This document shows positions 1 through 64,000 of a stretch of 64,000 nt of DNA, piece after piece (position 1 is the stretch's first letter; each line of letters starts with the position of its first letter). The position numbers and the translations under genes are program-made. Below the pieces are notes generated by a model, which worked only from the letters and a program-made list of their open reading frames with translations, searched no databases and had not been told where the DNA came from. The stretch spans positions 1,984,001 to 2,048,000 of the forward strand of contig NZ_CP100454.1 in assembly GCF_024228315.1 (NCBI RefSeq), written 5' to 3'. This DNA comes from Halomarina pelagica (GTDB lineage: Archaea > Halobacteriota > Halobacteria > Halobacteriales > Haloarculaceae).

Positions 1-147
1 CCGGAAGGTCACCCCGTCGACCGCCTTCACGGGCTGGGAGCCGAGCAGTCCGCCGCCCTCGTAGTAGGTCTTGAGGTCGTTCACTTCCACGAGCGCGTCG
101 CGCTGTTCCGTCGTCTGGGTCGGTTGCTGGACGAGTTCCTCACTCAC
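1..147 (-). CDS. Dipeptide/oligopeptide ABC transporter, second ATP-binding protein (N-terminal fragment)
   Basis: Only the first 49 codons are in the window; the gene continues past position 1. The visible N-terminus includes LVEVNDLKTYY, then AVDGVTFR, as at the start of DppF/OppF-type ATPases, before Walker A. The GTG start at 147 overlaps the TGA of the upstream ATPase gene (GTGA), and a purine-rich GGAGGTGA stretch lies just upstream, so translational coupling is likely. As the last visible gene of the importer operon it should form a heterodimeric ATPase with the preceding gene product at the cytoplasmic face of the permease pair. The substrate cannot be told from sequence. Confidence 0.85.
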   Translation of the reverse strand, partial: MSEELVQQPTQTTEQRDALVEVNDLKTYYEGGGLLGSQPVKAVDGVTFR

Positions 148-1493
148 GATCGGTCACCTCCGTCGGCCGCGCGGTCGTCGCGTTCGCGGTGGTAGGCCAC
201 CGCCTCCTCGCGGCTCCTGTCCTCGGGGTAGAGGAGACACGCCGCGGTGTGGTGGGCCTCGCCGTCGCTCACGTCGACGTTCACCGGGTGGACGACGTCG
301 CAGGCGTCGAACGCCTGCGGACAGCGCGGGGCGAACCGACAGTACGTCGGCTCCTCGTTCGGCGTCGGCACGTCGCCCTCGATGGTCCGCAGGCGCTCCT
401 CGCCCGCGTTCCGCCCGGGGATGGATTCGAGCAGCCCCTGCGTGTAGGGGTGTTTCGGCGCGGCGAACAGCTCCTCGACCGGCGCGCTCTCGACGAGTTC
501 GCCGGAGTACATCACGTTCACCCGGTCGGCGACCTCGGCGATGACGCCCATGTCGTGGGTGATGAACATGATCGAGAGGTCGCGCTCCTCCTGGATCTCC
601 TCTAAGAGTTCGAGGATCTGCGCCTGGATGGTCACGTCGAGGGCGGTCGTCGGCTCGTCGCAGATGAGCAACTGCGGCTTGCACGCGAGCGCCATGGCGA
701 TCACCGCCCGCTGGCGCATCCCGCCGGAGAACTGGTGGGGGTACTCGTCGACGCGCCGCCGGGCGTCCGGGATGGAGACGGCTTCGAGCAGGCGGATCGC
801 CTCCTCGGTGGCCGCCTCGCCCGTCTTGCCCTGGTGGAGGCGGACCGCCTCCTCGATCTGGTTACCGACGGTGTAGACCGGGTTGAGCGACGTGAGCGGG
901 TCCTGGAAGATCATCGCGATGCCGCGCCCCCGGAGCGCCCGCAGCGCGTCCGCCGACGCCTTCGTGACCTCGACGTACCCGCCCGGCCCGTCGCGCACGA
1001 CGAACGCGTCGTCGTCGACGACGCCGAGGCGGGCGGCGTAGCCCCGCTCGACCAGGTCGCGCATGTCCACGAGCCCCTCGCGGACGAGCAGCGTCGCATC
1101 GCGCCGGTCGTCCGCGCCGTCGGTGAGCCGCTCGGGCGTGACGCCCCGATCGAACAGCCGCTCGACCAGCGCGACGACGTCGTGGTCCCGGCGCAGGTCG
1201 TCGAGGTCGACCGTCCGCTCGGGGAACCGCTCTGCCAGCCGGTCGACCGTCGCCTCGTCGCTGAAGCGGATGCTCCCGCCCATGACCCGGCCGGGGGAGT
1301 CGATCAGCCCCATGATGGAGCGGGCGGTGACCGACTTGCCGGAGCCGGACTCGCCCACGATGCCGACGGTCTCGCCCGGCCGGATGTCGAACGAGATGTC
1401 GTCGACGGCGCGGATGGTCTCCTTGTCCGTGAAGAACGTCGTCCGCAGGTGCTCCACGGAGAGGACCGGCTCGCGGCCGAGCTGGAGGCTCAT
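144..1493 (-). CDS. Dipeptide/oligopeptide ABC transporter ATP-binding protein with a long insertion
   Basis: A 449-residue DppD/OppD-type ATPase that powers import through the two neighbouring permeases. Walker A (GESGSGKS) is at residues 48-55, the Q-loop in MIFQDP near 194-199, the ABC signature FSGGMRQR near 255-262 and Walker B LLICDEP near 276-282. The C-terminal oligopeptide-transporter extension with a cysteine-containing segment (CRFAPRCPQ) is present. Unusually, about 100 residues (roughly 78-183) separate the helical region after Walker A from the Q-loop, where typical DppD has only a short linker. The start ATG at 1493 overlaps the TGA of the preceding permease gene, and its own stop overlaps the next GTG, so the operon is tightly coupled. 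Confidence 0.93.
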   Translation of the reverse strand: MSLQLGREPVLSVEHLRTTFFTDKETIRAVDDISFDIRPGETVGIVGESGSGKSVTARSIMGLIDSPGRVMGGSIRFSDEATVDRLAERFPERTVDLDDLRRDHDVVALVERLFDRGVTPERLTDGADDRRDATLLVREGLVDMRDLVERGYAARLGVVDDDAFVVRDGPGGYVEVTKASADALRALRGRGIAMIFQDPLTSLNPVYTVGNQIEEAVRLHQGKTGEAATEEAIRLLEAVSIPDARRRVDEYPHQFSGGMRQRAVIAMALACKPQLLICDEPTTALDVTIQAQILELLEEIQEERDLSIMFITHDMGVIAEVADRVNVMYSGELVESAPVEELFAAPKHPYTQGLLESIPGRNAGEERLRTIEGDVPTPNEEPTYCRFAPRCPQAFDACDVVHPVNVDVSDGEAHHTAACLLYPEDRSREEAVAYHRERDDRAADGGDRS

Positions 1494-2998
1494 CCGCCAC
1501 CTCCGGCGACCGCGGCCTCCTCGGCCGCGCCACCGCCGCCCTCGCTCTGCGGGTCGATCGCGTCGCGGATGCCGTCGCCGAGCGCGTTGAACGCCGTCAC
1601 CACGAGCACGATGAGGATCCCCGGGACGAACGCGATGTGCCACGACGCGGTCGTGACGTACCCCCGCCCGTCGGCGACCACCTGTCCCCACTCGGGGGTC
1701 GGCGGGTTGATGCCGATGCCGAGGAACGACAGCGCCGACGTGGTGATGATGACGCCGCCGATGGTCATGGAGGCGTAGACGAGCAGGTAGCCGAGGATGT
1801 AGGGGAGCATGTGCTTTCGCATCGTGACGGTCGGACGCTGCCCGTAGCTGCGGGCGGCGTCGACCCACTCCTGTTCGGACACCTGCATCGCGGGGCCGCG
1901 GATCAGCCGCCAGATGCCGGGCCAGTAGATGAACCCGAACACGAGCGCGATGAGCAACCCGCCGTTGTAGAAGTCACCGAGCCAGTGGTCGGCGAACACG
2001 ACTGACATGAGGATGAGCAGCAGGATCGCCGGGATGGCCTGGATCGAGTCGCTCACCACCACGACCGACAGGTCGGCGAGTCCCTTGTAGTAGGCCGTCA
2101 GCAGGCCGAACGCGACCGCGATGAAGCCGCTGATGCCGATGGCGAGCAGGCCGACGAACAGCGACACGCGCGCCCCGTAGGCGAGCTTGGTGAACATGTC
2201 GCCGCCGGGCGTCGGTAACGTCCCCAGCGGGTGGAACCGGCCGTACTGGTCGTACTCGCCGATGGTGACCGTGTTCTCGGGGTTGCTCCCGCCGGTCGAC
2301 GCCGTCGCGAGGTTGGCCTGACCGTAGTTCGTGGTCTTGACCTCGCCGGCCTCCTCGTCGAAGTACTTCAGTTCGGCACCGTACGGGTCGATCGCGTCGT
2401 CCTGGTAGGTCACCGGCGAGAGCGTCGGCGCGAACAGCGCGAGGCCGACGAACAGCACGACGACGACGAAGCCGAACTGCCCCCAGCGGTGGGTGCGGAG
2501 TCGGCGCACCACGTCGTCGCGGGGCGTCCAGTCGGCGTAGCGGTAGTGCGTGACGAACACCTCGTACCCCTTCCAGATCCAGTAGAGGAAGAAGAACACG
2601 TAGGCGTAGACGAGCACGAAGCGGATCGCCCACGCGATCGCGGGCGGGAGGCCGAGGAAGGTCCCGACGTACCCCCGCCCCGGCACCTCGTACCCCTGGT
2701 TGGGGATGAGGTCGCGCGAGAGCAGCGTCGGGATCTGCACCGCCGCGTCGCGCAGCCCGTCGAGGAACCCCTTCGCGGCCTGGATGCCGCCCGTGATGTC
2801 GACGACGCCGTTGATCAGGCCGCCGCCGATGTCGACGACGAACTTGAGCACGTCGATGGTGATCGACAGGAGCGCGCCGACCTCGACGAGCACGAGCAGG
2901 GCGAACACGGCCCCCCACGCGAGCGCCGGTCGCGGGTTCTGACGGATCCGTTCGCGCAGCGGCCGTTCTTCGGTGTAGCGTGTCTCGCTCATGGTCAT
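1490..2998 (-). CDS. ABC transporter permease, DppC type, N-terminally extended
   Basis: A 502-residue membrane permease. The C-terminal half (about 265-480) holds the binding-protein-dependent transport domain, with an EAA-type loop around EWVDAARSYG that contacts the ATPase. Typical DppC proteins are near 300 residues. Here about 170 extra N-terminal residues carry two additional hydrophobic segments (near 25-50 and 125-150) before the normal first TM. The start at 2998 gives an ATGA overlap with the upstream permease gene; a second in-frame Met lies two codons later. It pairs with the DppB-type gene to form the translocation channel in the cytoplasmic membrane. Confidence 0.93.
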   Translation of the reverse strand: MTMSETRYTEERPLRERIRQNPRPALAWGAVFALLVLVEVGALLSITIDVLKFVVDIGGGLINGVVDITGGIQAAKGFLDGLRDAAVQIPTLLSRDLIPNQGYEVPGRGYVGTFLGLPPAIAWAIRFVLVYAYVFFFLYWIWKGYEVFVTHYRYADWTPRDDVVRRLRTHRWGQFGFVVVVLFVGLALFAPTLSPVTYQDDAIDPYGAELKYFDEEAGEVKTTNYGQANLATASTGGSNPENTVTIGEYDQYGRFHPLGTLPTPGGDMFTKLAYGARVSLFVGLLAIGISGFIAVAFGLLTAYYKGLADLSVVVVSDSIQAIPAILLLILMSVVFADHWLGDFYNGGLLIALVFGFIYWPGIWRLIRGPAMQVSEQEWVDAARSYGQRPTVTMRKHMLPYILGYLLVYASMTIGGVIITTSALSFLGIGINPPTPEWGQVVADGRGYVTTASWHIAFVPGILIVLVVTAFNALGDGIRDAIDPQSEGGGGAAEEAAVAGGGG

Positions 2999-4065
2999 TC
3001 GTACCCGATCCGCGGATCGATCACGGTGTAGAGGAAGTCCTGCAGGATGTTCATGCCGAGCGTGATGAGGACGAAGACGAAGATCAGCGCCCCGGCCAGC
3101 GGGAGGTCGCCCTGGGTCACCGCCTTGAAGAACAGGTTCCCGAGGCCGTTGATGCCGAACACGGCCTCGACGACGACCGACCCGCCGATGAGGAGGAACG
3201 CCTCCGCCGTGATGACCGGTACCAGGGGAATGAGCGCGTTGCGGAAGACGTGCTTCCAGACGATGACGCGCTCGGAGAGGCCCTTCGCCCGCGCGGTCTC
3301 GACGTAGTTCGAGTTGATCGTCTCGAGCACCGCGGTCCGGCCGATGCGCATCTCGTTACCCATCGACGCCGATCCGAGCACGAGCGCCGCCGGGAGGATC
3401 TGCTTGATGGCACCGATCAGGTTCTCGAACCCCTCCGCGTCGAACGTCGGGACGACCCCGTCGAACTCGACGATACCGAGGTTGTTCAACGGCGGTGCCG
3501 TGATGACGTTCGTCTCGACGATGAACTCGCTCCAGTCGAGCACGCCGTTGGTGAGTTCGCTGGAGTTGACGAGCATCGCGGCGAGGATGATGCCGAGCCA
3601 GAAGTTCGGCATCGCGCGCCAGACGATCCCGCCGAACGAGGCGGTGTAGTCCGCCGACGTGTTCGGGTTCAGGCCAGCGTAGAAGCCGAGCGGGATACCG
3701 ACGAACAGCGCGACGAGCACGGACCAGAATCCGAGCCAGATGGTGCGCGGCGCGCGGCTGGCGATGAGGTCGGTTACGGGAGTTCCGCGGGTGATCACCC
3801 ACGACTGCCCCAGGTCGAACGTGAGCAACCCCGTCATGAAGTCGATGTACTGCTTCCAGAGCGGGACGCGTTCACCGTTCTCGTTCAGAATGCCGATACT
3901 CTTCGCGACGGCGATCCGATACTGCGGGTCGTTGTTCAGTCCGACGATGGCCGAGACCGGGTCAGTCGGGCCCACCCGTATGATGAGGAAGGCGAGCGAC
4001 ATCGAGAACAGCAGGATCGGAACGACGAGCACGAGCCGTCGGAGGAAGTAACTCCACCGGCTCAT
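2995..4065 (-). CDS. ABC transporter permease, DppB type
   Basis: A 356-residue inner-membrane permease with the DppB N-terminal signature: SYFLRRLVLVVPILLF-type first TM, then a large external loop, then a five-TM transport domain with the EAA loop around YVETARAKGLSE. Length and topology match the DppB/OppB family. It lies between the lipoprotein gene (163-bp gap) and the DppC-type gene (4-nt overlap). That is the usual A-B-C-D-F order of peptide or nickel importers. The DppB/DppC pairing is clear; peptides are the default guess for substrate, but sugars and nickel are also known for this family. Confidence 0.95.
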   Translation of the reverse strand: MSRWSYFLRRLVLVVPILLFSMSLAFLIIRVGPTDPVSAIVGLNNDPQYRIAVAKSIGILNENGERVPLWKQYIDFMTGLLTFDLGQSWVITRGTPVTDLIASRAPRTIWLGFWSVLVALFVGIPLGFYAGLNPNTSADYTASFGGIVWRAMPNFWLGIILAAMLVNSSELTNGVLDWSEFIVETNVITAPPLNNLGIVEFDGVVPTFDAEGFENLIGAIKQILPAALVLGSASMGNEMRIGRTAVLETINSNYVETARAKGLSERVIVWKHVFRNALIPLVPVITAEAFLLIGGSVVVEAVFGINGLGNLFFKAVTQGDLPLAGALIFVFVLITLGMNILQDFLYTVIDPRIGYE

Positions 4066-4228
4066 GGCCCGTCACCGCCGTCGGTTCGCTGGCGTACACG
4101 GCAGGTGGCGTGTACGCTACCGCGGTCGCTGCAGGTGTGAATCATTGTAGCGTGTCGCTGGGTTTTGTGTTGCGGCAATTATGTCTTTCCATCCTCCGAG
4201 CGAGGACGAAAAAGCGGGGCGGCGGTCC

Positions 4229-6100
4229 CTAGCTGCTGCTGTTGTTTCCGGTGGGCGGCGCGTCGGTGGACTTGGGCTGCGCGTCCTGTTCGATCCAGAA
4301 GCGGTTGTACTTCTGGCGCGACGGCCCCATCGCGCCGAACTTGGGCGCGTGGAGGTAGTCGTAGCTGAAGCGCTCGGTCGCCCCGTGGAAGGTGTTCACG
4401 AGCACGACGTCCTCCCAGTTTGCCTCCTCCATCTTCAGGTAGGCCGCGTTGCGCTTCTCCTGGGCCTCCTTCGTCGGTTCGAGGTTGTTGCTGATCGTCT
4501 TCCAGGCCTCGGCCGCCTTCTTCGACGCGGCCGTGGGCTTGTCGCGCCCCCAGTTGGTGTAGGTCAGCACGCCCGTCTTTCCGGTGTAGGTGTTCGGCGG
4601 GTTGATGAGCTGCAGGAAGTTGTCCGGGGCCGGCCAGTCGGCGATCCACCCGAGGGTGTACGCCTGGAGGTTACCCTTCTCCCCGCGTTCGAGCAGCGTC
4701 GCGAACTCCGCCTGCTCGATCTTGAGGTCGATGTAGGCACCGCGGAGCTGCTGCTGGAGGATCTGGGCGATCTGCTTCCACGTGTCGGAGACGTAGTGGG
4801 TGAAGGTGACCGAGATACGGTTGTTCTCGCCGTAGCCGGCCTTCTCCATGACCTGCTTCGCCTTCTCTACCTGCGACTCCTTGCCGTAGGGGTAGGCCTC
4901 CTCGACGTGGCTGTCGTACCCCTCGCCCGCGCCGGGGAAGATGAGCGGCGGCGTGAGGTGGTAGCCGGGCTCGACGCGGCCCTTGTAGACCTGGTTCGCC
5001 AGTTGCTGCTGGTCGGTCACGTACGCGACCGCCTGTCGGACCGGCTTCGGCACCTTCGAGGTGTTGAACGCGAAGTAGAACGTGGAGACCTCGGGGACCT
5101 TCAGGTAGTTGACCGTCTCGCCGTTCTCGAGGGGGCCGTACTTGCCGATCGTGCGACCCTGTTCGTCCTTCTCCTCGTCCTTGATGTTGCTCCGCTGGTA
5201 CTTCGGCGTGGGGATGGGGAACGAGTCGACGTTCTTCCCCATCGCGTAGTTGAAGACCGCCTGGTCGTTCTCGATTACCTGCCAGTGGACCTTGTCGACG
5301 TAGGCCGCCTCGCCGTGGTAGTCCTCGAAGCGGCTGGCGTCGGCGGCCGTCCCCTTCTCCCAGCTCTCGAACACGAACGGCCCGGCACCGATCGGCTTCT
5401 GCTGGGCGAACTGCTTGTACTGCTTGCTCGGATCGCCCTTATCGTTCGTCTCGTCCTCGATCTTGCCGACGATTCCCTCGGGGACCGCCGCGAAGGAACT
5501 GTAGGCGAGCATCTGCAGCGACGCGTGGAACGGACGCTCGAGGTTGACGACGAGCGTCTTGTCGTCCTCCGCCTCGACGCCGAGCGTCCCCGGCTTGTAG
5601 TTGCCCTCGCTGTCCTTCTCGTGGGTCACGCCGAGGGAATCCAGGAGGAAGTACGCCCGCTCGGAGTGGGGCGACGCGGCGAGTCGCTCGAAGGAGTAGA
5701 CGAAGTCCTGCGCGCGAACCGGATCGCCGTTGTGGAACGTCGCGTCCTTCAGCGTGAACGTGTACTGGGACGCGTCGTCGTTCGTCTCCACCTTCTCGGC
5801 GAGGAGTTCTTCGACCTCGGTCTCGCCGTTCGGGTAGTTCATCAGCGGGTCGAACACCTGCTGGACGACCTGGCCCGAGGCCGTGTCCGCCGCTGCCACC
5901 GGGTCGAACGTCGTGATCGTCGAGTTGATCTTCCGATACTCGCCTCCCTTCTGCGGTTTCTGGTTTCCGTCGCCGTCACCGTCGCCGTCGCCGCTCCCGT
6001 CGTCGTTGCCGCCCATGCAGCCCGCCAGCGCCGCGGCGGTCGCCGCGCCGCCGGTCGCCTGCAGGAACCGACGCCGTGATACGCCGTTATTGTCTGTCAT
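4229..6100 (-). CDS. ABC transporter substrate-binding lipoprotein (SBP family 5), Tat-exported
   Basis: A 623-residue extracellular solute-binding protein that captures substrate for the downstream permeases. The N-terminus has a twin-arginine motif SRRRFLQ at residues 8-14 and a lipobox ending in Cys28 (LAGC), followed by an Asp/Gly linker, so it should be Tat-exported and lipid-anchored. The body is family 5 in character (for example FDPVAAADTASGQVVQQVFDPL near 65, SYDYLHAPKFG near the C-terminus). It is the first gene of the operon. A TATA-like element (read as GCTTATCA on the minus strand near 6128-6135) lies about 30 nt upstream of the ATG. Confidence 0.95.
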   Translation of the reverse strand: MTDNNGVSRRRFLQATGGAATAAALAGCMGGNDDGSGDGDGDGDGNQKPQKGGEYRKINSTITTFDPVAAADTASGQVVQQVFDPLMNYPNGETEVEELLAEKVETNDDASQYTFTLKDATFHNGDPVRAQDFVYSFERLAASPHSERAYFLLDSLGVTHEKDSEGNYKPGTLGVEAEDDKTLVVNLERPFHASLQMLAYSSFAAVPEGIVGKIEDETNDKGDPSKQYKQFAQQKPIGAGPFVFESWEKGTAADASRFEDYHGEAAYVDKVHWQVIENDQAVFNYAMGKNVDSFPIPTPKYQRSNIKDEEKDEQGRTIGKYGPLENGETVNYLKVPEVSTFYFAFNTSKVPKPVRQAVAYVTDQQQLANQVYKGRVEPGYHLTPPLIFPGAGEGYDSHVEEAYPYGKESQVEKAKQVMEKAGYGENNRISVTFTHYVSDTWKQIAQILQQQLRGAYIDLKIEQAEFATLLERGEKGNLQAYTLGWIADWPAPDNFLQLINPPNTYTGKTGVLTYTNWGRDKPTAASKKAAEAWKTISNNLEPTKEAQEKRNAAYLKMEEANWEDVVLVNTFHGATERFSYDYLHAPKFGAMGPSRQKYNRFWIEQDAQPKSTDAPPTGNNSSS

Positions 6101-6429
6101 TCCAAATCCTCGTATTTGATTATGATTGATAAGCTTGCCGTTGTCGCGTCGCCGGCGGAACCGTCCGTCAGCCGCGACTCGTCGGCGTCGTTCGCGTCCG
6201 TCAGCGTCCTTCCCGTGTGATATGCGTCCACACGAACTCCACGTAGCGGTTCTCGTAATATACCTTCTCTGTTATGTAAAAACCCGATTTCACCAACGCT
6301 CGGAAACGGCGTCTTCGACCGAATTCGGGCGTTAGAAGTGTGATAACGGGGGTATTAGTACTGTCGACCCGTTTCAACGAGGGTTCCGTTCCGACATGTT
6401 TATTACGGGATGTTAGCTAGTGTCACGTC
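6101..6429. other. Divergent intergenic region
   Basis: This 329-bp gap separates the importer operon (leftward) from a small rightward gene. It is much more A+T rich than its surroundings. It holds the importer promoter at the left, a TATA-like TTTATTA at 6399-6405 serving the small gene at the right, and a further A+T-rich stretch (AATATACC and TTATGTAAAAA near 6257-6282). No convincing gene was seen inside it. Confidence 0.5.
6399..6405 (+). promoter_or_regulatory. TATA box for the 6430 small gene
   Basis: TTTATTA is centred about 28 nt upstream of the ATG at 6430. This is the spacing expected for a leaderless haloarchaeal transcript that starts at or next to the start codon. Confidence 0.5.
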
Positions 6430-6588
6430 ATGGAGCCGAACACGGCGTCGGCGTCCGGCGGGGACGTCGAGTGCGAGGTGATGGCGGCGATCGACGATCA
6501 GCGGCTCGTCATCGCGGACCTCTGTCGTGACGGCGCGTGGCTCGCCCTCCCGCTCTCCCAGGCCCTCTCGCTCGAAGCGTCGCGGTGA
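6430..6588 (+). CDS. Small conserved-type haloarchaeal protein, function unknown
   Basis: A 52-residue acidic protein that includes the segment EVMAAIDDQRLVIADLCRDG and a single Trp. From memory it resembles a family of very small haloarchaeal proteins with the pattern MAAID...FVIADxxRDxAW, but no function is known to me. Support for it being real: an ATG placed correctly behind a TATA box, strong G/C at third codon positions, and its place just ahead of a co-oriented membrane-protein gene, with a 51-bp gap. It is below the usual length cut-off for gene calling. Confidence 0.6.
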   Translation: MEPNTASASGGDVECEVMAAIDDQRLVIADLCRDGAWLALPLSQALSLEASR

Positions 6589-6639
6589 CGGACCTTCGAG
6601 GAGGAAGACTGATAATCCGGTGGCGTTTTCACACCCCCA

Positions 6640-7287
6640 ATGGCCCTCTCCGGTTCGTGGAAGCGCGACTTCGCCAGCGGCGTCATCGTCCTCGCTCCGG
6701 TCCTCGTCACCCTCTACATCCTCAAGTGGCTCTTCGACAAGGTGGCCGCCCTGGGGATCATCGACGTCGAACCGGGGACGCTCCCGGCGGGGTACCGGTG
6801 GTCCGCCCCCTACCTCGAAGTCGGCCTCCTGCTGCTCGTCTTCGTCCTCCTCACGTTCTCCGTCGGGTACATGATGCGGACGACGTTCGGGAACGTCGTC
6901 GAGGAGAGCATCGACTCCGCGATGAACCAGCTCCCCGGCCTCCGGGTCGTCTACAACGCCTCCAAGATGGCCGTCGAGACCGCCGTCTCGGGGCCGGAGG
7001 ACCTCCAGAGCCCGGTCAAGGTCGAGACGTGGAACGGCCTGCGCATGACCGCGTTCAAGACGGGCAAGGTGACCGACGACGGCAACGAACTCCTCTTCAT
7101 CCCCACGTCCCCGAACATCACCACCGGGTTCGTCGTCGAGTGCACCCCGGGGCAGTACGAGGAGACCGGCGAGACCGTCGAGGACGCCCTCACGCGCGTG
7201 CTCTCGGCCGGCTTCGGCGACAACAAGGACGGCGGCATCCCCATCGCCGTCAACGAGGAGGACGCCGAGCGGCGGACGCTCAACTGA
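6640..7287 (+). CDS. DUF502 family membrane protein
   Basis: A 215-residue protein of the DUF502 family. It begins with a hydrophobic segment (ASGVIVLAPVLVTLYILKWL, about residues 12-31), has a second TM at about 62-83 (VGLLLLVFVLLTFSVGYMM), then a soluble domain with the family's typical YNASKMAVE and GFVVECTPG stretches. DUF502 proteins occur in bacteria, archaea and plant endomembranes; a biochemical activity is not established. The gene converges with proline dehydrogenase, with only 3 bp between the two stop codons. Confidence 0.9.
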   Translation: MALSGSWKRDFASGVIVLAPVLVTLYILKWLFDKVAALGIIDVEPGTLPAGYRWSAPYLEVGLLLLVFVLLTFSVGYMMRTTFGNVVEESIDSAMNQLPGLRVVYNASKMAVETAVSGPEDLQSPVKVETWNGLRMTAFKTGKVTDDGNELLFIPTSPNITTGFVVECTPGQYEETGETVEDALTRVLSAGFGDNKDGGIPIAVNEEDAERRTLN

Positions 7288-7290
7288 GGT

Positions 7291-8124
7291 TCAGACGCCG
7301 GCGACGGCCCGGAGCGCGAACACGAGGTTCTCCTTTCGCTCCATCACCCGCCGGTAGAAGTAGGAGAACCACCTGTCGCCGTAGGGGACGTACTGGTAGA
7401 CCGGGTACTCGCGGGCGAGTTCGACCTGCGCGTCCTCGCGGACGCCCATGAGCATCTGGATCTCGAAGTCGGTGCCGTACTCCCCGTGCAGTTCGATCGC
7501 GCGGTCGATCATGGCGGGGTCGTGGCTCCCGACGGCGACCGTCCCGTCGTACTCCCGAAAGAGGTACTCGAGGTGCTCGCGGTAGGCCTCGTTGACCGCG
7601 GGTCGGCCCTTCAGCGCGATCTCCCGCGGTTCGTCGTACGCGCCCTTCACGAGCCGTATCTTCCCCGGCGACGCGACCAGCCGCTCCAGGTCCTCGCGGG
7701 TGCGCTTCAGGTTCGCCTGCACGCAGAGCCCCATCTCGGGGTGCTCCGTCACGAAGCGCTCGAAGGCGTCGATCGTGTCGTCGGTCGTCGTGTGGTCCTC
7801 CATGTCGATCCAGACGAACACGCCCTCGCGCTCGGCGGCCGCGACGACGTCCCCGAGGTTCTCCTCGAACGTCTCGGCGTCCACGCCGAGGCCGATCTGC
7901 GAGGGCTTCACCGAGATGCACGCGCCGACGTCGGCCCCCGCGACGTCGGCGACGAGTTGCCGGTAGGTCGCCGCGTCCTCGGCGGCCGGTTCCGGGTCGC
8001 GGTAGTGCTCCCCGAGCAGGTTGATGATACTCCTGACGTTCCGCTCTCGCAACCGACGGGCGTGTTCGAGCACCTCCGCTGGCGTCTCGCCCGCGACGAA
8101 CCTCCTCGCGATCGGGGGGATCAT
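7291..8124 (-). CDS. Proline dehydrogenase (monofunctional)
   Basis: A 277-residue FAD-dependent TIM-barrel enzyme oxidising proline to pyrroline-5-carboxylate. Recognisable family features are the FAD/substrate segment CISVKPSQIG, WIDMEDHTTTDDT, LVKGAYDEPREIA and the C-terminal YVPYGDRWFSYFYRRVMERKE, which contains the conserved RR pair. The length matches single-domain archaeal and Gram-positive PRODH, not fused PutA. The start ATG at 8124 gives MIPPIARRFVAGET, the expected N-terminus. No P5C dehydrogenase is adjacent. It sits 48 bp from the P450 gene on the same strand, so co-transcription is possible. Confidence 0.9.
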   Translation of the reverse strand: MIPPIARRFVAGETPAEVLEHARRLRERNVRSIINLLGEHYRDPEPAAEDAATYRQLVADVAGADVGACISVKPSQIGLGVDAETFEENLGDVVAAAEREGVFVWIDMEDHTTTDDTIDAFERFVTEHPEMGLCVQANLKRTREDLERLVASPGKIRLVKGAYDEPREIALKGRPAVNEAYREHLEYLFREYDGTVAVGSHDPAMIDRAIELHGEYGTDFEIQMLMGVREDAQVELAREYPVYQYVPYGDRWFSYFYRRVMERKENLVFALRAVAGV

Positions 8125-8172
8125 GGCTGGTGGGTTCTGCCGGTCCCCACTTGAGGCCTCCTCTTTCCGCGC

Positions 8173-9525
8173 CTACCGCTCGTGGACGACCATCTCGACC
8201 CCGTCCTTCGGGCGGGTCGTGATGCTCGCCAGCAGGTCGAGATCGGTCGACGGCGGCAGTTCGAGGTGGTACCGCCGCGCGACCGTCGCGAGCACGAGGC
8301 GCGCCTCGAGCAGCGCGAAGCGGTCGCCGACGCAGCGCCGCGGCCCGCCGCCGAACGGGAAGTAGGCGTAGCTGGGCAGCGACGCCTCGAAGTCGGGCGT
8401 CCAGCGCTCCGGCCGGAACGCCATCGGGTCGTCGTACCACCGCGGGTCGCGGTGGACGGCCCACTGCGGCATCGAGACGGTGACGCCCGCCGGAACGCGG
8501 TACCCGCCGATCTCGTCGTCCTCGACCGGCTCGCGCACGATCCCGTGGACCGGCGGGTAGAGGCGCATCGACTCCCGGATCACCCGCTCCGCGTATCCGA
8601 GGTCGTCGAGGTCCGCGAGCGTCGGGACCCGCGCCCGTCCGATCCCCCCGCCGTCTGCGAGTACGCGGTCGAGTTCGTCGACCAGCCGGCCCTCGACGCT
8701 CGGGTACTGCGCGAGGAGGTACCACGTGAACGACAGCGCGAGCGCCGTCGTCTCGTGGCCGGCGAGCAGGAGCGTCATCACCTCGTCGCGGAGTTGCTCG
8801 TCGCTCATCCCGCGTCCGCGCTCGTCGATCGCCGCCGCGAGCATCGAGATCACGTCGTCGCCCCCCGCGCTCCGCCGCTCGTCGATGATGTCGTAGACGA
8901 CCTCGTCGAGCGTCTCGACCGCGCGTCGGTAGCGCCACCGGCTCGGCGTCGGCACCCGGTCGGGGACGTAGAGGTCGTAGACGTCCTCGGAGTGCTCCAT
9001 CACGACGTCGAGCGCCCGTCCCACGCTCGGCGCTTCGTCGCGGATGTCGACGCCGAACAGCGCGTCGGCGACGATCTCGAGCGTCAGGCCCATCATGTCC
9101 TCGTGCACGTCACGGCGCTCGCCGTCGCCCCAGGAATCGAGCATGCGCTCCGCGTAGTCGGTCATCGTCCCCGCGTAGCGCGCGATCCGGTCGGGGTGGA
9201 ACGCGGGCTGGACGAGGTGGCGCTGTCTCCGCCACGTCTCGCCCTCGCTGTTCAGCAACCCGCGGCCCGTCACCGGGCCGAGTAACCGCTGGAAGAGCGC
9301 CCCCTTCACGTAGTTCCCGTTGTTGTGGACCAGGACGTACTCGATGTCGTCGGGGTGGGTGAGCTGGTAGAACGGCCGGCCCGCCGTCTCGATGTAGACC
9401 ACGTCGCCGTGTTCCTCCGCCGCGCGGGTCGTGAAGCCGAACGGGTCGCGGGCGTACGCGACCGTGTTGCCGAGGATGGGGAGGCCGTCGGGACCGGGAG
9501 GTCGGGGACCGAGCGTCTCGCTCAT
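8173..9525 (-). CDS. Cytochrome P450
   Basis: A 450-residue haem-thiolate monooxygenase. The haem ligand is Cys398 in FPFGGGPRRCVG, the ExxR motif is in RESMRLYPP, and the I-helix oxygen-activation motif is AGHETT. There is no N-terminal membrane anchor (it begins MSETLGPRPPGPDGLP), so it should be soluble as in bacterial P450s. The sequence style (WRRQRHLVQPAF, YFPFGGGPR) is that of CYP families common in bacteria and haloarchaea. The natural substrate and redox partner cannot be inferred; no ferredoxin or reductase gene is adjacent. Confidence 0.95.
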   Translation of the reverse strand: MSETLGPRPPGPDGLPILGNTVAYARDPFGFTTRAAEEHGDVVYIETAGRPFYQLTHPDDIEYVLVHNNGNYVKGALFQRLLGPVTGRGLLNSEGETWRRQRHLVQPAFHPDRIARYAGTMTDYAERMLDSWGDGERRDVHEDMMGLTLEIVADALFGVDIRDEAPSVGRALDVVMEHSEDVYDLYVPDRVPTPSRWRYRRAVETLDEVVYDIIDERRSAGGDDVISMLAAAIDERGRGMSDEQLRDEVMTLLLAGHETTALALSFTWYLLAQYPSVEGRLVDELDRVLADGGGIGRARVPTLADLDDLGYAERVIRESMRLYPPVHGIVREPVEDDEIGGYRVPAGVTVSMPQWAVHRDPRWYDDPMAFRPERWTPDFEASLPSYAYFPFGGGPRRCVGDRFALLEARLVLATVARRYHLELPPSTDLDLLASITTRPKDGVEMVVHER

Positions 9526-9612
9526 AGTCGTAGCTTCGCCGCGCGACGTATCACGGTTTCGCGCCGGTCCGCGCTCGCCTTCCCCGCTCTCTCCCGTCCC
9601 GTTCCACCCCCC

Positions 9613-9619
9613 TTTATAT
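9613..9619 (+). promoter_or_regulatory. TATA box of carS
   Basis: TTTATAT lies about 27 nt upstream of the carS ATG at 9643, the leaderless spacing. Between it and the ATG is the short inverted repeat CTCCG...CGGAG. Confidence 0.55.
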
Positions 9620-9642
9620 CCGCACTCCGAGGAGCGGAGCGT

Positions 9643-10182
9643 ATGCTAGAGGCCGTGGCTCGCGCCGTCTGGGCGATGCTCCCCGCGTACGTTCCGAACA
9701 ACGCCGCCGTCCTCTTCGGCGGCGGCCGCCCCATCGACGGCGGCCGGACGTGGAACGGGAAGCGCCTCCTGGGCGACGGCAAGACCTGGCGGGGGACGGC
9801 GGTCGGCACCCTCGCGGGCGCGCTCCTCTCGCTCCTGCTGAACCGCGTCGCCGGGCGCGTCGAGGGGCGGACCGGCTGGTCGCTCCCCCGGTTCTCTCTC
9901 CGCACCGGCCTCGCGCTCGCGTTCGGAGCCATGCTCGGCGACATCGCCGGCTCGTTCTACAAGCGCAGGACCGGCCTCGCCCGCGGCCAGATGGCCCTCG
10001 GCCTCGACCAGCTCGACTTCGTGGCGGGCGCGCTCGGCCTCGCGCGACTCCTCGCCCCGCGCTGGTTCGACCGCACGTTCACGCGCCCCACCGTCGCCGT
10101 CGTGCTCCTGCTCACGCCCCTCCTGCACGTCGTCGCGAACGCCGTCGCGTACCTGTGGGGGCTGAAGGACGAGCCGTACTAG
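9643..10182 (+). CDS. carS: CDP-archaeol synthase
   Basis: A 179-residue integral membrane enzyme transferring CMP from CTP to unsaturated archaetidic acid, forming CDP-archaeol for archaeal phospholipid synthesis. Family hallmarks are the N-terminal PAYVPNNAAVLFGGG, the conserved LLGDGKTWRG, GSFYKRRTGL and the cytidylyltransferase-like LGLDQLDF near the middle. Several hydrophobic segments follow. The ATG at 9643 is chosen because a TATA box precedes it at the right distance. The stop is followed within a few bases by the first copy of a hairpin repeat that could end its transcript. Confidence 0.93.
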   Translation: MLEAVARAVWAMLPAYVPNNAAVLFGGGRPIDGGRTWNGKRLLGDGKTWRGTAVGTLAGALLSLLLNRVAGRVEGRTGWSLPRFSLRTGLALAFGAMLGDIAGSFYKRRTGLARGQMALGLDQLDFVAGALGLARLLAPRWFDRTFTRPTVAVVLLLTPLLHVVANAVAYLWGLKDEPY

Positions 10183-10183
10183 A

Positions 10184-10456
10184 CCACCTTTTGCTGCGGT
10201 CGTGTGCGGCCGACCCGCTTCGCGGTCGGCCGCGACTCCCTGGCAAAAGCTGGATCAAAACCGCGCCTCACCCTCTCAGTCGCTCCGCTCCTTCGAGGGA
10301 TTCGGCGCGTCCGCTCGCTCGTTTCACTCGCTCGCGGTACGGTGCGCTGGCGTCGGCAGTAATGAACTCGATCTACCGTCCGTACCTTTATACCGGAGAA
10401 CGGGACCAGAGGCTCCCGTGACGTGACGTTCGTCGCGGGGCGCTTCGCGGTTGCCC
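10184..10456 (+). repeat. Mosaic hairpin repeat, copy 1
   Basis: This copy starts with CCACCTTTTGCTGCG. It then has an outer inverted pair CTTTTGC (10188-10194) and GCAAAAG (10243-10249), enclosing a perfect 9-bp stem (GCGGCCGAC at 10206-10214 with GTCGGCCGC at 10225-10233). The 10-nt loop ends in CGCTTCGCG. Downstream come GGCGCGTCCGCTCGCTCG, GCGCTGGCGTCGGC, and a TTTATACCGGAGAACGGGA block near 10387. It begins 2 bp after the carS stop. Confidence 0.8.
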
Positions 10457-10780
10457 GCCACCTTTTGCTGCGCTCGCCCGCCAGCGACACGCTTCGCGGT
10501 CGCTGGCGGCTCGCTGGCAAAAGCTGGATCAAAAGCCAGCGTCACCTCCTCGGGCACTCGCTTCGCTCGCGCCCTCGAAGGTTCCTTGGCCCGCTCGCTC
10601 CCTTCGGTCGCTCGCGGCTGCTGCGCTGGCGTCGGCGGTGGTGGGCCGGGCCGGTCGTCCCGTCCGTACTTTTATAACGGAGAGCGGGACCAGAGGCTCC
10701 CGTGACGTAACGTCCGTCGCGGGGTGCCTGCGGTTGTGCGACGCCACGCCCCGCGAGCAGCGCCGCGGCGTCGCCTGCAC
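10457..10780 (+). repeat. Mosaic hairpin repeat, copy 2
   Basis: It has the same order of blocks as copy 1. The outer pair is CTTTTGC (10462-10468) and GCAAAAG (10517-10523). The inner stem is a perfect 11 bp (CCGCCAGCGAC at 10478-10488 with GTCGCTGGCGG at 10499-10509) around the same 10-nt loop ending CGCTTCGCG. The inner stem sequence differs from copy 1 in both arms, yet pairing is kept. A TTTTATAACGGAGAGCGGGA block follows at 10670. Confidence 0.8.
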
Positions 10781-10980
10781 GCCCACGTTTTACTGTGCTC
10801 CCTCGCGCTCGCTTCGCTCGCGCTCGGTCGCTGGCAAAACCTGGACCAAAACCGCGCCTCACTCCCATCGCCGGACTCGCGGTGCTCGTCCGGCGTGCTC
10901 CCGCTCGCCTCCGGCTCGCGGGAACTGCGGTCGTTCGGCGCGTCCGCTCGTTCGGCCGTCGGCCTCACTCGCGGGTGCGT
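10781..10980 (+). repeat. Mosaic hairpin repeat, copy 3 (partial)
   Basis: It starts CCCACGTTTTACTGTGC and has the GGCAAAACCTGGACCAAAAC block and the GGCGCGTCCGCTCG block, but lacks the terminal TTTTATAACGG block. The central stem is lost, so this copy looks decayed. With the upstream part of copy 2 it is closely matched by the inverted copy at 40.7-41.0 kb. Confidence 0.75.
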
Positions 10981-11092
10981 AACACCGCGCCCCGCGACAG
11001 ACCCCGACCGGCGTCGCCTGTTCGCCACTCCCGTCCTCGTAGAGCGACGGCGACACTTACACGCTTTTGGCCGTCCGCCGGGCAGGACCGGT

Positions 11093-11281
11093 ATGTTCGG
11101 TAAACTCGGTCGAACCGGTTTCGCGGGGCTGCTCCTGCTCCTCGGCGGCCTCGCAGTGCTCGCGCTCGAGAGCCTCCTGATCGCCGGCGGCGTCGCGCTC
11201 GTGCTGGTCGGACTGCTCCTCGTCGCGAAGGGCCTCGTCGGGACGATGCTCTCGGCGTTCGGGATGGAGGGGATGTTCTAG
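11093..11281 (+). CDS. Small two-TM membrane protein
   Basis: A 62-residue protein, MFGKLGRTGFAGLLLLLGGL at the start, with two hydrophobic segments (about 8-28 and 31-52) joined by a short turn and ending in a short soluble tail. From memory it belongs to a small conserved haloarchaeal membrane family without a known function. A CTTTTGG element lies about 30 nt upstream of the ATG. Its TAG overlaps the stop of the convergent DUF460 gene (CTAG shared), so there is no room for separate terminators. Confidence 0.75.
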   Translation: MFGKLGRTGFAGLLLLLGGLAVLALESLLIAGGVALVLVGLLLVAKGLVGTMLSAFGMEGMF

Positions 11282-13281
11282 CCCGACCCGCCGGTCCCGT
11301 CGGCGCGGCTGGGATCGTCGTAGCCCGCGCGGTGCTCGCTGATGAGGCGGTCGACCATCGCGCCCTTCTGCTGGCGACGGCGCTCCTCGGCGCGCTCCTC
11401 CCAGTCCGCGATGACCGCCTCGACCTCGGACTCGGGGGCGATCGCGAGTTCGTCGATCTCCTGGATAGACACGTCCTCCGCGGGACCGACGGGGATCTCG
11501 TGCTCGAACAGCACCTCGTCGGCCGCGTCCGAGAGGCCGCCCTTCCGGAGGACGACCCGCGGGTTCGTCGCCGCCAGTCGCTCCGCGGTGGATCGCCCCG
11601 CGCCGCTAGCGTCGCGGAGGAAGACGACGTCCCCCTCAGCGAGGCCGAAGCTCCCGTCCGCGGCCTCGATGGCCCCCTTCGTGAACTGCTCGACCACCTT
11701 CACGGGGACGAGGTCGCGCCGGCCCTCGGCCACGTCGGCGAAGTTCGAGTGATCGAGCTTCCAGAGCGTCTTCAGACGCTCGAGCTTCTCCTCGAGCGCC
11801 TCGGTCGCCTCGCGCTCCTCCGACAGCTCGCGCTTCAGACGCTCGTTGTCGCGTTCGAGCCGGGTGACGGCTCGGCGCTCGCGCGCCTCGCGGCGCTCCT
11901 CGCGTCGGGCCTCGCTCAACTCGCGCTCGTACTCGGCGATCTTGTCGTTCTTCGTCGAGACGGTCTCGCGGAGGTTCTCCACGTGCGATTCGAGGCGATC
12001 GATGCGCGACTCGAGGTGCTTGATGCGCTTCTCCTCGGGGGTGAGTTCGCGCGGAGCGTGCTCCTCTGTCTCCTCCTCGGTCGCCTCGTCCTCGGTGAGG
12101 TCGTCGACGACGGCCTCGACGGACTCCCCGCCGGAGACGACCCGCGCGATCACCTCGCCGCGGTCCATGGTCGCGGGCACCTTCCGGGCGATGCGCTCGA
12201 ACTGATCCTCGTGGTGGTCGAACGCGAACAGCGCCGCGGCCATCGCGTCGCGCTCGTGGTCGTTGTCGTATCCGATCTCGCGGGTGCGGTGCTGTTTCGA
12301 GTCGATCGGGAGGTCGCGCTCGGGCGTCCAGGCGGCGGCGTCGAAGCTCCGGCGGATCTTCTCGACCGTCTCCGGCATCGGCGTCACGTCGGCGGCCACG
12401 ACGATCGGCCGGCCGCGCTCGACGATCCACTCGATCACCTCCGCGGTGTCGGCCGTCCGGGTCGAGAGCACGTCGAGCACCTCCCCGCCGAGGCCGACGA
12501 CGGCGACGGCGGTGGTCGTCCCGGGGTCGATCCCGACGAGGACGCGGTCGCGGCGCTTCGCCAGCGGCCGGAACTCGATACCGTCGCGCCGCTCGCGCTC
12601 GATCTCGACGCGCACGTCGCCTCGCCGGAGCCGCGAGACGGGGATCTCGTCCGGCCGGGCCTCGACGGTGAAGACGGCGTTGGCGAGGCCGCCGTACTTC
12701 TCGGTTCGATCGACCTCGTAGTCGAGGCCGGCCTCGCGGAGGGTGTCCTCGACCTCGCGGGCCTTCCCCTGGACGTTGCCGTGGATGCGCCGCGTGAAGC
12801 GGTCCTCCGACCAGCCGCCCTTGCCCGTCGAGCGGCCGCGGGAGACCTTCACGGTGGACGTGTTCGTGAACGCGCTCACCTCGTGGCCCACGTTGGCGGC
12901 GGCGAGGCGAGCGGCGGCCTCGGCCTCCTTCATCGGTTTCTTGCCGTAGGGGACGCCGTGGCGGGAGGCGACGCGGGAGAGCGGTTCGGGGCGCTCCGCG
13001 CCCGTCACCTGCACCAGCTTCGTCTCCGAGGGGAGGTCGCGGAGGAGGTGTACGAGCGCGTCCTTGTCGGCCGCTAGCTCGTACACGTTGTCCGTCGCGA
13101 CCATCGCGGGTCGCTCGCGGTCGATGAGCCGCCGGAGCTTTCGCAGGGAGACGACGTCGCGATCGACGTGCTCACCGTCGAATGCGACGACGGCGTAGGA
13201 GGGGGCGTCGCCGCGGACGTCCCCGCTCTGGACGTCGACCCCGAACACGACCGCGTCGAGCGCACTCGTGCGGGTACTCAC
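11278..13281 (-). CDS. DUF460 / COG2433 protein, predicted RNase H-fold nuclease with coiled coil
   Basis: A 667-residue protein of the archaeal DUF460 family. The N-terminal region (about 1-215) resembles a divergent nuclease-like domain. A second part (about 245-345) has the RuvC/YqgF pattern VLVGIDPGTTTAVAVVGL with downstream acidic residues and RDAMAAALFAF. A long Arg/Glu-rich coiled coil occupies roughly 400-510, and a C-terminal domain ends in a basic tail. The family is predicted to act on nucleic acid, possibly Holliday-type substrates, but this is inference from fold. Overlap at the 3' end with the small membrane-protein gene is 4 nt. Confidence 0.88.
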   Translation of the reverse strand: MSTRTSALDAVVFGVDVQSGDVRGDAPSYAVVAFDGEHVDRDVVSLRKLRRLIDRERPAMVATDNVYELAADKDALVHLLRDLPSETKLVQVTGAERPEPLSRVASRHGVPYGKKPMKEAEAAARLAAANVGHEVSAFTNTSTVKVSRGRSTGKGGWSEDRFTRRIHGNVQGKAREVEDTLREAGLDYEVDRTEKYGGLANAVFTVEARPDEIPVSRLRRGDVRVEIERERRDGIEFRPLAKRRDRVLVGIDPGTTTAVAVVGLGGEVLDVLSTRTADTAEVIEWIVERGRPIVVAADVTPMPETVEKIRRSFDAAAWTPERDLPIDSKQHRTREIGYDNDHERDAMAAALFAFDHHEDQFERIARKVPATMDRGEVIARVVSGGESVEAVVDDLTEDEATEEETEEHAPRELTPEEKRIKHLESRIDRLESHVENLRETVSTKNDKIAEYERELSEARREERREARERRAVTRLERDNERLKRELSEEREATEALEEKLERLKTLWKLDHSNFADVAEGRRDLVPVKVVEQFTKGAIEAADGSFGLAEGDVVFLRDASGAGRSTAERLAATNPRVVLRKGGLSDAADEVLFEHEIPVGPAEDVSIQEIDELAIAPESEVEAVIADWEERAEERRRQQKGAMVDRLISEHRAGYDDPSRADGTGGSG

Positions 13282-13323
13282 GGGTCGGGCTAGACCGCGT
13301 ACCGATAAAAACCTCCTGACGGT

Positions 13324-13512
13324 TCACCCGTCGGGCGACCACTCACAGGCCGTCCCGTAGACCAGCGCCTCGTCCTCGACCCACGCGTGCAGACAGGCGT
13401 AGTTGCAGAACCCCCCGACCGACTCGCGCTCGCCGTCCGGCCCGCCGGTCGCTTCCTCCACGAACACCGGATCGTAGCGCGCGAGATCGCTGCCGCAGTA
13501 CGCACACTCCAT
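13324..13512 (-). CDS. Small zinc-finger protein
   Basis: A 62-residue protein with paired cysteines, MECAYCGSDLARYDPVF at the start and FCNYACLHAWV further on. The CxxC...CxxxC arrangement resembles TRASH/MYM-type treble-clef zinc fingers. A late single Cys (YGTACEW) may also bind metal. The ATG at 13512 is the only start that keeps the first Cys pair at the N-terminus as in similar haloarchaeal proteins. It lies between DUF460 and RNase Z genes on the same strand. The function is unknown; metal sensing or DNA/protein binding would be guesses. Confidence 0.75.
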   Translation of the reverse strand: MECAYCGSDLARYDPVFVEEATGGPDGERESVGGFCNYACLHAWVEDEALVYGTACEWSPDG

Positions 13513-13565
13513 GCCTACGGCTACGGGACGGACTGACGAATACGCGACGCTCGCGTGCGGAGTCG

Positions 13566-14501
13566 CTACCCTTCCGACTGGGGCTCCTCGGGGTACGGCA
13601 CGTCGAGTTCCTGGCCGTCCTCGGCGACGAACACCTCGCCGTCGAAGACCTCGCGGGCGTCCTCCAGGAGAGGCGTGGAGTATCCGCCGTAGCGCGTCGA
13701 GACGTGGGTGAGCGCGAGGCGCTTCGCCCCGGCGCGGGCGGCGACGAGGGCGGCCTCGCGGGCCGTCGAGTGGCCCGTCTGGGGCGCTCGCTCGGCGTGG
13801 TCGTCGGCGAACGTGGCGTCGTGGATCAGCAGGTCGGCGTTCGCGGCGGCCTCGACGGTCGCCTCGACGGGCCGCGTGTCGCCGGTGTAGACGAGGTGGC
13901 GGCCGGGGCGGGGCGCGCCGACGACCTGCTCGGGTCGGACGACGGTGCCGTCGTCCAGTTCGACTGGCTCGCCTGCGTGCAGACGCGAGAACATGGGGCC
14001 GACGGGGACACCGAGTTCCTCCGCCCGTTCGCGGTCGAACCGCCCCTTGCGTTCGTCCTCGATCAGAGCGTAGCCGACCGAGATGGTGCGGTGTTCGGTT
14101 CGGAAGGCGCGCACCTCGTAGTCGTCGGCGCGCAGCGCCGCCTCGCCCGGGCGCACCTCGTCGATCCGTACCGGGTAGGAGGGGTTCGTGTTCGTCGCGC
14201 GGAGGAGGCGCTCCACGTCCCGCCGGGTCCCCGGCGGGACGTGAACGGCCAGGGGAGCCTCGCGGTCGTTGAAGTCCCACGTCTGGCAGAGACCGGGCAG
14301 GCCGAGGACGTGGTCGCCGTGGAGGTGAGAGAGAAAGACGTGCGAGACGTCGAAGCCGGTCCCGAAGCGCATCATCTGGCGCTGGGTCCCCTCCCCGACG
14401 TCGAAGAGGAAACGCTCGCCCTCCCGACGGACGAGGACGGCGCTCGTGTTGCGCTCGGTCGTCGGGACGGCCCCGCTGGTCCCGAGGAACGTCACGTGCA
14501 T
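13566..14501 (-). CDS. rnz: Ribonuclease Z (tRNA 3'-end processing)
   Basis: A 311-residue metallo-beta-lactamase-fold endonuclease that removes 3' trailers from tRNA precursors. The zinc-binding motif is in HLHGDHVLGLPGL, an early strand reads VTFLGTSGAVPT, further metal ligands lie in VYTGDTRP and LIHDATF, and the late His is in LALTHVSTRYGG. All are as in RNase Z. The start at 14501 gives MHVTFLGTSG, the usual N-terminus; longer in-frame starts add an unrelated basic stretch. It is divergent from the SHOCT-domain gene, with a 79-bp gap. Confidence 0.93.
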   Translation of the reverse strand: MHVTFLGTSGAVPTTERNTSAVLVRREGERFLFDVGEGTQRQMMRFGTGFDVSHVFLSHLHGDHVLGLPGLCQTWDFNDREAPLAVHVPPGTRRDVERLLRATNTNPSYPVRIDEVRPGEAALRADDYEVRAFRTEHRTISVGYALIEDERKGRFDRERAEELGVPVGPMFSRLHAGEPVELDDGTVVRPEQVVGAPRPGRHLVYTGDTRPVEATVEAAANADLLIHDATFADDHAERAPQTGHSTAREAALVAARAGAKRLALTHVSTRYGGYSTPLLEDAREVFDGEVFVAEDGQELDVPYPEEPQSEG

Positions 14502-14580
14502 ACACCCACTCGCCGCGGCGGTCCTATACTCGCTTCGAAAGCGCGCGAAGGTTTTTCGCTCGCGGCGGCGATGGGAAACC

Positions 14581-15084
14581 ATGAGTCCCCTCAGCGAGCG
14601 CGCTCGCGAGAAGATCGTCGAAGTCCTCGCGCTCGCCATCCTCGGGGTCGGCCTCCTCGATCTGTTTCTCGGCGTGTTTCCCGAGATCCCGTTCTTCGTC
14701 GTCTGGATCGTCGGCTACGCCGTCCTCCTCCCGATCGTCGCCCTCCTGCTCGGCGTGGAGGACGAGGACGAGTCGTTCGTCGACGGGATCGAGCGCGCCG
14801 CGGACGACGTGGCTCGCGAGATCGAGCGCGTGACGGGGACCGGCTCGCGGAGCCGTAACGGAACTGACGGGGATCGACGCGACCGCGGGGAGTCCACCGG
14901 CGACGTCGGCGACGCGATCGAGACCCTCCGCGCACGCTACGCGCGCGGCGACCTCACGGACGAGCAGTTCGAGCGGAAACTCGACCGCCTGCTCGAGACC
15001 GAGTCCCCCGAGTCGGCGGCCGAGTGGCGCACCCGTGAGCGCGAGCGCGAGCGCGAACGTGAGCGGCTCGACGAGCGTTCCTGA
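14581..15084 (+). CDS. SHOCT-domain membrane protein
   Basis: A 167-residue protein. Two close hydrophobic segments (about 15-33 and 36-57) are followed by an acidic linker. A C-terminal SHOCT motif (IETLRARYARGDLTDEQFER, near 120-140) ends the folded part, and a repetitive Arg/Glu tail closes the protein. SHOCT modules are short oligomerisation helices at the C-termini of many prokaryotic membrane proteins. This architecture is very common in haloarchaea; no specific role is known. Confidence 0.85.
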   Translation: MSPLSERAREKIVEVLALAILGVGLLDLFLGVFPEIPFFVVWIVGYAVLLPIVALLLGVEDEDESFVDGIERAADDVAREIERVTGTGSRSRNGTDGDRRDRGESTGDVGDAIETLRARYARGDLTDEQFERKLDRLLETESPESAAEWRTRERERERERERLDERS

Positions 15085-15195
15085 CGGCACCGTTCACACC
15101 GTTCACACCGTTTAATCGGACGACTGCGACGGGATCGAACGCTTCCGAACGACCGGCCGACTTTTTGTAGGAATACGTGACTACCTCGAAACGCG

Positions 15196-16428
15196 ATGAG
15201 ATCACTCAGCACCGCGCTGCTCGTGGGGCTGGTCGTCCTGGCTGGCTGTCTCAGCGGGACGCCCCTGACGAGCGGTACGAACGGCGATACCGACCCCGAC
15301 GACGCGGGGTCGGCGCAGATGGGAACCGTCAACGTGTACGTGAGCGACCAGCCGAACGCCATCGAGGCGTTCTCGCACCTCAACGTGACCATCACGGAGG
15401 TGGGCTTCCGGACCGCGAGTGGCGACGCCGGCAGCGGGGCGAACGTCTCCGGGAACGCCTCGACGAACGCGTCCGATGACGCCTCGACGAACGTCTCCGA
15501 TGACGGCAACGACACCGCCTCGAACGCGAGCGCGAACGGTTCCGCTCGCGCCGACGGCGAGGCGGAGGCCGATACGAGGGGCGCGTGGCGCATCTACGAC
15601 GTGGACGACCGCCGCGTCGACCTGACGGAACTGCGGGGAGCGAACGCGACCCTGCTCGGTAACGTCTCGGTACCCGAAGGGACGTACACCGGCGTCTACG
15701 TCGAGGTGAGCGAGGTGAACGGAACCCTGGAGAGCGGCGACCGGGTGAACGTGAAGCTCCCGAGCGGTCGCCTGCGCGTCCACGACCGCTTCACCGTCGG
15801 CGGCGAGGGCGAGAGCGAGGTCGACTTCGTCTTCGACATGACCGTGTTCGAGGCGGGCAAGAGCGGGAAGTACGTCCTGAAACCGGTCGCCGAGGAGTCC
15901 GGTGCGGACCAGCCGTTCCGGACGATGGCGACGGGTGAGACGGGCGTCCGCGCCCGCTTCGTCGGTCCGGTCGAGGCGGGCGAGCGGGCGACCGTGAAGG
16001 TGACCGGGCCCGGCGGGCCCGTCGCCGACGCCGCGGTCTACGTGAACGGCGAGGAGGCCGGAACGACCGGCGGCGACGGCACCGTCTCGGTCGCGCTCCC
16101 CGACGGTCAGCGCGAGGTCGAGGTCAGCGTCCAGGTATCCGGGGGCGGCGACGCGACGGCGACGGTGTCGCTCGACCTCGCGGTGCGCTTCGGGGCGGAC
16201 GGCGTGATCGGAGCCGCCGCCGACGGCGGCGACGGTGAAGGAGGGGCGACCGCGAACGGTGAGGAGAGCGCGAACGGCGAAGCGAACGCGAGCGCGGAGG
16301 TCGGAGCGAACGCGAGCGTCACGGGCGGCGACGACGGCGACGGCGGTGCCGGCGACGACGGTGACGACGCGCGCGCCGACTCGGCGGTGGCGGTCGGGGT
16401 GAGCGCGAACGCGAGCGCCGAGAACTGA
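15196..16428 (+). CDS. DUF4382 surface lipoprotein
   Basis: A 410-residue secreted lipoprotein. The lipobox LVVLAGC places the lipid-modified Cys at residue 18. The DUF4382 domain follows (GTVNVYVSDQPNAIEAFSHL onward, about 45-225), with an inserted Asn/Ala/Ser/Asp-rich segment near 80-125. A carboxypeptidase-regulatory-like beta domain covers about 255-335, with a long low-complexity Ala/Gly/Asn/Asp tail. Many NXS/NXT sites suggest surface glycosylation. DUF4382 proteins are widespread and poorly characterised. The gene stands alone, 70 bp upstream of rfcC. Confidence 0.85.
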   Translation: MRSLSTALLVGLVVLAGCLSGTPLTSGTNGDTDPDDAGSAQMGTVNVYVSDQPNAIEAFSHLNVTITEVGFRTASGDAGSGANVSGNASTNASDDASTNVSDDGNDTASNASANGSARADGEAEADTRGAWRIYDVDDRRVDLTELRGANATLLGNVSVPEGTYTGVYVEVSEVNGTLESGDRVNVKLPSGRLRVHDRFTVGGEGESEVDFVFDMTVFEAGKSGKYVLKPVAEESGADQPFRTMATGETGVRARFVGPVEAGERATVKVTGPGGPVADAAVYVNGEEAGTTGGDGTVSVALPDGQREVEVSVQVSGGGDATATVSLDLAVRFGADGVIGAAADGGDGEGGATANGEESANGEANASAEVGANASVTGGDDGDGGAGDDGDDARADSAVAVGVSANASAEN

Positions 16429-16500
16429 CGGACGCGGCGCTCCCGCGAACGCCGTGCGGCGACCGACCGATTCATACCCGTTCGACGGTTCACGTCGGGC

Positions 16501-17496
16501 ATGGACGGCCCGCTGTGGACCGAAACGCACGCGCCGACGCTGGAGGACCTGCCGCAGGCGGAGGTCCGCGACGCCCTCCGGCGGGCGGTCGACGAGCCGA
16601 TGAACCTCGTGTGCTACGGTCCGCGGGGTGCGGGCAAGACCGCCGCCGTCCGCGCGCTGGCGCGGGAGGCCCACGACTCCGAGAACGACCTCGTCGAGTT
16701 GAACGTCGACGACTTCTTCTCGCGGACGAAGACCGAGATCAAGAACGACCCGCGCTTCGCGTCGTTCCTGGTCGGGCGCTCCCGGATGTCCAAGCGGGAC
16801 ATGATCAACCACGTCCTGAAGGAGGCGGCCGCCTACGCGCCCGTCTCCGGGACGTACAAGACGATCCTGCTCGACGACGCGGGGACGATCCGCGAGGACT
16901 TCCAGCAGGCGCTGCGCCGGGTGATGGAGCGCCACCACCGGACCACCCAGTTCGTCATCGCGACGCGCCAGCCCTCGAAGCTCATCCCGCCGATCCGTTC
17001 GCGCTGCTTCAACGTCCCCGTCCGCGCTCCGACCCACGACGAGGTGGTGTCGGTCCTGCGTGACGTCGTCGAGGCGGAGGGGGTCGAGTACGAGGGCGAC
17101 GGCCTCGAGTACGTCGCGGGCTACGCCGACGGCGACCTCCGGCGGGCGATCCTCGGCGTGCAGACCACCGCGGAGACCGCCGGCGCGGTGACGATGAACG
17201 CCGCCTACGAGGCGCTCGGCGACGTGGGTCTGACCGGGAAGGTCGCGGAGATGCTCGACGACGCGGAGGCGGGCGAGTTCACGGACGCCCGTAACACGCT
17301 GGACGCGCTGCTCATCGACGAGGGCTACAGCGGGGAGGAGATCCTCGGGGACGTGCTCCGCGTCGCCCGCTCGCGCCACTCCGGGCGCGAACTCGCGCGG
17401 CTACACCGCCTCGCTGGCGAGGTGGACCTCGATCTCGCCGACGGGACGAGCGACCGCATCCACCTCGCCCACCTGCTCGCGGAACTCGGCAGGTAG
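16501..17496 (+). CDS. rfcC: Replication factor C small-subunit-like protein (RfcC type)
   Basis: A 331-residue AAA+ clamp-loader subunit. Walker A is GPRGAGKT near residues 40-47, Walker B ILLDDAG near 121-127, and a sensor/arginine-finger region is in PPIRSRCFNVPV. Haloarchaea carry three RFC genes; this one has the diverged, shorter N-terminus (WTETHAPTLEDLPQ) and the DDAG variant of the usual DEAD-like box, typical of RfcC. It should help load PCNA, whose gene lies 11 kb downstream. It converges with a small zinc-ribbon gene, with a 7-bp gap. Confidence 0.9.
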   Translation: MDGPLWTETHAPTLEDLPQAEVRDALRRAVDEPMNLVCYGPRGAGKTAAVRALAREAHDSENDLVELNVDDFFSRTKTEIKNDPRFASFLVGRSRMSKRDMINHVLKEAAAYAPVSGTYKTILLDDAGTIREDFQQALRRVMERHHRTTQFVIATRQPSKLIPPIRSRCFNVPVRAPTHDEVVSVLRDVVEAEGVEYEGDGLEYVAGYADGDLRRAILGVQTTAETAGAVTMNAAYEALGDVGLTGKVAEMLDDAEAGEFTDARNTLDALLIDEGYSGEEILGDVLRVARSRHSGRELARLHRLAGEVDLDLADGTSDRIHLAHLLAELGR

Positions 17497-17503
17497 CGGT
17501 AGC

Positions 17504-17647
17504 TCACTCGTTGCGCGGCACCGCGAGGTTCCTGAGGTACCCCCCGCACTTCCGGCAGAGCCGCCCGTGCTTCGCCGTCTCGTACCGCGCCTGACAGTCC
17601 ATACACTCGTAGTAGGGGTCTGCATCCCCCGTCCCCTGCGAACCCAT
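17504..17647 (-). CDS. Small zinc-ribbon protein
   Basis: A 47-residue protein with two CxxC knuckles (YYECMDCQARY and RLCRKCGGYL), a rubredoxin/zinc-ribbon-like fold. It matches the small haloarchaeal proteins often labelled rubrerythrin-like domain or HVO_0416-type zinc finger. It ends RNLAVPRNE. The start at 17647 gives MGSQGTGDADPYYEC. The promoter side is locally A+T-rich (ATGTTAAACGTT near 17669), consistent with a leaderless start. Function unknown. Confidence 0.8.
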   Translation of the reverse strand: MGSQGTGDADPYYECMDCQARYETAKHGRLCRKCGGYLRNLAVPRNE

Positions 17648-17757
17648 GCCCGGTGTAGTACGCCGGTCAATGTTAAACGTTACCGTATAGCACATATTCG
17701 GGGACGATCTCGGAGGCCGACCGCCGGCGCGGCGTCCGAGGAGTCGCGGCGGGACGG

Positions 17758-18720
17758 TCACGCGAGGACGAGGACGTGTCTGTCGAGCGACCGGTGGACG
17801 CGCCGTTCGAACGCGCGCTCGACGGTCCAGCCCGCCGCCTCCGCCGCCTCGCGCCACGGGCGGTCCGCGACGAGCACGCACCGGGGTGCGACCCGCCGGG
17901 CCTCCGCGAGCGCGTCGCCGACCAGGGCGTCGAGCCCGCCGACGATCTTCGACTGGCGGCCGTAGGGCGCGTCGAAGACGACGGCGTCGACGCTGTCGTC
18001 GCGCAGGGGGAGGCGCGTCGCGTCGCCGCGGAGCGTCTGTGCGGCGGCGGGACCGAGGAAGTGCGCGAGGTTCTCTCGCGCGCCGCGGACCATCTTCCGC
18101 TGGGCGTCGAGGCCGATCACCTCCGCGCCGACGAGTCCGCCCTCGACGAGCACGCCGCCGGTACCGCACATCGGATCGAGCACCCGCGCGCCGGGACGCG
18201 CTCCGGCGACGTTGACCAGCGCGCGGGCGAGCATCGCGTCCATGCTCCCGGGCTGGAAGAAGGGTCGGTCGGTGGGGCGGCGCGCGGCGAAGTCCCGCGG
18301 CGTCTCCACCTCGAGCCACCCCAGCGCGCAGGTGTCCCCCGAGAAACAGGCGCGCAACTCGTGGTCCGGACCGTCGAGGTCCACCTCGAACCCGCGCGCG
18401 ACGAGGACGCTCCCCAGCTCGCGCTCGGCGCGTCGCGTGTCCACGCCCGTCGTCCCCCGGACGTCGCGCGCGCGGACGGCGACGGTCCCCTCGCGGTCGA
18501 TCCGCGCGGCGTCGAGGAGTGCACGCGCGTCGGCGACGTCGGCGTCGGTCGTCCCGACGAGCGCGCTGACGCGGCGGGTGTACGCGAGCGACGCGACGCG
18601 CTCCGTGACGCCGCGCGCCGTGGCGAGACCGGGGGCGAGCGGCCGCACGTCGGAGCAGGCGCTCGCGGCTTCGCACCGCGCGAAGGGATCGTCCTCGCCG
18701 ACGAGTTCGAGGAGGTACAC
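17758..18720 (-). CDS. tRNA (guanine-N2-)-methyltransferase, Trm-G10 family
   Basis: A 320-residue enzyme expected to methylate G10 of tRNA. An N-terminal THUMP-type RNA-binding region (about 50-150) precedes a Rossmann methyltransferase with VLDPMCGTGGVLVEG as the SAM-binding loop and the catalytic FDAPYGRQSK, matching the (D/N)PPY-type motif with A in place of the first P. Starts further upstream would run into the tbp promoter. The GTG at 18720 (VYLLELVGEDD) matches the family N-terminus, so it is preferred. It is divergent from tbp, with a 118-bp shared promoter region. Confidence 0.88.
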   Translation of the reverse strand: MYLLELVGEDDPFARCEAASACSDVRPLAPGLATARGVTERVASLAYTRRVSALVGTTDADVADARALLDAARIDREGTVAVRARDVRGTTGVDTRRAERELGSVLVARGFEVDLDGPDHELRACFSGDTCALGWLEVETPRDFAARRPTDRPFFQPGSMDAMLARALVNVAGARPGARVLDPMCGTGGVLVEGGLVGAEVIGLDAQRKMVRGARENLAHFLGPAAAQTLRGDATRLPLRDDSVDAVVFDAPYGRQSKIVGGLDALVGDALAEARRVAPRCVLVADRPWREAAEAAGWTVERAFERRVHRSLDRHVLVLA

Positions 18721-18800
18721 GGGTTGACTCGCCGACGGACCCGTATCAGCGTACCGAAACCACCGGTCGTGGGATCGACCTGTCAGAGCATCCCCCACAC

Positions 18801-18811
18801 CTTTATAAAGG
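18801..18811 (+). promoter_or_regulatory. TATA element of tbp
   Basis: CTTTATAAAGG lies 28-38 nt upstream of the tbp ATG, and a second A+T-rich element (GTTTTAAG) lies between it and the start. TBP would bind its own promoter here, so autoregulation is possible but not shown. Confidence 0.5.
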
Positions 18812-18838
18812 TTAAATACGTGTTTTAAGTCGAAATAC

Positions 18839-19399
18839 ATGCCCGACCCCAAGGAAACCATCAATATCGAGAACGTGGTGGCCTCGACCGGCATCGGCCA
18901 GGAGCTGGACCTGCAGAGCGTCGCGATGGACCTCGAGGGAGCCGACTACGATCCGGAGCAGTTCCCCGGCCTCGTCTACCGGACGCAGAACCCCAAGTCG
19001 GCCGCCCTCATCTTCCGCTCCGGGAAGATCGTCTGCACCGGCGCGAAGAGCACCGACGACGTCCACGAGAGCCTCCGCATCGTCTTCGATAAGCTCCGCG
19101 ATCTGGAGATCCAGGTGGACGAGGACCCCGAGATCGTCGTTCAGAACATCGTCACCTCGGCCGACCTCGGCCGGACGCTCAACCTGAACGCCATCGCCAT
19201 CGGTCTCGGCCTCGAGAACATCGAGTACGAGCCCGAGCAGTTCCCGGGACTCGTCTACCGCCTCGACGACCCCGACGTGGTCGCGCTGCTGTTCGGTTCG
19301 GGGAAGCTCGTCATCACGGGCGGCAAGAAGCCCGAGGACGCGGAGCAGGCGGTCGACAAGATCGTCTCGCGGCTCGAAGAACTCGGCCTGCTCGAGTAA
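18839..19399 (+). CDS. tbp: TATA-box-binding protein
   Basis: A 186-residue general transcription factor with the two imperfect direct repeats of the TBP saddle. Matching segments are QFPGLVYRTQNPKSAALIF in the first half and QFPGLVYRLDDPDVVALLF in the second. Each repeat ends in a GKIVCTG / GKLVITG strand. It lacks the eukaryotic N-terminal extension and is acidic, as in halophiles. Haloarchaea often have several TBPs. The housekeeping neighbourhood and complete motifs suggest that this is the main one, which is an inference. Confidence 0.97.
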   Translation: MPDPKETINIENVVASTGIGQELDLQSVAMDLEGADYDPEQFPGLVYRTQNPKSAALIFRSGKIVCTGAKSTDDVHESLRIVFDKLRDLEIQVDEDPEIVVQNIVTSADLGRTLNLNAIAIGLGLENIEYEPEQFPGLVYRLDDPDVVALLFGSGKLVITGGKKPEDAEQAVDKIVSRLEELGLLE

Positions 19400-19405
19400 C
19401 CGAGC

Positions 19406-19801
19406 GTGTCCCCTCTCCGGAGTATCGACGCGCTAGCGGTGCAGCAGGTGACGCCGACCGCCGGCGGGCCGCTCGCGCTCGTCGGCACGTTCGTCCTCCT
19501 CTCGCTGCTGTTCGCGCTCACCGCGCACGTCGCCGCGCGCTACGTCCTCGGCGACGTGCCGTACTCGCGGGCGCTGTTCGTCGGCCCCGTCCCGGCGGCG
19601 GTGACGCTGCTGCTCCAGCAGTACCCGACGTGGGCGATGATACTCGTCGGCGTGCTCGGCGACTTCCTCGCCATCCGCTTCGTCTACCGCGTCCGCGCCG
19701 CGGTGGGGGGGCTCATCACCGTCGTCCACTACGCGGTGACGGTCATCCTCAGCATCATCGTCTACTTCGTGATCCTCACCCTCTCGACCGCGCCCGCGTA
19801 G
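19406..19801 (+). CDS. Four-TM conserved-type membrane protein
   Basis: A 131-residue protein with four hydrophobic segments (about 22-42, 52-68, 72-92, 106-128) and almost no soluble part. It starts with GTG at 19406, 6 bp after the tbp stop, so it is probably co-transcribed with tbp; a second GTG (VQQVTPTAGG) at 19439 is an alternative start. A membrane protein of this type beside tbp appears, from memory, in other haloarchaea, but I know no function. It converges with hisG, with 1 bp between the stops. Confidence 0.75.
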   Translation: MSPLRSIDALAVQQVTPTAGGPLALVGTFVLLSLLFALTAHVAARYVLGDVPYSRALFVGPVPAAVTLLLQQYPTWAMILVGVLGDFLAIRFVYRVRAAVGGLITVVHYAVTVILSIIVYFVILTLSTAPA

Positions 19802-19802
19802 C

Positions 19803-20648
19803 TCACTCCACGAGCCGTTCGATCTCGGTGACGAGGATGCCGCTCGCCCCCTGCTCGCGGAGCTTCGCGATGGTCTCGAAGACGTCGCGCTCGTCGACGA
19901 CGACGTGGACGGCGAGCATCCCCTCGCCCGCGATGTCCATCACGGTCGGCCCACCGAGGCCGGGGATGACCCCCTCGACCGCCTCGAGTCTGTCCTCGGG
20001 GACGTTCATCATCAGGTAGCGCTTGCCGCTCGCGGCGAGGACGGACTCGAGGGCCGTCCGCACCTGCTCCACCTTCTCGTCGCCGACGGCGTCGGAGCGG
20101 GCGAACAGCCGGACGGAACTCTCCATCACCTCCTCGACGATCCCGAGCCGGTTCATGCGGAGGGTGGTCCCGGTGCTCGTGATGTCCACGATCGCGTCCG
20201 CGATGTCGACGTGCGGGGTGAGTTCCGTCGCCCCCGAGACCTCCGCCACGTCGACCGCGACGCCGCGCTCCTCGAAGAACCGGCGCGTGACCCGCGGGAA
20301 CTCCGTGGCGACCGTCCCCCCCTCGAGGTCCGCGACCGACTCGACGGCGTCGTCCTCGGGGGCGGCGAGGACGAGCCGACACCGCCCGAACCCCAGATCC
20401 AGGAGGTCCACGAGGTCGGTGCCCGACTCGCGCTGCATGTCGAGGCCGGTGACGCCGACGTCCGCGGCCCCGTCGGCGACGTACTCGGGGATGTCGGCGG
20501 CGCGGACGAACAGGACGGTCACGTCGGGATCGACCGTCTCCGCGTACAGCTTCCGGTCCGCGCCGTCGACGAGGTGCAGGCCGGCCCGTTCGAGGAGATC
20601 GATCGTCGGCTCGTGCAGGCGGCCCTTGTTGGGCACGGCGATTCGCAT
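19803..20648 (-). CDS. hisG: ATP phosphoribosyltransferase (long form)
   Basis: A 281-residue first enzyme of histidine biosynthesis, joining ATP and PRPP. It has the family pattern [19 protein letters not shown], the PRPP-loop region around [14 protein letters not shown], and a C-terminal regulatory ACT-like domain (about 205-281) for histidine feedback. The length marks it as the HisG(L) form that works without HisZ. No other his genes are next to it, the usual scattered arrangement in haloarchaea. Confidence 0.95.
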
Positions 20649-20739
20649 ACCCGCGTCTCGCGGCGACGGGGGAACTGTCTTTCCCTCGGCGCGCGGTGGG
20701 ACGGTGCCCGACGCTCGATACCGCCCTCCCGGGAGGCGC

Positions 20740-20901
20740 TCAGACCTGCTTTATGTTGTCCCGGATCTGCTGCTCGTCGACGTTCATGTCCGGGTGCTCG
20801 TTCCGCGCGTGCTCCTGCACCTGGTTCATTACTTCTTCCTCGCTCTCTCCCTCCGCCGTGTAGTCGCAACCATCCACGATGCAGTCGAACTGGTACGCCA
20901 T
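20740..20901 (-). CDS. DUF1059 family small protein
   Basis: A 53-residue protein reading [20 protein letters not shown] at the start, then a helix [18 protein letters not shown] ending near IRDNIKQV. Cys and His spacing (CxxxxC then two His about 18-24 residues later) is zinc-finger-like, and the pattern matches DUF1059. It is a short acidic single-domain protein of unknown role, common in haloarchaea in several copies. It is transcribed divergently from the deaminase gene at 21.09 kb. Confidence 0.8.
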
Positions 20902-21086
20902 GATGCGTCTCCCCGTTTCCTCCGCGACGACGAAAGCGGTCAGCCTGCATACACAGCGCGTTAATGTACGTTGCCAAAACTTATCGCTGACTTAACATCG
21001 GTTCGAAGGACGGCGTTCGCACTCCCGGCCGCCGTCGTCCGGCGAACAGTCGATAGTATAACGCCCCTCCCGGGGGTAGCGCGGGT

Positions 21087-22385
21087 ATGACCACACTCGG
21101 CATCACCGACGGTCTCGTCCTCCGGCCCGACATGCGCGTCGAGCGGGCGGACGTGCTCGTCGATCGGGAGGCGGGCGAGATCGTGGACGTCGCACCCGAG
21201 GTCGGGGAGGGCGCGGACGAGCGACTCGACGCGAGCGACGCGCTCGTCGCGCCCGGGCTCGTCAACGCCCACACGCACGCGGCGATGACGCTCCTGCGCG
21301 GCTACGCCGACGACAAGCCGCTCGAGTCGTGGCTCCGCGAGGACGTCTGGCCCGCGGAGGCCGAACTCACCCCCGACGACATCGCCGCCGGGACCCGCCT
21401 CGCCGCCCTGGAGATGATCCGCTCCGGGACGACGGCGTTCGCGGACATGTACTTCTCCGAGCCGCGGGTCGCCGACGTGGTGGAGGAGGCGGGCCTGCGC
21501 GCGCGCCTCGGTCACGGGGTCGTCACGGTCGGCAAGGACGAGGAGGCGGCGTGGGCGGACGTGGAGGAGAGCCTGCGGGTGGCCGACGCGGTGCGCGGGG
21601 TGAGCGACCGTATCGAGACGGCGTTCACGCCCCACAGCCTCACCACCGTCGGCGAGGAGTACCTCCGCGATGGCGTCGAGCGCGCCCGCGAGCTGGGGGT
21701 GCCCGTCCACGTCCACGCGAACGAGACGCGCCACGAGGTCGACCCCATCGTCGAGGAGCGCGGCGTCCGCCCCCTGGAGTACGCCCGCGAGATCGGCCTG
21801 CTCGAACCCGAGGACTTCCTCGCCCACTGCGTCCACCTCGACGCGACGGAGATCGACCTGCTCGCCGAGACGGGCGCGAGCGCGATCCACTGTCCCGCGT
21901 CGAACATGAAGCTCGCGAGCGGCATGGCACCCGTCCAGCGCCTGCTCGACGCCGGCGTCAGCGTCGGTCTCGGGACCGACGGCGCGGCCTCGAACAACGA
22001 CCTCGACCTCTTCGGGGAACTGCGCGACGCCGCGATGATCGGGAAACTCGCCGCTGACGACGCCAGCGCGGTCGCCGCGCCCGACGCCGTGCGGATGGCG
22101 ACCGCGGGCAGCGCGGACGCGATCGGCCTCCCCGGGGGCCGGATCGAACCCGGCGCGGCCGCCGACTGCGTCGTCGTCGGCCTCGACGCGGCCCACCTCA
22201 CGCCCGTCCACGACCCCGTCAGCCACCTCGCGTACGCCGCGACCGGGAGCGACGTTCGACACACCGTCTGCGACGGCCGGGTGCTCATGCGCGACCGCGA
22301 GGTGCTCACGCTCGATCCCTGGACGATCCGGACCGAGGCCGAGGAGCGCGCCGAGGCGCTCGTCGAGCGCGCCGAGGCGAACTGA
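21087..22385 (+). CDS. Amidohydrolase: 5'-deoxyadenosine / MTA / SAH deaminase type
   Basis: A 432-residue metal-dependent hydrolase of the MtaD/DadD group, which deaminates SAH, methylthioadenosine or 5'-deoxyadenosine. The metal-binding HxH is in VNAHTHAAMTLLRGYADDKP, later metal ligands are in HVHANET and HCVHLD, and the closing aspartate is in GLGTDGAASNNDLD. Length and motifs match the family. It lies just upstream of SAH hydrolase on the same strand (220-bp gap), which supports a role in recycling S-adenosylhomocysteine. Substrate preference cannot be fixed from sequence. Confidence 0.9.
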   Translation: MTTLGITDGLVLRPDMRVERADVLVDREAGEIVDVAPEVGEGADERLDASDALVAPGLVNAHTHAAMTLLRGYADDKPLESWLREDVWPAEAELTPDDIAAGTRLAALEMIRSGTTAFADMYFSEPRVADVVEEAGLRARLGHGVVTVGKDEEAAWADVEESLRVADAVRGVSDRIETAFTPHSLTTVGEEYLRDGVERARELGVPVHVHANETRHEVDPIVEERGVRPLEYAREIGLLEPEDFLAHCVHLDATEIDLLAETGASAIHCPASNMKLASGMAPVQRLLDAGVSVGLGTDGAASNNDLDLFGELRDAAMIGKLAADDASAVAAPDAVRMATAGSADAIGLPGGRIEPGAAADCVVVGLDAAHLTPVHDPVSHLAYAATGSDVRHTVCDGRVLMRDREVLTLDPWTIRTEAEERAEALVERAEAN

Positions 22386-22412
22386 CCGCCGGACGACGCG
22401 GTTTCGGCGCGC

Positions 22413-22448
22413 GGCGAGGACGGCGAGGACGGCGAGGACGGCGAGGAC
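22413..22448 (+). repeat. 9-bp tandem repeat, four copies
   Basis: GGCGAGGAC is repeated four times without error, followed by a related GGCGGCGAC-rich stretch to about 22,500. It sits between the deaminase and SAH hydrolase genes, upstream of the latter's promoter. It may be a slippage product; no coding function is seen. Confidence 0.8.
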
Positions 22449-22605
22449 GGCGGCGGCGACGGCGGCCGCGACGACGGCGGCAGCGACGCGCGTGGTGACG
22501 GGCGACGGGAGCGCCGATCGCCGCACCGGCGGCGGGAGCGGTGCCCGACTCCGTCCCGCGCGGCGACCCGGTAGCGTTTTCCCCGCGTCCCTCACTTGTC
22601 CGAAC

Positions 22606-23967
22606 ATGTCGTATCCGCCGATCAGCGAGCGACTCGACGACCCGCGGGGGGCGCGCGAGGAGGGCCGACGCAAGATCGACTGGGCGAGAGGGCACATGCC
22701 CATCCTCGCGGCGCTCCGCGAGGAGTTCGAGGACCTGCGTCCGTTCGAGGGCCAGCGCATCGCGATGGCGATGCACGTCGAGGCGAAGACCGCGGCGCTG
22801 ACGGAGACGCTCGCCGCGGGCGGGGCCGAGATCGCCATCACCGGCTGCAACCCGCTCTCGACGCACGACGACGTGAGCGCGGCGCTCGACGCCAACGAGA
22901 ACATCACCTCCTACGCCCGGCGCGGCGTCGAGGGCGAGGAGTACTACGACGCCATCGAGGCCGTCATCGACCTCCGGCCGACGATCACCGTCGACGACGG
23001 CGGCGACCTCGTCTTCCGCATCCACGAGGAGCACCCCGACCTCGTCGACGGGATCATCGGGGGCTGCGAGGAGACGACCACGGGCGTCCACCGCCTGCGC
23101 GCGATGGACGAGGACGGCGCGCTCCGGTACCCCGTCTTCGCCGTCAACGACACGCCCATGAAGCGCCTGTTCGACAACGTCCACGGCACCGGCGAGTCCG
23201 CGCTCGCGAACATCGCCATGACGACCAACCTCTCGTTCGCCGGGAAGACGGTCGTCGTCGCGGGCTACGGCGACTGCGGCCGCGGCGTCGCCAAGAAGGC
23301 CGCCGGGCAGAACGCCCACGTCGTCGTCACGGAGGTCGAACCCCGTCGCGCGCTCGAGGCGCACATGGAGGGCTACGAGGTCCTGCCGATGCGCGAAGCC
23401 GCAGCGAAGGGCGACGTGTTCGTCACCGTGACGGGCAACCGCGACGTGATCACGCGGGAGCACTTCGAGGCGATGGAGGACGGCGTCCTGCTCGCCAACG
23501 CGGGCCACTTCGACGTCGAGGTGAACCTCGACGACCTCTCGGACCTCGCCGCGAACGTGCGTGAGGTCCGCGACGGCGTGATGGAGTACGAACTGGACGA
23601 CGGCCGCCGGCTCAACGTCCTCGCGGCGGGCCGCCTCGTCAACCTCGCGGGGCCGCTCGCGCTGGGCCACCCCGTCGAGGTGATGGACCAGTCCTTCGGC
23701 GTGCAGGCGGTCTGCGTGCGCGAACTCGTCGCCGCCCACTCCGGCGGCCTCCGCGACCGCCTCGCCGAGCGCCTCCGCGAACGGCTCGGGCGCTCCGACC
23801 GACTCGAGGCCGTCGGCGAGGACACCTACGGACCGGGCCTCCACGAGGTGCCCGACGCCCTCGACCGCGAGGTCGCCACCGTGAAGCTCGCCGCCGAGGG
23901 GATCGACATCGACTCCCTCACCGACGAGCAGGCCGACTACGTGGACGACTGGCGACACGGGACCTGA
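22606..23967 (+). CDS. ahcY: Adenosylhomocysteinase (S-adenosyl- or S-inosylhomocysteine hydrolase)
   Basis: A 453-residue NAD-dependent enzyme splitting SAH to adenosine and homocysteine. The substrate domain has GCNPLSTHDDVSAAL. The NAD-binding loop is VVVAGYGDCGRGVAKKAAG, and NAGHFDVEVN and a C-terminal DQADYVDDW-like end match the family. The start at 22606 gives MSYPPISERLDD and follows a GCGTTTTCC promoter-like element. In some euryarchaea the homologous enzyme prefers S-inosylhomocysteine; the deaminase next door makes that route possible here. Confidence 0.95.
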   Translation: MSYPPISERLDDPRGAREEGRRKIDWARGHMPILAALREEFEDLRPFEGQRIAMAMHVEAKTAALTETLAAGGAEIAITGCNPLSTHDDVSAALDANENITSYARRGVEGEEYYDAIEAVIDLRPTITVDDGGDLVFRIHEEHPDLVDGIIGGCEETTTGVHRLRAMDEDGALRYPVFAVNDTPMKRLFDNVHGTGESALANIAMTTNLSFAGKTVVVAGYGDCGRGVAKKAAGQNAHVVVTEVEPRRALEAHMEGYEVLPMREAAAKGDVFVTVTGNRDVITREHFEAMEDGVLLANAGHFDVEVNLDDLSDLAANVREVRDGVMEYELDDGRRLNVLAAGRLVNLAGPLALGHPVEVMDQSFGVQAVCVRELVAAHSGGLRDRLAERLRERLGRSDRLEAVGEDTYGPGLHEVPDALDREVATVKLAAEGIDIDSLTDEQADYVDDWRHGT

Positions 23968-23988
23968 TCCGGCCTCCGCCCCCGCCGC

Positions 23989-24045
23989 GCGTCCTCTCTC
24001 TCGTCGCGCGTCCTCTCTCTCGTCGCGCGTCCTCTCTCTCGTCGC
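23989..24045 (+). repeat. 19-bp tandem repeat, three copies
   Basis: GCGTCCTCTCTCTCGTCGC occurs three times head to tail with no mismatch, directly downstream of the SAH hydrolase stop. It is pyrimidine-rich on this strand. It could arise from slippage, or the C/T-rich tract could help end transcription. Confidence 0.8.
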
Positions 24046-24161
24046 GCCCACCTTCCGGCGTTCCCGCGGAGCCGTCGCGACCGCTCGAAACCGCCGTCGG
24101 GCGGCCGCGTCGTCGTCGGAAGTCGACTGGTTTATCCGCGCCGCGGCGCGAGTGAGACTGA

Positions 24162-24647
24162 ATGTCGAACGCGAAAGGGGACCGGCGCGAGCGCGAACTC
24201 GTCAAGCTGTTCGACGAGCGCGGCTTCGCCGTCATGCGCGCGCCCGCGAGCGGGAGCGCCACGGCGCGCGAGCTACCCGACGTGCTCGCGGGGAACGGCG
24301 ACGTCTTCTACGCCATCGAGGCCAAGGCCTCGGCGGGACGGCCCATCTACCTCACCGGCGAGGAGGTCGAGGCGCTCGTCTACTTCGCCCGCAACTTCGG
24401 CGCGAAGCCGAAGATCGGCGTTCGATTCGACCGGACCGACTGGGCGTTCTTCCACCCGGCGGCCCTCCACCGGACCGACGGCGGCAACTACCGCGTCAAG
24501 AAGGAGACCGCGCTCGAGGACGGAGAGACCATCGAGGAGCTGACCGCGACCGAGGACGACGACGACGGTCCCGGCGTCCGCGCGGTCCTGCGCGCGCTCA
24601 GGGCCGACGAGATAACGCTCGACGAGGCCGCGGCGATGCTCGAGTGA
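24162..24647 (+). CDS. hjc: Holliday junction resolvase Hjc
   Basis: A 161-residue archaeal structure-specific endonuclease that resolves four-way junctions. It has the Hjc N-terminus [17 protein letters not shown]. The nuclease core has acidic residues in ELPDVLAG and the E-x-K in YAIEAKAS, and a conserved [13 protein letters not shown] strand. Archaeal Hjc is typically near 120-140 residues; the extra C-terminal helix rich in Glu/Asp is usual for haloarchaea. The stop abuts the convergent SWIM-protein gene with no gap. Confidence 0.93.
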
Positions 24648-25463
24648 TCAGTTCCGGGGGACGATCGGCGTCCGGTCGCGCTCGCGCGGCGCGACCCGCT
24701 CCAGCCGTGAAAGCGGGAACGAGTACCGCCTGAGGCTCTCGAACGGCGTCTCCGGGTCGGCGGAGAACGGGTAGACCACGCGGACGACGGGATCGTCCGC
24801 GGGGTAGCGCTCGTTGCCGGGGTAGTCGGCGACGGTCGTCTCGTTCCCCGCGAGCGCCGGCCCGGGCGCGGCGTCCCCGCCGCGTTCGTCGCCCCGGTCG
24901 CGCCCGTCATCGTCGCGCTCCTCTCCGTCGCGCTCCCGCGCCTCGGGGGCCTCGACCGCGTCCGCTCCTCGACCGTCGAACGCCGAGAGCGTCTCCTGTC
25001 TCGGCGGGAGGACCGTCTCGTCGGCCCGGTCGTCGGTCGTCTCCGCGACCACGACGAACGCGCCCGTCTCGCGGTCGCGGACCGTCGTCCCCGGGAGCAG
25101 GTAGCACTCCTCGCAGATCGCGGGGGCGTCCTCGCGGACGAAGGCGTCGCGGCCGCAGGCGCGACACTCGACGTCGAGGTAGCCCGGCGCGGGGACTCGA
25201 CCCCCCGTTATTTCGAGTGCAACTCGGCGGACGTGCTTGCACCGCTCGCCGCGGAACTGGTTGTCCGGACAGGAGCAGACCCCGTCCACCAGGTCGACGG
25301 TGTAGGTGTTTCCGCTCTGACTGTGAACGTCGTATATGCCGCCACCGCGGGCGCTAACGGCCATCTTCTCGGTCCAGGCTCGGGCGGCCCTCGGATCGAG
25401 ACGACGGGTGTCGGGGGCGAGGGCGACTCGCGGTGACGCTGGTATGATCTCGGCTTGCGTCAT
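24648..25463 (-). CDS. SWIM zinc-finger protein
   Basis: A 271-residue protein. A SWIM motif (CSCPDNQFRGERCKHV, about residues 63-78) has the CxCxnCxH ligands and is preceded by a short beta region (GNTYTVDLVDG). It is followed by a second treble-clef-like set (CRACGRDAFVREDAPAICEEC). The C-terminal half is an acidic low-complexity linker and a short end rich in aromatic residues. SWIM domains bind DNA or proteins and occur with recombination factors. Its convergent contact with hjc is suggestive but not proof of a shared role. Confidence 0.82.
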   Translation of the reverse strand: MTQAEIIPASPRVALAPDTRRLDPRAARAWTEKMAVSARGGGIYDVHSQSGNTYTVDLVDGVCSCPDNQFRGERCKHVRRVALEITGGRVPAPGYLDVECRACGRDAFVREDAPAICEECYLLPGTTVRDRETGAFVVVAETTDDRADETVLPPRQETLSAFDGRGADAVEAPEARERDGEERDDDGRDRGDERGGDAAPGPALAGNETTVADYPGNERYPADDPVVRVVYPFSADPETPFESLRRYSFPLSRLERVAPRERDRTPIVPRN

Positions 25464-25604
25464 GGTTTCGTGTCGGGAGCGCGACTCGATCGCTCCACGG
25501 GAAACGTAGGTTCCCGAGGTGCATTAGTCGCTCGCCCGCCGAGGCAAGCGAGGAAACCGGTCGGCTTCGAAGCGTTTTTGCTCCGTCCGTGGAAACCGCG
25601 CCGC

Positions 25605-25808
25605 ATGGCTCTCGAACGGGAGGCGCTCGTGGAAATCGTCGTCTCCGTCGCAGCCGTCGGGCTGTTCATCGCCGTCATCGTCGGCATCGGTGTGACCTAC
25701 AACGGCGCTACCGGCCTCTCGAACGAGGGAGCGCTCGCGCTCGTCGGCAGCATCGCCGGCTTCGTGATCGTCATGTCGCTGCTCGGGTACGCGCTCTCGC
25801 GTCGCTGA
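25605..25808 (+). CDS. Small two-TM membrane protein
   Basis: A 67-residue protein, MALEREALVEIVVSVAAVGL at the start. It has a TM at about 10-29, a short loop and a second TM at about 43-63, ending in LSRR. The ATG at 25605 has a GCGTTTTTG promoter element about 30 nt upstream. It resembles other short haloarchaeal membrane proteins found in single copies; no function is known to me. Confidence 0.75.
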   Translation: MALEREALVEIVVSVAAVGLFIAVIVGIGVTYNGATGLSNEGALALVGSIAGFVIVMSLLGYALSRR

Positions 25809-25820
25809 TCGTCACCGATC

Positions 25821-25860
25821 TGACCGTCGCTGACCGTCGCTGACCGTCGCTGACCGTCGG
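25821..25860 (+). repeat. 10-bp tandem repeat, four copies
   Basis: TGACCGTCGC is repeated three times exactly, with a fourth copy ending in G. It lies between the small membrane-protein gene and the 3' end of priL. The one-helical-turn period would place identical sites on one face of the DNA, but slippage is the simpler origin. Confidence 0.8.
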
Positions 25861-25951
25861 CGATCCCCGCCGATCGTCGCTCACCGAGAACCGTCGAGGC
25901 GTCGGATCGAGGCGAACCGTCGACTGTCGACCGTCGACGCGGCGTCCGCCG

Positions 25952-26938
25952 TCAGTCCAGTCGCTCGGCGTAGTACTCGAGCGGGTGGGCGATGGACTCA
26001 CAGAGCGTATCCGGGTTCACGCAGTCGCCGAGCGCCTGCATCGTCGTGCAACCGGGGGGATCGAACGGGCCGCCTTCGCCCGCCAGTCGCTCGACCGCGT
26101 AGGCGAACGACTCCTCCTCCCTGCCGGTCGTCTCGACGATCTCCTCCTCGTCCATCCCGACGCCCGCGAGGAACGTGATCAGCGCGAACCGCGAGTGAGC
26201 GGGGAGGTCCGCCCCGGCGCGCGCCTCGGCGAGCAGGTGTTCGACGCAGGGGGGGAAGGCGTCGGGCGTCGGGGCGGCGTCGAACGACCGGGGGTAGTTC
26301 CGACTCGACAGCGACCGGGTCACGCGCCGGACCGTCGGTTCCAGGGGGTCAGCGATGGGGTCCGGGACCTCGAACGGGAGCCCCGACGCGACGCGCTCCT
26401 CGCACGCCTCGCGCAGGAGTTCGTACAGTTCGGCGCGGGTCACCGCGACGGTCCCGTCCGCGAGCGACCGCCGGACGAGCGCCCACTCCGGGCCCGACGG
26501 CGCGAGGCGGAGGTAGGTGCCGACGGCGACCCGGTGACCGTCTGCCGTCTCGCGCACGTCGTCCGCGAGGTCGAACTCGCAGAGGAAGTCGTCGAGCGAC
26601 AGGTCCGAACCGCCGAGGGTCGATCGCCCCTCGAACTCGTCGGTGAACCGCTCGTAGGCGGTCGACGCCTCGGCGGCGGCGTACTTCTCGACCGCGCCCG
26701 GCACGTCGAGCAGGGAGACGATCACCCGGGCGATCGGGTAGGAGAGCACCTCGACGCGGGGGGTGACGTGCTGGTCCGTCCGGACGGTTCCGCCGACGAG
26801 CGCCAGTTCGACCCGCTCGCGCCCCCGTTCGACGACGGTTCGGTCCTCGCGGACGAGCGTGGCGAGGTCCACGCCCGCGGCTCCCACCGCCTCCCGAGCG
26901 GCGTCGAGGAACGGATACCGGGCGTGAAACGTATCCAT
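25952..26938 (-). CDS. priL: DNA primase large subunit PriL
   Basis: A 328-residue regulatory subunit of the archaeal/eukaryotic-type primase. The N-terminal helical domain begins FHARYPFLDAAREAV. The C-terminal iron-sulfur domain has four conserved Cys: one in PPCVEHLLAE, two in PPGCTTMQALGDC and one in NPDTLCESI. These ligate a [4Fe-4S] cluster needed for initiation. The catalytic subunit PriS is not in the window. It is divergent from a zinc-finger protein gene, with a 159-bp gap that carries two 21-bp direct repeats. Confidence 0.95.
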   Translation of the reverse strand: MDTFHARYPFLDAAREAVGAAGVDLATLVREDRTVVERGRERVELALVGGTVRTDQHVTPRVEVLSYPIARVIVSLLDVPGAVEKYAAAEASTAYERFTDEFEGRSTLGGSDLSLDDFLCEFDLADDVRETADGHRVAVGTYLRLAPSGPEWALVRRSLADGTVAVTRAELYELLREACEERVASGLPFEVPDPIADPLEPTVRRVTRSLSSRNYPRSFDAAPTPDAFPPCVEHLLAEARAGADLPAHSRFALITFLAGVGMDEEEIVETTGREEESFAYAVERLAGEGGPFDPPGCTTMQALGDCVNPDTLCESIAHPLEYYAERLD

Positions 26939-27006
26939 ACCCCCTCATCCGGTCGGGATCGGTTAAGCGCTCTGAAGCCGATCGAACGGCGGAACCGACG
27001 CACGAG

Positions 27007-27048
27007 CGACCGTCGGGTCGAACGGATCGACCGTCGGGTCGGACGGAT
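27007..27048 (+). repeat. Two 21-bp direct repeats between priL and its divergent neighbour
   Basis: The 21-mer beginning CGACCGTCGGGTCGAACGG occurs at 27007-27027 and, with one mismatch, at 27028-27048. The 21-bp period is two helical turns. A protein-binding site serving both divergent genes is possible. Confidence 0.7.
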
Positions 27049-27097
27049 CGTCCGCCGAGTCGAACGGTCTATTAGCGCGCACGACGACGTACGGCCA

Positions 27098-27691
27098 GTG
27101 CCGCGGTTTCGCTACCCCTGCCCGGACTGTCGCTCCACGAACAGCCTGCACGACCCGGACTGCCGGTTCGACGGGACGCCGTGGGAGGACGTCGAGAAGG
27201 CCTACGTCGACATCCTGGGCGTCCTCGCCGCCGGCGCGACGACGGAGGGACGCCTGCGCGAGGCGGTCGACGGCCCGTGGGATCGCGTCCACTCCGCCGC
27301 GTTGAGCCGACTGCGACGCGACCAGCGCGTTCGCGAGACGCCCGGCGGCGCGCTCGAACTGCTCTCGCCGGCCGAGTACCGGGAGGAGGTCGCCGTCCCC
27401 TCCGAGGAGTCGCTCCGGACCATCTACGAGCACGGGAGCGTGCCGGGCTGTCACGACCACGCGATCTTCTCGCTCGTGGCCTACTACCGCAGCGTCGGCT
27501 TCTCCTGGCAGGAGACCCGCGAGCGCGTCGTCGACTGGCTCAGGGAGAGCGGGACGTGGGCGCGCGGCGGGTTCGAGGAGTCCTCGCCCGAGGAGATCGT
27601 CGACGCGAAGCGACACGTCTACGCCCAGGCGTACGGCTGGCGGCAGGCCGCGCGCGAGGCCGCCGCCGTCATCGAGCGGAGTCTGGGCTGA
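27098..27691 (+). CDS. Conserved-type haloarchaeal protein beside priL, N-terminal zinc finger
   Basis: A 197-residue protein. It starts with PRFRYPCPDCRSTNSLHDPD plus a further Cys, a CxxC...HxxxC zinc knuckle. A winged-helix-like region follows (about 27-90, including REAVDGPWDRVHSAALSRL), then a helical C-terminal domain (GCHDHAIFSLVAYYRSVGFS ... KRHVYAQAYG) that resembles primase C-terminal (PriCT-like) helical modules by eye. The GTG at 27098 is the first start after the promoter and gives the Cys pair at residues 7-10. No experimental function is known to me; the priL neighbourhood suggests replication. Confidence 0.75.
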   Translation: MPRFRYPCPDCRSTNSLHDPDCRFDGTPWEDVEKAYVDILGVLAAGATTEGRLREAVDGPWDRVHSAALSRLRRDQRVRETPGGALELLSPAEYREEVAVPSEESLRTIYEHGSVPGCHDHAIFSLVAYYRSVGFSWQETRERVVDWLRESGTWARGGFEESSPEEIVDAKRHVYAQAYGWRQAAREAAAVIERSLG

Positions 27692-27709
27692 CTGTCCCGC
27701 GAGCGGACG

Positions 27710-27946
27710 CTATCGCGGCGGCCGCCACGCCCGGAGCGTCTCGCGCCCGCCGACGGCGGTCGATCCGAGGCCGATCGCGACGAGGAGCGCGGCGCGCGCG
27801 AGCGGCCCGCCGGACGCGCCGCACACCGGGACGGACGCGACGGTCGTGACGCACCCGAGGGCGAGGAGCGTGCCGACGACCAGGAACGACGCGCCCAGTC
27901 CCAGCCCGAACGTACCGCCGAGAAACTGGAGGTGGGGGGAATCCAT
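27710..27946 (-). CDS. Small two-TM membrane protein
   Basis: A 78-residue protein with two hydrophobic segments (about 12-36 and 47-66) separated by VASVPVCGASGGP, and a short basic end (GRETLRAWRPPR). It has no recognisable catalytic motif. It converges with the priL-neighbour gene (18-bp gap) and lies upstream of pcn on the same strand. Confidence 0.65.
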   Translation of the reverse strand: MDSPHLQFLGGTFGLGLGASFLVVGTLLALGCVTTVASVPVCGASGGPLARAALLVAIGLGSTAVGGRETLRAWRPPR

Positions 27947-28210
27947 GGTGGTGTCTCCGCCAGGTCCCGCTTAAGCGGATCGGCCGTCGTCTGACGCGCA
28001 GCGGACGTCTGGCGCACGATCTCGGGTCGACGGGCGATCCCGGGGTCGACGGACGACCACGGTCGAACCGTCGCGCGCGGCGACCGGCGGTGGTGGGGAC
28101 GGTGGTACGGCCGGCGGACCGCGAACGGTACGGCCGACTGCGGACGACGGGGCCGCAGTGCGACGCAACGCGAGAAGGGAGAGGGGGGCCGGACTGCGAT
28201 CGGCGCGTCG

Positions 28211-28954
28211 TCAGTCGCTCTGGATGCGGGGGGCGAGCATGTACGTGACGTGGCCCTGCCCCTCGGCGATGTCGAAGTGGATCTTCACCGGGAACTCCTG
28301 GCCGAGTTCCACGGTCACCTCCCCGTCCTTGGGGAGCGCCTTGTTCATCTCCTTGAGGTAGTCGAGGCTGAACAGCGAGCGCGCCTCGCCCGCGGTGAGG
28401 TCGATGAGGTCCTCGCGGTCGAGTTCGAAGTGGACGTCGTCGGTGTCGCCCTGCGCGTCGACGTAGAAGTACTCGTCGTCCGCCTCGACGCCGAGGGCGA
28501 TGTGGTCGCTCACCATGTCGGCGGCCTTCACGGCGCGGTCGATGTCGCGTCCCTCGACGACGACCGTCGCCGGCAGGTCGAGGTCCGGGAGGTCGGGTTC
28601 CTGACGGATGGAGTCGGGATCGATGAGCGCGAGGGTGTACTCGAGGCCCTCGATCTGGATGTGGAGCTTGCGCGTCTCCTCGTCCAGTTTGAACTGGACG
28701 AGCTGGTCCGCGCCGGCCATCTTGGCGATGTCCTCCAGCCGCGAGAGGTTCACGCCGATGACGCCGCCGTCGGTTTCGTAGGACTCGAAGGCGGCCGCCG
28801 ACAGCGAGAGGTCCACCATCCCGACGTTGGCGGGATCGACGGCCCTGATCGTGAGTCCGTCGTCCTCCAGTCTGATCTTGCACTCGTCCACCAGCACGCT
28901 GACCGAGTCGAGCGCGGCCCGGAGCGTCCCCGAACTCACGATAGCCTTGAACAT
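28211..28954 (-). CDS. pcn: DNA polymerase sliding clamp (PCNA)
   Basis: A 247-residue PCNA subunit, forming a homotrimeric ring that holds replicative polymerases and repair enzymes on DNA. It begins [20 protein letters not shown] and contains the conserved [17 protein letters not shown] and [10 protein letters not shown] stretches. It ends [10 protein letters not shown], the interface strand. The strong negative charge is typical of halophilic PCNA. It is a single-copy gene in haloarchaea and expected to be essential. It should be loaded by the RFC complex to which RfcC (16.5 kb) belongs. Confidence 0.97.
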
Positions 28955-29176
28955 GAACGCGACTTACCCGCGACGGGGTAAAAACATGAACGGTTCACGC
29001 GCGTGCGAGCGCGAGGACGACCGCGGAATGGCGACCCGCCGTGGAATCGCCGCCGGATCGACGGAGCCGGGAGATCGTCACGCCGCGGAACGCCACGGCA
29101 CGGTGATACTTGCACCACCGATTCAGTGTCATTCGAGTGGACAAGAGTGAAATGATAGCCGCGAGTGCAGTCGAAC

Positions 29177-29806
29177 ATGACTGTTGGTGATTCGGTTTCT
29201 CGACGGACGCTGCTGGCCGGTGTCGGCGCGACGCTCCTCGGCGCGGGTTCCGCGAGCGCGCAGGAAAACGGGAGCGGTAACGGCACGAACGCCACCGGCG
29301 ACGGGGCCGAGGAACGCGTCGACACGTCTGCGATCATGCCCGAGCGACCCGCGGGCGAGAACACCGACTACACGGGGATGTTCGTCCACCTCACGAACAA
29401 GCTGAAGAACGTGGACGTCCAGGGCATCGAGCAGTGCGAGGTGGCGAACTGGGACCCCGACGAGACGGAGGTGTTCGAGATCCAGCTGGTCGACAAGGTC
29501 GGGAACCGCGAGGAGATCTACGGCTCGTCGATGTACTTCCCGAACAACCTGAACCTCGCGCCCGGACAGCTGTTCGTCATCGACAACCAGCAGCCCTGCA
29601 CGAACGGCTACCTCGGCGTCCAGCTCTCGGAGATCCTCGCCGAGAACGTCACCCGCGGGTTCGCCGGCAACGGGACGCGGGCGGAGGGCGAGGAGGGAGG
29701 CGGCTCCTCGGGCGCGTTCGGCCCCGGGTTCGGTCCCGTGGGCGCGCTCGGCGGTATCGCGGCCGTCGGCTACGCGCTGGCGCGGCGCGCGGGGGGCGAC
29801 GAGTGA
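29177..29806 (+). CDS. Tat-exported surface protein with PGF-CTERM-like tail
   Basis: A 209-residue secreted protein. A twin-arginine signal (SRRTLLAGVGATLLGAGSAS, residues 8-27) is followed by an Asn/Gly linker and a beta-rich domain of about 100 residues. The C-terminus has Gly/Ser, then PGFGPVGALGGIAAVGYALA and Arg/Arg. That is the tripartite PGF-CTERM sorting signal cut by archaeosortase A before lipid attachment. The central domain (MFVHLTNKLKNVDVQGIEQC ... QLFVIDNQQPCTNGYLG) is not one I can name. A GTG four codons upstream is an alternative start. Confidence 0.75.
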   Translation: MTVGDSVSRRTLLAGVGATLLGAGSASAQENGSGNGTNATGDGAEERVDTSAIMPERPAGENTDYTGMFVHLTNKLKNVDVQGIEQCEVANWDPDETEVFEIQLVDKVGNREEIYGSSMYFPNNLNLAPGQLFVIDNQQPCTNGYLGVQLSEILAENVTRGFAGNGTRAEGEEGGGSSGAFGPGFGPVGALGGIAAVGYALARRAGGDE

Positions 29807-29878
29807 GGTAGGTCAGGGAGCGGGGCGAACGAGGGGTGAACGAAGGGCGTATCCGGAGGCCTCGCGTACTCCGGGCAA

Positions 29879-30643
29879 ATGGCCCGGAAGGACGACTACT
29901 ACAACCGCGCGAAGCAGCAGGGCTACCGCTCGCGCGCGGCCTACAAGCTGAAGCAGTTGAACGAGACGGCGGGGCTGATACAACCGGGCGACACGGTGGT
30001 CGACCTCGGGGCGGCACCCGGCGGGTGGCTACAGGTCGCCGCGGAACTCGCCGGGGAGGGGGGCACCGTCGTCGGCGTCGACCTCCAGCGGGTGAAGCCC
30101 CTCGACGGCGTCGAGACCGTCCGCGGGGACATGACCGAGGAGGAGACGCGCGAGCGGATCCGAGAGGCGCTCGACGGGCGGGAGGCGGACGTCGTGCTCT
30201 CGGACATGGCCCCGAACATGAGCGGCGAGTACTCGCTCGATCACGCCCGGTCGGTCCACCTCGCCCGGATGGCCTTCGAGACGGCCCGCGACCTCCTCGC
30301 GCCGGGCGGGGACTTCGTCGCCAAGGTGTTCGACGGCCCGGACGTGCGCGACCTCAGGCGCGACGTGGAGCGGGAGTTCGACTACGTCCGCGAGGTGCGC
30401 CCGGAGGCCTCGCGCAAGGAGTCCTCGGAACTCTACCTCGTCGCCAAGCGCCGGCTCACCGCGCCCGTCCGCGCCGGCGACGAACTCGACGTGGAGGTCG
30501 AGGACGTGGGGAACGAGGGCGACGGCATCGCCAAGGTCGAGGGGTTCACGGTGTTCGTCCCCGGCACCGAAGCGGGCGAGTCCGTCCGAGTCCGCGTCGA
30601 GGACGTGAAACCGCGCTTCGCGTTCGCGACGCGGATCGACTGA
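29879..30643 (+). CDS. rlmE: 23S rRNA (uridine-2'-O-)-methyltransferase RlmE with C-terminal TRAM domain
   Basis: A 254-residue FtsJ/RrmJ-family enzyme expected to 2'-O-methylate a uridine in the 23S rRNA A-loop. The N-terminus DDYYNRAKQQGYRSRAAYKL carries the first catalytic Lys. The SAM loop is VVDLGAAPGGWLQVAAEL, the catalytic Asp is in VLSDMAPNMSG, and the second Lys is in FVAKVFDGP. Residues about 195-254 form a TRAM RNA-binding domain (GDELDVEVEDVGNEGDGIAK), a fusion usual in haloarchaea and absent from E. coli RlmE. Confidence 0.95.
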   Translation: MARKDDYYNRAKQQGYRSRAAYKLKQLNETAGLIQPGDTVVDLGAAPGGWLQVAAELAGEGGTVVGVDLQRVKPLDGVETVRGDMTEEETRERIREALDGREADVVLSDMAPNMSGEYSLDHARSVHLARMAFETARDLLAPGGDFVAKVFDGPDVRDLRRDVEREFDYVREVRPEASRKESSELYLVAKRRLTAPVRAGDELDVEVEDVGNEGDGIAKVEGFTVFVPGTEAGESVRVRVEDVKPRFAFATRID

Positions 30644-30655
30644 TCCCGTACTGTC

Positions 30656-30856
30656 TCAGTTCGACAGCCAGGCGTACGTCTGTAGCGCGCCGAAGACGAG
30701 CGCGAGCAGGCCGTTCTCCACGACGAGCAAGAGGCTCGCGTCCACGGCCCGCGCGACGACCGCCGTCGCGCCGAACGCGGTGGCGAGCGCCAGGTTGTAC
30801 TTCGCGAGGACCGTCCAGCACTCCTGATCGAGGTCGACGAGGCCGTCGCTGGTCAC
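30656..30856 (-). CDS. Small two-TM membrane protein
   Basis: A 66-residue protein with a short acidic N-terminus (VTSDGLVDLDQECWTVL) and two hydrophobic segments (about 22-40 and 43-63). The GTG at 30856 is chosen because longer versions run into a proline/arginine-rich stretch unlike a real protein. It converges with rlmE (12-bp gap). Function unknown. Confidence 0.6.
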   Translation of the reverse strand: MTSDGLVDLDQECWTVLAKYNLALATAFGATAVVARAVDASLLLVVENGLLALVFGALQTYAWLSN

Positions 30857-30957
30857 GAGGGGGAGACGGACGGGGGAGACAAAAGCCCGGGGCCTGCCGA
30901 GGTCGGGTGGCGCGTCGGGTGCTGAGTGGCCGGTGTCGGCACCGTTCGATTCCGGGA

Positions 30958-31683
30958 TCAGTCGCCGAGGGCGGGTTCCGCGCGGGCGTTTCGCGCGCGC
31001 ACCGTCCCGACGACGGCGTAGACGAACGGCGTGTCCACGACCGCGATGAGGAGCTTCAGGAGGTACTGGCCGACGATCAGCGACGCGAGGACCCCGCCGG
31101 GGAGCGACTGGCCGCCGAGGAGTTCGGGGGCGAGCCAGAAGGCGACGCCGACGAAGACGAACGTATCCAGCAACTGACTCGTCGCGGTCGAGCCGACGTT
31201 CCGCAGCCAGAGCGCGTCGCCGTCGGTCCACTCGCGGAGGCGGTGGAAGACGAGCACGTCCCAGTTCTGGCTGACGAGGTAGGCGAGGAGGCTCCCCGCG
31301 ACGACGTGGGTACTCGCGCCCAGGACGGTGGCGAACTGCTCGGGCGGAACGCTCGACGGCGCGGCGGGCGCGAGGATCGTGCTCCAGACCAGCGCGAGCA
31401 GGACGAGGTTCATCGCGAAGCCGACGTTGACCACCGCCTGCGCGGTGCGCTTGCCGTACAGTTCGGCGACGCAGTCGCTCGCGAAGAACGTGAGCGCGTA
31501 TGCCAGCGCCGCCCCCGGCAGGACGAGCGCGTCCCCCGTCACCGGCAGGGAGAACGGGAGCGCGAACGAGAGCACCTTCGAGGCGGTGAGCTGGGCGGTG
31601 ACCAGCGCCGTCACGAACAGCGCGACGAGCGCGAGCGCCGGGAGGGGGACCGCGAGCCCGTCGGCGCGGCTACGCCGACTCAT
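30958..31683 (-). CDS. Queuosine/archaeosine precursor transporter (YhhQ/QPTR family)
   Basis: A 241-residue membrane protein with about six TM segments. It carries the family's marks TAQLTASKVLSF, FFASDCVAELYG, and the late stretch DTFVFVGVAFW followed by VVDTPFVYAVV. COG1738 proteins import 7-deazaguanine precursors such as preQ0 or preQ1. In archaea preQ0 feeds archaeosine at position 15 of tRNA, so a salvage role is likely. It overlaps the ribbon-helix-helix gene upstream by 14 nt, suggesting one transcript. Confidence 0.88.
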   Translation of the reverse strand: MSRRSRADGLAVPLPALALVALFVTALVTAQLTASKVLSFALPFSLPVTGDALVLPGAALAYALTFFASDCVAELYGKRTAQAVVNVGFAMNLVLLALVWSTILAPAAPSSVPPEQFATVLGASTHVVAGSLLAYLVSQNWDVLVFHRLREWTDGDALWLRNVGSTATSQLLDTFVFVGVAFWLAPELLGGQSLPGGVLASLIVGQYLLKLLIAVVDTPFVYAVVGTVRARNARAEPALGD

Positions 31684-31852
31684 CGTCCTCCAACCGCCCG
31701 TGACGGGCGTCGATGTCGTCGAGGAGGTCGAGCGTCTTGCGGATCGAGGCACGGATGGCGTCGCTGCGGTTGACGAACTTCCCGTCGTCCCCGACGTGCG
31801 CGTCGAGGTCGTCGAGCAGCTCCTTCGGTATCTCGACGCTTATCTTGGGCAT
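31670..31852 (-). CDS. Ribbon-helix-helix (CopG-type) DNA-binding protein
   Basis: A 60-residue protein. The N-terminal strand MPKISVEIPKELLDDLDAHV, a turn, and FVNRSDAIRASIRKTLDLLD form the classic ribbon-helix-helix dimer fold. It is probably a transcription factor. Its 3' end overlaps the YhhQ-type transporter gene by 14 nt, so it may regulate that transporter or its own operon; this is inference from position. Confidence 0.88.
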   Translation of the reverse strand: MPKISVEIPKELLDDLDAHVGDDGKFVNRSDAIRASIRKTLDLLDDIDARHGRLEDDESA

Positions 31853-31996
31853 ATCCGAGGATTACCCCACGCATACGAAACGGCGTCGATGCGACGCGCG
31901 GCGCGGACGGCGTCGGTTCACGCGACTCGCCGCTCGCGGTCTCCTCGATGTGCGTCGGTCGCACGGCTGTCGCGACGGACGACACCTCGGCGCGGT

Positions 31997-32392
31997 TCAC
32001 CCCTGATACAGACGGAGGAGTTCGCGCCCGGCGTATCCGGCGACGAACCCGACGGCCGCGCCGGCGAGACAGACGCCGCCGACGACGAGGAGGGCGTCGA
32101 CGAGCGGATCGGTGGCGACGGCGAAGACGGCGAACAGCGTCGCCGGGAGGAGACCGATGACGACGCTCTCGATGAGCCCCCCGCCCCGGGCCGCCGAGAC
32201 GAGCGAGGCGAGCGGCGGCGTCCCGACGAGCAGCCAGGGCAGGACGGCACCGTAGAGGAGGGTCCCGATGACGAGCCGCGAGGCGACGACCACGACGGCG
32301 ACCACCACGAGCGCCGCGGCGTACACGCCCGTGACGAACCAGTCGCGGTGGTCCGCCTCGCCGTGGAGGAGCGTCTCGACACCCCCGCTCAT
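31997..32392 (-). CDS. Four-TM membrane protein
   Basis: A 131-residue protein beginning MSGGVETLLHGEADHRDWFV, with hydrophobic segments at about 21-42, 44-62, 77-99 and 102-122. It ends GRELLRLYQG. No motif gives a function; from memory similar proteins occur widely in haloarchaea. A GTG four codons upstream (32404) is an alternative start. Confidence 0.7.
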   Translation of the reverse strand: MSGGVETLLHGEADHRDWFVTGVYAAALVVVAVVVVASRLVIGTLLYGAVLPWLLVGTPPLASLVSAARGGGLIESVVIGLLPATLFAVFAVATDPLVDALLVVGGVCLAGAAVGFVAGYAGRELLRLYQG

Positions 32393-32562
32393 CGGGCGCG
32401 ACACCCCGAATAGACCGCCGGACGCACCCCCGGGTGACCCCCTCCGCGGTGTGACGGCACCGCCGACGGCCCGGGCGGACAGATCGGGAAGTGGGACAGA
32501 CGACGCTCCATACCAGTCCCCTGTATCGTCCTGGTTGATAAGGTTTCAGGGCGCTCGACCGA

Positions 32563-34497
32563 TCAGTCCGCCCGCTGGCCGGTCGAGCGGGCGGACCGGC
32601 GACCGCCGAGGGTGTAGAGCCACAGGAGGCCGAGACCGATGAAGTACGCCCCGATCAGGGGGACGCTGAACAGGAGCATCGTGAACACCCCGCCGGGGAC
32701 GGCGAGCGCGGTGACGGTGAAGATACCGACCACCACCTCGCGCCAGCGACCCCGCATGGCGCGGTAGGGGACGAGACCGCCGCGGTGAAACAGGAGCATC
32801 GTCGAGGGGACGATCCCGAGCAGGCCGACCCCGATGGTCGTGAGGAACACGAGCCACCCGAAGCTGTTGATGCGGTACTTGATGATCATGTCGGAGTTGA
32901 TGACGTCCCACGCGAGCCAGGAGATGACGTTCGGGGCGACGACGGCGTAGCCGACGACGCTGCCGATCACGAGGGAGACGAACGTCGTCACGCCCCACGT
33001 GAACAGCACGCCGCGCGACCCCGAGACGAACCCGCGCGTCTCGAGCGCGGGCCACGCGTAGTAGAGGACGAGCGGGATCGTCGTCACGAACGCGACGACG
33101 GCGGCCACCTTCATCTCGAAGACGAGCGCCTCGACGGGGTGGAGTACGGCGATGTCGACCACGTCCTTGTCGACGAACGCGGGGAGGCGGCGGAGGAAGT
33201 CCTGCCGGAGGACGTCGATGCCGCCCTGGTAGAGGGCGGTGAACACGGCGGCGAGGACGATCAGAAAGAGCGCGACGATGCGGAACGACTTCGACGCGAG
33301 GCTACCGATGATGAACTGGAGGTCGTAGAAGTAGCCGCCGATCTCGTCCTCGCTCCGCTCGTCGTCGCTGAAGGCGTTGACCACGCCGGTGGTCGTCCGG
33401 GTCACGACGTCGGAGTCGTCCCCCTCGTCGGGGGTCGTTCCGTCGGGGACCGCCTCCGCCTCGGCGGTCGGGGCGGTCGTCCCGTCACCCGTCGACGCCT
33501 CCCCCTCGCGCGCCGCCTCGACCTCGTCGAAGCGGTCGAGGATCGCCTGCGCCCGGTCGTGGTCGCCCTCGTCCATCGCCGTCCGGGCGTGGCCGAGCGC
33601 CTCCTCCTCGGTCATCTCCGCGAACGCCTCCGGCGGGGCGGCGCGAACGCCGGCCGCGTCGAGCGTCGAGAGGTCGATGTCGGCCGGATCGCCGCTGCCC
33701 CGCCGCGCGCCGTCGCGCGCGGCGTGTGCGCCGCGCGCGGCCTGGATGAACCGCGAGAACAGCAGGCCGACGACGTAGAGGGCCGCCATGGGGATGGCGA
33801 CCAGCATCATCGAGAACGGTTCGGGCGACCCGTTGATGACCGAGGCGAGCACGGCGATGGCGACGAAGGCGTGCCGCCACTTGTCGCGGAACGTTCGATA
33901 CTGGACGATCCCGGCGTACGTGAACGCGCTCATGAGTAGCGGGAGCTGCGCCGCCAGCCCCATCGCCAGCGAGAGGATGACGATGAACTGGGTCCACTTG
34001 ACGATGGAGTAGGTGGGGGTGAACCCCGACCGGATGGCGTTCCTGGCGAAGAAGTCGAACAGGATTGGAAAGAGCAGCCCGAACGCGTAGGCCACGCCGC
34101 CGGCGAACAGCACGAGACCGAACAGCGCCAGCACGGCGACCTTCCACCGGGCCACCGGCGCGTTCGGGATGAGCCCCCGTTCGCGGAGCGGCTCGCGCGC
34201 GAAGTAGAGCAACACCGGGAGCGCGATCAGCCCGCCGACGATGAGCGCCATCTTCACCTGCAGGAGGATGACGTCGAACGGCGTCACGGCGATGACGGAC
34301 GCGCCCTCGGCGAGCAACCGCGCCTTCAGGAAGTCCCAGACGTAGAGGTTGATGAAGTAGAACGAACCGAGGAACCCGACGAGGAAGACGATGAACACCT
34401 TCTGGAGGTGCGTCTGGGCCGTCCGTAGCATCGCGGCGACCGTCTGCCGCCCGTCGTCGATAGCCCGTGCGGTATCCTCGTCAATCACGCTCGACAC
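32563..34497 (-). CDS. tatCt: Twin-arginine translocase TatC, double-length haloarchaeal form (TatCt)
   Basis: A 644-residue fusion of two TatC domains. Each half has about six TM segments (roughly 40-270 and 420-640), joined by an acidic cytoplasmic linker (about 280-410) with DEGDDSDVV-type sequence. TatC recognises twin-arginine signals; haloarchaea send a large share of exported proteins through Tat, and several such proteins lie in this window. The GTG at 34497 gives VSSVIDEDTARAIDDG, matching the usual start of TatCt; a second GTG is three codons later. It is divergent from tatCo, the standard haloarchaeal pair. Confidence 0.93.
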   Translation of the reverse strand: MSSVIDEDTARAIDDGRQTVAAMLRTAQTHLQKVFIVFLVGFLGSFYFINLYVWDFLKARLLAEGASVIAVTPFDVILLQVKMALIVGGLIALPVLLYFAREPLRERGLIPNAPVARWKVAVLALFGLVLFAGGVAYAFGLLFPILFDFFARNAIRSGFTPTYSIVKWTQFIVILSLAMGLAAQLPLLMSAFTYAGIVQYRTFRDKWRHAFVAIAVLASVINGSPEPFSMMLVAIPMAALYVVGLLFSRFIQAARGAHAARDGARRGSGDPADIDLSTLDAAGVRAAPPEAFAEMTEEEALGHARTAMDEGDHDRAQAILDRFDEVEAAREGEASTGDGTTAPTAEAEAVPDGTTPDEGDDSDVVTRTTTGVVNAFSDDERSEDEIGGYFYDLQFIIGSLASKSFRIVALFLIVLAAVFTALYQGGIDVLRQDFLRRLPAFVDKDVVDIAVLHPVEALVFEMKVAAVVAFVTTIPLVLYYAWPALETRGFVSGSRGVLFTWGVTTFVSLVIGSVVGYAVVAPNVISWLAWDVINSDMIIKYRINSFGWLVFLTTIGVGLLGIVPSTMLLFHRGGLVPYRAMRGRWREVVVGIFTVTALAVPGGVFTMLLFSVPLIGAYFIGLGLLWLYTLGGRRSARSTGQRAD

Positions 34498-34673
34498 ACT
34501 CGACCTAGCCAACTTGCCGTTATCAATCTTTTCGGTCGCGGGAGCGACGGCCGGCGGTGGACGGGCGAGGACGGTCGGCGGTGGCGGCCGGCGGTGGACG
34601 GGCGAGGACGGAGGCGGCGGTCGGACGCTGGCGGTCGGGGCCACTGCCACGCCGAACCCCCGCGGAGGTGAGA

Positions 34674-34684
34674 AGGCTTACAAT
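34674..34684 (+). promoter_or_regulatory. TATA-like element of tatCo
   Basis: GGCTTACAATC lies about 25-34 nt upstream of the tatCo ATG, leaderless spacing. The facing tatCt promoter is read on the other strand near 34517-34525 (TTGATAACG). Confidence 0.4.
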
Positions 34685-34707
34685 CGCTGGGCCACCTACG
34701 GCGGATA

Positions 34708-35595
34708 ATGACCGGCGACACGCGCCCGAACGGGGATCGGGGCGCGGATTCGAGCGACGAGCGAGCCGAGGACCGGGAGCCACCGGTAGCGCCGACGCCG
34801 GACGGTGGCGAGACGGTCCCGGAGTCGACGCCTCCGACGCCCGAGCCGGATCCGTTCCTCGACGGGCCGGAGAGCGACCAGGAGATGCCGCTGGCCGACC
34901 ACATCGAGGAGATGATCAACCGCCTCGGCGTGGTCGTCATCGCGATGACGGTCGTGGCGGCCGTCGCGCTGCCGTTCTCCGACCAGCTCATCAACGCCAT
35001 CTGGTACGGCATCCTGGGCGACATCGCGAGCGACGTGGAGGGGATCCGCCCGCACGTCTACCAGCCGCTCGCCCTGGTGCTCGCCCGCCTCAAGGTGGCC
35101 ACGCTCGCCGGGTTCGTCGTCGCGCTGCCCGTGTTCGTCTACGAGACCTACCTGTTCATGCGCCCCGGACTCTACCGGCACGAGCGGCGGTACTACCTCG
35201 CGGCGGTGCCGACGAGCCTCGTGCTCGCGTTCGTCGGCGTCGCCTTCGCGTTCTTCCTCGTCCTGCCCGCCCTGTTCATCTACTTCGTCAGCTACTCGCA
35301 GGGGGCCGCCACGATCGCGTTCGGGCTGACCGAGACGTTCAACCTCATGCTCATGATGATGGGCTTCTTCGCCGCCGTCTTCCAGATACCCCTGCTGATC
35401 TTGCTGGCCGTGATGATGGGGCTCACCAGCCGCCGGTGGCTGGTCCGGCGGCGGCTCTACTTCTGGGGCGGCTTCGTCGGCGTCGCGCTGCTGTTCAGCC
35501 CCGACCCGACCGGGATGGCCCCCATCATCGTCGCCCTCACGATGGTCGTCCTGTTCGAGGGGACGCTGTTCCTCCTGCGCTGGGTGGATCGATAG
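34708..35595 (+). CDS. tatCo: Twin-arginine translocase TatC, single-length form (TatCo)
   Basis: A 295-residue TatC with a disordered acidic N-terminus (about 1-55), then the family signature MPLADHIEEMINRLGVVVIA and six TM segments. Characteristic stretches are RPGLYRHERRYY and a Pro-containing loop near FQIPLLILLAVMMG. It forms the signal-peptide receptor together with TatA. It is encoded divergently from the double-length tatCt, with 210 bp between the start codons. Confidence 0.93.
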   Translation: MTGDTRPNGDRGADSSDERAEDREPPVAPTPDGGETVPESTPPTPEPDPFLDGPESDQEMPLADHIEEMINRLGVVVIAMTVVAAVALPFSDQLINAIWYGILGDIASDVEGIRPHVYQPLALVLARLKVATLAGFVVALPVFVYETYLFMRPGLYRHERRYYLAAVPTSLVLAFVGVAFAFFLVLPALFIYFVSYSQGAATIAFGLTETFNLMLMMMGFFAAVFQIPLLILLAVMMGLTSRRWLVRRRLYFWGGFVGVALLFSPDPTGMAPIIVALTMVVLFEGTLFLLRWVDR

Positions 35596-35702
35596 CGCCT
35601 CACCTCGCTCACCTCCCTCACCTCTCGTCCACCACCTCTCCGCTCTGCCCGCCGCCTCGCCGACCCCACAGCACATATCCCCCGCCGTCGAATCGCGGAG
35701 CG

Positions 35703-36317
35703 ATGGCGACGGTCATCCTCATGCGACACGGGGAGACGACGTGGAACCGCGACCGACGGATGCAGGGCTGGGCACCGGTTCCGCTCACCGAGCGGGGCGT
35801 CGAGCAGGCGCGGGCGGCCGGACGGTACCTCGGGGAGCGGTACTCGATCGACCGCGTCGTCTCCTCGGACCTCCTGCGCACGCGTCAGACGACGGCGCGC
35901 GTCCGGGAGGCGCTCGGGGACGTGCCCGTCACGTTCGCCCGGGAGTGGCGCGAGCGCAGCGTGGGCGTCTACCAGGGCCTCTCGTACGACGACATGCGCG
36001 AGCGGTTCCCCGAGTTCGGCCTGGGCGAGGAGGCGGCCCACGCCGCGGACCGAACGCCCGACGGCGGCGAGAGCCTGGAGACGGTCCGCGAGCGCGTCCT
36101 CGAGGGGTGGCGCGCGGTGCTCGAGCACGACGGGACGACGCTCGTCGTCACCCACGGCGGCCCCATCCGACTCGCCCTCGGGCACCTGAAGGGTCACACC
36201 ATCCCGGACGCCCTGCTGAGTCATCGAGTCGACAACTGCTGTCTGAACGAGTTCGTCGTGGCCAGCGACCCGGAGATCCGAGTCGAGAACGGGACGCCGT
36301 GGCGGGACTCCGCCTGA
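35703..36317 (+). CDS. Histidine phosphatase family protein (phosphoglycerate mutase-like)
   Basis: A 204-residue protein of the RHG phosphatase superfamily. The catalytic motif is LMRHGETTWNRDRRMQGW with the phospho-accepting His at residue 9. The second arginine is in SSDLLRTRQT, the Glu is in EWRERSVGVYQG and the late His is in VVTHGGPIR. Members include cofactor-dependent phosphoglycerate mutase, alpha-ribazole phosphatase and broad phosphatases; the sequence does not decide among them. It converges with larE with no gap between stops. Confidence 0.9.
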   Translation: MATVILMRHGETTWNRDRRMQGWAPVPLTERGVEQARAAGRYLGERYSIDRVVSSDLLRTRQTTARVREALGDVPVTFAREWRERSVGVYQGLSYDDMRERFPEFGLGEEAAHAADRTPDGGESLETVRERVLEGWRAVLEHDGTTLVVTHGGPIRLALGHLKGHTIPDALLSHRVDNCCLNEFVVASDPEIRVENGTPWRDSA

Positions 36318-37166
36318 TCAGTCCGAGGTGGGGTACTCGGCGTCGAAGATCGAGACCGCGTCGTTCGCGGGGCTGACGCTCCCGGTCTCGTAGCCGTCGA
36401 GGTCGAGGGTGACGTGGTCGAACCCCGCTTCGCGCAGGTGTGCGCGCGCGGCGCGGACGAAGTCGGCGTCGAGGGCCTTCTCCAGTTCGTCCCGGCCCAC
36501 CTCGATGCGCGCGAGGCCGTCGTGGTCGCGCACGCGGAACTGTCGGAAGCCCCACGCCCGCAGGAGGCGCTCGCCGCGCTCGACCCGGGAGAGGCGTTCC
36601 TCGGTCACCTCGACGCCCGTGGGGATGCGCGAGGAGAGGCAGGCCATCGAGGGCTTGTCCGCGACCGAGAGGCCGTACCGCTCTGCGATCTCCCGGACTT
36701 CGGACTTTTCGACGTCGTGGGCGAGCAGCGGCGAGAACACCTCCAGTTCCTCGACGGCGCGCAGGCCGGGGCGGTGGCCCTCGCCGGGGTCGCTGGCGTT
36801 CGTCCCGTCGCAGACCGTCCCGATGCCGAGTTCCCGCGCCCGGTCGAACATCTCCCCGAGGCGCATCGTCCGGCAGTGATAGCAGCGCTCGCCGTCGTTC
36901 GCGACGAAGTCGGGGTTGTCCAGTTCGGAGAACTCCACCACCTCGTGTCGGATACCGATCTCCGCCGCGACCCGGCGGGCCTCGTCCAGTTCCTCGGCCG
37001 GCAGGGTCTCGCTCTTCGCCGTGCAGGCGACCGCCCGATCCCCCAGGGCGTCGTGTGCGATGGCGGCGACGACGCTCGAATCGACGCCGCCCGAGAAGGC
37101 GACGAGCGCGCCGTCGCGCTCGGCGAGCGCGTCGCGCGCGGCGGCCAGTTTGTCCGCTACGTCCAT
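36318..37166 (-). CDS. larE: ATP-dependent sacrificial sulfur transferase LarE
   Basis: A 282-residue PP-loop enzyme that adenylates a carboxylated, modified nicotinic acid and inserts sulfur during synthesis of the nickel-pincer cofactor. The PP-loop is FSGGVDSSV near residues 20-28. The conserved Cys in KPSMACLSSR is the position from which LarE sulfur is drawn, and an additional CYHCR pair lies near 90-94. No larA, larB or larC is next to it. LarE homologues outside lactate racemisation are common, so the final cofactor user is unknown. Confidence 0.9.
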   Translation of the reverse strand: MDVADKLAAARDALAERDGALVAFSGGVDSSVVAAIAHDALGDRAVACTAKSETLPAEELDEARRVAAEIGIRHEVVEFSELDNPDFVANDGERCYHCRTMRLGEMFDRARELGIGTVCDGTNASDPGEGHRPGLRAVEELEVFSPLLAHDVEKSEVREIAERYGLSVADKPSMACLSSRIPTGVEVTEERLSRVERGERLLRAWGFRQFRVRDHDGLARIEVGRDELEKALDADFVRAARAHLREAGFDHVTLDLDGYETGSVSPANDAVSIFDAEYPTSD

Positions 37167-37350
37167 GGGCGGCGTTCGGCGGGGGGAGAGAAAAGCCCAC
37201 TGTGTGCGGGGCGCTCGCGGTCGGACGGCGGTCGAACGGCGATCCGACCGCCGGAACCCCCGCAAATCGAATCGTCGGGGGCCGAGCGCGAGCCGCGCTC
37301 CCGGTGTCGGGAGCGTTGCAGTTTTGCCGCGTCACCGCAACGACCCCGGT

Positions 37351-39324
37351 ATGGACCTGGAGGCCATCCCGGGCGTCGGCGCGAAGACGGCCGAGCGACT
37401 GGCCCACCTCGACGACGCCGAGCGGGCGCTCCGCGAGGGCGACGTGGCGGCGCTCGCCCGCGCGCCGGGCGTCACCGAGGGGCAGGCCGCGCGCATCGCC
37501 CGGGGAGCGATCCGGGAGCGCCACGGCGACGCGAGCCGGTTCCTCCGGACCGACCGGGCGCGCGAACTCTACGACGACGCGCTCTCCCTCCTCCGGGAGC
37601 GGGCCGTCACCGACTACGCGAAGCGCCGCCTGGAGACGTTCTACCCGAGCGCGTCGCGCTCGCGGATCGAGGAGGTGCGGTCGTTCGTCGCCGAGGCGAC
37701 GGAGCGCGCCCCCGACCCGGCCGTGCTCGACGTGCTCGCGGGCGTCTCGCCGCTGACGGACCCCGCCGGTCTTCGGGTGCGCGAGCGCTGTCTCGCGACC
37801 GGCGACGCCGAGGCGTACGCCCGCGCCGAGCGCGAGTTCCCCGAGCTGAGCGTCGAACTCGTCGAGGACGCGGCCGACCTCGCGGAACTCGCCCGCGGCT
37901 ACTCGACGGTGATCGCGCTCGACGAGGGGTTCGCGGGGCTCGACCTCCCCGGCGACGTGCGCGTGCTCCCGGACGCCGAAGACCGGATCGAGGAGGTGCT
38001 CCCCGAGCGCCTGCTCGCGTTCTTCGCGGAGAACCGAGAGCGCCTGCTCGCCGCCGCAGACGTGCACGAGGCGGCGGGCCTCGACCCGCCGTGCGACCTC
38101 GACGCCCTCCGGGACGGCCTCTCGCGCATCGAGGCCGACGGAACGGTGAGGGGCGACGAGGAACTCGGCCGCCTGCAGGACGCCGTCTCGGACGTCGACG
38201 CCGCCGTTTCAACCGGCGAGAGCGTCGCCAACGACCGCCTGCGCGAGGCCATCCAGACGCGCGACGTGACCATCGAGGGCGCGGACCTCCTCTCGCTCGT
38301 CGAGCAGGGCGCGCGCGTCGACGCCCTGCTCGACCGCGAACTCGCCGACGAGTTCGACGAGGCGGTCGCGGCGGCCCGCGAGCACGTCGTCGACGCCCTC
38401 CGACTGCGCGACCACGCGGACCTCGCCGAGCGGGCGTTCCCGGACGACCCGACGTTCCCCGTGAGCCACGACGAGGAGGCCGTCGCGCGCCTGCGGACGG
38501 AACTCGCCGCCGCGCGGGACCGCCGGGCGGCGGCGCTGAAGGCGGACCTCGCCGCCGACCTCGCCGCCCTCAGAGCGCCGGTCGAGGACCTCGTGCGGGA
38601 CGCCCTCGAACTCGACGTGGAACTCGCGGTGGCGCGGTTCGCCCGCGACTTCGACTGCGCGCTCCCGGCGTTCGGCGGACGGGGTTTCGAGATCGAGGGC
38701 GGGCGCTCGCCCCTGCTCGACGTGCCGTTCGAGGAGGTGGACCCCGTCGACTACGGGGTCGAGGGAGTGGCGCTCCTCTCGGGGGTGAACAGCGGCGGGA
38801 AGACCTCCACCATCGACCTCGTGGGCCTCACGGTCGTGCTGGCGCAGATGGGGCTGCCCGTGCCCGCGGAACGCGTCCGCCTGGAGCGGTTCGACGCGTT
38901 GCACTACCAGGCCAAGAGCCAGGGGACGCTCGACGCGGGCGCGTTCGAGTCCACCCTCCGGGAGTTCGGCGGCCTCGTCACCGACGAGGGGAACCGCCTG
39001 GTGCTGGTGGACGAACTGGAGAGCATCACCGAACCCGGCGCGAGCGCGAAGATCATCGCCGGCATCCTCGAATCGCTCGACGAGCAGGGCGCGACCGCCG
39101 TCTTCGTCTCGCACCTCGCCGGCGAGATCCGCGAGGCGACGGGCTTCGACGTGCAGGTGGACGGCATCGAGGCCGCGGGGCTGGTGAACGGCGAACTGGA
39201 GGTGAACCGCTCGCCCGTGAAGGGGCGGCTCGCGCGCTCGACGCCGGAACTCATCGTCGAGAAGCTGGCGACCGCAGAGGAGGACGCGTTCTACGACCGG
39301 CTGCTCGGGAAGTTCGCGGAGTGA
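37351..39324 (+). CDS. MutS-family ATPase with N-terminal helix-hairpin-helix (archaeal MutS5-type)
   Basis: A 657-residue protein. Residues 1-55 are HhH-like (IPGVGAKTAERLAHL, APGVTEGQAARIARG). A helical core covers about 60-430. The MutS ATPase domain has Walker A GVNSGGKTST near 478-487, Walker B LVLVDELE near 549-556, and a signature stretch TEPGASAKI. It lacks the N-terminal mismatch-recognition domain of MutS1, so it is closer to MutS2/MutS5-like proteins that act on branched DNA. The ATG at 37351 is 26 nt after a GTTTTGCC element. Exact substrate unknown. Confidence 0.85.
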   Translation: MDLEAIPGVGAKTAERLAHLDDAERALREGDVAALARAPGVTEGQAARIARGAIRERHGDASRFLRTDRARELYDDALSLLRERAVTDYAKRRLETFYPSASRSRIEEVRSFVAEATERAPDPAVLDVLAGVSPLTDPAGLRVRERCLATGDAEAYARAEREFPELSVELVEDAADLAELARGYSTVIALDEGFAGLDLPGDVRVLPDAEDRIEEVLPERLLAFFAENRERLLAAADVHEAAGLDPPCDLDALRDGLSRIEADGTVRGDEELGRLQDAVSDVDAAVSTGESVANDRLREAIQTRDVTIEGADLLSLVEQGARVDALLDRELADEFDEAVAAAREHVVDALRLRDHADLAERAFPDDPTFPVSHDEEAVARLRTELAAARDRRAAALKADLAADLAALRAPVEDLVRDALELDVELAVARFARDFDCALPAFGGRGFEIEGGRSPLLDVPFEEVDPVDYGVEGVALLSGVNSGGKTSTIDLVGLTVVLAQMGLPVPAERVRLERFDALHYQAKSQGTLDAGAFESTLREFGGLVTDEGNRLVLVDELESITEPGASAKIIAGILESLDEQGATAVFVSHLAGEIREATGFDVQVDGIEAAGLVNGELEVNRSPVKGRLARSTPELIVEKLATAEEDAFYDRLLGKFAE

Positions 39325-39424
39325 GAATCGGGATCCCGATTACGGTAGAGCGCGGGATGGTCGTCAGCCACGGGCCCGACACCGGACGAAGGATTAAGTA
39401 GTCCGGGGAGTCTGGTGAAAGTGA

Positions 39425-40546
39425 ATGGCGGACGATGAGATGCTCTCGTGGGACGAGTCGGTCTTCCGCGACGAGCACGTCTTCGAGATCGACTTCCTCC
39501 CCGAGACGTTCCGCCACCGCGAGGAGCAGATGCAGAGCCTGAAGTACGCGCTCAGGCCGGCGGTGCGCGGCTCGCGCCCGCTGAACGTGATGGCGCGCGG
39601 GCCGCCCGGGACGGGGAAGACGACGGCGGTCCAGAAGCTCTTCGGCGAACTCGCGGCCGTCTCGGACGTGAACGTCGCGCGCGTGAACTGCCAGGTGGAC
39701 TCGACGCGATACGCGGTGTTCTCGCGGCTGTTCGAGGAGATGTTCGACTACGAACCGCCGACGAGCGGCATCTCCTTCAAGAAGCTCTTCGGGCAGATCA
39801 CCGACCGCCTCGTCGAGGAGGACGAGGTGCTGGTGGTGGCGCTCGACGACGTGAACTACCTGTTCTACGAGGGTGAGGCGAGCGACACGCTCTACTCGCT
39901 GCTCAGGGCGCACGAGGCCCACACCGGCGCGAAGATCGGCGTCATCATCGTCTCCTCGGACCTCGACCTCGACATCATCGAGGAACTGGACGAGCGCGTC
40001 CAGAGCGTCTTCCGCCCCGAGGAGGTGTTCTTCCCGCGGTACGACGAGCGCGAGATCGCGGACATCCTGGAGGAGCGCGTGAAGCGGGGGTTCCGCGAGG
40101 GCGTCGCCGGGCTGGACGTGCTCGACCGCGTCGCGGAACTCACGGCGACGACCGGCGGGGACCTCCGGGTCGGGATCGACCTCCTGCGCCGGGCCGGCCT
40201 GAACGCCGAGATGCGCGCGAGCCGCACCGTCGAGGTGGAAGACGTGGAGGAGGCGTACAACAAGTCGAAGTACGTCCACCTCTCGCGGCACCTCCAGGGG
40301 CTCTCGGACTCCGAGGTCGCGCTGGTGCGCGTCGTCGCCGAGCACGAGGGCGAGCGCGCCGGAGACGTCTACGAGGCGTTCTCCCAGGAGACGGACCTCG
40401 GCTACACGCGGTACTCCGAGCTCATCAACAAGCTCGATCAGCTCGGGATCATCGAGGCGGAGTACACGAGCGTCGACGGCCGCGGGCGCTCCCGACAGCT
40501 GTCGCTGGCCTACGACGCCGACGCCGTCCTCGAACGCCTCGACTGA
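39425..40546 (+). CDS. Orc1/Cdc6 family replication initiator-like protein
   Basis: A 373-residue AAA+ protein. Walker A is GPPGTGKTTAV near residues 58-68 and Walker B VVALDDVNYL near 139-148. A sensor region and a C-terminal winged helix (about 290-373) are present. Haloarchaea encode many Orc1/Cdc6 paralogues and only some sit at active origins. No origin recognition box repeats or A+T-rich unwinding element were found beside this gene, so it may not define an origin. The ATG lies about 30 nt downstream of a GATTAAGTAG element. Confidence 0.92.
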   Translation: MADDEMLSWDESVFRDEHVFEIDFLPETFRHREEQMQSLKYALRPAVRGSRPLNVMARGPPGTGKTTAVQKLFGELAAVSDVNVARVNCQVDSTRYAVFSRLFEEMFDYEPPTSGISFKKLFGQITDRLVEEDEVLVVALDDVNYLFYEGEASDTLYSLLRAHEAHTGAKIGVIIVSSDLDLDIIEELDERVQSVFRPEEVFFPRYDEREIADILEERVKRGFREGVAGLDVLDRVAELTATTGGDLRVGIDLLRRAGLNAEMRASRTVEVEDVEEAYNKSKYVHLSRHLQGLSDSEVALVRVVAEHEGERAGDVYEAFSQETDLGYTRYSELINKLDQLGIIEAEYTSVDGRGRSRQLSLAYDADAVLERLD

Positions 40547-41227
40547 GGGGGCGGCGTTTCGACTGGAGAGTACGGAACGCGACGACGGTTCCCGCGCACC
40601 CGAACGCGAGAGCGCAGGGGAAACCGACCGCGGGAACCCTCCGGCGAGCGACCGAGACGAGGGGAGCCGAACGAGGAGCGGTCGGTTCCGCGTCCGCAAC
40701 CGCGAGCGAGGCCGACGGCCGAGCGAGCGGACGTGCCGAACCTCCCGAGTGAAGCGAGGGGGTGAGGCTCGGTCTTAGTCGAGGTTTTGCCGGCGATCGA
40801 GCGCGAGCGAAGCGAGCGCAGTAAACGGTGGGCGTGCAGGCGACGCCGCGGCACTGCTCGCGGGGCGTGGCGTCGCACAACCGCGAGCGCCCCGCGACGG
40901 ACGTTACGTCACGAGGGGCTCTGGTCCCGCTCTCCGTTATAAAAGTACGGACGGGGACGACTGGCCCGGTCCACCACCGCCGACGCCAGCGCGGCACCCG
41001 CGAGCGAGTGTAGCGAGCGAGCGGACGCGCCGAACCCCCGAGCGAAGCGAGGGGATGAGGCGCGGTCTTAGTCGAGGTTTTACACACGATTGTGCGCATC
41101 GCGTACGTATCTCTGACCCTCCTCGGAGAGGTCTTCGCGCAGGAGGACACGGTGTTTCTCGTCGGGGAGGCGGGGTCGCGCTCGGGCGTTTGCAAAGTTT
41201 AACCGTGCGCCCCACAAACGGGGGGAC
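40547..41227. other. Gene-free region carrying inverted mosaic repeats and the aIF1A promoter
   Basis: Between the Orc1/Cdc6 gene and aIF1A there is no credible gene. About 390 bp of it is an inverted copy of the 10.2-11.0 kb mosaic repeat, described separately. The last 130 bp contains the CAAAGTTTAACC promoter-like element upstream of aIF1A. Confidence 0.75.
40680..41090 (-). repeat. Mosaic repeat, inverted copies 4 and 5
   Basis: Read on the minus strand from 41090 down, the order is TAAAACCTCGACTAAGACC, GGCGCGTCCGCTCGCTCG, GCGCTGGCGTCGGCGGTGG, the TTTTATAACGGAGAGCGGGA block (about 40925-40945), GTGCGACGCCACGCCCCGCG, GTTTACTGCGCTCGC and a second AAAACCTCGACTAAGACC block. Order and sequence closely follow 10,623-10,978 on the plus strand, giving an inverted repeat pair of over 300 bp, 30 kb apart. 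The central hairpin is degenerate, as in copy 3. Confidence 0.78.
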
Positions 41228-41515
41228 ATGAGCGACAGCGGTAGCAGGAAGAACCTGCGAATGCCCGACGAGGGCGAGGTGTTCGCCGTCGTCACGAACA
41301 TGCTCGGGGCGAACCGCGTGAAGGTTCGCTGCATGGACGGCAAGGAACGCACCGCTCGCATCCCCGGTCGGATGCAGAAGCGCATCTGGATCCGCGAGGA
41401 CGACGTGGTCCTCGTCGAGCCGTGGGACTGGCAGGACGAGAAGGCGGACGTCGTCTGGCGCTACGACAAGCAGGACGCCGACCAGCTCCGTCGGGAGGGG
41501 CACATCCAGGCGTGA
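41228..41515 (+). CDS. eif1A: Translation initiation factor aIF-1A
   Basis: A 95-residue OB-fold factor that binds the 30S A site and helps position initiator tRNA. It shows the family pattern [40 protein letters not shown] and the ending [19 protein letters not shown] promoter element lies about 30 nt upstream. It is followed by rio1 on the same strand (72-bp gap), a pairing found in many haloarchaea from memory. Confidence 0.96.
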
Positions 41516-41587
41516 GCACATGACGCCCCACCCGCGGAGCGGCGAGGGCGGCGATCGAACCCCCTTCTGTGACCGCGAGGCCGGCCG

Positions 41588-42445
41588 ATGACCGACGAGT
41601 ACGGCCTGCTCGACACCGAGGTCGTCGACGCGCCCGGCGACGAGTGGGAGGAACTCGACGTCTCGGACACCGAAGCCGATCGCATCGCGCGCAAGCGCGA
41701 CCGCGAGTTCCTCGAGTTCAGAAAGCGCCTGAAGGACGCAGATCAGTTCAAGGTGGAGGAGTCGGTGTTCGACGACGCCACCTTCGCCGCCATCTACAAG
41801 CTCGTCCAGGACGGCCACATCGACGCCTTCGGCGGCCCCATCTCGACGGGCAAGGAGGCCTCGGTCTACACCGCGCTCGGGCCGGACGGCACCGTCGCGG
41901 TCAAGGTGTACCGCATCAGCGCGAGCGACTTCCGCCAGATGCGCGACTACCTCGACGGCGATCCGCGCTTCTCCGGCATCGGCAGCGACAAGTCGAAGGT
42001 CGTCCTCGCGTGGGTCCGCAAGGAGTTCGCCAACCTCCAGCGCGCCCGCGAGGCGGGCGTCCGCGTCCCGGTGCCGATCGCCGTGGAGCGCAACGTCCTC
42101 GTGATGGAGTACGTCGGCGACGACGGCGGTCAGCGCGGCCGCCGTCTCGCCGAGGTGCGTGTCGAGAACCCGCAGACCGCCTACGAGGTGGTCCGCGAGT
42201 ACGCCCGACGGCTCTACGGCGCGGGGCTGGTCCACGGCGACCTGAGCGAGTACAACCTCGTCGTCCACGACGGGGAACTCTACGTCATCGACCTCGGGCA
42301 GGCGGTGACCGTCCACCACCCCAACAGCCGCGAGTTCCTCGAGCGCGACTGCCGGAACGTGGCGAACTTCTTCGCCCGACAGGGCCTCGACGTGACGACC
42401 GAGGACGTGCTCGACTACGTCACCGAGGCCGACCCGGAGCCGTAA
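41588..42445 (+). CDS. rio1: Serine protein kinase RIO1
   Basis: A 285-residue atypical kinase involved in late small-subunit ribosome maturation. The nucleotide loop is in ISTGKEASVYTALG, the catalytic Lys is in VAVKVYR, the catalytic Asp is in LVHGDLSEYNLVVH and the metal-binding Asp is in YVIDLGQAV. An N-terminal helix (FLEFRKRLKDADQFKVEE) is the RIO1-specific winged-helix part. Its place after aIF1A fits a ribosome-assembly role. Confidence 0.95.
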   Translation: MTDEYGLLDTEVVDAPGDEWEELDVSDTEADRIARKRDREFLEFRKRLKDADQFKVEESVFDDATFAAIYKLVQDGHIDAFGGPISTGKEASVYTALGPDGTVAVKVYRISASDFRQMRDYLDGDPRFSGIGSDKSKVVLAWVRKEFANLQRAREAGVRVPVPIAVERNVLVMEYVGDDGGQRGRRLAEVRVENPQTAYEVVREYARRLYGAGLVHGDLSEYNLVVHDGELYVIDLGQAVTVHHPNSREFLERDCRNVANFFARQGLDVTTEDVLDYVTEADPEP

Positions 42446-42489
42446 CCGTAGACGACACAGCCATGCCCGCCCGCTCGCAAGTGGGAGTG

Positions 42490-43368
42490 ATGAGCGAGAC
42501 GAGCGACGGACCCGGCGTCAGCGTCGACCGCCTCCCGCCGGAGCGGGCGTTCGCGCTCCTCGGCGACGAGACGCGGGTGCGCATCCTCCGCGCCCTGAGC
42601 GAGACGCCGACGGAGCCGACCAGCTTCTCCGCGCTCCGCGAGCGGGTCGGCGCGCCCGACTCCGGTCGGTTCAACTACCACCTCTCGAAACTGGTCGGCC
42701 ACTTCGTCCGTCGGAGCGACGAGGGATACGAGCTGACGCTCGCGGGAATGCAGGTCGTCGGCGCGCTCCTCGCGGGCACCTACACGGCCGAGGCGACGAC
42801 CTCGCCGATCGACGTGGACGACCCGTGTCCGGAGTGCGACGAGCGCCCACTGGTCGCCGAGTACGAGGACGAACACGTCCGTATCGGCTGTCCCGCCTGC
42901 GAGGAGTGGTACAACCGGTTCTCGTTTCCCCCGGGGGCCGTCGACCAGTACGACCGCGAGGAACTCCCCGTGACGTTCGACCGGTGGATGCGGACGGTCT
43001 TCGCCCGGATCGTCGCCGGGTTCTGTCACACCTGCGCCGGTCGGCTCTCCGGTCGTCTCCTGCTGGAGGACGGCGAGTCGCCCCGCGTCGAGTATCGGTG
43101 CGACCGCTGCGGCGACGTCGCCACGGGGTTCGCCGCGCTCCCGGTGTACTACCACGCCGCGGCGCTCGGATTCTACGCCGACCACGGGATCGACGCGATG
43201 ACGACCCCATCATGGCGGGTCACGGCCCGCCACGAGGCGTTCGAGATCACCACCGTCTCCGAGGACCCACCGGCGGTGCGCGTCGAGATCACCGTCGATG
43301 GCGAGACGCTCGTCGCGCACGTCGACGCGACGGCGACCGTGACCGCCGTCGAGCGAACCGCCGGCTGA
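42490..43368 (+). CDS. ArsR-like winged-helix regulator with zinc-binding C-terminal domain
   Basis: A 292-residue protein. The N-terminal wHTH (about 10-95) begins PPERAFALLGDETRVRILRA and has RVGAPDSGRFNYHLSKLVGH as the recognition region. The rest has several Cys pairs (CPECDERP, CPACEEW, CHTCAGR, CDRCGDV), a likely structural or sensory zinc domain, and a C-terminal beta part. This is a common haloarchaeal regulator layout. ATG 42490 is preferred because GGGAG precedes it; ATG 42463 is an in-frame alternative. It may control the MFS gene downstream (83-bp gap). Confidence 0.87.
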   Translation: MSETSDGPGVSVDRLPPERAFALLGDETRVRILRALSETPTEPTSFSALRERVGAPDSGRFNYHLSKLVGHFVRRSDEGYELTLAGMQVVGALLAGTYTAEATTSPIDVDDPCPECDERPLVAEYEDEHVRIGCPACEEWYNRFSFPPGAVDQYDREELPVTFDRWMRTVFARIVAGFCHTCAGRLSGRLLLEDGESPRVEYRCDRCGDVATGFAALPVYYHAAALGFYADHGIDAMTTPSWRVTARHEAFEITTVSEDPPAVRVEITVDGETLVAHVDATATVTAVERTAG

Positions 43369-43451
43369 CCGACCGAACCGAACTTCTGTCCTCCGACAGA
43401 CAGAAATTACGTTCTGGATACACTTATTCCGGATCGGTGGGCAGCGGAGGT

Positions 43452-44717
43452 ATGCTCGAACTGGCGAGGTATCCGGACTTCGTACGGCTGTTCGTCGGAC
43501 GGGTCGTCACGAACGCGGGCGACAGCGTCTACTACATCGCGTCGATGTGGCTGGTCTACGATCTCACCGGGTCGACGTTCTACACGGGCCTCGCTGCCTT
43601 CCTCGCGATGCTCCCGACGACCCTCCAGTTCCTCTTCGGGCCGCTGGTCGATCGCACGCCCCTGCGCCCCCTGCTCGTGACGACGCAACTCGCGCAGGCA
43701 GGACTGGTGGCAGCGATCCCGCTCGCGGCGTGGACGGGGTACCTGTCGGTCTGGCTCGTCCTCGCGGTAATGCCGGCGCTCTCGCTGCTGAACCAGCCCG
43801 TCTACCCGGCGCAGTCGGCGGCGCTTCCCCGCATCGTGGACCGGGAGGACCTCGTGGCCGCCAACTCGGCGTTCTCGCTCAGCTACCAGGGCGTCGACGC
43901 GGCCTTCAACGCCCTCGCGGGGTTGCTCGTCGCGCTCGTGGGGACGACCGTCCTCTTCCTGCTCGACTCGCTCTCGTTTCTCGTCGCCGCCCTCGCGTTC
44001 GCCACGCTCCGCGTCCGCCCGCCGACGCGCGATCCGTCGCCCGGCGGCGCGGACGACGCGGTCGACGGCCGCGTCGCCGTCGACGGAGGGAAATCGTCGT
44101 ACCTCTCGGAGCTGCGGGTCGGCGTCGACTTCGTTCGGGGGTCGGTCATCGCGCGGATCCTCGTCGGTGCGGTGGTCACGAACCTCGCGTTCGGTGCGGC
44201 GATGGCCGTGCTCCCCGCTTACGGCGACTCCCTCGGCGGGGCGACGGCCTACGGACTGCTGACGGCGAGTGTCGGCGGCGGCCTCCTCGTCGGCGCGCTC
44301 CTCGCCAGCGCACTTAGGCGGTTTCCGTTCGGTCGGCTCGTCGTCGTCGGCCTCTCGATCAGCGCGGTGCTGTGGGTCGCCGCCGTCGCGCTCCGCTGGC
44401 TGCCGGGGACGGTCGCGCTCCTCCTCCTGTCGTTCGTCCCCGTGGGCGCGACCAACGTCCTGCTGCTGTCGATGACGCAGGTGCTCGTCCCCGAGGGCCT
44501 GCTCGGGCGGGTCACGGCCGTCATCACGAGCGTCGCCGCCGGCGCGACGCCGTTCGGTGCACTCCTCGGCGGGGCCGCCGCGGACGCGCTCTCGGCGTCG
44601 GCCGTCATGGCCGCGACGGGCGTCTCGTTCGCACTCCTCGCCGCCTACTGGCTGCTGTCGCCGCGCCTGCGCCGGCTCCCCCGCGTCGACGCCGTCGAGA
44701 CGGTCGCGCTCGACTAG
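43452..44717 (+). CDS. MFS transporter
   Basis: A 421-residue major facilitator with about twelve TM segments and the DHA3/MefA-like N-terminus ELARYPDFVRLFVGRVVTNA. The motif-A loop region is FGPLVDRTPLRPLL, and an acidic central loop (about 195-215) joins the halves. Such proteins are usually drug or metabolite exporters. The regulator just upstream makes a ligand-induced efflux unit plausible, but no substrate can be named. Confidence 0.9.
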   Translation: MLELARYPDFVRLFVGRVVTNAGDSVYYIASMWLVYDLTGSTFYTGLAAFLAMLPTTLQFLFGPLVDRTPLRPLLVTTQLAQAGLVAAIPLAAWTGYLSVWLVLAVMPALSLLNQPVYPAQSAALPRIVDREDLVAANSAFSLSYQGVDAAFNALAGLLVALVGTTVLFLLDSLSFLVAALAFATLRVRPPTRDPSPGGADDAVDGRVAVDGGKSSYLSELRVGVDFVRGSVIARILVGAVVTNLAFGAAMAVLPAYGDSLGGATAYGLLTASVGGGLLVGALLASALRRFPFGRLVVVGLSISAVLWVAAVALRWLPGTVALLLLSFVPVGATNVLLLSMTQVLVPEGLLGRVTAVITSVAAGATPFGALLGGAAADALSASAVMAATGVSFALLAAYWLLSPRLRRLPRVDAVETVALD

Positions 44718-44859
44718 GGCAGTGTCGAGAGGGAACTCGGCAGGCGTCGTAGAGAACGCCCTCGAAAGCCCCCGCGTTCTCGATCCCTCTCAGTCCCTCC
44801 CGGCGGTTCGATGGCCCACCGTCATCCGCCTCGACCCCTCGACGGCGCGGTCGCAACCG

Positions 44860-44865
44860 TTTTTT
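44860..44865 (+). promoter_or_regulatory. TATA-like element of the trpS leader transcript
   Basis: CCGTTTTTTCG contains the six-T element. It lies 24-29 nt before the ATG at 44889, the normal spacing for a leaderless haloarchaeal transcript that starts at the leader-peptide ATG. Confidence 0.5.
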
Positions 44866-44888
44866 CGCTCGGGCGACTCGCTTCGAGC

Positions 44889-44966
44889 ATGACCGGACTG
44901 CGCCGCTGGCGCTGGCGCGCCCCCTCGCCAGCGGACAGTCCCGATCCGGTCGCCGGCGCGGCGTAA
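44889..44966 (+). CDS. Putative Trp-codon leader peptide of trpS
   Basis: A 25-codon frame plus TAA, reading MTGLRRWRWRAPSPADSPDP and then VAGAA. Two Trp codons (TGG at 44907-44909 and 44913-44915) are separated by one Arg codon. It sits between a promoter-like element and the tryptophan--tRNA ligase gene. It is too short to be a stable enzyme; tandem rare Trp codons ahead of trpS are the signature of an attenuator peptide. It could also be a chance frame in G+C-rich DNA, since only context supports it. Confidence 0.55.
   Translation: MTGLRRWRWRAPSPADSPDPVAGAA
44904..44933 (+). promoter_or_regulatory. Alternative hairpin around the Trp codons
   Basis: The octamer CGCTGGCG occurs twice (44904-44911 and 44910-44917), each copy holding one Trp codon. 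One downstream arm CGCCAGCG (44926-44933) is perfectly complementary to either. A ribosome stalled on a Trp codon would mask the 5' arms and prevent this pairing. Confidence 0.5.
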
Positions 44967-45007
44967 CCGCGCCGACGGCCGGTCGGCGCTCCCTTCGCTC
45001 CCGTTTT
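44954..45007 (+). terminator. Mutually exclusive hairpins before trpS (candidate antiterminator/terminator)
   Basis: Hairpin one pairs CGGCGCGG (44954-44961) with CCGCGCCG (44967-44974), with the leader TAA in the 5-nt loop. Hairpin two pairs GCGCCGAC (44969-44976) with GTCGGCGC (44982-44989). The two share bases 44969-44974, so only one can form. Hairpin two is followed by a C/T-rich tract with TTTT at 45004-45007. The archaeal mechanism is unknown; the structure is seen, the role inferred. Confidence 0.5.
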
Positions 45008-45075
45008 CCCTCCCGAACCGTCACCGACCGCGACGCCGTCCGTCGCTCACGGACACAGACATAGACCAGACACAG

Positions 45076-46326
45076 ATGCCCACCGATCACGATCCGACCG
45101 ACTCGTCCGACTCGTCCGATTCGGCCGACGCCGTCGAACCGGACGACTTCGACGTCACTCCCTACGCCGTTTCGGGCGAGGTGGACTACGAGAGACTGCT
45201 CGCACGCTTCGGCGCGGACGCGCTAACCGACGACCAGATCGATCGCTTCCCCCGGCCGCCCCACCCGCTCCTCCACCGGGGCGTATTCTACGCCGGCCGC
45301 GACGTGGACCGCCTGCTCGACGCGATCGAGGCCGACGAGCCGATCTCGATCGTCACCGGGATCGGCCCCTCCGGGCCGATGCACCTCGGACACGTCCTGC
45401 CGTTCTACTTCGCGAAGTGGCTCCAGGCGGAGACCGGCGCGCACGTCTACGTCCCGCTCTCCGACGACGAGAAGTACCTCTCGAAGGACCTCTCGCTCGC
45501 CGCCGTGCGGGCGTACGCGCGCGAGAACCTCAGAGACCTCCTCGCGGTCGGGTTCGACCCCGATCGGACCCGGATCGTCGTGGACACCGCGGACGCGGAC
45601 GTGATCTACCCGCTGGCGACGGCGCTCGCGAAGCGCGTCACGCCCGCGACCGTGGAGGCGGTCTACGGCGAACCGGAGAACGTCGGGATGGGGTTCTACC
45701 CGGCGGTGCAGGCGACGCACCTGTTGCTCCCGCAGTTCGTCCGCGGCCCGCACGCGACGACCGTCCCCATCGCCGTCGACCAGGACCCGCACGTGCGCCT
45801 CTGTCGCGACGTCGCCGCGAAGGAGGTCCTCGACGCGGAGAAGCCGGGGGCGCTCCTCTCGCGCTTCCTCCCGAGCCTCGGCGGGCCGGGCAAGATGAGC
45901 GCGTCCGACGAGGCCCTGAGCATCGACCTGACCGACGACCGCGAGACGGTCCGCGAGAAGGTAATGCAGTACGCCTACTCCGGCGGGCAGTCGAGCGTCG
46001 AGGCCCACCGCGAACTCGGCGGCGACCCGGAGGTGGACGTCGCCTACCGCTACCTCCACGCGTTCTTCGAACCTGACGACGCAGAAGTCGAGCGGCTGGC
46101 CCGCGAGTACCGCGCCGGCGACCTCCTGACGGGCGACCTCAAGGCCCGCGCCGCCGAGCGCATCGCGGACTTCCTCGACGCCCACCAGTCGCGCCGGCCG
46201 AGCGACGCGGAACTGGACGGGGCGCTCGAACCGTACCGCCTCACCGCCGAGGAGCGCGAGCGGGCGCTCGCGGCGGTCGGGCTCGGTCCCGGCGTGCGGA
46301 CGCTCGACGTGGAAGAGGACGAGTGA
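45076..46326 (+). CDS. trpS: Tryptophan--tRNA ligase
   Basis: A 416-residue class I aminoacyl-tRNA synthetase charging tRNA-Trp. The HIGH-type motif is in GPSGPMHLGHVLPF and the KMSKS motif appears as KMSAS in GPGKMSASDEAL. FDVTPYAVSGEVDYERLL near the N-terminus is typical of archaeal TrpRS. The last 30 residues (YRLTAEERERALAAVGLG then PGVRTLDVEEDE) are duplicated at nucleotide level 1.13 kb downstream. A leader peptide with two Trp codons and hairpins precedes the gene. Confidence 0.95.
   Translation: MPTDHDPTDSSDSSDSADAVEPDDFDVTPYAVSGEVDYERLLARFGADALTDDQIDRFPRPPHPLLHRGVFYAGRDVDRLLDAIEADEPISIVTGIGPSGPMHLGHVLPFYFAKWLQAETGAHVYVPLSDDEKYLSKDLSLAAVRAYARENLRDLLAVGFDPDRTRIVVDTADADVIYPLATALAKRVTPATVEAVYGEPENVGMGFYPAVQATHLLLPQFVRGPHATTVPIAVDQDPHVRLCRDVAAKEVLDAEKPGALLSRFLPSLGGPGKMSASDEALSIDLTDDRETVREKVMQYAYSGGQSSVEAHRELGGDPEVDVAYRYLHAFFEPDDAEVERLAREYRAGDLLTGDLKARAAERIADFLDAHQSRRPSDAELDGALEPYRLTAEERERALAAVGLGPGVRTLDVEEDE
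46233..46281 (+). repeat. 49-bp direct repeat, left copy (within trpS 3' end)
   Basis: The sequence from GTACCGCCTCACCGCC to GGCGGTCGGG is identical to 47363-47411, spaced 1,130 bp apart in direct orientation. This copy encodes the YRLTAEERERALAAVG segment of TrpS. Confidence 0.9.
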
Positions 46327-46379
46327 TCCCGGCGTAGAAACTATTTTGTCCGTGAATGTACTCGTGAGAGTAGAACCGC

Positions 46380-47075
46380 ATGGTCGACGAGGACGTCTCC
46401 GCCGACGAAACAGGGCACGAGGACCCCGCCGTCCCGGAGGCCGAGAGAGCCGACGCTTCGACGAGCGACGCCGGCACCGTTGGTGCTGACGACGCCGACG
46501 GCGCGACGGGCGACCGCTCGTGGAGTCGCGTCACGCCATCCCCCGACGTTCACGAGCAGTCTCTCGACGAGGCGCTCGCCGAATCGCACCTCGTCATGGA
46601 GCGACAGTTGGAGCAATCCTACGACCTCGCGACGACGGCCGGCTCCCTCGCGAAGCTCACTGGAGTCCTGTTCGGTGCGGTCGTGGCGCTCGGTCGTCTC
46701 CGCGGGCTCGGCATCTTCGATCCGTGGCTCGGGGTACCCGGGGTCGTTCTCTTGCTGGCTGCGTTTGCACTGTTCGTGATCTCGAGTAGCGGCGAACAGC
46801 CGCGCATCGGCGCGAGCGCCCACCACCTGGCAGAGACGCCGGGGATGGACCCGATAGAGGCCAAACGCGAACTCCTCGAGGTGTACGTCGGCTCGCAGCT
46901 CGTCAACGAGGAGAACATCGCCGGGTTGCGAACGGGGGTCTTCTACGGCCAACTCCTCCTCATCGGCGGGCTGGCGCTCTTGCTCGCGAGTCTCGCCGTC
47001 GATCCCATCGTATCGCTCGTTGGTGGTATCGCGACCGTCGTCGGGGACGTACTCGTCGCCGTCGTCACGGTGTGA
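46380..47075 (+). CDS. Putative multi-TM membrane protein within the duplicated-end segment
   Basis: A 231-residue protein of unknown family. The first 75 residues are acidic and disordered. A TM pair follows (about 100-116 and 119-138), then a soluble helical segment with GEQPRIGASAHHLAETPGMD and KRELLEVYVGSQLVNEENIA. A second TM pair fills about 185-229 to the C-terminus. The 2TM-helical-2TM plan is reminiscent of SLATT-like or other small membrane effectors, but I see no diagnostic motif. It lies entirely between the two 49-bp repeats. Confidence 0.7.
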   Translation: MVDEDVSADETGHEDPAVPEAERADASTSDAGTVGADDADGATGDRSWSRVTPSPDVHEQSLDEALAESHLVMERQLEQSYDLATTAGSLAKLTGVLFGAVVALGRLRGLGIFDPWLGVPGVVLLLAAFALFVISSSGEQPRIGASAHHLAETPGMDPIEAKRELLEVYVGSQLVNEENIAGLRTGVFYGQLLLIGGLALLLASLAVDPIVSLVGGIATVVGDVLVAVVTV

Positions 47076-47134
47076 CGACGGCGATGTACGACCACCGGAG
47101 CGCTTTTGACGTTGCTCACGTATGTGTATCTAAC

Positions 47135-47314
47135 ATGGCATCGCACGTGGAACATCGACGACGCGACCGCCGCGAAGACGAGCACGAGGCGTCCAAGCGC
47201 GAACGCACTGCTCGCGCGAAGGGTGACGACCGCATCGCGGTCACGCCAGCGCCGAAGATCGCGCGCGTGCTGTTCTCGAAGCTCACGGGCCGGTCGAAGC
47301 GCGACGACGAGTGA
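47135..47314 (+). CDS. Possible small basic protein
   Basis: A 59-residue frame, highly charged (HVEHRRRDRREDEHEASKRE at residues 4-23) with a more hydrophobic end, IARVLFSKLTGRSKRDDE. ATG 47135 has a CTTTTGACG element about 30 nt upstream. Third codon positions are mostly G/C but the sequence is low-complexity, so it may be real or a remnant. It lies inside the 49-bp repeat-bounded segment. Confidence 0.4.
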   Translation: MASHVEHRRRDRREDEHEASKRERTARAKGDDRIAVTPAPKIARVLFSKLTGRSKRDDE

Positions 47315-47362
47315 CCTCGGTCCCGCTCTCGATGAGCGTCGTTCTCTTGTCGAAGCTCGCTT

Positions 47363-47450
47363 GTACCGCCTCACCGCCGAGGAGCGCGAGCGGGCGCTCG
47401 CGGCGGTCGGGATCGCCCCCGTCGTGCGAGAAATTGACACTGTCTGGTAA
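47363..47450 (+). pseudogene. Duplicated trpS 3'-end fragment
   Basis: Positions 47363-47411 repeat trpS 46233-46281 exactly; similarity decays after that. In the trpS frame it reads YRLTAEERERALAAVGIA then PVVREIDTVW and stops at 47450. It is a detached, alternative C-terminus for TrpS with no start of its own. It may be the original gene end displaced by an insertion, or a copy made during insertion. Confidence 0.75.
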
Positions 47451-47482
47451 GACTGAATCCGGTCGCCTCCGACTCCTCGCGC

Positions 47483-47977
47483 ATGACCGACGTAACGGTC
47501 CGTCCCGCGACGCCCGACGACGTGCCCGGCATCCGCCGGATCGCCCGCCGCGGCTGGGAGGCCGCCTACGGCGGCTTCCTCGCCGACGACACGATCGAGC
47601 GCGCCCTGGCCGAGTGGTACGACCCGGCGTTCGTCCGCGTCGCGATCGAGCGCGACGGGACGATCTACCGCGTGGCCGTCGCGGACGGCGAGGTGGTGGG
47701 GTACGCCACCGCGGGCGTCGACGGGACAGACGGTCACCTCACCTCGCTCTACGTCGATCCCGGTCGGTGGGGCGAGGGGATCGGCACCCGGCTGTTGGAG
47801 GCGATCCGCGACCGCCTGCGCGAGCGCGGAGCCGAGCGGCTCGAGATTCGGGTGCTCGCCGAGAACGAGGTCGGTCGGGGGTTCTACGAGTCGCGGGGGT
47901 TCGAGCCGGTCGAGGAGGCAGAGACGGACCTGTTCGGCGCGAGCCGTCGGGAGGTCGTCTACGCCGGGTCGACCTGA
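47483..47977 (+). CDS. GNAT family N-acetyltransferase
   Basis: A 164-residue acetyl-CoA-dependent acetyltransferase. The acetyl-CoA-binding motif A is LTSLYVDPGRWGEGIGTRLL, followed by VLAENEVGRGFYESRGFEPV. The acceptor cannot be predicted. It begins 33 bp after the duplicated trpS tail and 39 bp ahead of the KH-protein gene, possibly in one transcript with the latter. Confidence 0.9.
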   Translation: MTDVTVRPATPDDVPGIRRIARRGWEAAYGGFLADDTIERALAEWYDPAFVRVAIERDGTIYRVAVADGEVVGYATAGVDGTDGHLTSLYVDPGRWGEGIGTRLLEAIRDRLRERGAERLEIRVLAENEVGRGFYESRGFEPVEEAETDLFGASRREVVYAGST

Positions 47978-48016
47978 CGGCGAAGGCTTGAAACCGATCG
48001 GGACGGTAGCACCTCC

Positions 48017-48565
48017 ATGCAGCACGTGACGATTCCGCAGGACCGCATCGGCGCTCTCATCGGCGAGGGCGGCGCGACGATGCGACGGATCGAGGATCGG
48101 GCGGAGGTGCGACTCGACATCGATTCGGAGACGGGCGCGGTCGCCGTCGAGAGCGTCGGCGACACCGTCCTCGGGCTGATGGGCCCCGACGTCGTTCGAG
48201 CCATCGGCCGCGGGTTCGCCCCGGAGGAGGCGCTCTCGCTGCTCGACGACGACATGCGGATGCTCGACCTCGTCGACCTCGACGCCGCGACGCGCAACAA
48301 GAACGACCTCCGCCGTCAGAAGGGACGGCTCATCGGCGAGGGCGGACGCACCCGTCAGCTCATGGAGGAACTCACCGGCGCGTCGGTCGTCATCTACGGC
48401 TCGACCGTCGGGATCATCGGCGGCCCGGAGCAGGTCCGCACCGTCCGCAGCGCGGTGGAGATGATCCTCGACGGCGCGCCCCACGGCGCGGTCTACTCCT
48501 TCCTCGAACGCCGCCGCAGCGAGATGAAGCGCGAGGGACTGAGCTACCACGAGTTCTCGGGCTGA
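48017..48565 (+). CDS. KH-domain RNA-binding protein, Dim2/Pno1-like
   Basis: A 182-residue protein with two KH domains. GxxG loops are in IGEGGATMRRIEDRAEV (about 14-30) and in the second KH IGEGGRTRQLMEELTGASV (about 103-121). Archaeal Dim2p/Pno1 homologues bind small-subunit rRNA near the 3' end and work with RIO kinases. From memory this gene directly follows rio1 in many haloarchaea; here about 5.6 kb separates them. Confidence 0.92.
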   Translation: MQHVTIPQDRIGALIGEGGATMRRIEDRAEVRLDIDSETGAVAVESVGDTVLGLMGPDVVRAIGRGFAPEEALSLLDDDMRMLDLVDLDAATRNKNDLRRQKGRLIGEGGRTRQLMEELTGASVVIYGSTVGIIGGPEQVRTVRSAVEMILDGAPHGAVYSFLERRRSEMKREGLSYHEFSG

Positions 48566-48690
48566 TCCTCTCGTCCAGTCCGCCGGCGGATCGAGTCACG
48601 CGATCCAACGGACGCCGAACCGGCCTCCCCGTCGCGTTTCACCGCCGAGCGCGCCCGCACACTTTTCGCGTCCGCCTGCGACCCCCTCCC

Positions 48691-49986
48691 ATGGTCTGGA
48701 ACGACATCGAGACCGCCCCCCGCGAGACGGTCCGAGAGCTGCAGGACGACCGCTTCCGGGAGGTCGTCGCCCACGTCTACGAGAACGTCCCCTTCTACCG
48801 CGAGCGGCTGGACGAGGCCGGCGTCTCGCCCGCCGACGTCGAGGGCGTCGAGGACATCGGCCGCCTCCCGTTCACCACGAAGGAGGACCTCCGGGACACC
48901 TACCCCGACGGGATGTTCGCCGTCCCCGAGGACGCGATGCGCTGCATCCACGCCTCCTCCGGCACGACCGGGAAGCCGAAGATCGTCGGCTACACCCGCG
49001 GGGATCTCGACCTCTGGCGGGAGGTCATGGCGCGCTCGCTGACCGCCGCGGGCGTCGAGCGGGGCGAGACCGTCCAGAACGCCTACGGCTACGGCCTGTT
49101 CACCGGCGGGCTCGGGGTCCACCACGGCTGCGACGAGCTCGGCGCGACGGTGATCCCGATCGGCGGCGGTCAGACCAGCCGTCAGCTCCAGTTGCTCTCC
49201 GACCTGGGGAGCGAGACGCTCACCTGCACGCCCTCCTACGCGCTCTACCTCGCGGAGCGGGCCGACGAGCGGGGCGTCGACGTTCGGGACCTCCCGCTCT
49301 CGACGGTGATCTTCGGCGCGGAGCCCTGCACCGAACCCATGCGCGAGGCCATCGAGGAGCGCCTCGGCGTCACCGGCGTCGACATCTACGGCCTCTCGGA
49401 GGTGATCGGCCCCGGCGTCTCGATCGAGTGCGCCGAGGCCCAGGACGGCCTGCACCTCTGGGACGACCACTTCTACCCGGAGGTGATCGATCCCGAGACC
49501 GGCGAGGTCCTGGAGGCCGGCGAGGAGGGCGAACTGGTACTCACGACGCTCACGAAGGAGGGTCTGCCCGTCCTGCGCTACCGCACGGGCGACGTGACGC
49601 GCCTCCGCTTCGAGGAGTGCGACTGCGGGCGCACGACGGCGCGCATGGACAACGTCACCGGGCGGTCTGACGACCTCATCATCGTCCGCGGGGTGAACCT
49701 CTACCCGAGCGAGATCGAGGCGACGGTGCTCGACATCGACGGCGTCGAGCCGCAGTACCGCATCGACCTCCACCGCGCGGCCGAACTCGACGAGATCGAG
49801 ATCACCGTCGAGCGCGCGGCCGACTACGACGGCGACCCCGAGGACCTCCGCGAGCGGGTCCAGCGTGCGCTCGACGCGCAACTGGCCTTCTCGCCGGACG
49901 CGGTGCGCGTGGTCGACCCCGGCGGCATCGAGCGCCAGGAGACGGGGAAGGTGAAGCGCGTGTACGACCACCGGACGACGGGCTGA
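48691..49986 (+). CDS. paaK: Phenylacetate--CoA ligase
   Basis: A 431-residue AMP-forming ligase activating phenylacetate to phenylacetyl-CoA, the first step of aerobic phenylacetate breakdown. The AMP-binding P-loop is HASSGTTGKPKIVGYT, the A5-type motif is IYGLSEVIGPG, the A7/A8 region is YRTGDVTRL and RSDDLIIVRGVNLYPSEIE, and the C-terminal Lys is in GKVKRVYD. The length matches PaaK. The PaaABCD epoxidase that uses its product is encoded 10 kb downstream in the same window. Confidence 0.93.
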   Translation: MVWNDIETAPRETVRELQDDRFREVVAHVYENVPFYRERLDEAGVSPADVEGVEDIGRLPFTTKEDLRDTYPDGMFAVPEDAMRCIHASSGTTGKPKIVGYTRGDLDLWREVMARSLTAAGVERGETVQNAYGYGLFTGGLGVHHGCDELGATVIPIGGGQTSRQLQLLSDLGSETLTCTPSYALYLAERADERGVDVRDLPLSTVIFGAEPCTEPMREAIEERLGVTGVDIYGLSEVIGPGVSIECAEAQDGLHLWDDHFYPEVIDPETGEVLEAGEEGELVLTTLTKEGLPVLRYRTGDVTRLRFEECDCGRTTARMDNVTGRSDDLIIVRGVNLYPSEIEATVLDIDGVEPQYRIDLHRAAELDEIEITVERAADYDGDPEDLRERVQRALDAQLAFSPDAVRVVDPGGIERQETGKVKRVYDHRTTG

Positions 49987-50095
49987 ATCGCCGCGTCGGT
50001 CTCCCCGGTCGCGGGCGCGCTCGCGGTCCGCGCCGGCCGCCTCGCGCCGGTCGCCGGGCGGTAGTTTCATATCTCGGTCGTCGGACTGGTAGCGT

Positions 50096-50557
50096 ATGGC
50101 GTACAGCTACGAGCCGCACTACTTCGAGGACATGGAGGTGGGAAAGACGTTCGAGAGCGCCGGGCGAACGATCACGGAGGCCGACTTCGTCTTCCACTCC
50201 GCCTTCGCGGGCGACTGGACCGAACTCCACACGAACAAGGAGTACTCGGAGGAGGGGCCGTTCGGCAGGCGCATCGGCCACGGCCCGATGACGTTCATCG
50301 TCACGACCGGCCTCGTCCAGCGCTGCGGCTTCGTCGAGCGCACCGTGATCGCCTTCCTCGGGATGAACTACATGGACATCGAGAACCCGATCTTCATCGG
50401 CGACACCGTGCAGGCGGAATTCGAGGTCACCGAGCGGCGCGAACTGAGTAGCCGCGACGACGCCGGACTGGTCGTGATCGACGCCCACACGACCAAGCAG
50501 ACCGGCGAGGAGGTGTTCGCGGGCGACATGAAGTTCCTGTTCAAGCGGCGGGAGTAG
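50096..50557 (+). CDS. MaoC-like (R)-specific hydratase / dehydratase
   Basis: A 153-residue hot-dog-fold enzyme. The hydratase catalytic Asp and His lie in FAGDWTELHTNKEY, followed by the GHGPMTFIVTTGLVQR helix and substrate strand. It probably hydrates an enoyl-CoA. Its position 109 bp after paaK suggests a role in the phenylacetate route (ring hydrolysis or beta-oxidation-like steps), but this is inference from context. Confidence 0.88.
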   Translation: MAYSYEPHYFEDMEVGKTFESAGRTITEADFVFHSAFAGDWTELHTNKEYSEEGPFGRRIGHGPMTFIVTTGLVQRCGFVERTVIAFLGMNYMDIENPIFIGDTVQAEFEVTERRELSSRDDAGLVVIDAHTTKQTGEEVFAGDMKFLFKRRE

Positions 50558-50670
50558 CGCGTCCTCCACGTTTCAAAACGCTATTTACCCCCGACAAACG
50601 CTGTCACTGCGAGCACGTCGAAAAAACCGACGAAAACACGCTCTCCGAATCTCCGCCACGATCGGATGGC

Positions 50671-52038
50671 TCACTGCCGAAAGTCGTAGCTCGGTTCTGT
50701 TCCGACCGTAAACGTAACCCCCCAACTACCGGTCTTGGTCTGCGTGCTACCGTTGGGAGTGGTGAACGTCGATATCCACGGCTCTTCGTGCTGTTGTCCA
50801 TCTTGGGGGTAACCTGCGGTGACGCTGAAACCGATGAGGTTCTTGCTACCTTCGATAGTGGTCGTCTCGTTTTCACCAGGGTAAGTCTTGGTCATCGTCG
50901 TTAGAACGCCGTCATCGGTTCGATAGACCTTCTCGATGAAGAGCACGCCGTAATCATTGGAGCTGATCGTGTAATCGCCCGTAATCGCCTCACCATCGAT
51001 CGACTCGCTTCGATTGAACTCGAATCCCGCTTCACCATACATGTCCTCGATATTAGCGGAAAAGAGCGTCTTATCGTTTTTTTCGAAGGAGAGAGCTAGT
51101 CCACTTCCGTAACTCGTCATGTGTGCCCTGATCGAGTTAACGTCCGACGGCGCATACCGCGTGTACTCGCCGTATATGTTCTCGTGGAGATGCCCATCGA
51201 CCGAAAGGACGGTTGGCGTGGGTCCCGGTGTGTTGTCTATACTTACTGCATACGGATAACCGTCTCCGCAGTTGGGCCGTTGATCAGTCGCTCCCCCGCT
51301 CTTTGCGACGACCACATCATCGACTTTCACGAGGGCTTTACCATCGATCGTAACTGTGTGGAGTTCTCCCGTGAATTTGTACGAGTCGTAGCCGTCGCTG
51401 ACCTTCCCCGAGAGGGTACTCCCGTCGGCGCTGAGTTCGTCGTTGGCAGTCCCGCCGCGGACAGGTGTAATCTCCCCCGATACGGTAACCTTGTAGCCCG
51501 ATACATCGGAACTCTGCCCGTCGATGACTAGCGTGTGAGTCCCATCATCAGGGGTGCTGTCTACGTCACACGAGGCACTATCGGAACCGTCGCCCGAGGA
51601 CCCGTCGTCCGTCTCAGTCGGCGTGTCGGTGGGCGTTTCGGTTGGCGTCTCCGTGTCTGATGGGGTTTCGGTCGGCGTCTCCGTCTCCGTCGGCGTGTCC
51701 GCCGGCGTCTGGGTCGTCGTCCCTCCCTCGTCGGTCGTGTTCGAGTCCTCGACCGAGTCGTTCGCCGGCGTGGGGGTTTCGTCGTCCGTCGACGCGTTCT
51801 CGCCGCCCGCGTCGGTGAGGGTGTCGGTCGAGTTGACCGTGTCCGCGGTGTCGTTCGCGGGGACCGAGGCGCCGCCGCCGAACAGCCCGGAGGCACCCCA
51901 CAGGGCGAACGCGCCGACGGCGACGACGATCACCGCCGCCGCGACGACGACGACGGTCATCCCGCCGATCGATTCGAGTATGCTGGCGTCCGCGCTGGCA
52001 CCGCCGCCGGAACGCGAACGACGCCTGTCTGATGGCAT
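50671..52038 (-). CDS. Surface-exposed stalk protein, membrane-anchored
   Basis: A 455-residue protein. A basic N-terminus is followed by one TM (about 32-55, MTVVVVAAAVIVVAVGAFAL) and a Thr/Asp/Glu/Pro stalk (about 65-165) built on repeats such as TPTETETPTETPSDTETP. An extracellular beta-rich domain follows (about 170-455) with two Cys and little charge bias. Codon use in the C-terminal domain is much less G/C-rich than in the surroundings, suggesting transfer of that domain. The ATG at 52038 has TATA-like GTTTATTG about 28 nt upstream. Function unknown. Confidence 0.75.
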   Translation of the reverse strand: MPSDRRRSRSGGGASADASILESIGGMTVVVVAAAVIVVAVGAFALWGASGLFGGGASVPANDTADTVNSTDTLTDAGGENASTDDETPTPANDSVEDSNTTDEGGTTTQTPADTPTETETPTETPSDTETPTETPTDTPTETDDGSSGDGSDSASCDVDSTPDDGTHTLVIDGQSSDVSGYKVTVSGEITPVRGGTANDELSADGSTLSGKVSDGYDSYKFTGELHTVTIDGKALVKVDDVVVAKSGGATDQRPNCGDGYPYAVSIDNTPGPTPTVLSVDGHLHENIYGEYTRYAPSDVNSIRAHMTSYGSGLALSFEKNDKTLFSANIEDMYGEAGFEFNRSESIDGEAITGDYTISSNDYGVLFIEKVYRTDDGVLTTMTKTYPGENETTTIEGSKNLIGFSVTAGYPQDGQQHEEPWISTFTTPNGSTQTKTGSWGVTFTVGTEPSYDFRQ

Positions 52039-52766
52039 CACGCGCGACGACTCTTGTACCAACAATAAACGCTCACGACCGTTTACTCGGGTAGCGTGTT
52101 CTTACCGAACATAAAGGTGCGAAAACACGACATTCCCTAATTATCTACGATACGTGATAGAAATATAACCCGCCGGATCGTCGGGGATCTCCTCCAAGGG
52201 GGTGCTCGACCGCGGGTGGGACGTGCCGCGTCGGTGGACGTGCCGCGTGCGCCCGTTCGAGAGCGCCGACGAGGTGCGTACCGGTCGGTCTCGGTGCGCA
52301 CGTTCGCGTGCCCCTCTCACGTCGACGCGTGGTAGGCGTGATACCGCCGCGCACGGAGGGTCCGGTGCGTCGTCTCGCCCGCGGCGGTCGGGGGTGGCGG
52401 TCGGGGGTGGCGGTCGGGGGTGGCGGGTCTGGCGGACGGTCAGCGACGACCCGTGGAGGAGCGCATGAAGACGATGCCGTCGGCCGATCCGACGAGCTTT
52501 CGCCGGGAGTCACACTCCGACTGTCGTCCGAGGAGTCGGCGGGCGAGTCCGACGGTTCGCTCGGCGCGGGAGGGGCATGCGTTCGAGACCGTGAGCGTGG
52601 TCGACCGGTGGGGATCAGGGTCGGCGGCCATGCTACCGCTTGGACGTCACCTCTAATAAACATGTCTGTGCCGAGTACAGAAAGCTTATTACGATTGAAT
52701 TGTCCTTCTGTCACTCCCGACGGGACGACGATCGCGCTCGGCCGGGGGTTCGAGAACCCTGCCCGG
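52039..52766. other. 728-bp region without a clear gene
   Basis: The first 110 bp is an A+T-rich promoter for the leftward stalk protein. From about 52,170 to 52,640 the DNA is G+C-rich, with a three-copy G-rich tandem repeat, and looks like decayed coding sequence without an intact gene-like frame. An A+T-rich stretch at 52,655-52,705 resembles a promoter pointing right, but its open frame runs antisense to the small leftward gene and is not convincing. Confidence 0.5.
52383..52421 (+). repeat. G-rich 13-bp tandem repeat, three copies
   Basis: GGCGGTCGGGGGT occurs three times exactly and is followed by GGCGGGT. Three runs of five G and one of three G within 45 bp could form a G-quadruplex on the plus strand. 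Confidence 0.8.
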
Positions 52767-52982
52767 TCACACGCGGACCGTCAGCGTCGTGTCGAACAGG
52801 GCGAGATCGAGGTCGTCGTTCTCGTCGACGCGGGCGTATCCGACGTGGCGCGTTCGGGGCAGCCGTCGGAGGTCGTAGTGACGGCGTACTTCCGCGTCGA
52901 TGCGCGGGAAGTGAGCGCCGATGAGGTCCCCGCTCCCGCGCAGGGTGATCCCCTCGGGACCCGCCAGTATCGCGTATCCCAT
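52767..52982 (-). CDS. Small acidic protein of unknown function
   Basis: A 71-residue frame beginning MGYAILAGPEGITLRGSG and ending LALFDTTLTVRV, with a plausible beta-rich pattern and haloarchaeal codon use. A TATA-like TTTATGG (minus strand, near 53006-53012) lies about 27 nt upstream of ATG 52982. The frame can be extended to a GTG at 53099, which would add 39 residues. I do not recognise the family. It is divergent from the amidohydrolase gene. Confidence 0.5.
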   Translation of the reverse strand: MGYAILAGPEGITLRGSGDLIGAHFPRIDAEVRRHYDLRRLPRTRHVGYARVDENDDLDLALFDTTLTVRV

Positions 52983-53128
52983 ACCCGTGACGAGGTGCGC
53001 CGCACCATAAACGTTCCCTAATACGTGTATGTTCTGATATTGGGACAGTATCGAACGTCGACTGTCGTCTATCCGATAGCGCCGTTCGACGTCGAACACT
53101 TTTGGCCTCGTACCGCAACCCTCCGTAC

Positions 53129-54004
53129 ATGCTATCCGTCCTCGAACAGGAGCGCGAACCGCGTGCCGTCGACGTGCACGCCCACCAGCCGACCGCCGAG
53201 TTCCTCGAAGACGCGGGCGGCGAGATGATGCGCGACGCGGCGCGGAAGTTCGGCACGTCCATCGAGACGTGGGACTACGACGCTATGCGCGAGGAGTACC
53301 GCGAGGCGGGCGTCGGCCGCGCGGTCCTCCTCGGCTGGGACGCGGAGACCAACACGGGGAACCCGCCGGTTCCGAACGATTACGTCGCGGAGGTACGCGA
53401 CGAGCACCCCGACTTCTTCGTCGGCTTCGGGGGAGTGGATCCGCTGAAGGACGACTGCGTCGAGGAGGCGATCCGGTGCGTCGAGGACCTCGACCTCTCG
53501 GGGTTCAAGTTCCAGCAGATCGCCCAGGGGTTCGATCCGAGCGCACCCGAACACGAACCGCTCTGGGAGACCATCGCCGACCTCGGCGTGCCCGTCGTCT
53601 TCCACGGCGGGTCGTCGACGCTCGGCGCTGGCGCACCCGGGGGACGTGGGCTCAAGCTCAAGTACGGGAACCCGATGCTGATCGACGACGTGGCGGCGGA
53701 CCACCCCGACCTGCGGATCCTCGTCGCCCACCCGGCGTTCCCGTGGGAGCGAGAGCAACTCGCCATCTGCCAGCAGAAGGGGAACGTCTACATGGACCTC
53801 TCGGGGTGGCTCCCGAAGTACGTCGACGAGCAGGTGCTCCACTACGCCGGCACCGTCCTCGAGGACAAAGTGATGTTCGGCACCGACTACCCCATGATCC
53901 GCCCCGACGCGTGGCTCGACTCCTTCGAGCGGCACACCGACTTCCCGGAGTCGGTACAGCGAAAGATCCTCTGGGAGAACGCCGAGGCGTTCTTTGAGTG
54001 GTGA
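53129..54004 (+). CDS. Amidohydrolase 2 family TIM-barrel hydrolase/decarboxylase
   Basis: A 291-residue protein of the ACMS-decarboxylase-like amidohydrolase group. The metal-binding HxH is at 17 and 19 (VDVHAHQP), a His is in VVFHGGSS, another in LVAHPAFPW, and the closing Asp is in MFGTDYPM. These enzymes hydrolyse or decarboxylate cyclic and aromatic acids. Its closeness to phenylacetate genes might hint at aromatic metabolism, but that is only context. The ATG at 53129 follows an ACTTTTGG promoter element by about 28 nt. Confidence 0.88.
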   Translation: MLSVLEQEREPRAVDVHAHQPTAEFLEDAGGEMMRDAARKFGTSIETWDYDAMREEYREAGVGRAVLLGWDAETNTGNPPVPNDYVAEVRDEHPDFFVGFGGVDPLKDDCVEEAIRCVEDLDLSGFKFQQIAQGFDPSAPEHEPLWETIADLGVPVVFHGGSSTLGAGAPGGRGLKLKYGNPMLIDDVAADHPDLRILVAHPAFPWEREQLAICQQKGNVYMDLSGWLPKYVDEQVLHYAGTVLEDKVMFGTDYPMIRPDAWLDSFERHTDFPESVQRKILWENAEAFFEW

Positions 54005-54279
54005 GACGTTCTCGTGCCGCCGGATTCGACACGGGCTTCCGGGTTTCGGCCACGCTGACATCAACCTCGACACTCGGAGCGGTTTAATCCTGTACTATGC
54101 ATTTCTGCCCGGATCATTCGTAATCACTGGCCGCATCGGTCGTATCTATCCGGATCAGTTACCGGATATTCCACGCTAGTTGCGCGAATCGACGTACCTC
54201 GTCCCCTCAACTGCGGTCCCATGATCGCGATCCTCGTAAGACGAGAATCGGGGAGTGTACCGAGGCAGGCCTAACAGAG

Positions 54280-55020
54280 TCAGCAACACCAGACGTCGTC
54301 TGCATCGCTTTCTCTGACGGTTGCGTACGCACCTTCCCACGAACTACTCGAATTGTTCACGTTGAAGTTGATACCACCACTTGGCGAGACGCCAAAGCTC
54401 GCGAGACTCGCACTGTTCCACGTATGGAGGTATTCACCACGGACATAACGCTCTTGGCTCGTTGAAAGCTCCTCGATGCGGCAGCCGACGTAACCATACC
54501 ACGTCGTGTTCGTCGTGATTGCCCACTTGTCGTTGAACCAGTGATCGAAGCCGTTTGGTTCCGACTCCTCGAAGCCGATGTGACGACTATCGTTACAGTA
54601 CCACGTATAGTCCACGATGAGGTAGTGGTCGTCGTTCCATCCGACACCGATATGGTCCGCGTTCCCTTCGCCTGCGAACTGGTGGGTTTCGATGTCGAAA
54701 TAATAGTCGACATAGGTATCGACCTGACCGCCACCGTGGAATCGCGTCAGCGTGATATCGCCCGTGATCTCGTCGGTATCGATCTTCTGCGTCGTCACAC
54801 CACCATTCTGCGTTGTTGTGGCGTCACTCCCATTGCTCTCATTCGCCAGCGTGATCGTTGAGTCGCGATTCGGGAGCGCATCGACCGTTCGTTGCGTAGA
54901 CACCGTAGCACCGTGCTTCGTGAGATACTCGACGAAATTTGCGTGGTTATACGTCCGGTCACGAACGTCGAGGGCGTTTTGGTAAATTCGCTCATGTCGC
55001 GGGAGGCGGGCGCTCGTCAT
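54280..55020 (-). CDS. Secreted protein of unknown function; N-terminal Tat signal apparently frameshifted off
   Basis: The intact frame encodes 246 residues from MTSARLPRHERIYQ, rich in Thr/Asn/Trp and low in charge, ending DADDVWCC. Upstream of this Met the same frame continues NNRRRSFLAELGATSV then ALSALP, a clear Tat signal, but it has no start codon. An ATG at 55106 is out of frame by one base. Adding one G to the four-G run at 55100-55103 (plus strand) would restore a full-length precursor. So this is either a phase-variable or mutated gene, or a base-calling error. The base composition is lower in G+C than its neighbours. Confidence 0.6.
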   Translation of the reverse strand: MTSARLPRHERIYQNALDVRDRTYNHANFVEYLTKHGATVSTQRTVDALPNRDSTITLANESNGSDATTTQNGGVTTQKIDTDEITGDITLTRFHGGGQVDTYVDYYFDIETHQFAGEGNADHIGVGWNDDHYLIVDYTWYCNDSRHIGFEESEPNGFDHWFNDKWAITTNTTWYGYVGCRIEELSTSQERYVRGEYLHTWNSASLASFGVSPSGGINFNVNNSSSSWEGAYATVRESDADDVWCC

Positions 55021-55222
55021 GGGAAGCGCACTGAGTGCGACGCTCGTCGCTCCTAGCTCCGCTAGAAACGAACGTCTCCGATTGTTGATTGTCTTTCCTG
55101 GGGCATTCTAAACGTCGTCAACATCTTACCGTAGGAGATATTATACGCTTCTATAATTAATGTCTAGATTGTGTAAATTAGCGCGATACTGTTATTTAGT
55201 AATGTGACGTCTACCAAATGAG

Positions 55223-55810
55223 ATGATCTCACGCCGCCGATTCCTCGAGGTAGGAGGAGTGCTTTCCCTCGGAGGACTCACCGCACTCAGTGGCTGTACC
55301 GCACTCGCAGATAGCATCACACCCGTCGAACCGCGGGTCAAACAGTCCTGGCAATTCGAAACCGACGCGTCAATCTTCGGGGACCATCCCCGAGGTGAGG
55401 TTCCGCAGGCACTCACGTTCGGAACCGTGATCCGAGATGCCGATGACTGGAACGCCCTCCGTTCGGAGTATTGGATAGAACGAACGGATCCTGCGAGCGT
55501 GAACTCGTTCACCACGGTGGACTTGGGGACGTCCTTCGTGGCGCTGTTCGGCGTGGTGCTCCCGCGTGGATTGGTGATGGATCCTGTCCGGGATACACTC
55601 TCCGAACAGCGACTCAGTCTCACGGCACGGATTATCGACGAATCAGAGATACGTCAGCGCCGCCAGTATCGTCCCTCCGAGTCAGCCGACGATGACGGGT
55701 GGTACGTCGCGAATCTGATCCGCGAGTACCGCCGTGACGGGGTAGTCCCTGAAACACTCGCGGTGACGCTTCAACAGCAGACCGCAACTACGCCCGACGA
55801 AGAGCCGTAA
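55223..55810 (+). CDS. Tat-exported lipoprotein of unknown function
   Basis: A 195-residue protein with SRRRFLE at residues 3-9 and a lipobox LSGC with Cys25. The mature part is about 170 residues (QSWQFETDASIFGDHPRGEV, then DVTLTARII-like strands). No known domain was recognised. Codon use is less G+C-biased than the chromosome average, like the facing gene. The ATG follows an A+T-rich promoter (GTTATTTAG about 30 nt upstream). Confidence 0.75.
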   Translation: MISRRRFLEVGGVLSLGGLTALSGCTALADSITPVEPRVKQSWQFETDASIFGDHPRGEVPQALTFGTVIRDADDWNALRSEYWIERTDPASVNSFTTVDLGTSFVALFGVVLPRGLVMDPVRDTLSEQRLSLTARIIDESEIRQRRQYRPSESADDDGWYVANLIREYRRDGVVPETLAVTLQQQTATTPDEEP

Positions 55811-55863
55811 CGGAGTTGCGTTTATATTGCAGCGTGCTAGTGGTGCGGCGATCTCAACTATCG

Positions 55864-55893
55864 ACCAACCGATCCGTGCACGGATCGGTTGGT
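55864..55893. repeat. Perfect 30-bp palindrome
   Basis: ACCAACCGATCCGTG (55864-55878) is followed at once by its exact reverse complement (55879-55893), with no loop. It lies 53 bp after the Tat lipoprotein stop and 110 bp before the acidic operon. It may be a dimer-binding operator, a bidirectional terminator or a mobile-element end. A weaker inverted pair TCGGTGA/TCACCGA (55906-55912, 55936-55942) follows. Confidence 0.85.
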
Positions 55894-56003
55894 GACACCT
55901 AACCATCGGTGAATCAGAGTATTGTTTGATTGATTTCACCGACGTCAGACCTTGCGAGTGCAACCCTAACCGCTTTGCGGATTTCCCGCGCAGTTCTCGT
56001 AGC

Positions 56004-56606
56004 ATGAAAGACACCCACGCGAGCGGGACGGACGCCACCGGCGAGCGAGTGCTTACCGACGGCGGCGAGGCCGAGGCGGCGGAGGAAGAATCGGACGAGG
56101 AATCACAGGAGGAAGAATCACAGGAGCAATCGGAGGGAGAGGAGGAGGAACAGGCCGAGGGGGGAGACGAGGAGTCGGCGGAGGCAGAGCAGGCGGGCGA
56201 GGGAGAGGAGACGAACGTCCTCGACCTCGACCTCCACGGCCTCGACCTCGACCTGCTCGGACTGGAGGTACATCTCGACGAGGTCGACCTCGACGTGATC
56301 GCGGTCGAGGAGGAAGGGAACCTCGTCGGAAATCTCCTGACGGCGGTGGCGCACCTGCTCGACGGCGGCCTCCAGGACCTGCTGAGCGGACTGCTCAACC
56401 CGCTCGACGGCGTCGGTGAGCGGCTCTCCGACGCGATCTCCGGGTTCTTCGATAACCTGTCGGGTTCCGCGTCGAACGCGCTCAAGGACGTCCCGGTGCG
56501 CGAGATCTTCGTTCAGGTGCTCGTCGGCGTCATCAAGCAGCTGCTGAGCAGCGATTCGTCGAAGAGCGGGAACGGCGAGGACGCGGAGGCAGAGGCGGAA
56601 GCATGA
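56004..56606 (+). CDS. Acidic amphipathic protein, first gene of four-gene operon
   Basis: A 200-residue protein. Residues 20-70 are almost pure Glu/Asp/Ser/Gln/Gly. A central part of alternating Leu and Asp (LDLHGLDLDLLGLEVHLDEV) leads into GNLVGNLLTAVAHLLDGG, which resembles, from memory, a motif GNLLGNLLCAVAGLLDGG seen in various bacterial secreted or hypothetical proteins. A helical region and an acidic tail follow. There is no signal peptide. Its stop overlaps the next start (ATGA). A CGCTTTGCGG promoter element lies about 30 nt upstream. Confidence 0.78.
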   Translation: MKDTHASGTDATGERVLTDGGEAEAAEEESDEESQEEESQEQSEGEEEEQAEGGDEESAEAEQAGEGEETNVLDLDLHGLDLDLLGLEVHLDEVDLDVIAVEEEGNLVGNLLTAVAHLLDGGLQDLLSGLLNPLDGVGERLSDAISGFFDNLSGSASNALKDVPVREIFVQVLVGVIKQLLSSDSSKSGNGEDAEAEAEA

Positions 56607-56947
56607 GCGAGGCGCTGACAGACCGTATCGATTACGGTGAACTCCTCGACGAGGTCGACTTCGAGGAGCTGTTCGCGGGCACGCAGTGGGAGGGCGTCTT
56701 CGCCGAGAACGGTGCTCCCGCCGACGGTGACGAGATCCTCTCGGGCGAGGATGGCGTCGGTGCCTCCCTCGGTGCCCGCATCGGCGAACTGCTCGGTGCC
56801 CTGCTCGGGGCGGCGCTCGGCCGCGTCGTCGGCGAGACGCTCCTCGCCGAACTGCTCGCCGACGACGCCGGGAGCGAGGAGGCCGACGACGGCGGTGACG
56901 GTGACGGTGACGCGGACGACGAGGGTGATGGCGACGATGGAGGGTGA
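56603..56947 (+). CDS. Acidic glycine-zipper protein, second gene of the operon
   Basis: A 114-residue protein. It begins MSEALTDRIDYGELLDEVDF; the middle (about 48-86) is a small-residue helix pair GASLGARIGELLGALLGAAL then GRVVGETLLAELLADD, with GxxxG spacings that could pack helices or touch membranes. It ends in a Gly/Asp/Glu tail. No signal peptide or known domain was seen. It overlaps the first gene by 4 nt and is followed 6 bp later by the third. Confidence 0.75.
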   Translation: MSEALTDRIDYGELLDEVDFEELFAGTQWEGVFAENGAPADGDEILSGEDGVGASLGARIGELLGALLGAALGRVVGETLLAELLADDAGSEEADDGGDGDGDADDEGDGDDGG

Positions 56948-56953
56948 GACGCG

Positions 56954-57706
56954 ATGAGTGACGACAGCTCGATCGGCGATCTGGTCGCGGAGGAGCTGAG
57001 CGACGCCGTCGCGACCGACGAGGTGGCCGAGGAGGTCGGCCGGCAACTCGGCGCGCGGGTCGGTCGGGAACTCGGGGCGAACGTCGGAGCCGCCATCGAG
57101 GCGGCCATCGTCGAGGGTCTGCGAGAGGGACGCTCGCTCGGCGAGGTGCTCGCGGACGCGAAATCGAGAGTCATCGAGAGCGTCCGCGACGTGCTCACCG
57201 ACCGCGAACTCCTCGAAGCGCTCTCGACGGCCATCCGCGAGATCGCCACCGAGGAAGCCGTCGGCCAGCTCACGAGCGCGGCGAAGTCGACCGCGGAGAC
57301 GGCATCGGACGCCGCGGAGGGGGCGGCCGAGGCCGCGAGCGACGCGGCCGACTCCGCCGCCGAAACCGCCGAGAGCGCGGCCGAAGACGCGACGGAGGCG
57401 GCGTCCGATGTGACCGGTACGGCCGAGGAGGGTGGCGAAAGCGCGGCGGAGTCGACCGAGGACGCGACGGAGTCGGCCGAGGACTCGGCGGAGTCGGCCG
57501 AGGAGGGTGGCGAGAGCGTCCCGGAGGCGGAATCGATCCTGCCCGACGACGTCGCGTCGCTTCGCGAGGAGACGTTCCGCGAACTGCTCGAGGTGATGTC
57601 CTACCGCGAACTCCAGTCGGTCGCGAAGGGAGTCGGCGTGAAGGCCAACCTCGAACGCGAGGAGATGACCGACCGGATCGTCGAGGAGTTTACGGGCGAC
57701 GAATAG
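56954..57706 (+). CDS. Acidic coiled-coil protein with C-terminal SAP-like domain, third gene of the operon
   Basis: A 250-residue protein. The N-terminal helices (about 8-90) show zipper spacing (EEVGRQLGARVGRELGANVG). About 95-185 is an Ala/Glu/Ser/Asp heptad-like repeat (AAEGAAEAASDAADSAAETA). The last 50 residues (LREETFRELLEVMSYRELQS ... TDRIVEEFTG) look like a SAP/HeH-type helical domain, often nucleic-acid-binding. The layout resembles phasin-like or LEA-like proteins in composition, but there is no firm assignment. Confidence 0.75.
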   Translation: MSDDSSIGDLVAEELSDAVATDEVAEEVGRQLGARVGRELGANVGAAIEAAIVEGLREGRSLGEVLADAKSRVIESVRDVLTDRELLEALSTAIREIATEEAVGQLTSAAKSTAETASDAAEGAAEAASDAADSAAETAESAAEDATEAASDVTGTAEEGGESAAESTEDATESAEDSAESAEEGGESVPEAESILPDDVASLREETFRELLEVMSYRELQSVAKGVGVKANLEREEMTDRIVEEFTGDE

Positions 57707-57740
57707 TTGCGCGCGGGCGACCAAGGGGACGTGATCGACC

Positions 57741-58544
57741 ATGGACGACGAACTATCCGACCGGATCGGCGAGGTGCTCGGGGACGCCGAGGCCCTCCTC
57801 GACGAGGGGGGAGCGTCGCGGACCGACGAACTCCACGAGGTCGCGGAGACGGCCTCCGGGCTGGTCGACGAGGCCGACTCGGTCGCCCTGCTGAAGGCGG
57901 TCGGTCTCACCGACGACGACGGCGAGGCCGACTACGCCTCCGTCCCGGAGGCGCTCGCCAAGGGCGACCCCGACCGGGTGCTCGACCTGGAGCGCCTGCT
58001 CCGGCTCTCGAAGCTCGCGCGCATATGGGAGGACGACGAGGCCGAGGACCTGATCGAGGACCTCCCCGACCTCTTCGCGACCGCCGCGGACGCCGATGCC
58101 GGCGACGAGACCGACGCCGCAGAAACCGCCGAGGCCAGCGACGAAGCGGAGGGAGAACCGGCAGAGGTCGAAGAACCGGTGGAGGTCGAAGAACCGGCGG
58201 AGGCGGAGGGAGCGCGGGAAGCGGGGGAGGAGACGGACGAGGGGGACGACGGGGACGCGCTGCCGGACTCGATCGACGGGTTCCGCGACGCGCTCGACCG
58301 AACCACCGCCGTCCTCTCGGGCTTCGGCTCCGACGAGGGCGAGGAGGAAGGGGAGGCGGAGGACGACGAGGAGGATGGCGACGGGGACGACGGCGGACTG
58401 ACCGAGAAGATCTCGGATCGCTCGTCCGGCGGGCGCTCGCGCCCGCGGTTCTCCTCCGCCATCTCGACGGTGCCCTCGTCGAAGCGCCGCGACATGTTCT
58501 CGACGATGTCGCCCGGGCGCAACCGCGACGAGGACCGGGACTGA
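57741..58544 (+). CDS. Acidic protein, fourth gene of the operon
   Basis: A 267-residue protein. The N-terminal 120 residues are helical and acidic (LSDRIGEVLGDAEALLDEGG, then LDLERLLRLSKLARIWEDDE). A central low-complexity Glu/Asp/Ala region is followed by a short conserved-looking helix (DSIDGFRDALDRTTAVLSG). The C-terminus is unexpectedly basic and Ser/Arg-rich (SSGGRSRPRFSSAIS, PSSKRRDMF). An acidic body with a basic tail suggests binding to a negatively charged partner. Function unknown. Confidence 0.75.
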   Translation: MDDELSDRIGEVLGDAEALLDEGGASRTDELHEVAETASGLVDEADSVALLKAVGLTDDDGEADYASVPEALAKGDPDRVLDLERLLRLSKLARIWEDDEAEDLIEDLPDLFATAADADAGDETDAAETAEASDEAEGEPAEVEEPVEVEEPAEAEGAREAGEETDEGDDGDALPDSIDGFRDALDRTTAVLSGFGSDEGEEEGEAEDDEEDGDGDDGGLTEKISDRSSGGRSRPRFSSAISTVPSSKRRDMFSTMSPGRNRDEDRD

Positions 58545-58598
58545 GTGCTACCCGACCTCCGGGGGTAGGTACTACCTCGCCCGGACCGAACGCCGGGC

Positions 58599-58982
58599 AT
58601 GGACGTGGATCAGCTCTTCGCCTCGATGCCGTTCGCCGACCTGCTGGGGATCGAACTCGCCGACGCGGGCGACGGACGCGCCGAGGGTCGCCTCCCGATG
58701 CGCGAGGGCCTCTCGTGGAACCCCGAGGAAGCGACCGCCCACGGCGGCGCGGTGTTCGCGCTGGCCGACACGGTGGGCGGTGCGGCGCTCGCCTCGCTCG
58801 TCGGTCGGCCGACGCCGACCGTCGACATGCGGATCGACTACCTCTCACCGGCCCGGCGCGATCTCGTGGCTCGCGCCGAGGTGGTTCGAGAGGGTGGTTC
58901 CGTCGGTACCGTGGACGTGACCGTCGAGGACGCCGAGGGGACCCGGATCGCGGAGGCGCGCGGGGTGTACAAGACGGGCTGA
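58599..58982 (+). CDS. paaI: PaaI-type hot-dog thioesterase
   Basis: A 127-residue acyl-CoA thioesterase. The catalytic region is SWNPEEATAHGGAVFALADT with HGG and an Asp typical of PaaI/COG2050 enzymes, followed by DMRIDYLSPARRD. PaaI releases CoA from hydroxyphenylacetyl-CoA or dead-end intermediates, freeing CoA in the phenylacetate route. It lies next to the epoxidase cluster but is separated from it by a divergent regulator. Confidence 0.88.
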   Translation: MDVDQLFASMPFADLLGIELADAGDGRAEGRLPMREGLSWNPEEATAHGGAVFALADTVGGAALASLVGRPTPTVDMRIDYLSPARRDLVARAEVVREGGSVGTVDVTVEDAEGTRIAEARGVYKTG

Positions 58983-58988
58983 GAGAGG

Positions 58989-59666
58989 TTACGCGAACAC
59001 CTGCTCCAGCAGTGCGCGCTGCGCCCGCCGAAGTCGTTCGAGGAAGGCGGACTTGCTGATCCCCAGGTCGTCGGCGACGGTCGCCGCGTCAGCCCCCCGC
59101 GGCACGTCGAAGTAGTCGCGCTCGAGGGCGGCGCGGAGGGCCTCCTCCTGGCGTCCGGTGAGGTTCCACCGCCGGGCGACCGGCTGGTCGTCCTCCTCGC
59201 CGAGGGGGTAGACGCGCTCTAAGCTCACGCCCACCGTCTCGCCCGCGCGGCTCATCACCCCCGAGAGCACGTCGTAGCCGACGACCGCGCCGGTGATGCG
59301 GGCGTCGCCGTCGCGGTAGGAGAGCGACTCGACGACGAGGCCGACGCTGACGAGTTCGTGGACCACGCAGGGGTGCTTCGAGAGACAGCGGTAGCTGTAC
59401 CGGCCGTCCACCCGCGAGCGGTGGAGGTAGCGGATGCGCGGGTCGGCGTCGAGCGTCTCGGCGAGACGGTCGTCGTCGGGCGCGGAGAACTGCAACAGGG
59501 CGTAGCCGTCGGCGCGCAACTGTGGCGGCCGGGCGTCGATCGTCACCGGGACCGACCGCGAGGCCGCCGCCAGCGGGCAGTCGTCGCCCGTCACCCCCAC
59601 CTCGACGACGAGACACTCCGAGATCACGTGGCTGATTGGCACGGGTGGTATATAAAGCCCGCTCAT
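58989..59666 (-). CDS. Bat-type helix-turn-helix regulator, probable regulator of paa genes
   Basis: A 225-residue haloarchaeal regulator of the bacterio-opsin-activator class. An N-terminal ligand-sensing-like region is followed by the C-terminal HTH-10 domain (about 165-225: LTGRQEEALRAALERDYFDV then ATVADDLGISKSAFLERLRR). It is divergent from paaA with a shared promoter of under 50 bp, so it likely controls the epoxidase operon in response to phenylacetyl-CoA or a related compound (inference). The ATG at 59666 fits a TATA-like TTTGTAACG read on the minus strand; GTG 59642 is an alternative start. Confidence 0.85.
   Translation of the reverse strand: MSGLYIPPVPISHVISECLVVEVGVTGDDCPLAAASRSVPVTIDARPPQLRADGYALLQFSAPDDDRLAETLDADPRIRYLHRSRVDGRYSYRCLSKHPCVVHELVSVGLVVESLSYRDGDARITGAVVGYDVLSGVMSRAGETVGVSLERVYPLGEEDDQPVARRWNLTGRQEEALRAALERDYFDVPRGADAATVADDLGISKSAFLERLRRAQRALLEQVFA
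59649..59657 (+). promoter_or_regulatory. TATA box of the paaABCD operon
   Basis: TATATAAAG predicts a transcript start near 59683, where an in-frame ATG lies (27 nt before the homology-preferred ATG at 59710). The element lies inside the coding start of the divergent regulator, so the two promoters overlap. Confidence 0.6.
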
Positions 59667-59709
59667 ATGGGGGGTAACCTGTATGGTAATCCGTTACAAA
59701 TTATCCGCC

Positions 59710-60648
59710 ATGGACTTGGAGGAGGTCGAGCGACGGGCGGGTCCGCGGGAATTCGGACCGAAGGACGACATGCCCGAGGAGTACCGCAGGGCGGCGACGC
59801 GGATGATCCAGTTCCACGCGAACTCGGAGATCATGGGCGCGTACATCGAGCGGCCGTTCATCCGGCAGTCGCCCAGCCTGGAGCGCAAGCTCGCGGTGAG
59901 CGCGCAGGTGCAGGACGAGATCGGCCACGGGCAACTGCTCTACCGCGCGGCGGAGAACCTGGGGATCAAGACGCGCGAGGAAATGCTCGACGAACTGGCG
60001 AACGGCGAGGGGAAGTTCCTCAACTGCTTTCACTACCCGCTCGCCGACTGGTACGAGCTGCCGATGATCATGTTCTTCGTCGACGGCGCGGCGATGCGCC
60101 GGCAGGCCACGCTCAAGCGCACCTCGTGGGAGCCGTACGCCCACGCCATCGACAAGATCTGCTTCGAGGAGGGCTTCCACATCAAGCACGGCGAGGACAT
60201 CCTGAAGGAACTCGCCACCGGGTCGCGCCGCGACCGCGAGCGCCTCCAGGAGGCGTTCGAGCTGTGGTGGCCGCGCATCCTGCAGTTCTTCGGCCCGACC
60301 GACGACCGATCGACGCACAACGACTTCTCGACGGCCGTCGGGCTGAAGACGATGAGCAACGACGAACTCCGGACGGCGTTCCTCAACGTCTACCTCCCGA
60401 AGGCCGAGAAGTACGGCCTCGAACTGCCGGAGACGCCCGAGGTGTGGTACGACGAGTACGAGGAGCGCTACCGCGTGAACGAGGACCAGCTCGACTGGGA
60501 GGAGTTCGGTCTCATCGCCCGCAACCAGTTCCCGCAGGGCGTCGGCCAGATCGACAAGCGCCACCGGACCCAGGAGGCCGTCGAGTGGGTCCGCGAATCC
60601 CTCGAGACTCCCGGCGCGCCCGGCACGACCGGCGCGGCCGCCGACTGA
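59710..60648 (+). CDS. paaA: 1,2-phenylacetyl-CoA epoxidase, catalytic subunit PaaA
   Basis: A 312-residue di-iron oxygenase subunit that epoxidises the ring of phenylacetyl-CoA. Iron ligands lie in HANSEIMGAYIERPF and QDEIGHGQLLY, and in CFEEGFHIKHGEDIL (two E-x-x-H-type sites). MDLEEVERRAGPREF is the usual N-terminus, so 59710 is chosen; ATG 59683 would match a leaderless start nine codons earlier. It is the first gene of a tightly packed operon. Confidence 0.94.
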   Translation: MDLEEVERRAGPREFGPKDDMPEEYRRAATRMIQFHANSEIMGAYIERPFIRQSPSLERKLAVSAQVQDEIGHGQLLYRAAENLGIKTREEMLDELANGEGKFLNCFHYPLADWYELPMIMFFVDGAAMRRQATLKRTSWEPYAHAIDKICFEEGFHIKHGEDILKELATGSRRDRERLQEAFELWWPRILQFFGPTDDRSTHNDFSTAVGLKTMSNDELRTAFLNVYLPKAEKYGLELPETPEVWYDEYEERYRVNEDQLDWEEFGLIARNQFPQGVGQIDKRHRTQEAVEWVRESLETPGAPGTTGAAAD

Positions 60649-60650
60649 CC

Positions 60651-60980
60651 ATGATCTGGGAGGTGTTCAGACAGGAGCGGCGGAAGGACTACCACGTCCA
60701 CGTGGGCAACGTCCACGCCCCCGACCGGGAGATGGCGCTCACCTTCGCGCAGGTGATGCACGCCCGCCGGAAGCCGGCCAACTCGCTGTGGGTCGTCCCG
60801 AAGGACGAGATCGCGGAGGTGGACGCGAGCGAGACTGCGTTCGGCGGCGCGACGAACAAGAGCTACCGCTGGGCGACGACGTTCGCCACCGACGAGACGT
60901 TCGCCGAGGAGATCGAGGCGTCACAGCGGGAACAAGAGCGCGCCGAGCGGAGCCGCGCCGAAGCGCGGGGTGAAGAGTGA
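60651..60980 (+). CDS. paaB: 1,2-phenylacetyl-CoA epoxidase, subunit PaaB
   Basis: A 109-residue structural subunit. It has the PaaB pattern MIWEVFRQERRKDYHVHVGN, APDREMALTFAQVMHARRK and SLWVVPKDEI, with a charged C-terminal tail. PaaB bridges PaaA-PaaC complexes in the epoxidase. It starts 2 bp after paaA ends, and its stop shares a base with the paaC start (TGATG). Confidence 0.94.
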   Translation: MIWEVFRQERRKDYHVHVGNVHAPDREMALTFAQVMHARRKPANSLWVVPKDEIAEVDASETAFGGATNKSYRWATTFATDETFAEEIEASQREQERAERSRAEARGEE

Positions 60981-61822
60981 TGGCGACCGCGACGCTCCCC
61001 GGTCCGGCGGACCTCGACGAGCGCGAACGGGCGGCCGTCGAGGCGCTCCTCCGCGCGCTCGCGGACGACGAGTACGTCGCCGCCGAGCGCTACATCGACT
61101 GGCAGGTGCGCGGTCCCACCCTGGAGGCCGACATCTCCATCGCCAACATCGCGCAGGACGAACTCGGCCACGCCCGCCTCTGGTACGACCTCCTCCAGGA
61201 CTTCGGCTACCGCGAGCGGGACCTCATCTGGGAGCGCGAGCCCGACGACTTCCGGCACGCGACGCTGCTCGAACTGCCCTTCGAGCGCGGCGACTGGGCC
61301 GACTGCGTCCTCCGGTCGTACCTCTACGACGTGGCGGAGTACCTGCGACTGGAGGCGCTGGCGGGCAGTTCGTACCCGCGCATCGCGGACCGCGTGGCGA
61401 AGGTGCGGGCCGAGGAGTCCTACCACCGCGAGCACGCCCAGAACTGGCTCGAACGGCTCTGCGACGACGAGCCGGGTCGCCGCCGCGTGCAGGACGCGCT
61501 CGACCGCCTGTTCCCACACGCGCTGACGCTCTTCGAGCCGACAGACCGGGAGGACGACATCGTCGACCTCGGCGTGCGGACCGAGTCGATCGGGACGCTC
61601 CGCGAGGACTGGCTCGCGATCGTCGTGCCGTACCTCGAATCGCTCGGCCTGCGGGTCCACGACGGGGAAACCGACCTCGCGGCGCTCCTCCCCGAGGAGC
61701 GTGGACGCGACGGGACGCACACGGCACACTGGCGGCGGCTGTACAACGAGATGACCTACACCTACGAGATGCTGGGGCGGCGCGAGCCGCGGCGCATCAT
61801 GCCCGATCCCGACGATGAGTGA
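60980..61822 (+). CDS. paaC: 1,2-phenylacetyl-CoA epoxidase, structural subunit PaaC
   Basis: A 280-residue ferritin-like subunit that pairs with PaaA. It keeps metal-ligand-like residues in NIAQDELGHARLWYDLL and EESYHREHAQNWL, though in characterised systems PaaC is structural. ATG 60980 is preferred over the GTG one codon earlier. Its 3' end overlaps paaD by 8 nt. Confidence 0.93.
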   Translation: MATATLPGPADLDERERAAVEALLRALADDEYVAAERYIDWQVRGPTLEADISIANIAQDELGHARLWYDLLQDFGYRERDLIWEREPDDFRHATLLELPFERGDWADCVLRSYLYDVAEYLRLEALAGSSYPRIADRVAKVRAEESYHREHAQNWLERLCDDEPGRRRVQDALDRLFPHALTLFEPTDREDDIVDLGVRTESIGTLREDWLAIVVPYLESLGLRVHDGETDLAALLPEERGRDGTHTAHWRRLYNEMTYTYEMLGRREPRRIMPDPDDE

Positions 61823-62282
61823 GTACGAGGACGCGGACGACGTCGACGAGTTCGCGGTCGAGGTCGAGGACCCGACCGCCTCGCGCGCGTGTGCGTACAC
61901 GAGCTACGAGTCCGGCGAGGCCCACGAGGAGTACCCGAAGACGGGCAGGGGCGCGACGGGCCTCGAACGCGAGGTCTGGGACGCGCTCTACGCCGTCGAG
62001 GACCCCGAGATGCCCGTCAGCGTCGTCGACCTCGGGCTGATCTACGGCGTCGAGATCGAGGAGCGCCCGGACGAGGGCGCGCGCGTGACGGTGCGGTTCA
62101 CGCTCACGTACACCGGTTGTCCGGCCCGCGAGATGCTCCTCGCCGACGTGGAGGCGGCCGCGGCCTCGCCCGAGGGCGTCGCCGACGCCGAGGTCGAACT
62201 CGTCTGGTCGCCGCCGTGGTCCGTCGAGATGGTCACCGACGCGGGACGGGAGGACCTCCGCGAGTTCGGGGTGAGCGTGTGA
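61815..62282 (+). CDS. paaD: Phenylacetyl-CoA epoxidase maturation subunit PaaD, DUF59 part only
   Basis: A 155-residue protein of the MIP18/DUF59 family, needed for iron-sulfur or di-iron maturation of the epoxidase system. The DUF59 domain covers about 50-150 (VWDALYAVEDPEMPVSVVDL, GCPAREMLLADVE with the conserved Cys, and SPPWSVEMVTDAGREDLREF). Bacterial PaaD continues into a C-terminal zinc ribbon; here the gene stops first and the ribbon is encoded by the next, overlapping gene. Confidence 0.9.
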   Translation: MSEYEDADDVDEFAVEVEDPTASRACAYTSYESGEAHEEYPKTGRGATGLEREVWDALYAVEDPEMPVSVVDLGLIYGVEIEERPDEGARVTVRFTLTYTGCPAREMLLADVEAAAASPEGVADAEVELVWSPPWSVEMVTDAGREDLREFGVSV

Positions 62283-62446
62283 GACGCCTCGACCCGAGCG
62301 TGACGGCGGGCGGCGAGGCCGGCCCCGCGCGCTGTCCGTACTGCGGCGGGACGAACACCGAGCGCGAGCACCCGAAGGGACCGTCGCTCTGCCGGTCGAT
62401 CCACTACTGCGCGGACTGCGAGGAGCCGTTCGAGGCGATGGCCTGA
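62279..62446 (+). CDS. PaaD zinc-ribbon part as a separate small protein
   Basis: A 55-residue protein with two CxxC knuckles (ARCPYCGGTNTERE and HYCADCEEPFEAMA) plus a further Cys (SLCRSIHY). This matches the C-terminal zinc ribbon of bacterial PaaD (xCPxCGSxxTxxxSxFGxTxCKxxxxCxxCxExF). The GTG at 62279 overlaps the paaD TGA by 4 nt (GTGA), so translation is coupled. A gene fission in an ancestor, or fusion in bacteria, would explain it. Confidence 0.85.
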   Translation: MRRLDPSVTAGGEAGPARCPYCGGTNTEREHPKGPSLCRSIHYCADCEEPFEAMA

Positions 62447-62554
62447 CCCGATCGGTCCGAGCCTCGACCGCTCCGGTCGCGGTCGGATCGAGTCGGCGGT
62501 CCGACGCCCCCGCCGCGGGTTAGGCCTAAGCCGCTGTCAGTGCTACCGTGGGGC

Positions 62555-63034
62555 ATGCACGTTCGACCGGCGACGCTCACCGACATCCCGGCGCTCCGGC
62601 GCATCGCGCGGGAGTCCTGGGAACGGGACGAGGCGCTCACCCGCGAGACGGCGACCGAGACGGTCGAGGAGTGGTACGACGAGTCGAAACTCGGCGCGGA
62701 CGTAGAGAGCGGCGACATGCTCGTGCTGGTCGCCGCGATGCGGGACGCAGTCATCGGGTTCTCCCACGCCGTCGTCCACGGCGACACGGGAACGGTGCTG
62801 CGCCTCTACGTCGAACCCGACCGTCGCCGCACCGGCGTCGGCTCGCAGTTGCTCGAAGCGACGTGCGAGGAACTCGCCGCCCGCGGGGTCGAGCGCGTGC
62901 AGGCGATGACGCTCGCGGCGAACGAACCGGGTGCGACGTTCTACCGGGCGAACGGCTTCGAACGCGCAAGCAGAGGCGAGACGATCATCGGCGGGGAGCC
63001 CTACCCCGAGGACGTCTACGCGCGGCCGGTTTAG
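62555..63034 (+). CDS. GNAT family N-acetyltransferase
   Basis: A 159-residue acetyltransferase with motif A LRLYVEPDRRRTGVGSQLLE and FYRANGFERASRGE near the end. It shares an N-terminal pattern (VRPATLTDIPALRRIARESW) with the other GNAT at 47.5 kb, so the two are probably paralogues. The start at 62555 gives MHVRPATLTD; an upstream ATG adds five residues. Acceptor unknown. Confidence 0.9.
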   Translation: MHVRPATLTDIPALRRIARESWERDEALTRETATETVEEWYDESKLGADVESGDMLVLVAAMRDAVIGFSHAVVHGDTGTVLRLYVEPDRRRTGVGSQLLEATCEELAARGVERVQAMTLAANEPGATFYRANGFERASRGETIIGGEPYPEDVYARPV

Positions 63035-63113
63035 GTATTTAAATGCCGCCCGGGACGCCGAAACCCGTCGCGCCGCGGGGCGACCGTGCTCCGTTTTCGC
63101 ACACCGTACCGAA

Positions 63114-63124
63114 TATTTTATATA
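63114..63124 (+). promoter_or_regulatory. TATA box of the thermosome gene
   Basis: ATTTTATATAG lies 28-38 nt upstream of the ATG, preceded by CGAAT. The long A+T-rich element in an otherwise G+C-rich region is typical of haloarchaeal heat-inducible chaperonin promoters. Confidence 0.6.
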
Positions 63125-63151
63125 GAATCACATTCAATCGTTCTACCGACT

Positions 63152-64000
63152 ATGGCTCAATACATGGGCAACCAGCCGCTCATCGTGCTGTCCGAGGACA
63201 GCCAGCGCACGACCGGGCGCGACGCCCAGTCGATGAACATCACGGCCGGGAAGGCCGTGGCCGAGGCGGTACGGACCACCCTCGGTCCGAAGGGGATGGA
63301 CAAGATGCTCGTCGACTCGACGGGCAACGTCGTCGTCACGAACGACGGCGTCACCATCCTCGACGAGATGGACATCGAGCACCCGGCGGCGAACATGATC
63401 GTCGAGGTCGCCCAGACCCAGGAGGACGAGGTCGGCGACGGCACGACCACCGCCGTCGTCATCGCGGGCGAACTCCTCGCGAAGGCCGAGGACCTGCTCG
63501 AACAGGACATCCACGCGACCATCCTCGCGCAGGGGTACCGCCAGGCGGCCGCGAAGGCGAAGGAACTCCTCGAGGAGATGGCGATAGACGTCTCCGAGGA
63601 CGACACGGAACTCCTCGAGCAGATCGCGGCCACCGCGATGACGGGTAAAGGCGCGGAGTCCGCCAAGGAGGACCTCGCCGAACTCGTCGTCCAGGCCGTC
63701 CGCGCCATCGCCGACGAGGAGGGCATCGACACGGACAACGTGAAGGTCGAGAAGGTCGTCGGCGGCTCCATCGAGGAGTCCGAACTCATCGAGGGCGTCA
63801 TCATCAACAAGGAGCGCGTCCACGACAACATGCCGTACTTCAAGGAGGACGCGAACATCGCCCTCCTCGACACGGCCATCGAGGTCAAGGAGACCGAGAT
63901 CGACGCCGAGGTCAACGTCACCGATCCCGACCAGCTCCAGCAGTTCCTCGACCAGGAGGAGAAGCAGCTCAAGGAGATGGTCGACAAGCTCGTCGAGGTC
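63152..64000 (+). CDS. Thermosome (group II chaperonin) subunit, N-terminal part
   Basis: The first 283 codons of a CCT/thermosome subunit; the gene runs past the window end. Typical motifs are LVLSEDSQR-type N-terminus, [20 protein letters not shown] (equatorial), the ATPase motif [16 protein letters not shown], and [15 protein letters not shown] in the intermediate domain. The product forms an ATP-driven folding chamber. Haloarchaea have up to three such subunits; which one this is cannot be told from the part seen. Confidence 0.96.

Follow-up and report, generated by a model that had tools for sequence, protein, structure and literature searches.

A bacterial two-codon minigene, in which a start codon is followed by one sense codon and a stop codon, has reportedly been found in axe-txe. 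H-type pseudoknots, with two crossing helices and short loops near a decoding site, occur in regulatory RNAs that include riboswitches and frameshift elements. To our knowledge, few structured RNA families have been described from archaea, and we know of none there that couples an obligatory two-codon frame to a pseudoknot. At gene ends, REP elements represent numerous extragenic palindromes close to stop codons, with variable stems and behind unrelated genes. Those of E. coli located ≤15 nt from a stop have been reported to stall ribosomes and to lower translation (PMC12306157). T-stretches and hairpins both work as terminators in Haloferax volcanii (PMC7237163).

The locus analyzed here contains two alternating elements, A and B. 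Our preferred reading, to which we assign a probability of roughly 0.55, is that A is a stop-proximal gene-end hairpin and that B specifies a leaderless two-codon RNA whose pseudoknot would abut the initiating ribosome. B shares the start codon, the single codon and the stop codon with the bacterial minigenes, but its ORF, predicted to be leaderless and to lie at the 5' end of the RNA, is joined to a pseudoknot that covaries, and it recurs across many genera within one archaeal order.

The window, i.e., the whole 64-kb stretch of DNA that was analyzed, is part of a haloarchaeal chromosome and covers positions 1984001–2048000 of contig C1 in a genome of 4.6 Mb with seven contigs (G000). The elements follow the end of a CarS-like gene, whose stop codon is located 1 nt 5' of the first hairpin, and are arranged between 10184 and 11025 in the order A, truncated B, A, B, A and half B; a second array is present on the minus strand. 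The features are as follows:

9643–10182, plus strand: CDP-archaeol synthase gene (CarS-like; Pfam PF01864, E 9.3e-46), first gene 5' of the array, stop codon TAG at 10180–10182
10184–10260, plus strand: A copy 1, hairpin 10184–10253 with trailing ATCAAAA; foot CCA/TGG, C.C mismatch, outer arms CTTTTGC/GCAAAAG, variable inner stem
10261–10360, plus strand: conserved 3' part of A copy 1, CTCACC to GGATTCGGCGCGTCCGCTCG, with more GC-rich inverted repeats; direct repeats shared with copy 2 and genome copies
10376–10457, plus strand: B copy 1, truncated, with TTTATA at 10387–10392, GTG ACG TGA at 10418–10426 and the first pseudoknot arm only (nhmmer, model positions 4–84)
10458–10534, plus strand: A copy 2, hairpin 10458–10527 with trailing ATCAAAA (folding, pattern search)
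10535–10640, plus strand: conserved 3' part of A copy 2 with inverted repeats; direct repeats shared with copy 1 and genome copies
10659–10783, plus strand: B copy 2, complete (covariance model 135.1 bits, E 4.6e-31 in the own genome; nhmmer)
10671–10676, plus strand: TATA box of B copy 2, TTTATA, 31 nt 5' of GTG
10702–10710, plus strand: predicted two-codon leaderless ORF of B copy 2, GTG ACG TAA (start-NNN-stop in own-genome copies)
10717–10726, plus strand: 5' arm of pseudoknot helix 1 of B, pairing with 10747–10756 (pair counts)
10738–10745, plus strand: 5' arm of pseudoknot helix 2 of B, pairing with 10767–10774 (pair counts)
10747–10756, plus strand: 3' arm of helix 1 (pair counts)
10767–10774, plus strand: 3' arm of helix 2, followed by the conserved tail CTG to CGC at 10775–10783
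10783–10851, plus strand: A copy 3, hairpin 10783–10844 with trailing ACCAAAA (pattern search)
10968–11025, plus strand: B copy 3, 3' half without promoter (nhmmer, model positions 71–130, E 9.4e-5)
40700–41026, minus strand: second A-B array of the window, with the A 3' motif at 40789 and mid repeats at 41026 and 40732
40832–40955, minus strand: B copy of the second array, L010 (nhmmer; covariance model 136.5 bits)

A sequence-only reading of this DNA had described the element at 10184–10780, but its occurrence goes beyond these coordinates, to the third hairpin, the minus-strand array and the other matches among the 67 in the genome. Half B copies without promoter occur within arrays not only at 10968–11025 but also at L027, L037 and L053, and their junction TCGCGGGTGC suggests that the sequence between short repeats of A and of B was deleted. 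The tails of B copies that are followed by an A, e.g., at 10775–10783, often read CTGCACGCC, and those of terminal B copies mostly CTGTTCGCC or CTGTCCGCC.

The first two A hairpins had been described as sharing identical outer arms around inner stems that differ and yet pair exactly, and this was borne out: GCGGCCGAC is exactly complementary to GTCGGCCGC in copy 1 and CCGCCAGCGAC to GTCGCTGGCGG in copy 2, both enclosing CGCTTCGCG. Both copies folded better than 200 of 200 shuffled sequences (z-scores of −3.69 and −4.89), and the stem is longer than first described, with CCA at 10184–10186 pairing with TGG at 10251–10253 outside a fixed C.C mismatch. A pattern search allowing up to three mismatches recovered 57 A copies from the own genome (reversed control, 1), and a looser scan of own-genome stretches for the 3' motif of A yielded the 67 matches, 61 of them with TTTT/AAAA arms. 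Pairing was counted in these 61, leaving out the six copies without a TTTT arm. The foot triplets were CCA/TGG in 43 copies, CGA/TCG in 10, GCA/TGC and GGA/TCC in three each, and broken in two. Foot pairs 1 and 2 are Watson-Crick pairs in 61 and 60 of the 61 copies, respectively, compared to shuffle means of 50.2 and 40.0. This agrees with the selection on pairing proposed earlier, and the unpaired, drifting stems that would have spoken against it were not seen among the genomic copies. The adjacent C.C mismatch is left unpaired in 60 of 61 copies, and a mismatch held constant next to a triplet that covaries speaks for the shape itself being under selection. The inner stems comprise 56 distinct sequences with a mean duplex energy of −21.1 kcal/mol with their own arms vs. 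−13.3 kcal/mol with swapped arms. The own arm was the best partner in only 13 of the 56 (median rank 2) because several copies share similar stems. Taken across copies, these counts support the view that the A stems are kept for pairing and not for sequence. A symmetric mismatch count gave three G-U and five A-C cases in the inner stems, showing no asymmetry, and the minus strand folds better by energy in 54 of 61 copies, which together fit a simple role as sense RNA poorly. In five copies (L039, L016, L012, L028 and L021), the 5' unit of A, CCACCTTTTNCNNCG, is tandemly repeated before the hairpin without a matching 3' arm. Some arrays (L015, L018, L022, L037 and L053) contain an insertion of two short hairpins side by side, whose stems differ, e.g., ACCGGAACGCGGCGCGTTCCGGT followed by TCACGAGCGTTCCACTCTCGTGA; this is reminiscent of double-hairpin elements.

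Using a codon-usage script, we found a same-strand stop codon ≤37 nt upstream of 36 of the 67 A copies, and ≤6 nt upstream of 26 of these. Another 14 of the 67 follow a B, and 17 were placed by the script after neither, five of which show a stop codon just upstream by eye; the remaining dozen or so mostly have a minus-strand gene upstream. Most stop-adjacent copies carry TTTT a few nt past the stop, like the T run of an intrinsic terminator. The upstream genes code for unrelated proteins, such as a cation efflux protein, RadA/Rad51, aRF1, PhoU, a TFIIS-like protein and CarS. A role of A as a regulon mark was rejected, as the 20 upstream proteins scanned (out of 36 stop-adjacent ones) fell into unrelated families, with three giving no hit. 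All 67 copies are located on the 3.54-Mb contig, none before position 427,000, and none was found on the other six contigs (about 1.06 Mb). Of 59 related genomes, 12 contained the exact A arm pattern, representing seven of 42 genera (reversed control, 0). In a public genome collection, 25 of the 27 stretches with the exact pattern were haloarchaeal (Halomarina, Halorussus, Halolamina, Halegenticoccus), with most matches among named genomes in Halomarina halobia, and the other two belonged to bacterial MAGs and showed no evident hairpin.

This placement is compatible with A acting as a bidirectional terminator, with T4 runs ahead of the hairpin on either strand that would terminate the transcripts of the gene as well as opposing ones, a possibility to which we give somewhat less than even odds. 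As in the terminators of Haloferax volcanii, a T run past the stop adjoins a hairpin; T4 follows right after the stop, two T4 runs are present on the other strand, the CCACCTTTT unit is repeated before the hairpin in some copies, and the position after B is one a terminator would take. However, on each strand the T runs of A lie upstream of the hairpin instead of following it, the conserved foot triplet is not needed by a terminator, a long 3' part of about 100 nt is conserved as well, and the dozen copies behind neither a same-strand stop nor a B do not fit.

Alternatively, A may be a haloarchaeal REP-like palindrome in the 3' UTR, slowing or protecting at the end of translation, which we regard as conceivable but rather doubtful. 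The likeness consists of many extragenic palindromic copies with variable stems behind unrelated genes, part of them ≤15 nt from a stop and thus within the range reported for the stalling E. coli REPs. The T4/A4 arms and the fixed C.C mismatch are not known to us as REP features, the foot triplet of A covaries in four forms, the mismatch counts show no strand asymmetry, and A, unlike REPs, alternates with the RNA gene B.

B begins at the TTTTATAACGG block and contains, in this order, a TATA box, a conserved CCA, a start codon, one codon, a stop codon and an H-type pseudoknot. An alignment of 35 own-genome copies (A1), from which L051 with its long insertion, one of 36 full-length copies, and the truncated copies were left out, revealed two crossing helices, formed by columns 61–70 with 92–101 and 83–90 with 119–126, respectively. 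In A1, 99.5% of 630 cells were paired, and both sides had changed in eight of 18 pairs, compared to 1.1 after shuffling. A second alignment (A3) consisted of 93 distant copies from 33 genomes, 24 genera and nine families (by the tool's labels), namely the 33 loci L111–L143 plus 60 chosen from the listed hits, excluding weaker hits and the genomes G000 and G004. For helix 1, 95.8% of 920 cells in A3 were paired vs. 66.7% in shuffled and 39–47% in slid controls, with 220 doubly changed cells vs. 44.5 shuffled; these counts lean towards the model because A3 was fitted to one containing helix 1. For helix 2, which is outside the search model, 91.1% of 719 cells were paired vs. 80.0% in shuffled and 25–43% in slid controls, with 107 doubly changed cells vs. 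37.3 shuffled. Using a strand-neutral choice of arms, helix 1 showed 30 G-U vs. five A-C combinations, indicating that the sense strand of B is the structured one. Because helix 1 and the model-independent helix 2 both covary, with compensatory changes across lineages and on one strand, the assignment of B as a predicted structured RNA of about 95 nt is well supported. Thermodynamic folding with a program that does not handle pseudoknots did not favour the sense strand: it was the more stable of the two strands in 10 of 35 copies of the own genome and in 47 of the 93 distant ones. A third helix, pairing GCG with the CGC of the tail, was rejected since it showed no covariation.

The sequence-only reading had regarded TTTTATAACGG as a promoter-like block at the end of each hairpin copy. 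The promoter part of this claim is supported by the arrangement of the parts, as TTTATA is present in both copies, precedes a conserved start by 30–31 nt in 38 of 38 own-genome copies and is followed by the covarying pseudoknot RNA known from many genera, but the block belongs to B and not to the hairpin, and TTTTATAACGG itself is found in the second copy only, the first reading CTTTATACCGG (TTTATA at 10387–10392). The conserved start is part of an RTG-NNN-TRA pattern found in all 38 promoter-bearing own-genome copies of B, 37 of them scored by script and one with a degenerate TATA box by eye; GTG is the start in 36 and ATG in two, the stops are TGA or TAA, and CGGRACCAG is conserved between TATA box and start codon. 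A distance of 30–31 nt is the usual one between the TATA box and the start of a leaderless archaeal transcript. The start-NNN-stop arrangement is retained in 88 of the 93 distant copies (83 by one script plus five by eye; 88 by a second script) as GTG-TGA in 66, ATG-TGA in 15, GTG-TAG in four and GTG-TAA in three. The five others are L124 and L131 with ATG TGA, L161 with ATG CGC TGG, L140 with GTG ATC TGC, and L138 with none. Because the pattern admits three different stops and two different starts in place of a fixed motif, we interpret it as a reading frame. TAG, which is two changes away from TGA, occurs in four copies from three genera compared to a single TGG, and A at the second and G at the third stop position co-occur accordingly (Fisher p 7e-5, ignoring relatedness). 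The second codon is of 18 kinds among the 83 scripted distant copies, and this freedom argues against the dipeptide being the product of B. Counted from the first base of the start codon, helix 1 begins after 15–17 nt in 81 of 88 distant copies and after 15–16 nt in all 34 own-genome copies scored, a distance which, judging from footprint sizes, we take to be that between a start codon in the P-site and the leading edge of the ribosome. At L047, the upstream motif CGGGACCAG shared with B also stands before a protein-coding gene, about 300 nt past the A 3' motif on the minus strand; a short spacer separates it from the GTG of this gene, which reads by eye as a putative Cas4-type nuclease.

The distribution of B was determined with a covariance model restricted to helix 1 (R1), which at E ≤ 0.001 matched 37 of 59 related genomes, including the own one, representing 26 of the 42 genera; a re-search matched 31 of 32 genomes at E ≤ 1e-6. 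In a phylum sample of 100 genomes searched at stricter E, R1 matched six of 15 genomes within the order and none of the 85 outside it. The own genome contains 55 matches, G004 56 and G005 29, and the other matching genomes contain 1–15. No Rfam 15 family matched B in the 2 kb around the array or at eight distant B loci, with p27_CRE, bxd_2 and IRES_Bip appearing only below the threshold, and no description of A or B was found in open-access titles and abstracts, subscription papers being outside this scope. A plasmid origin of B was rejected after 72,556 plasmid records had yielded one partial hit of 35 nt (E 8e-3), as was a viral origin, since two viral contigs fit a loose pattern but not the B model. 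B appears to be a family of small RNAs that has not been described before and is distributed across many haloarchaea.

The genes around B were placed with the codon-usage script. A downstream gene was called for 92 distant copies; it is on the opposite strand in 64 of these and often ends <50 nt away from B, and the upstream gene has no preferred strand. B is therefore unlike the H-type pseudoknot regulators in lacking a consistently placed downstream gene to control, whereas it resembles them in its crossing helices, short loops and proximity to a decoding site. Antisense regulation of one gene class by B was rejected because the 182 neighbouring proteins formed small clusters of at most five members. 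At L124, L131, L138 and L158, B is flanked by homologous neighbours in several genera. A T run following B is irregular in other genomes (11 of 92, control 2) and occurs in 13 of 35 copies in the own genome, many of these because A follows. In other genera B occurs without hairpin A, and its context there points to stand-alone B as the common state; the A-B array would then be an amplification in the own genome and G004.

Another reading is that A and B together form one non-autonomous mobile element of a MITE or PATE-like type, with stems kept by transposition or template switching and not for a host function, which we consider unlikely. The copy number of B does vary widely among species, and the end of the CarS gene, an orthologous site which we compared across eight genomes, carries A-B-A-B-A-B in the window, A-B in G004, a single A in G005 and an A-like hairpin in G007, with the array being absent from G006, G001 and G002. 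At this site, the inner stem of the first own-genome copy is wholly unlike that of G004. The G004 stem resembles the one in the second own-genome copy, which suggests that sequence is exchanged between copies. Moreover, one gene pair found in two genera contains B in opposite orientations (L129/L155). However, template-switch repair would presumably have mended the C.C mismatch too, the start and stop codons of B are kept together with covariation across the nine families, and at some B loci both neighbours are conserved across genera. Improbable in our view is a reading of RTG-NNN-TRA as a DNA motif, such as a regulator or initiator site, which would suit its promoter position, the strongly conserved sequence that follows, the mostly GTG starts and a weak, smeared complementarity of the start region to upstream bases as in an operator dyad, but not the three stop codons including the doubly changed TAG in three genera, the free second codon and the interchange of GTG and ATG.

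Returning to the gene-end hairpin and the leaderless two-codon RNA, A would serve as gene-end punctuation with a terminator- or REP-like action and most likely help to end or protect transcripts, also behind B copies, as a terminator would. The TATA box and the conserved CCA would direct transcription of a leaderless B RNA starting at GTG or ATG and continuing with the free codon, the stop codon, the H-type pseudoknot and a tail with the conserved sequence CUGUUCGC. A ribosome could bind the 5'-terminal start codon, make a dipeptide of indifferent identity and terminate, with the pseudoknot sitting at the edge where the mRNA enters the ribosome. In this view, B would act by ribosome occupancy, in the sense of protecting, timing or trapping, and not by its peptide; the occupancy could protect the B RNA, or serve to sense or hold free ribosomes. 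We infer the transcription start, the docking of the ribosome and this purpose; the comparison of copies itself shows pairing in A, a sense-strand structure in B, a codon-like start and stop pattern and the constant spacing.

Going one step further, B may represent a new class of ribosome-engaging RNA, whose pseudoknot docks 15–17 nt downstream at the mRNA entry and which, with one to about 55 genes per carrier, senses or tunes translation, a proposal we hold only tentatively and at slightly under even chances. If it is true, the survival of B RNA could, for example, be tied to ribosome availability, and the purpose of a two-codon leaderless message would become directly testable. Haloarchaeal genetics would gain a widespread multi-copy RNA to assay, and the A hairpins would offer dozens of natural arm-swapped, stop-proximal stems for measuring gene-end function.

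Follow-up and report, generated by a model that had tools for sequence, protein, structure and literature searches.

A candidate tryptophan leader-peptide attenuator upstream of an accessory tryptophanyl-tRNA synthetase gene in haloarchaea

The window, a stretch of 64,000 nucleotides from the genome of Halomarina pelagica, carries the trpS gene for an accessory tryptophanyl-tRNA synthetase (TrpRS) and, upstream of it, a short leader ORF, a set of RNA stems and a C/T-rich tract (Table 1). The trpS product passed the curated TrpRS model NF008927 with 537.6 bits against a cut-off of 478, scored 218 against TIGR00233 (cut-off 176.75) and matched PF00579. The nearest named relative is Halomarina halobia, with 93% identity. 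Besides this trpS, two further TrpRS genes are present in the same genome, a second accessory paralogue that is 65% identical (G000:C1:329206) and a long main TrpRS that is 34% identical to the trpS product (G000:C1:1856918); the long main TrpRS is nearly universal in the family. The original prediction had read this region as a tryptophan-responsive leader-peptide attenuator, and the elements that it described were all found in place, including the six-T element TTTTTT, the 25-codon frame with TGG CGC TGG, the ATG of trpS, the C/T-rich tract with TTTT after the second of two hairpins, and the pairing of both Trp codon octamers with one arm, since CGCCAGCG at 44926-44933 is complementary to CGCTGGCG. 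The 186-nt leader folded with a z of -2.46.

Table 1. Features of the trpS leader region, in positions of the window.
Feature	Position	Strand	Remarks
Promoter: BRE-like AA (44855-44856) and T6 at the TATA position (44860-44865)	44853..44865	+	T6 at -29 to -24 from the leader start
Leader ORF, 25 codons, MTGLRRWRWRAPSPADSPDPVAGAA	44889..44966	+	ATG at 44889, stop TAA at 44964-44966
P1 5' arm, CCGCTGGCG	44903..44911	+	first Trp codon lies within it in this lineage
Putative regulatory codons TGG CGC TGG (Trp-Arg-Trp)	44907..44915	+	W-x-W kept among orthologues
P1 3' arm, CGCCAGCGG	44926..44934	+	also the 5' partner of P4; covariation
P2 5' arm, AGTCCCGA	44937..44944	+	consensus AGTATCGC
P3 hairpin (hairpin A), CGGCGCGG-cgtaa-CCGCGCCG	44954..44974	+	leader stop TAA in loop
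Hairpin B, GCGCCGAC-GGCCG-GTCGGCGC	44969..44989	+	lineage-specific, outside the conserved element
P2 3' arm, TCGGCGCT	44983..44990	+	consensus CGGTGCT
C/T-rich tract, CCTTCGCTCCCGTTTTC	44992..45008	+	P4 3' partner and candidate termination tract; T-enriched family positions
trpS, accessory tryptophanyl-tRNA synthetase, 416 aa	45076..46326	+	ATG at 45076; NCBIfam and Pfam matches

When 80 named haloarchaeal loci were compared, 79 had enough upstream DNA for counting W-x-W frames, that is, frames upstream of trpS that begin with ATG or GTG, are 12-35 codons long and contain two Trp codons separated by one codon. Such a frame was present in the same upstream place in 73 of the 79 orthologues, and in the controls it was found in 1/79 on the antisense strand, in 0/76 and 0/76 further upstream, in 0/79 and 0/79 inside trpS, and in 9 of 1580 shuffles. 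With a looser definition, a short upstream frame with at least two close Trp codons, the count was 74 of 80 loci. Among the exceptions, L058 is cut off and L100 has no element. The middle residue varied (WRW 83, WQW 9, WHW 5, WPW 1 and WCW 1), and in most species the P1 loop holds the Trp codons, whereas in Halomarina they overlap the P1 arm. What is kept is the Trp codons and not one fixed RNA motif. In the 89 distinct elements that were parsed, one Trp codon was present in 5 leaders, two in 62, three in 20 and four in 2, and every element had at least one in-frame Trp codon in the P1 hairpin. What is expected of an attenuator at the level of the leader, a short ORF with tandem codons for the amino acid that is sensed, was thus found (73/79 and 89/89). 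In L051, L064, L065 and L079, which are also exceptions and belong to second or plasmid-borne accessory TrpRS copies, the whole element is kept with a single Trp codon, and this may give a different sensitivity.

The stems P1, P2 and P3 were obtained from a 46-sequence alignment, and P1 was located by anchored parsing because RNAalifold on the first MAFFT alignment missed it, the P1 5' arm being misaligned in Halomarina. The 89 elements were parsed with GCTC as the anchor, and GCTC is invariant in all of them, where it was itself the anchor. In the family consensus P1, around the Trp codons, is of the GTCCGCTCCC / GGGAGCGGAC type, P2 reads AGTATCGC / GCGGTGCT and P3 reads GGGCYTMACCC. The spacing is rigid, and almost every element has 49-52 nt between the P1 3' arm and GCTC. 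P1 was present in the 89 elements with a mean z of -4.78. For the three stems together, 88.5% of the cells were paired, double-sided changes were found at 16 of 26 pairs, and the covariation score was 0.294 compared to 0.157 when shuffled (0/500) and 0.05-0.10 when slid. P1 and P2 covary strongly and P3, the weakest stem with 71.7% of its cells paired, covaries less completely. Because shuffles ignore relatedness, the minimum number of changes between Watson-Crick classes was also counted on a TrpRS tree of 43 proteins and, summed over the pairs, it was at least 13 for P1, 21 for P2, 11 for P3 and 7 for P4, a further stem that is described below. The alignment of haloarchaeal upstream regions, which the original prediction had proposed as its own check, therefore came out in its favor, in the W-x-W frames as well as in the double-sided changes and the covariation score.

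When the 89 elements were aligned on the leader start codon (ATG in 76 and GTG in 13), the AT content was 70-84% at -36 to -34 (BRE), up to 89% at -30 to -25 (TATA) and 81% at -11, and when the same 89 elements were aligned on the trpS start codon none of these promoter peaks was seen. The six-T element, which had been noted as promoter-like, is at the TATA position of this profile. Because the promoter elements are in register with the leader start and not with trpS, the leader is probably the first cistron, leaderless and translated without a 5' UTR. In the leader region no sigma-70 site was found, and the sole terminator-like match of a terminator scan was at 44847-44860, where the T6 element is, ahead of the leader; what was found is not a leader of the bacterial sigma-70/intrinsic-terminator type. 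The leader stop codon is at discrete places relative to P1, and in 53 of the 89 elements it is in the P3 loop. Among the 36 elements where the stop is elsewhere, just 3 have TAA in this loop and most have TCA, and the scarcity of TAA there suggests that the leader stop codon is under selection.

The switch had been placed by the original prediction in the pair of hairpins A and B. Both hairpins are present and share 44969-44974, and A is conserved as P3 but B is not; as a conserved alternative hairpin B was rejected because its mean z was -0.30 over the 89 elements, though it was -3.39 at the locus itself. The A/B pair is thus not the conserved one, and the conserved exclusive pair is instead P1 and P4, with P2 and P3 between them. 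P4 pairs the P1 3' arm with the C/T-rich tract, at this locus AGCGGA (44930-44935) with TTCGCT (44994-44999) and elsewhere, for example, GAGAGCG with CGTTCTC, GGGAGTG with CACTTTC, and GGGAAGTG with CGCTTTTT, and because the P1 3' arm is common to both, P1 and P4 are mutually exclusive. The 8-nt arm-tract energies, relative to shuffled tracts, had a mean z of -1.14 with 60% below -1, compared to +0.14 and +0.18 with about 10% below -1 in the neighbouring regions that served as controls. The P4 duplex energies with the element's own partner versus that of other species gave no excess over the control region, and so the case for P4 comes from the shuffles, the register and a few compensated pairs. 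At +10 to +15 after GCTC the tract has T at 37-79% per position (58-79% at +10, +11, +12 and +14) and A at 0%, and further downstream T is at about 10-15%. For the G-rich arm C would be the better partner, and the enrichment of T therefore suggests that T in the tract has a second role, such as termination.

The states of the ribosome were modelled, not measured, by masking the covered RNA in folding. The free RNA had P1 at 0.74 and P4 at 0.22, with a ribosome stalled at the Trp codons P1 was at 0.00-0.01 and P4 at 0.93-0.96, and with a ribosome at the stop codon P1, P2 and P4 were at 0.61, 0.24 and 0.12, respectively. In this computation, therefore, the position of the ribosome chooses between exclusive structures. 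When the tract was shuffled the P4 index of the stalled state dropped from 0.93 to 0.52, which is to say that composition alone, a purine arm and a pyrimidine tract, partly favors P4. The last Trp codon starts 13 nt (median) ahead of the P1 3' arm and the first one 19 nt ahead of it. At these distances, and with the known size of the ribosome footprint, a ribosome stalled at Trp would cover the P1 5' arm while the 3' arm stays accessible. In some species, L018 among them, P2 together with P4 wins at equilibrium even without a stalled ribosome, and so the switch would have to depend on the order of folding. A third stem between the P2 3' arm or tract and the downstream GAGTGA/GTATCG segment, as in a classic 3:4 hairpin, was rejected as a general feature (mean z +0.41 over 72) and is visible in a few Halovenus and Haloferax leaders.

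In the covariance model search, 174 of the 391 class-level genomes had the element, many of the haloarchaea searched being without a detectable element; the model was built from part of the element sequences, so that the scores of those sequences are not independent, and the pattern, tree and promoter tests are separate from it. With a strict DNA pattern, 82 matches were obtained in 292 genomes and none with the pattern reversed, and most of these were at the TrpRS places of the covariance search. The covariance matches that were fetched precede the accessory TrpRS or, in some genomes without an accessory copy, the main TrpRS (for example G001, G003, G020, G021, G023 and G037). The leaders of the main TrpRS are also Trp-coded, for example MVSTSTDRWRWRWQAPEVDSLAAATRRA, with just one Trp at L169 and L171. 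A search outside the class, over a phylum sample of 295 genomes, gave a single weak match (G612, E 6e-4), which was judged to be due to chance. No Rfam family reached the gathering threshold in the window or in five relatives, the element being without an Rfam entry, and an ARAGORN scan gave nothing relevant. Two further copies were observed. The second accessory TrpRS of the same genome (L031, G000:C1:327706-331857) has a separate leader that has diverged, MPAPAILLYTLPAPHDTDYRRWRWPALWK, together with a GGTGAGCCTCACC motif, and the covariance model gave no match there; at L147 (G298:C6) an intact leader element precedes a truncated accessory TrpRS fragment, a decaying copy.

The element is likely to be an attenuator that acts in cis through the ribosome and by which charged tRNA-Trp is sensed and TrpRS controlled, probably via transcription termination. 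The conserved W-x-W frame, the covarying stems and the promoter on the leader start all support the attenuator reading of the original prediction. From the position of the promoter, transcription would start at or next to the leader start codon, and the Trp-rich leader would be translated first, without a 5' UTR. When Trp-tRNA is ample, the ribosome would pass the Trp codons and reach the stop in or near P3, upon which P1 would re-form behind it, P2 would be covered and the C/T-rich tract would be free, so that the transcript would end there. When Trp-tRNA is scarce, the ribosome would stall on the Trp codons and prevent the P1 5' arm from pairing, the P1 3' arm, thus released, would form P4 with the tract beside P2 and P3, and with the tract hidden in P4 RNA polymerase would read into trpS. 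The candidate output signal, the T-enriched tract after P2, is like the T-stretch sites of haloarchaea but is short and mixed, and it is weaker than the T5C terminator tested in Haloferax. In Haloferax volcanii a T-stretch (T5C) gave 95% termination in vivo and hairpins were found upstream of 503 termination sites (PMC7237163), which makes termination at the tract plausible. Transcription-translation coupling has been reported in archaea (PMC7858274).

The main rival to termination is an output at the level of trpS translation, or of mRNA stability, with the same sensing by Trp codons, in which the trpS start region would be folded against the leader or tract when there is no stall and freed by stalling. 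The pairing of the trpS start region with the leader and tract does fall from 0.31 to 0.14 on stalling, but values of 0.22 and 0.13 are obtained even when the downstream sequence is shuffled, none of the conserved stems extends to the trpS start, as the rejected third stem indicates, the trpS start codon is about 59 nt from the conserved GCTC, and such a model does not need the T enrichment of the tract. We therefore regard a translational output as unlikely. Autoregulation, in which TrpRS would bind the leader as a mimic of tRNA-Trp and the short frame would be incidental, fits the fact that the regulated gene is TrpRS itself, as well as the small conserved loop of P3 (CYTMA) and the conserved sequence of P2. 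It is nevertheless very improbable, because the Trp codons are kept while their middle codon and position relative to P1 vary, because the promoter and the stop codon fit a translated frame, and because the element is found before TrpRS genes of two distantly related types (about 30-34% identity) and, in rare cases, before unrelated genes. Least probable of all is that the frame encodes a small functional Trp/Arg-rich protein without any attenuation. The conserved start and the conserved-looking tail (ADS) would speak for it, but the similarity of the peptides is explained by the RNA itself, ADS being encoded by the P1 3' arm and P2, and the tail differs when the frame ends early. The stems also covary, and the element goes together with TrpRS genes.

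In bacteria, regulation through a ribosome that stalls on a leader peptide is textbook knowledge. In the trp, his and pheST attenuators of Escherichia coli, of the Yanofsky type, the leader has codons for the amino acid that is sensed and the position of the ribosome selects between exclusive stems. A termination attenuator at trpS would share this logic of leader codons and exclusive stems and would differ in having P1 against P4 with a constant P2 and P3 between them, a candidate C/T-rich stop signal and archaeal machinery. Vecchione and Sello reportedly described in 2010 a ribosome-mediated attenuator of the auxiliary, antibiotic-resistant TrpRS of Streptomyces. For trpS2 of Streptomyces avermitilis a ribosome-mediated attenuator has been predicted (PMC1262725). 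Like the haloarchaeal element, the actinobacterial trpS attenuators combine a leader peptide rich in Trp with alternative RNA structures, ahead of a TrpRS gene that in both cases can be an auxiliary one, but the haloarchaeal element has an archaeal promoter, a probably leaderless leader and a stop that is often in a hairpin loop, and is without the classic bacterial terminator of a GC hairpin and a U-run. The firmicute T-box riboswitch also controls aminoacyl-tRNA synthetase genes by tRNA charging, whereas the haloarchaeal leader is coding, has no sign of direct tRNA binding and gave no T-box covariance match. In archaea, TrpY is a DNA-binding regulator that is linked to aromatic amino acids. 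TK0271 of Thermococcus kodakarensis is a DNA-binding regulator of aromatic amino acid genes (PMC6737238). Archaeal control is linked to aromatic amino acids in these cases too, but these are proteins acting on promoters and the haloarchaeal element is an RNA leader. In the open-licence literature, an incomplete set, no example of archaeal leader-peptide attenuation was found. On the best reading, the element does in Archaea what the attenuators of aminoacyl-tRNA synthetase genes do in bacteria, but it has an archaeal promoter, a leaderless leader and another layout of the stems. If this is true, RNA structure and the position of the ribosome can decide whether archaeal RNA polymerase terminates at T-rich tracts, and attenuation can work on leaderless mRNAs. 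The element occurs in many haloarchaeal genera, species of Haloferax and Halobacterium among them, so the question is directly testable in genetically tractable organisms.

The P1-P2-P3-tract arrangement was also observed before genes other than TrpRS. In one Halobacteriaceae genus it precedes a GNAT (Acetyltransf_3) gene (L153/L219 in G293 and L155/L220 in G124), with leaders that have no Trp codons (MSAPNASAGRSRERTVRSAA; MSALSTFAVTSRERTVRSAA), and in one Halosimplex-like genus it precedes an MsbA/SmdA-type ABC exporter (L156/L229 in G032 and L230 in G068), with a leader, MSATGLGPVLWHGSTVADSALA, that has one Trp codon, is common to both genomes and has compensated P1 pairs. By eye, no such element was seen at more distant homologues of the GNAT and ABC genes. 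This suggests that the architecture can be reused with other sensing frames. It is conceivable, and we offer it tentatively, that the Trp leader belongs, as one branch, to a general class of archaeal leaderless leader-peptide attenuators with an exchangeable sensing frame, in which Trp codons would serve TrpRS and other frames would serve GNAT (two Halobacteriaceae genomes) or the MsbA-type ABC transporter (two genomes of the G032 genus), perhaps by inhibitor-induced stalling.

Downstream, the end of trpS is repeated directly about 1.1 kb away (46233-46298 and 47363-47428, 66 bp, 94% identity). The repeats bracket an ORF with a hydrophobic C-terminal half (46380-47075), for which there was no Pfam or NCBIfam match, and one small ORF. 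This looks like an insertion with a duplicated gene end or the remnant of a duplication. In Halomarina halobia and Halomarina rubra, trpS is followed by a short spacer and then by a GNAT-like start.
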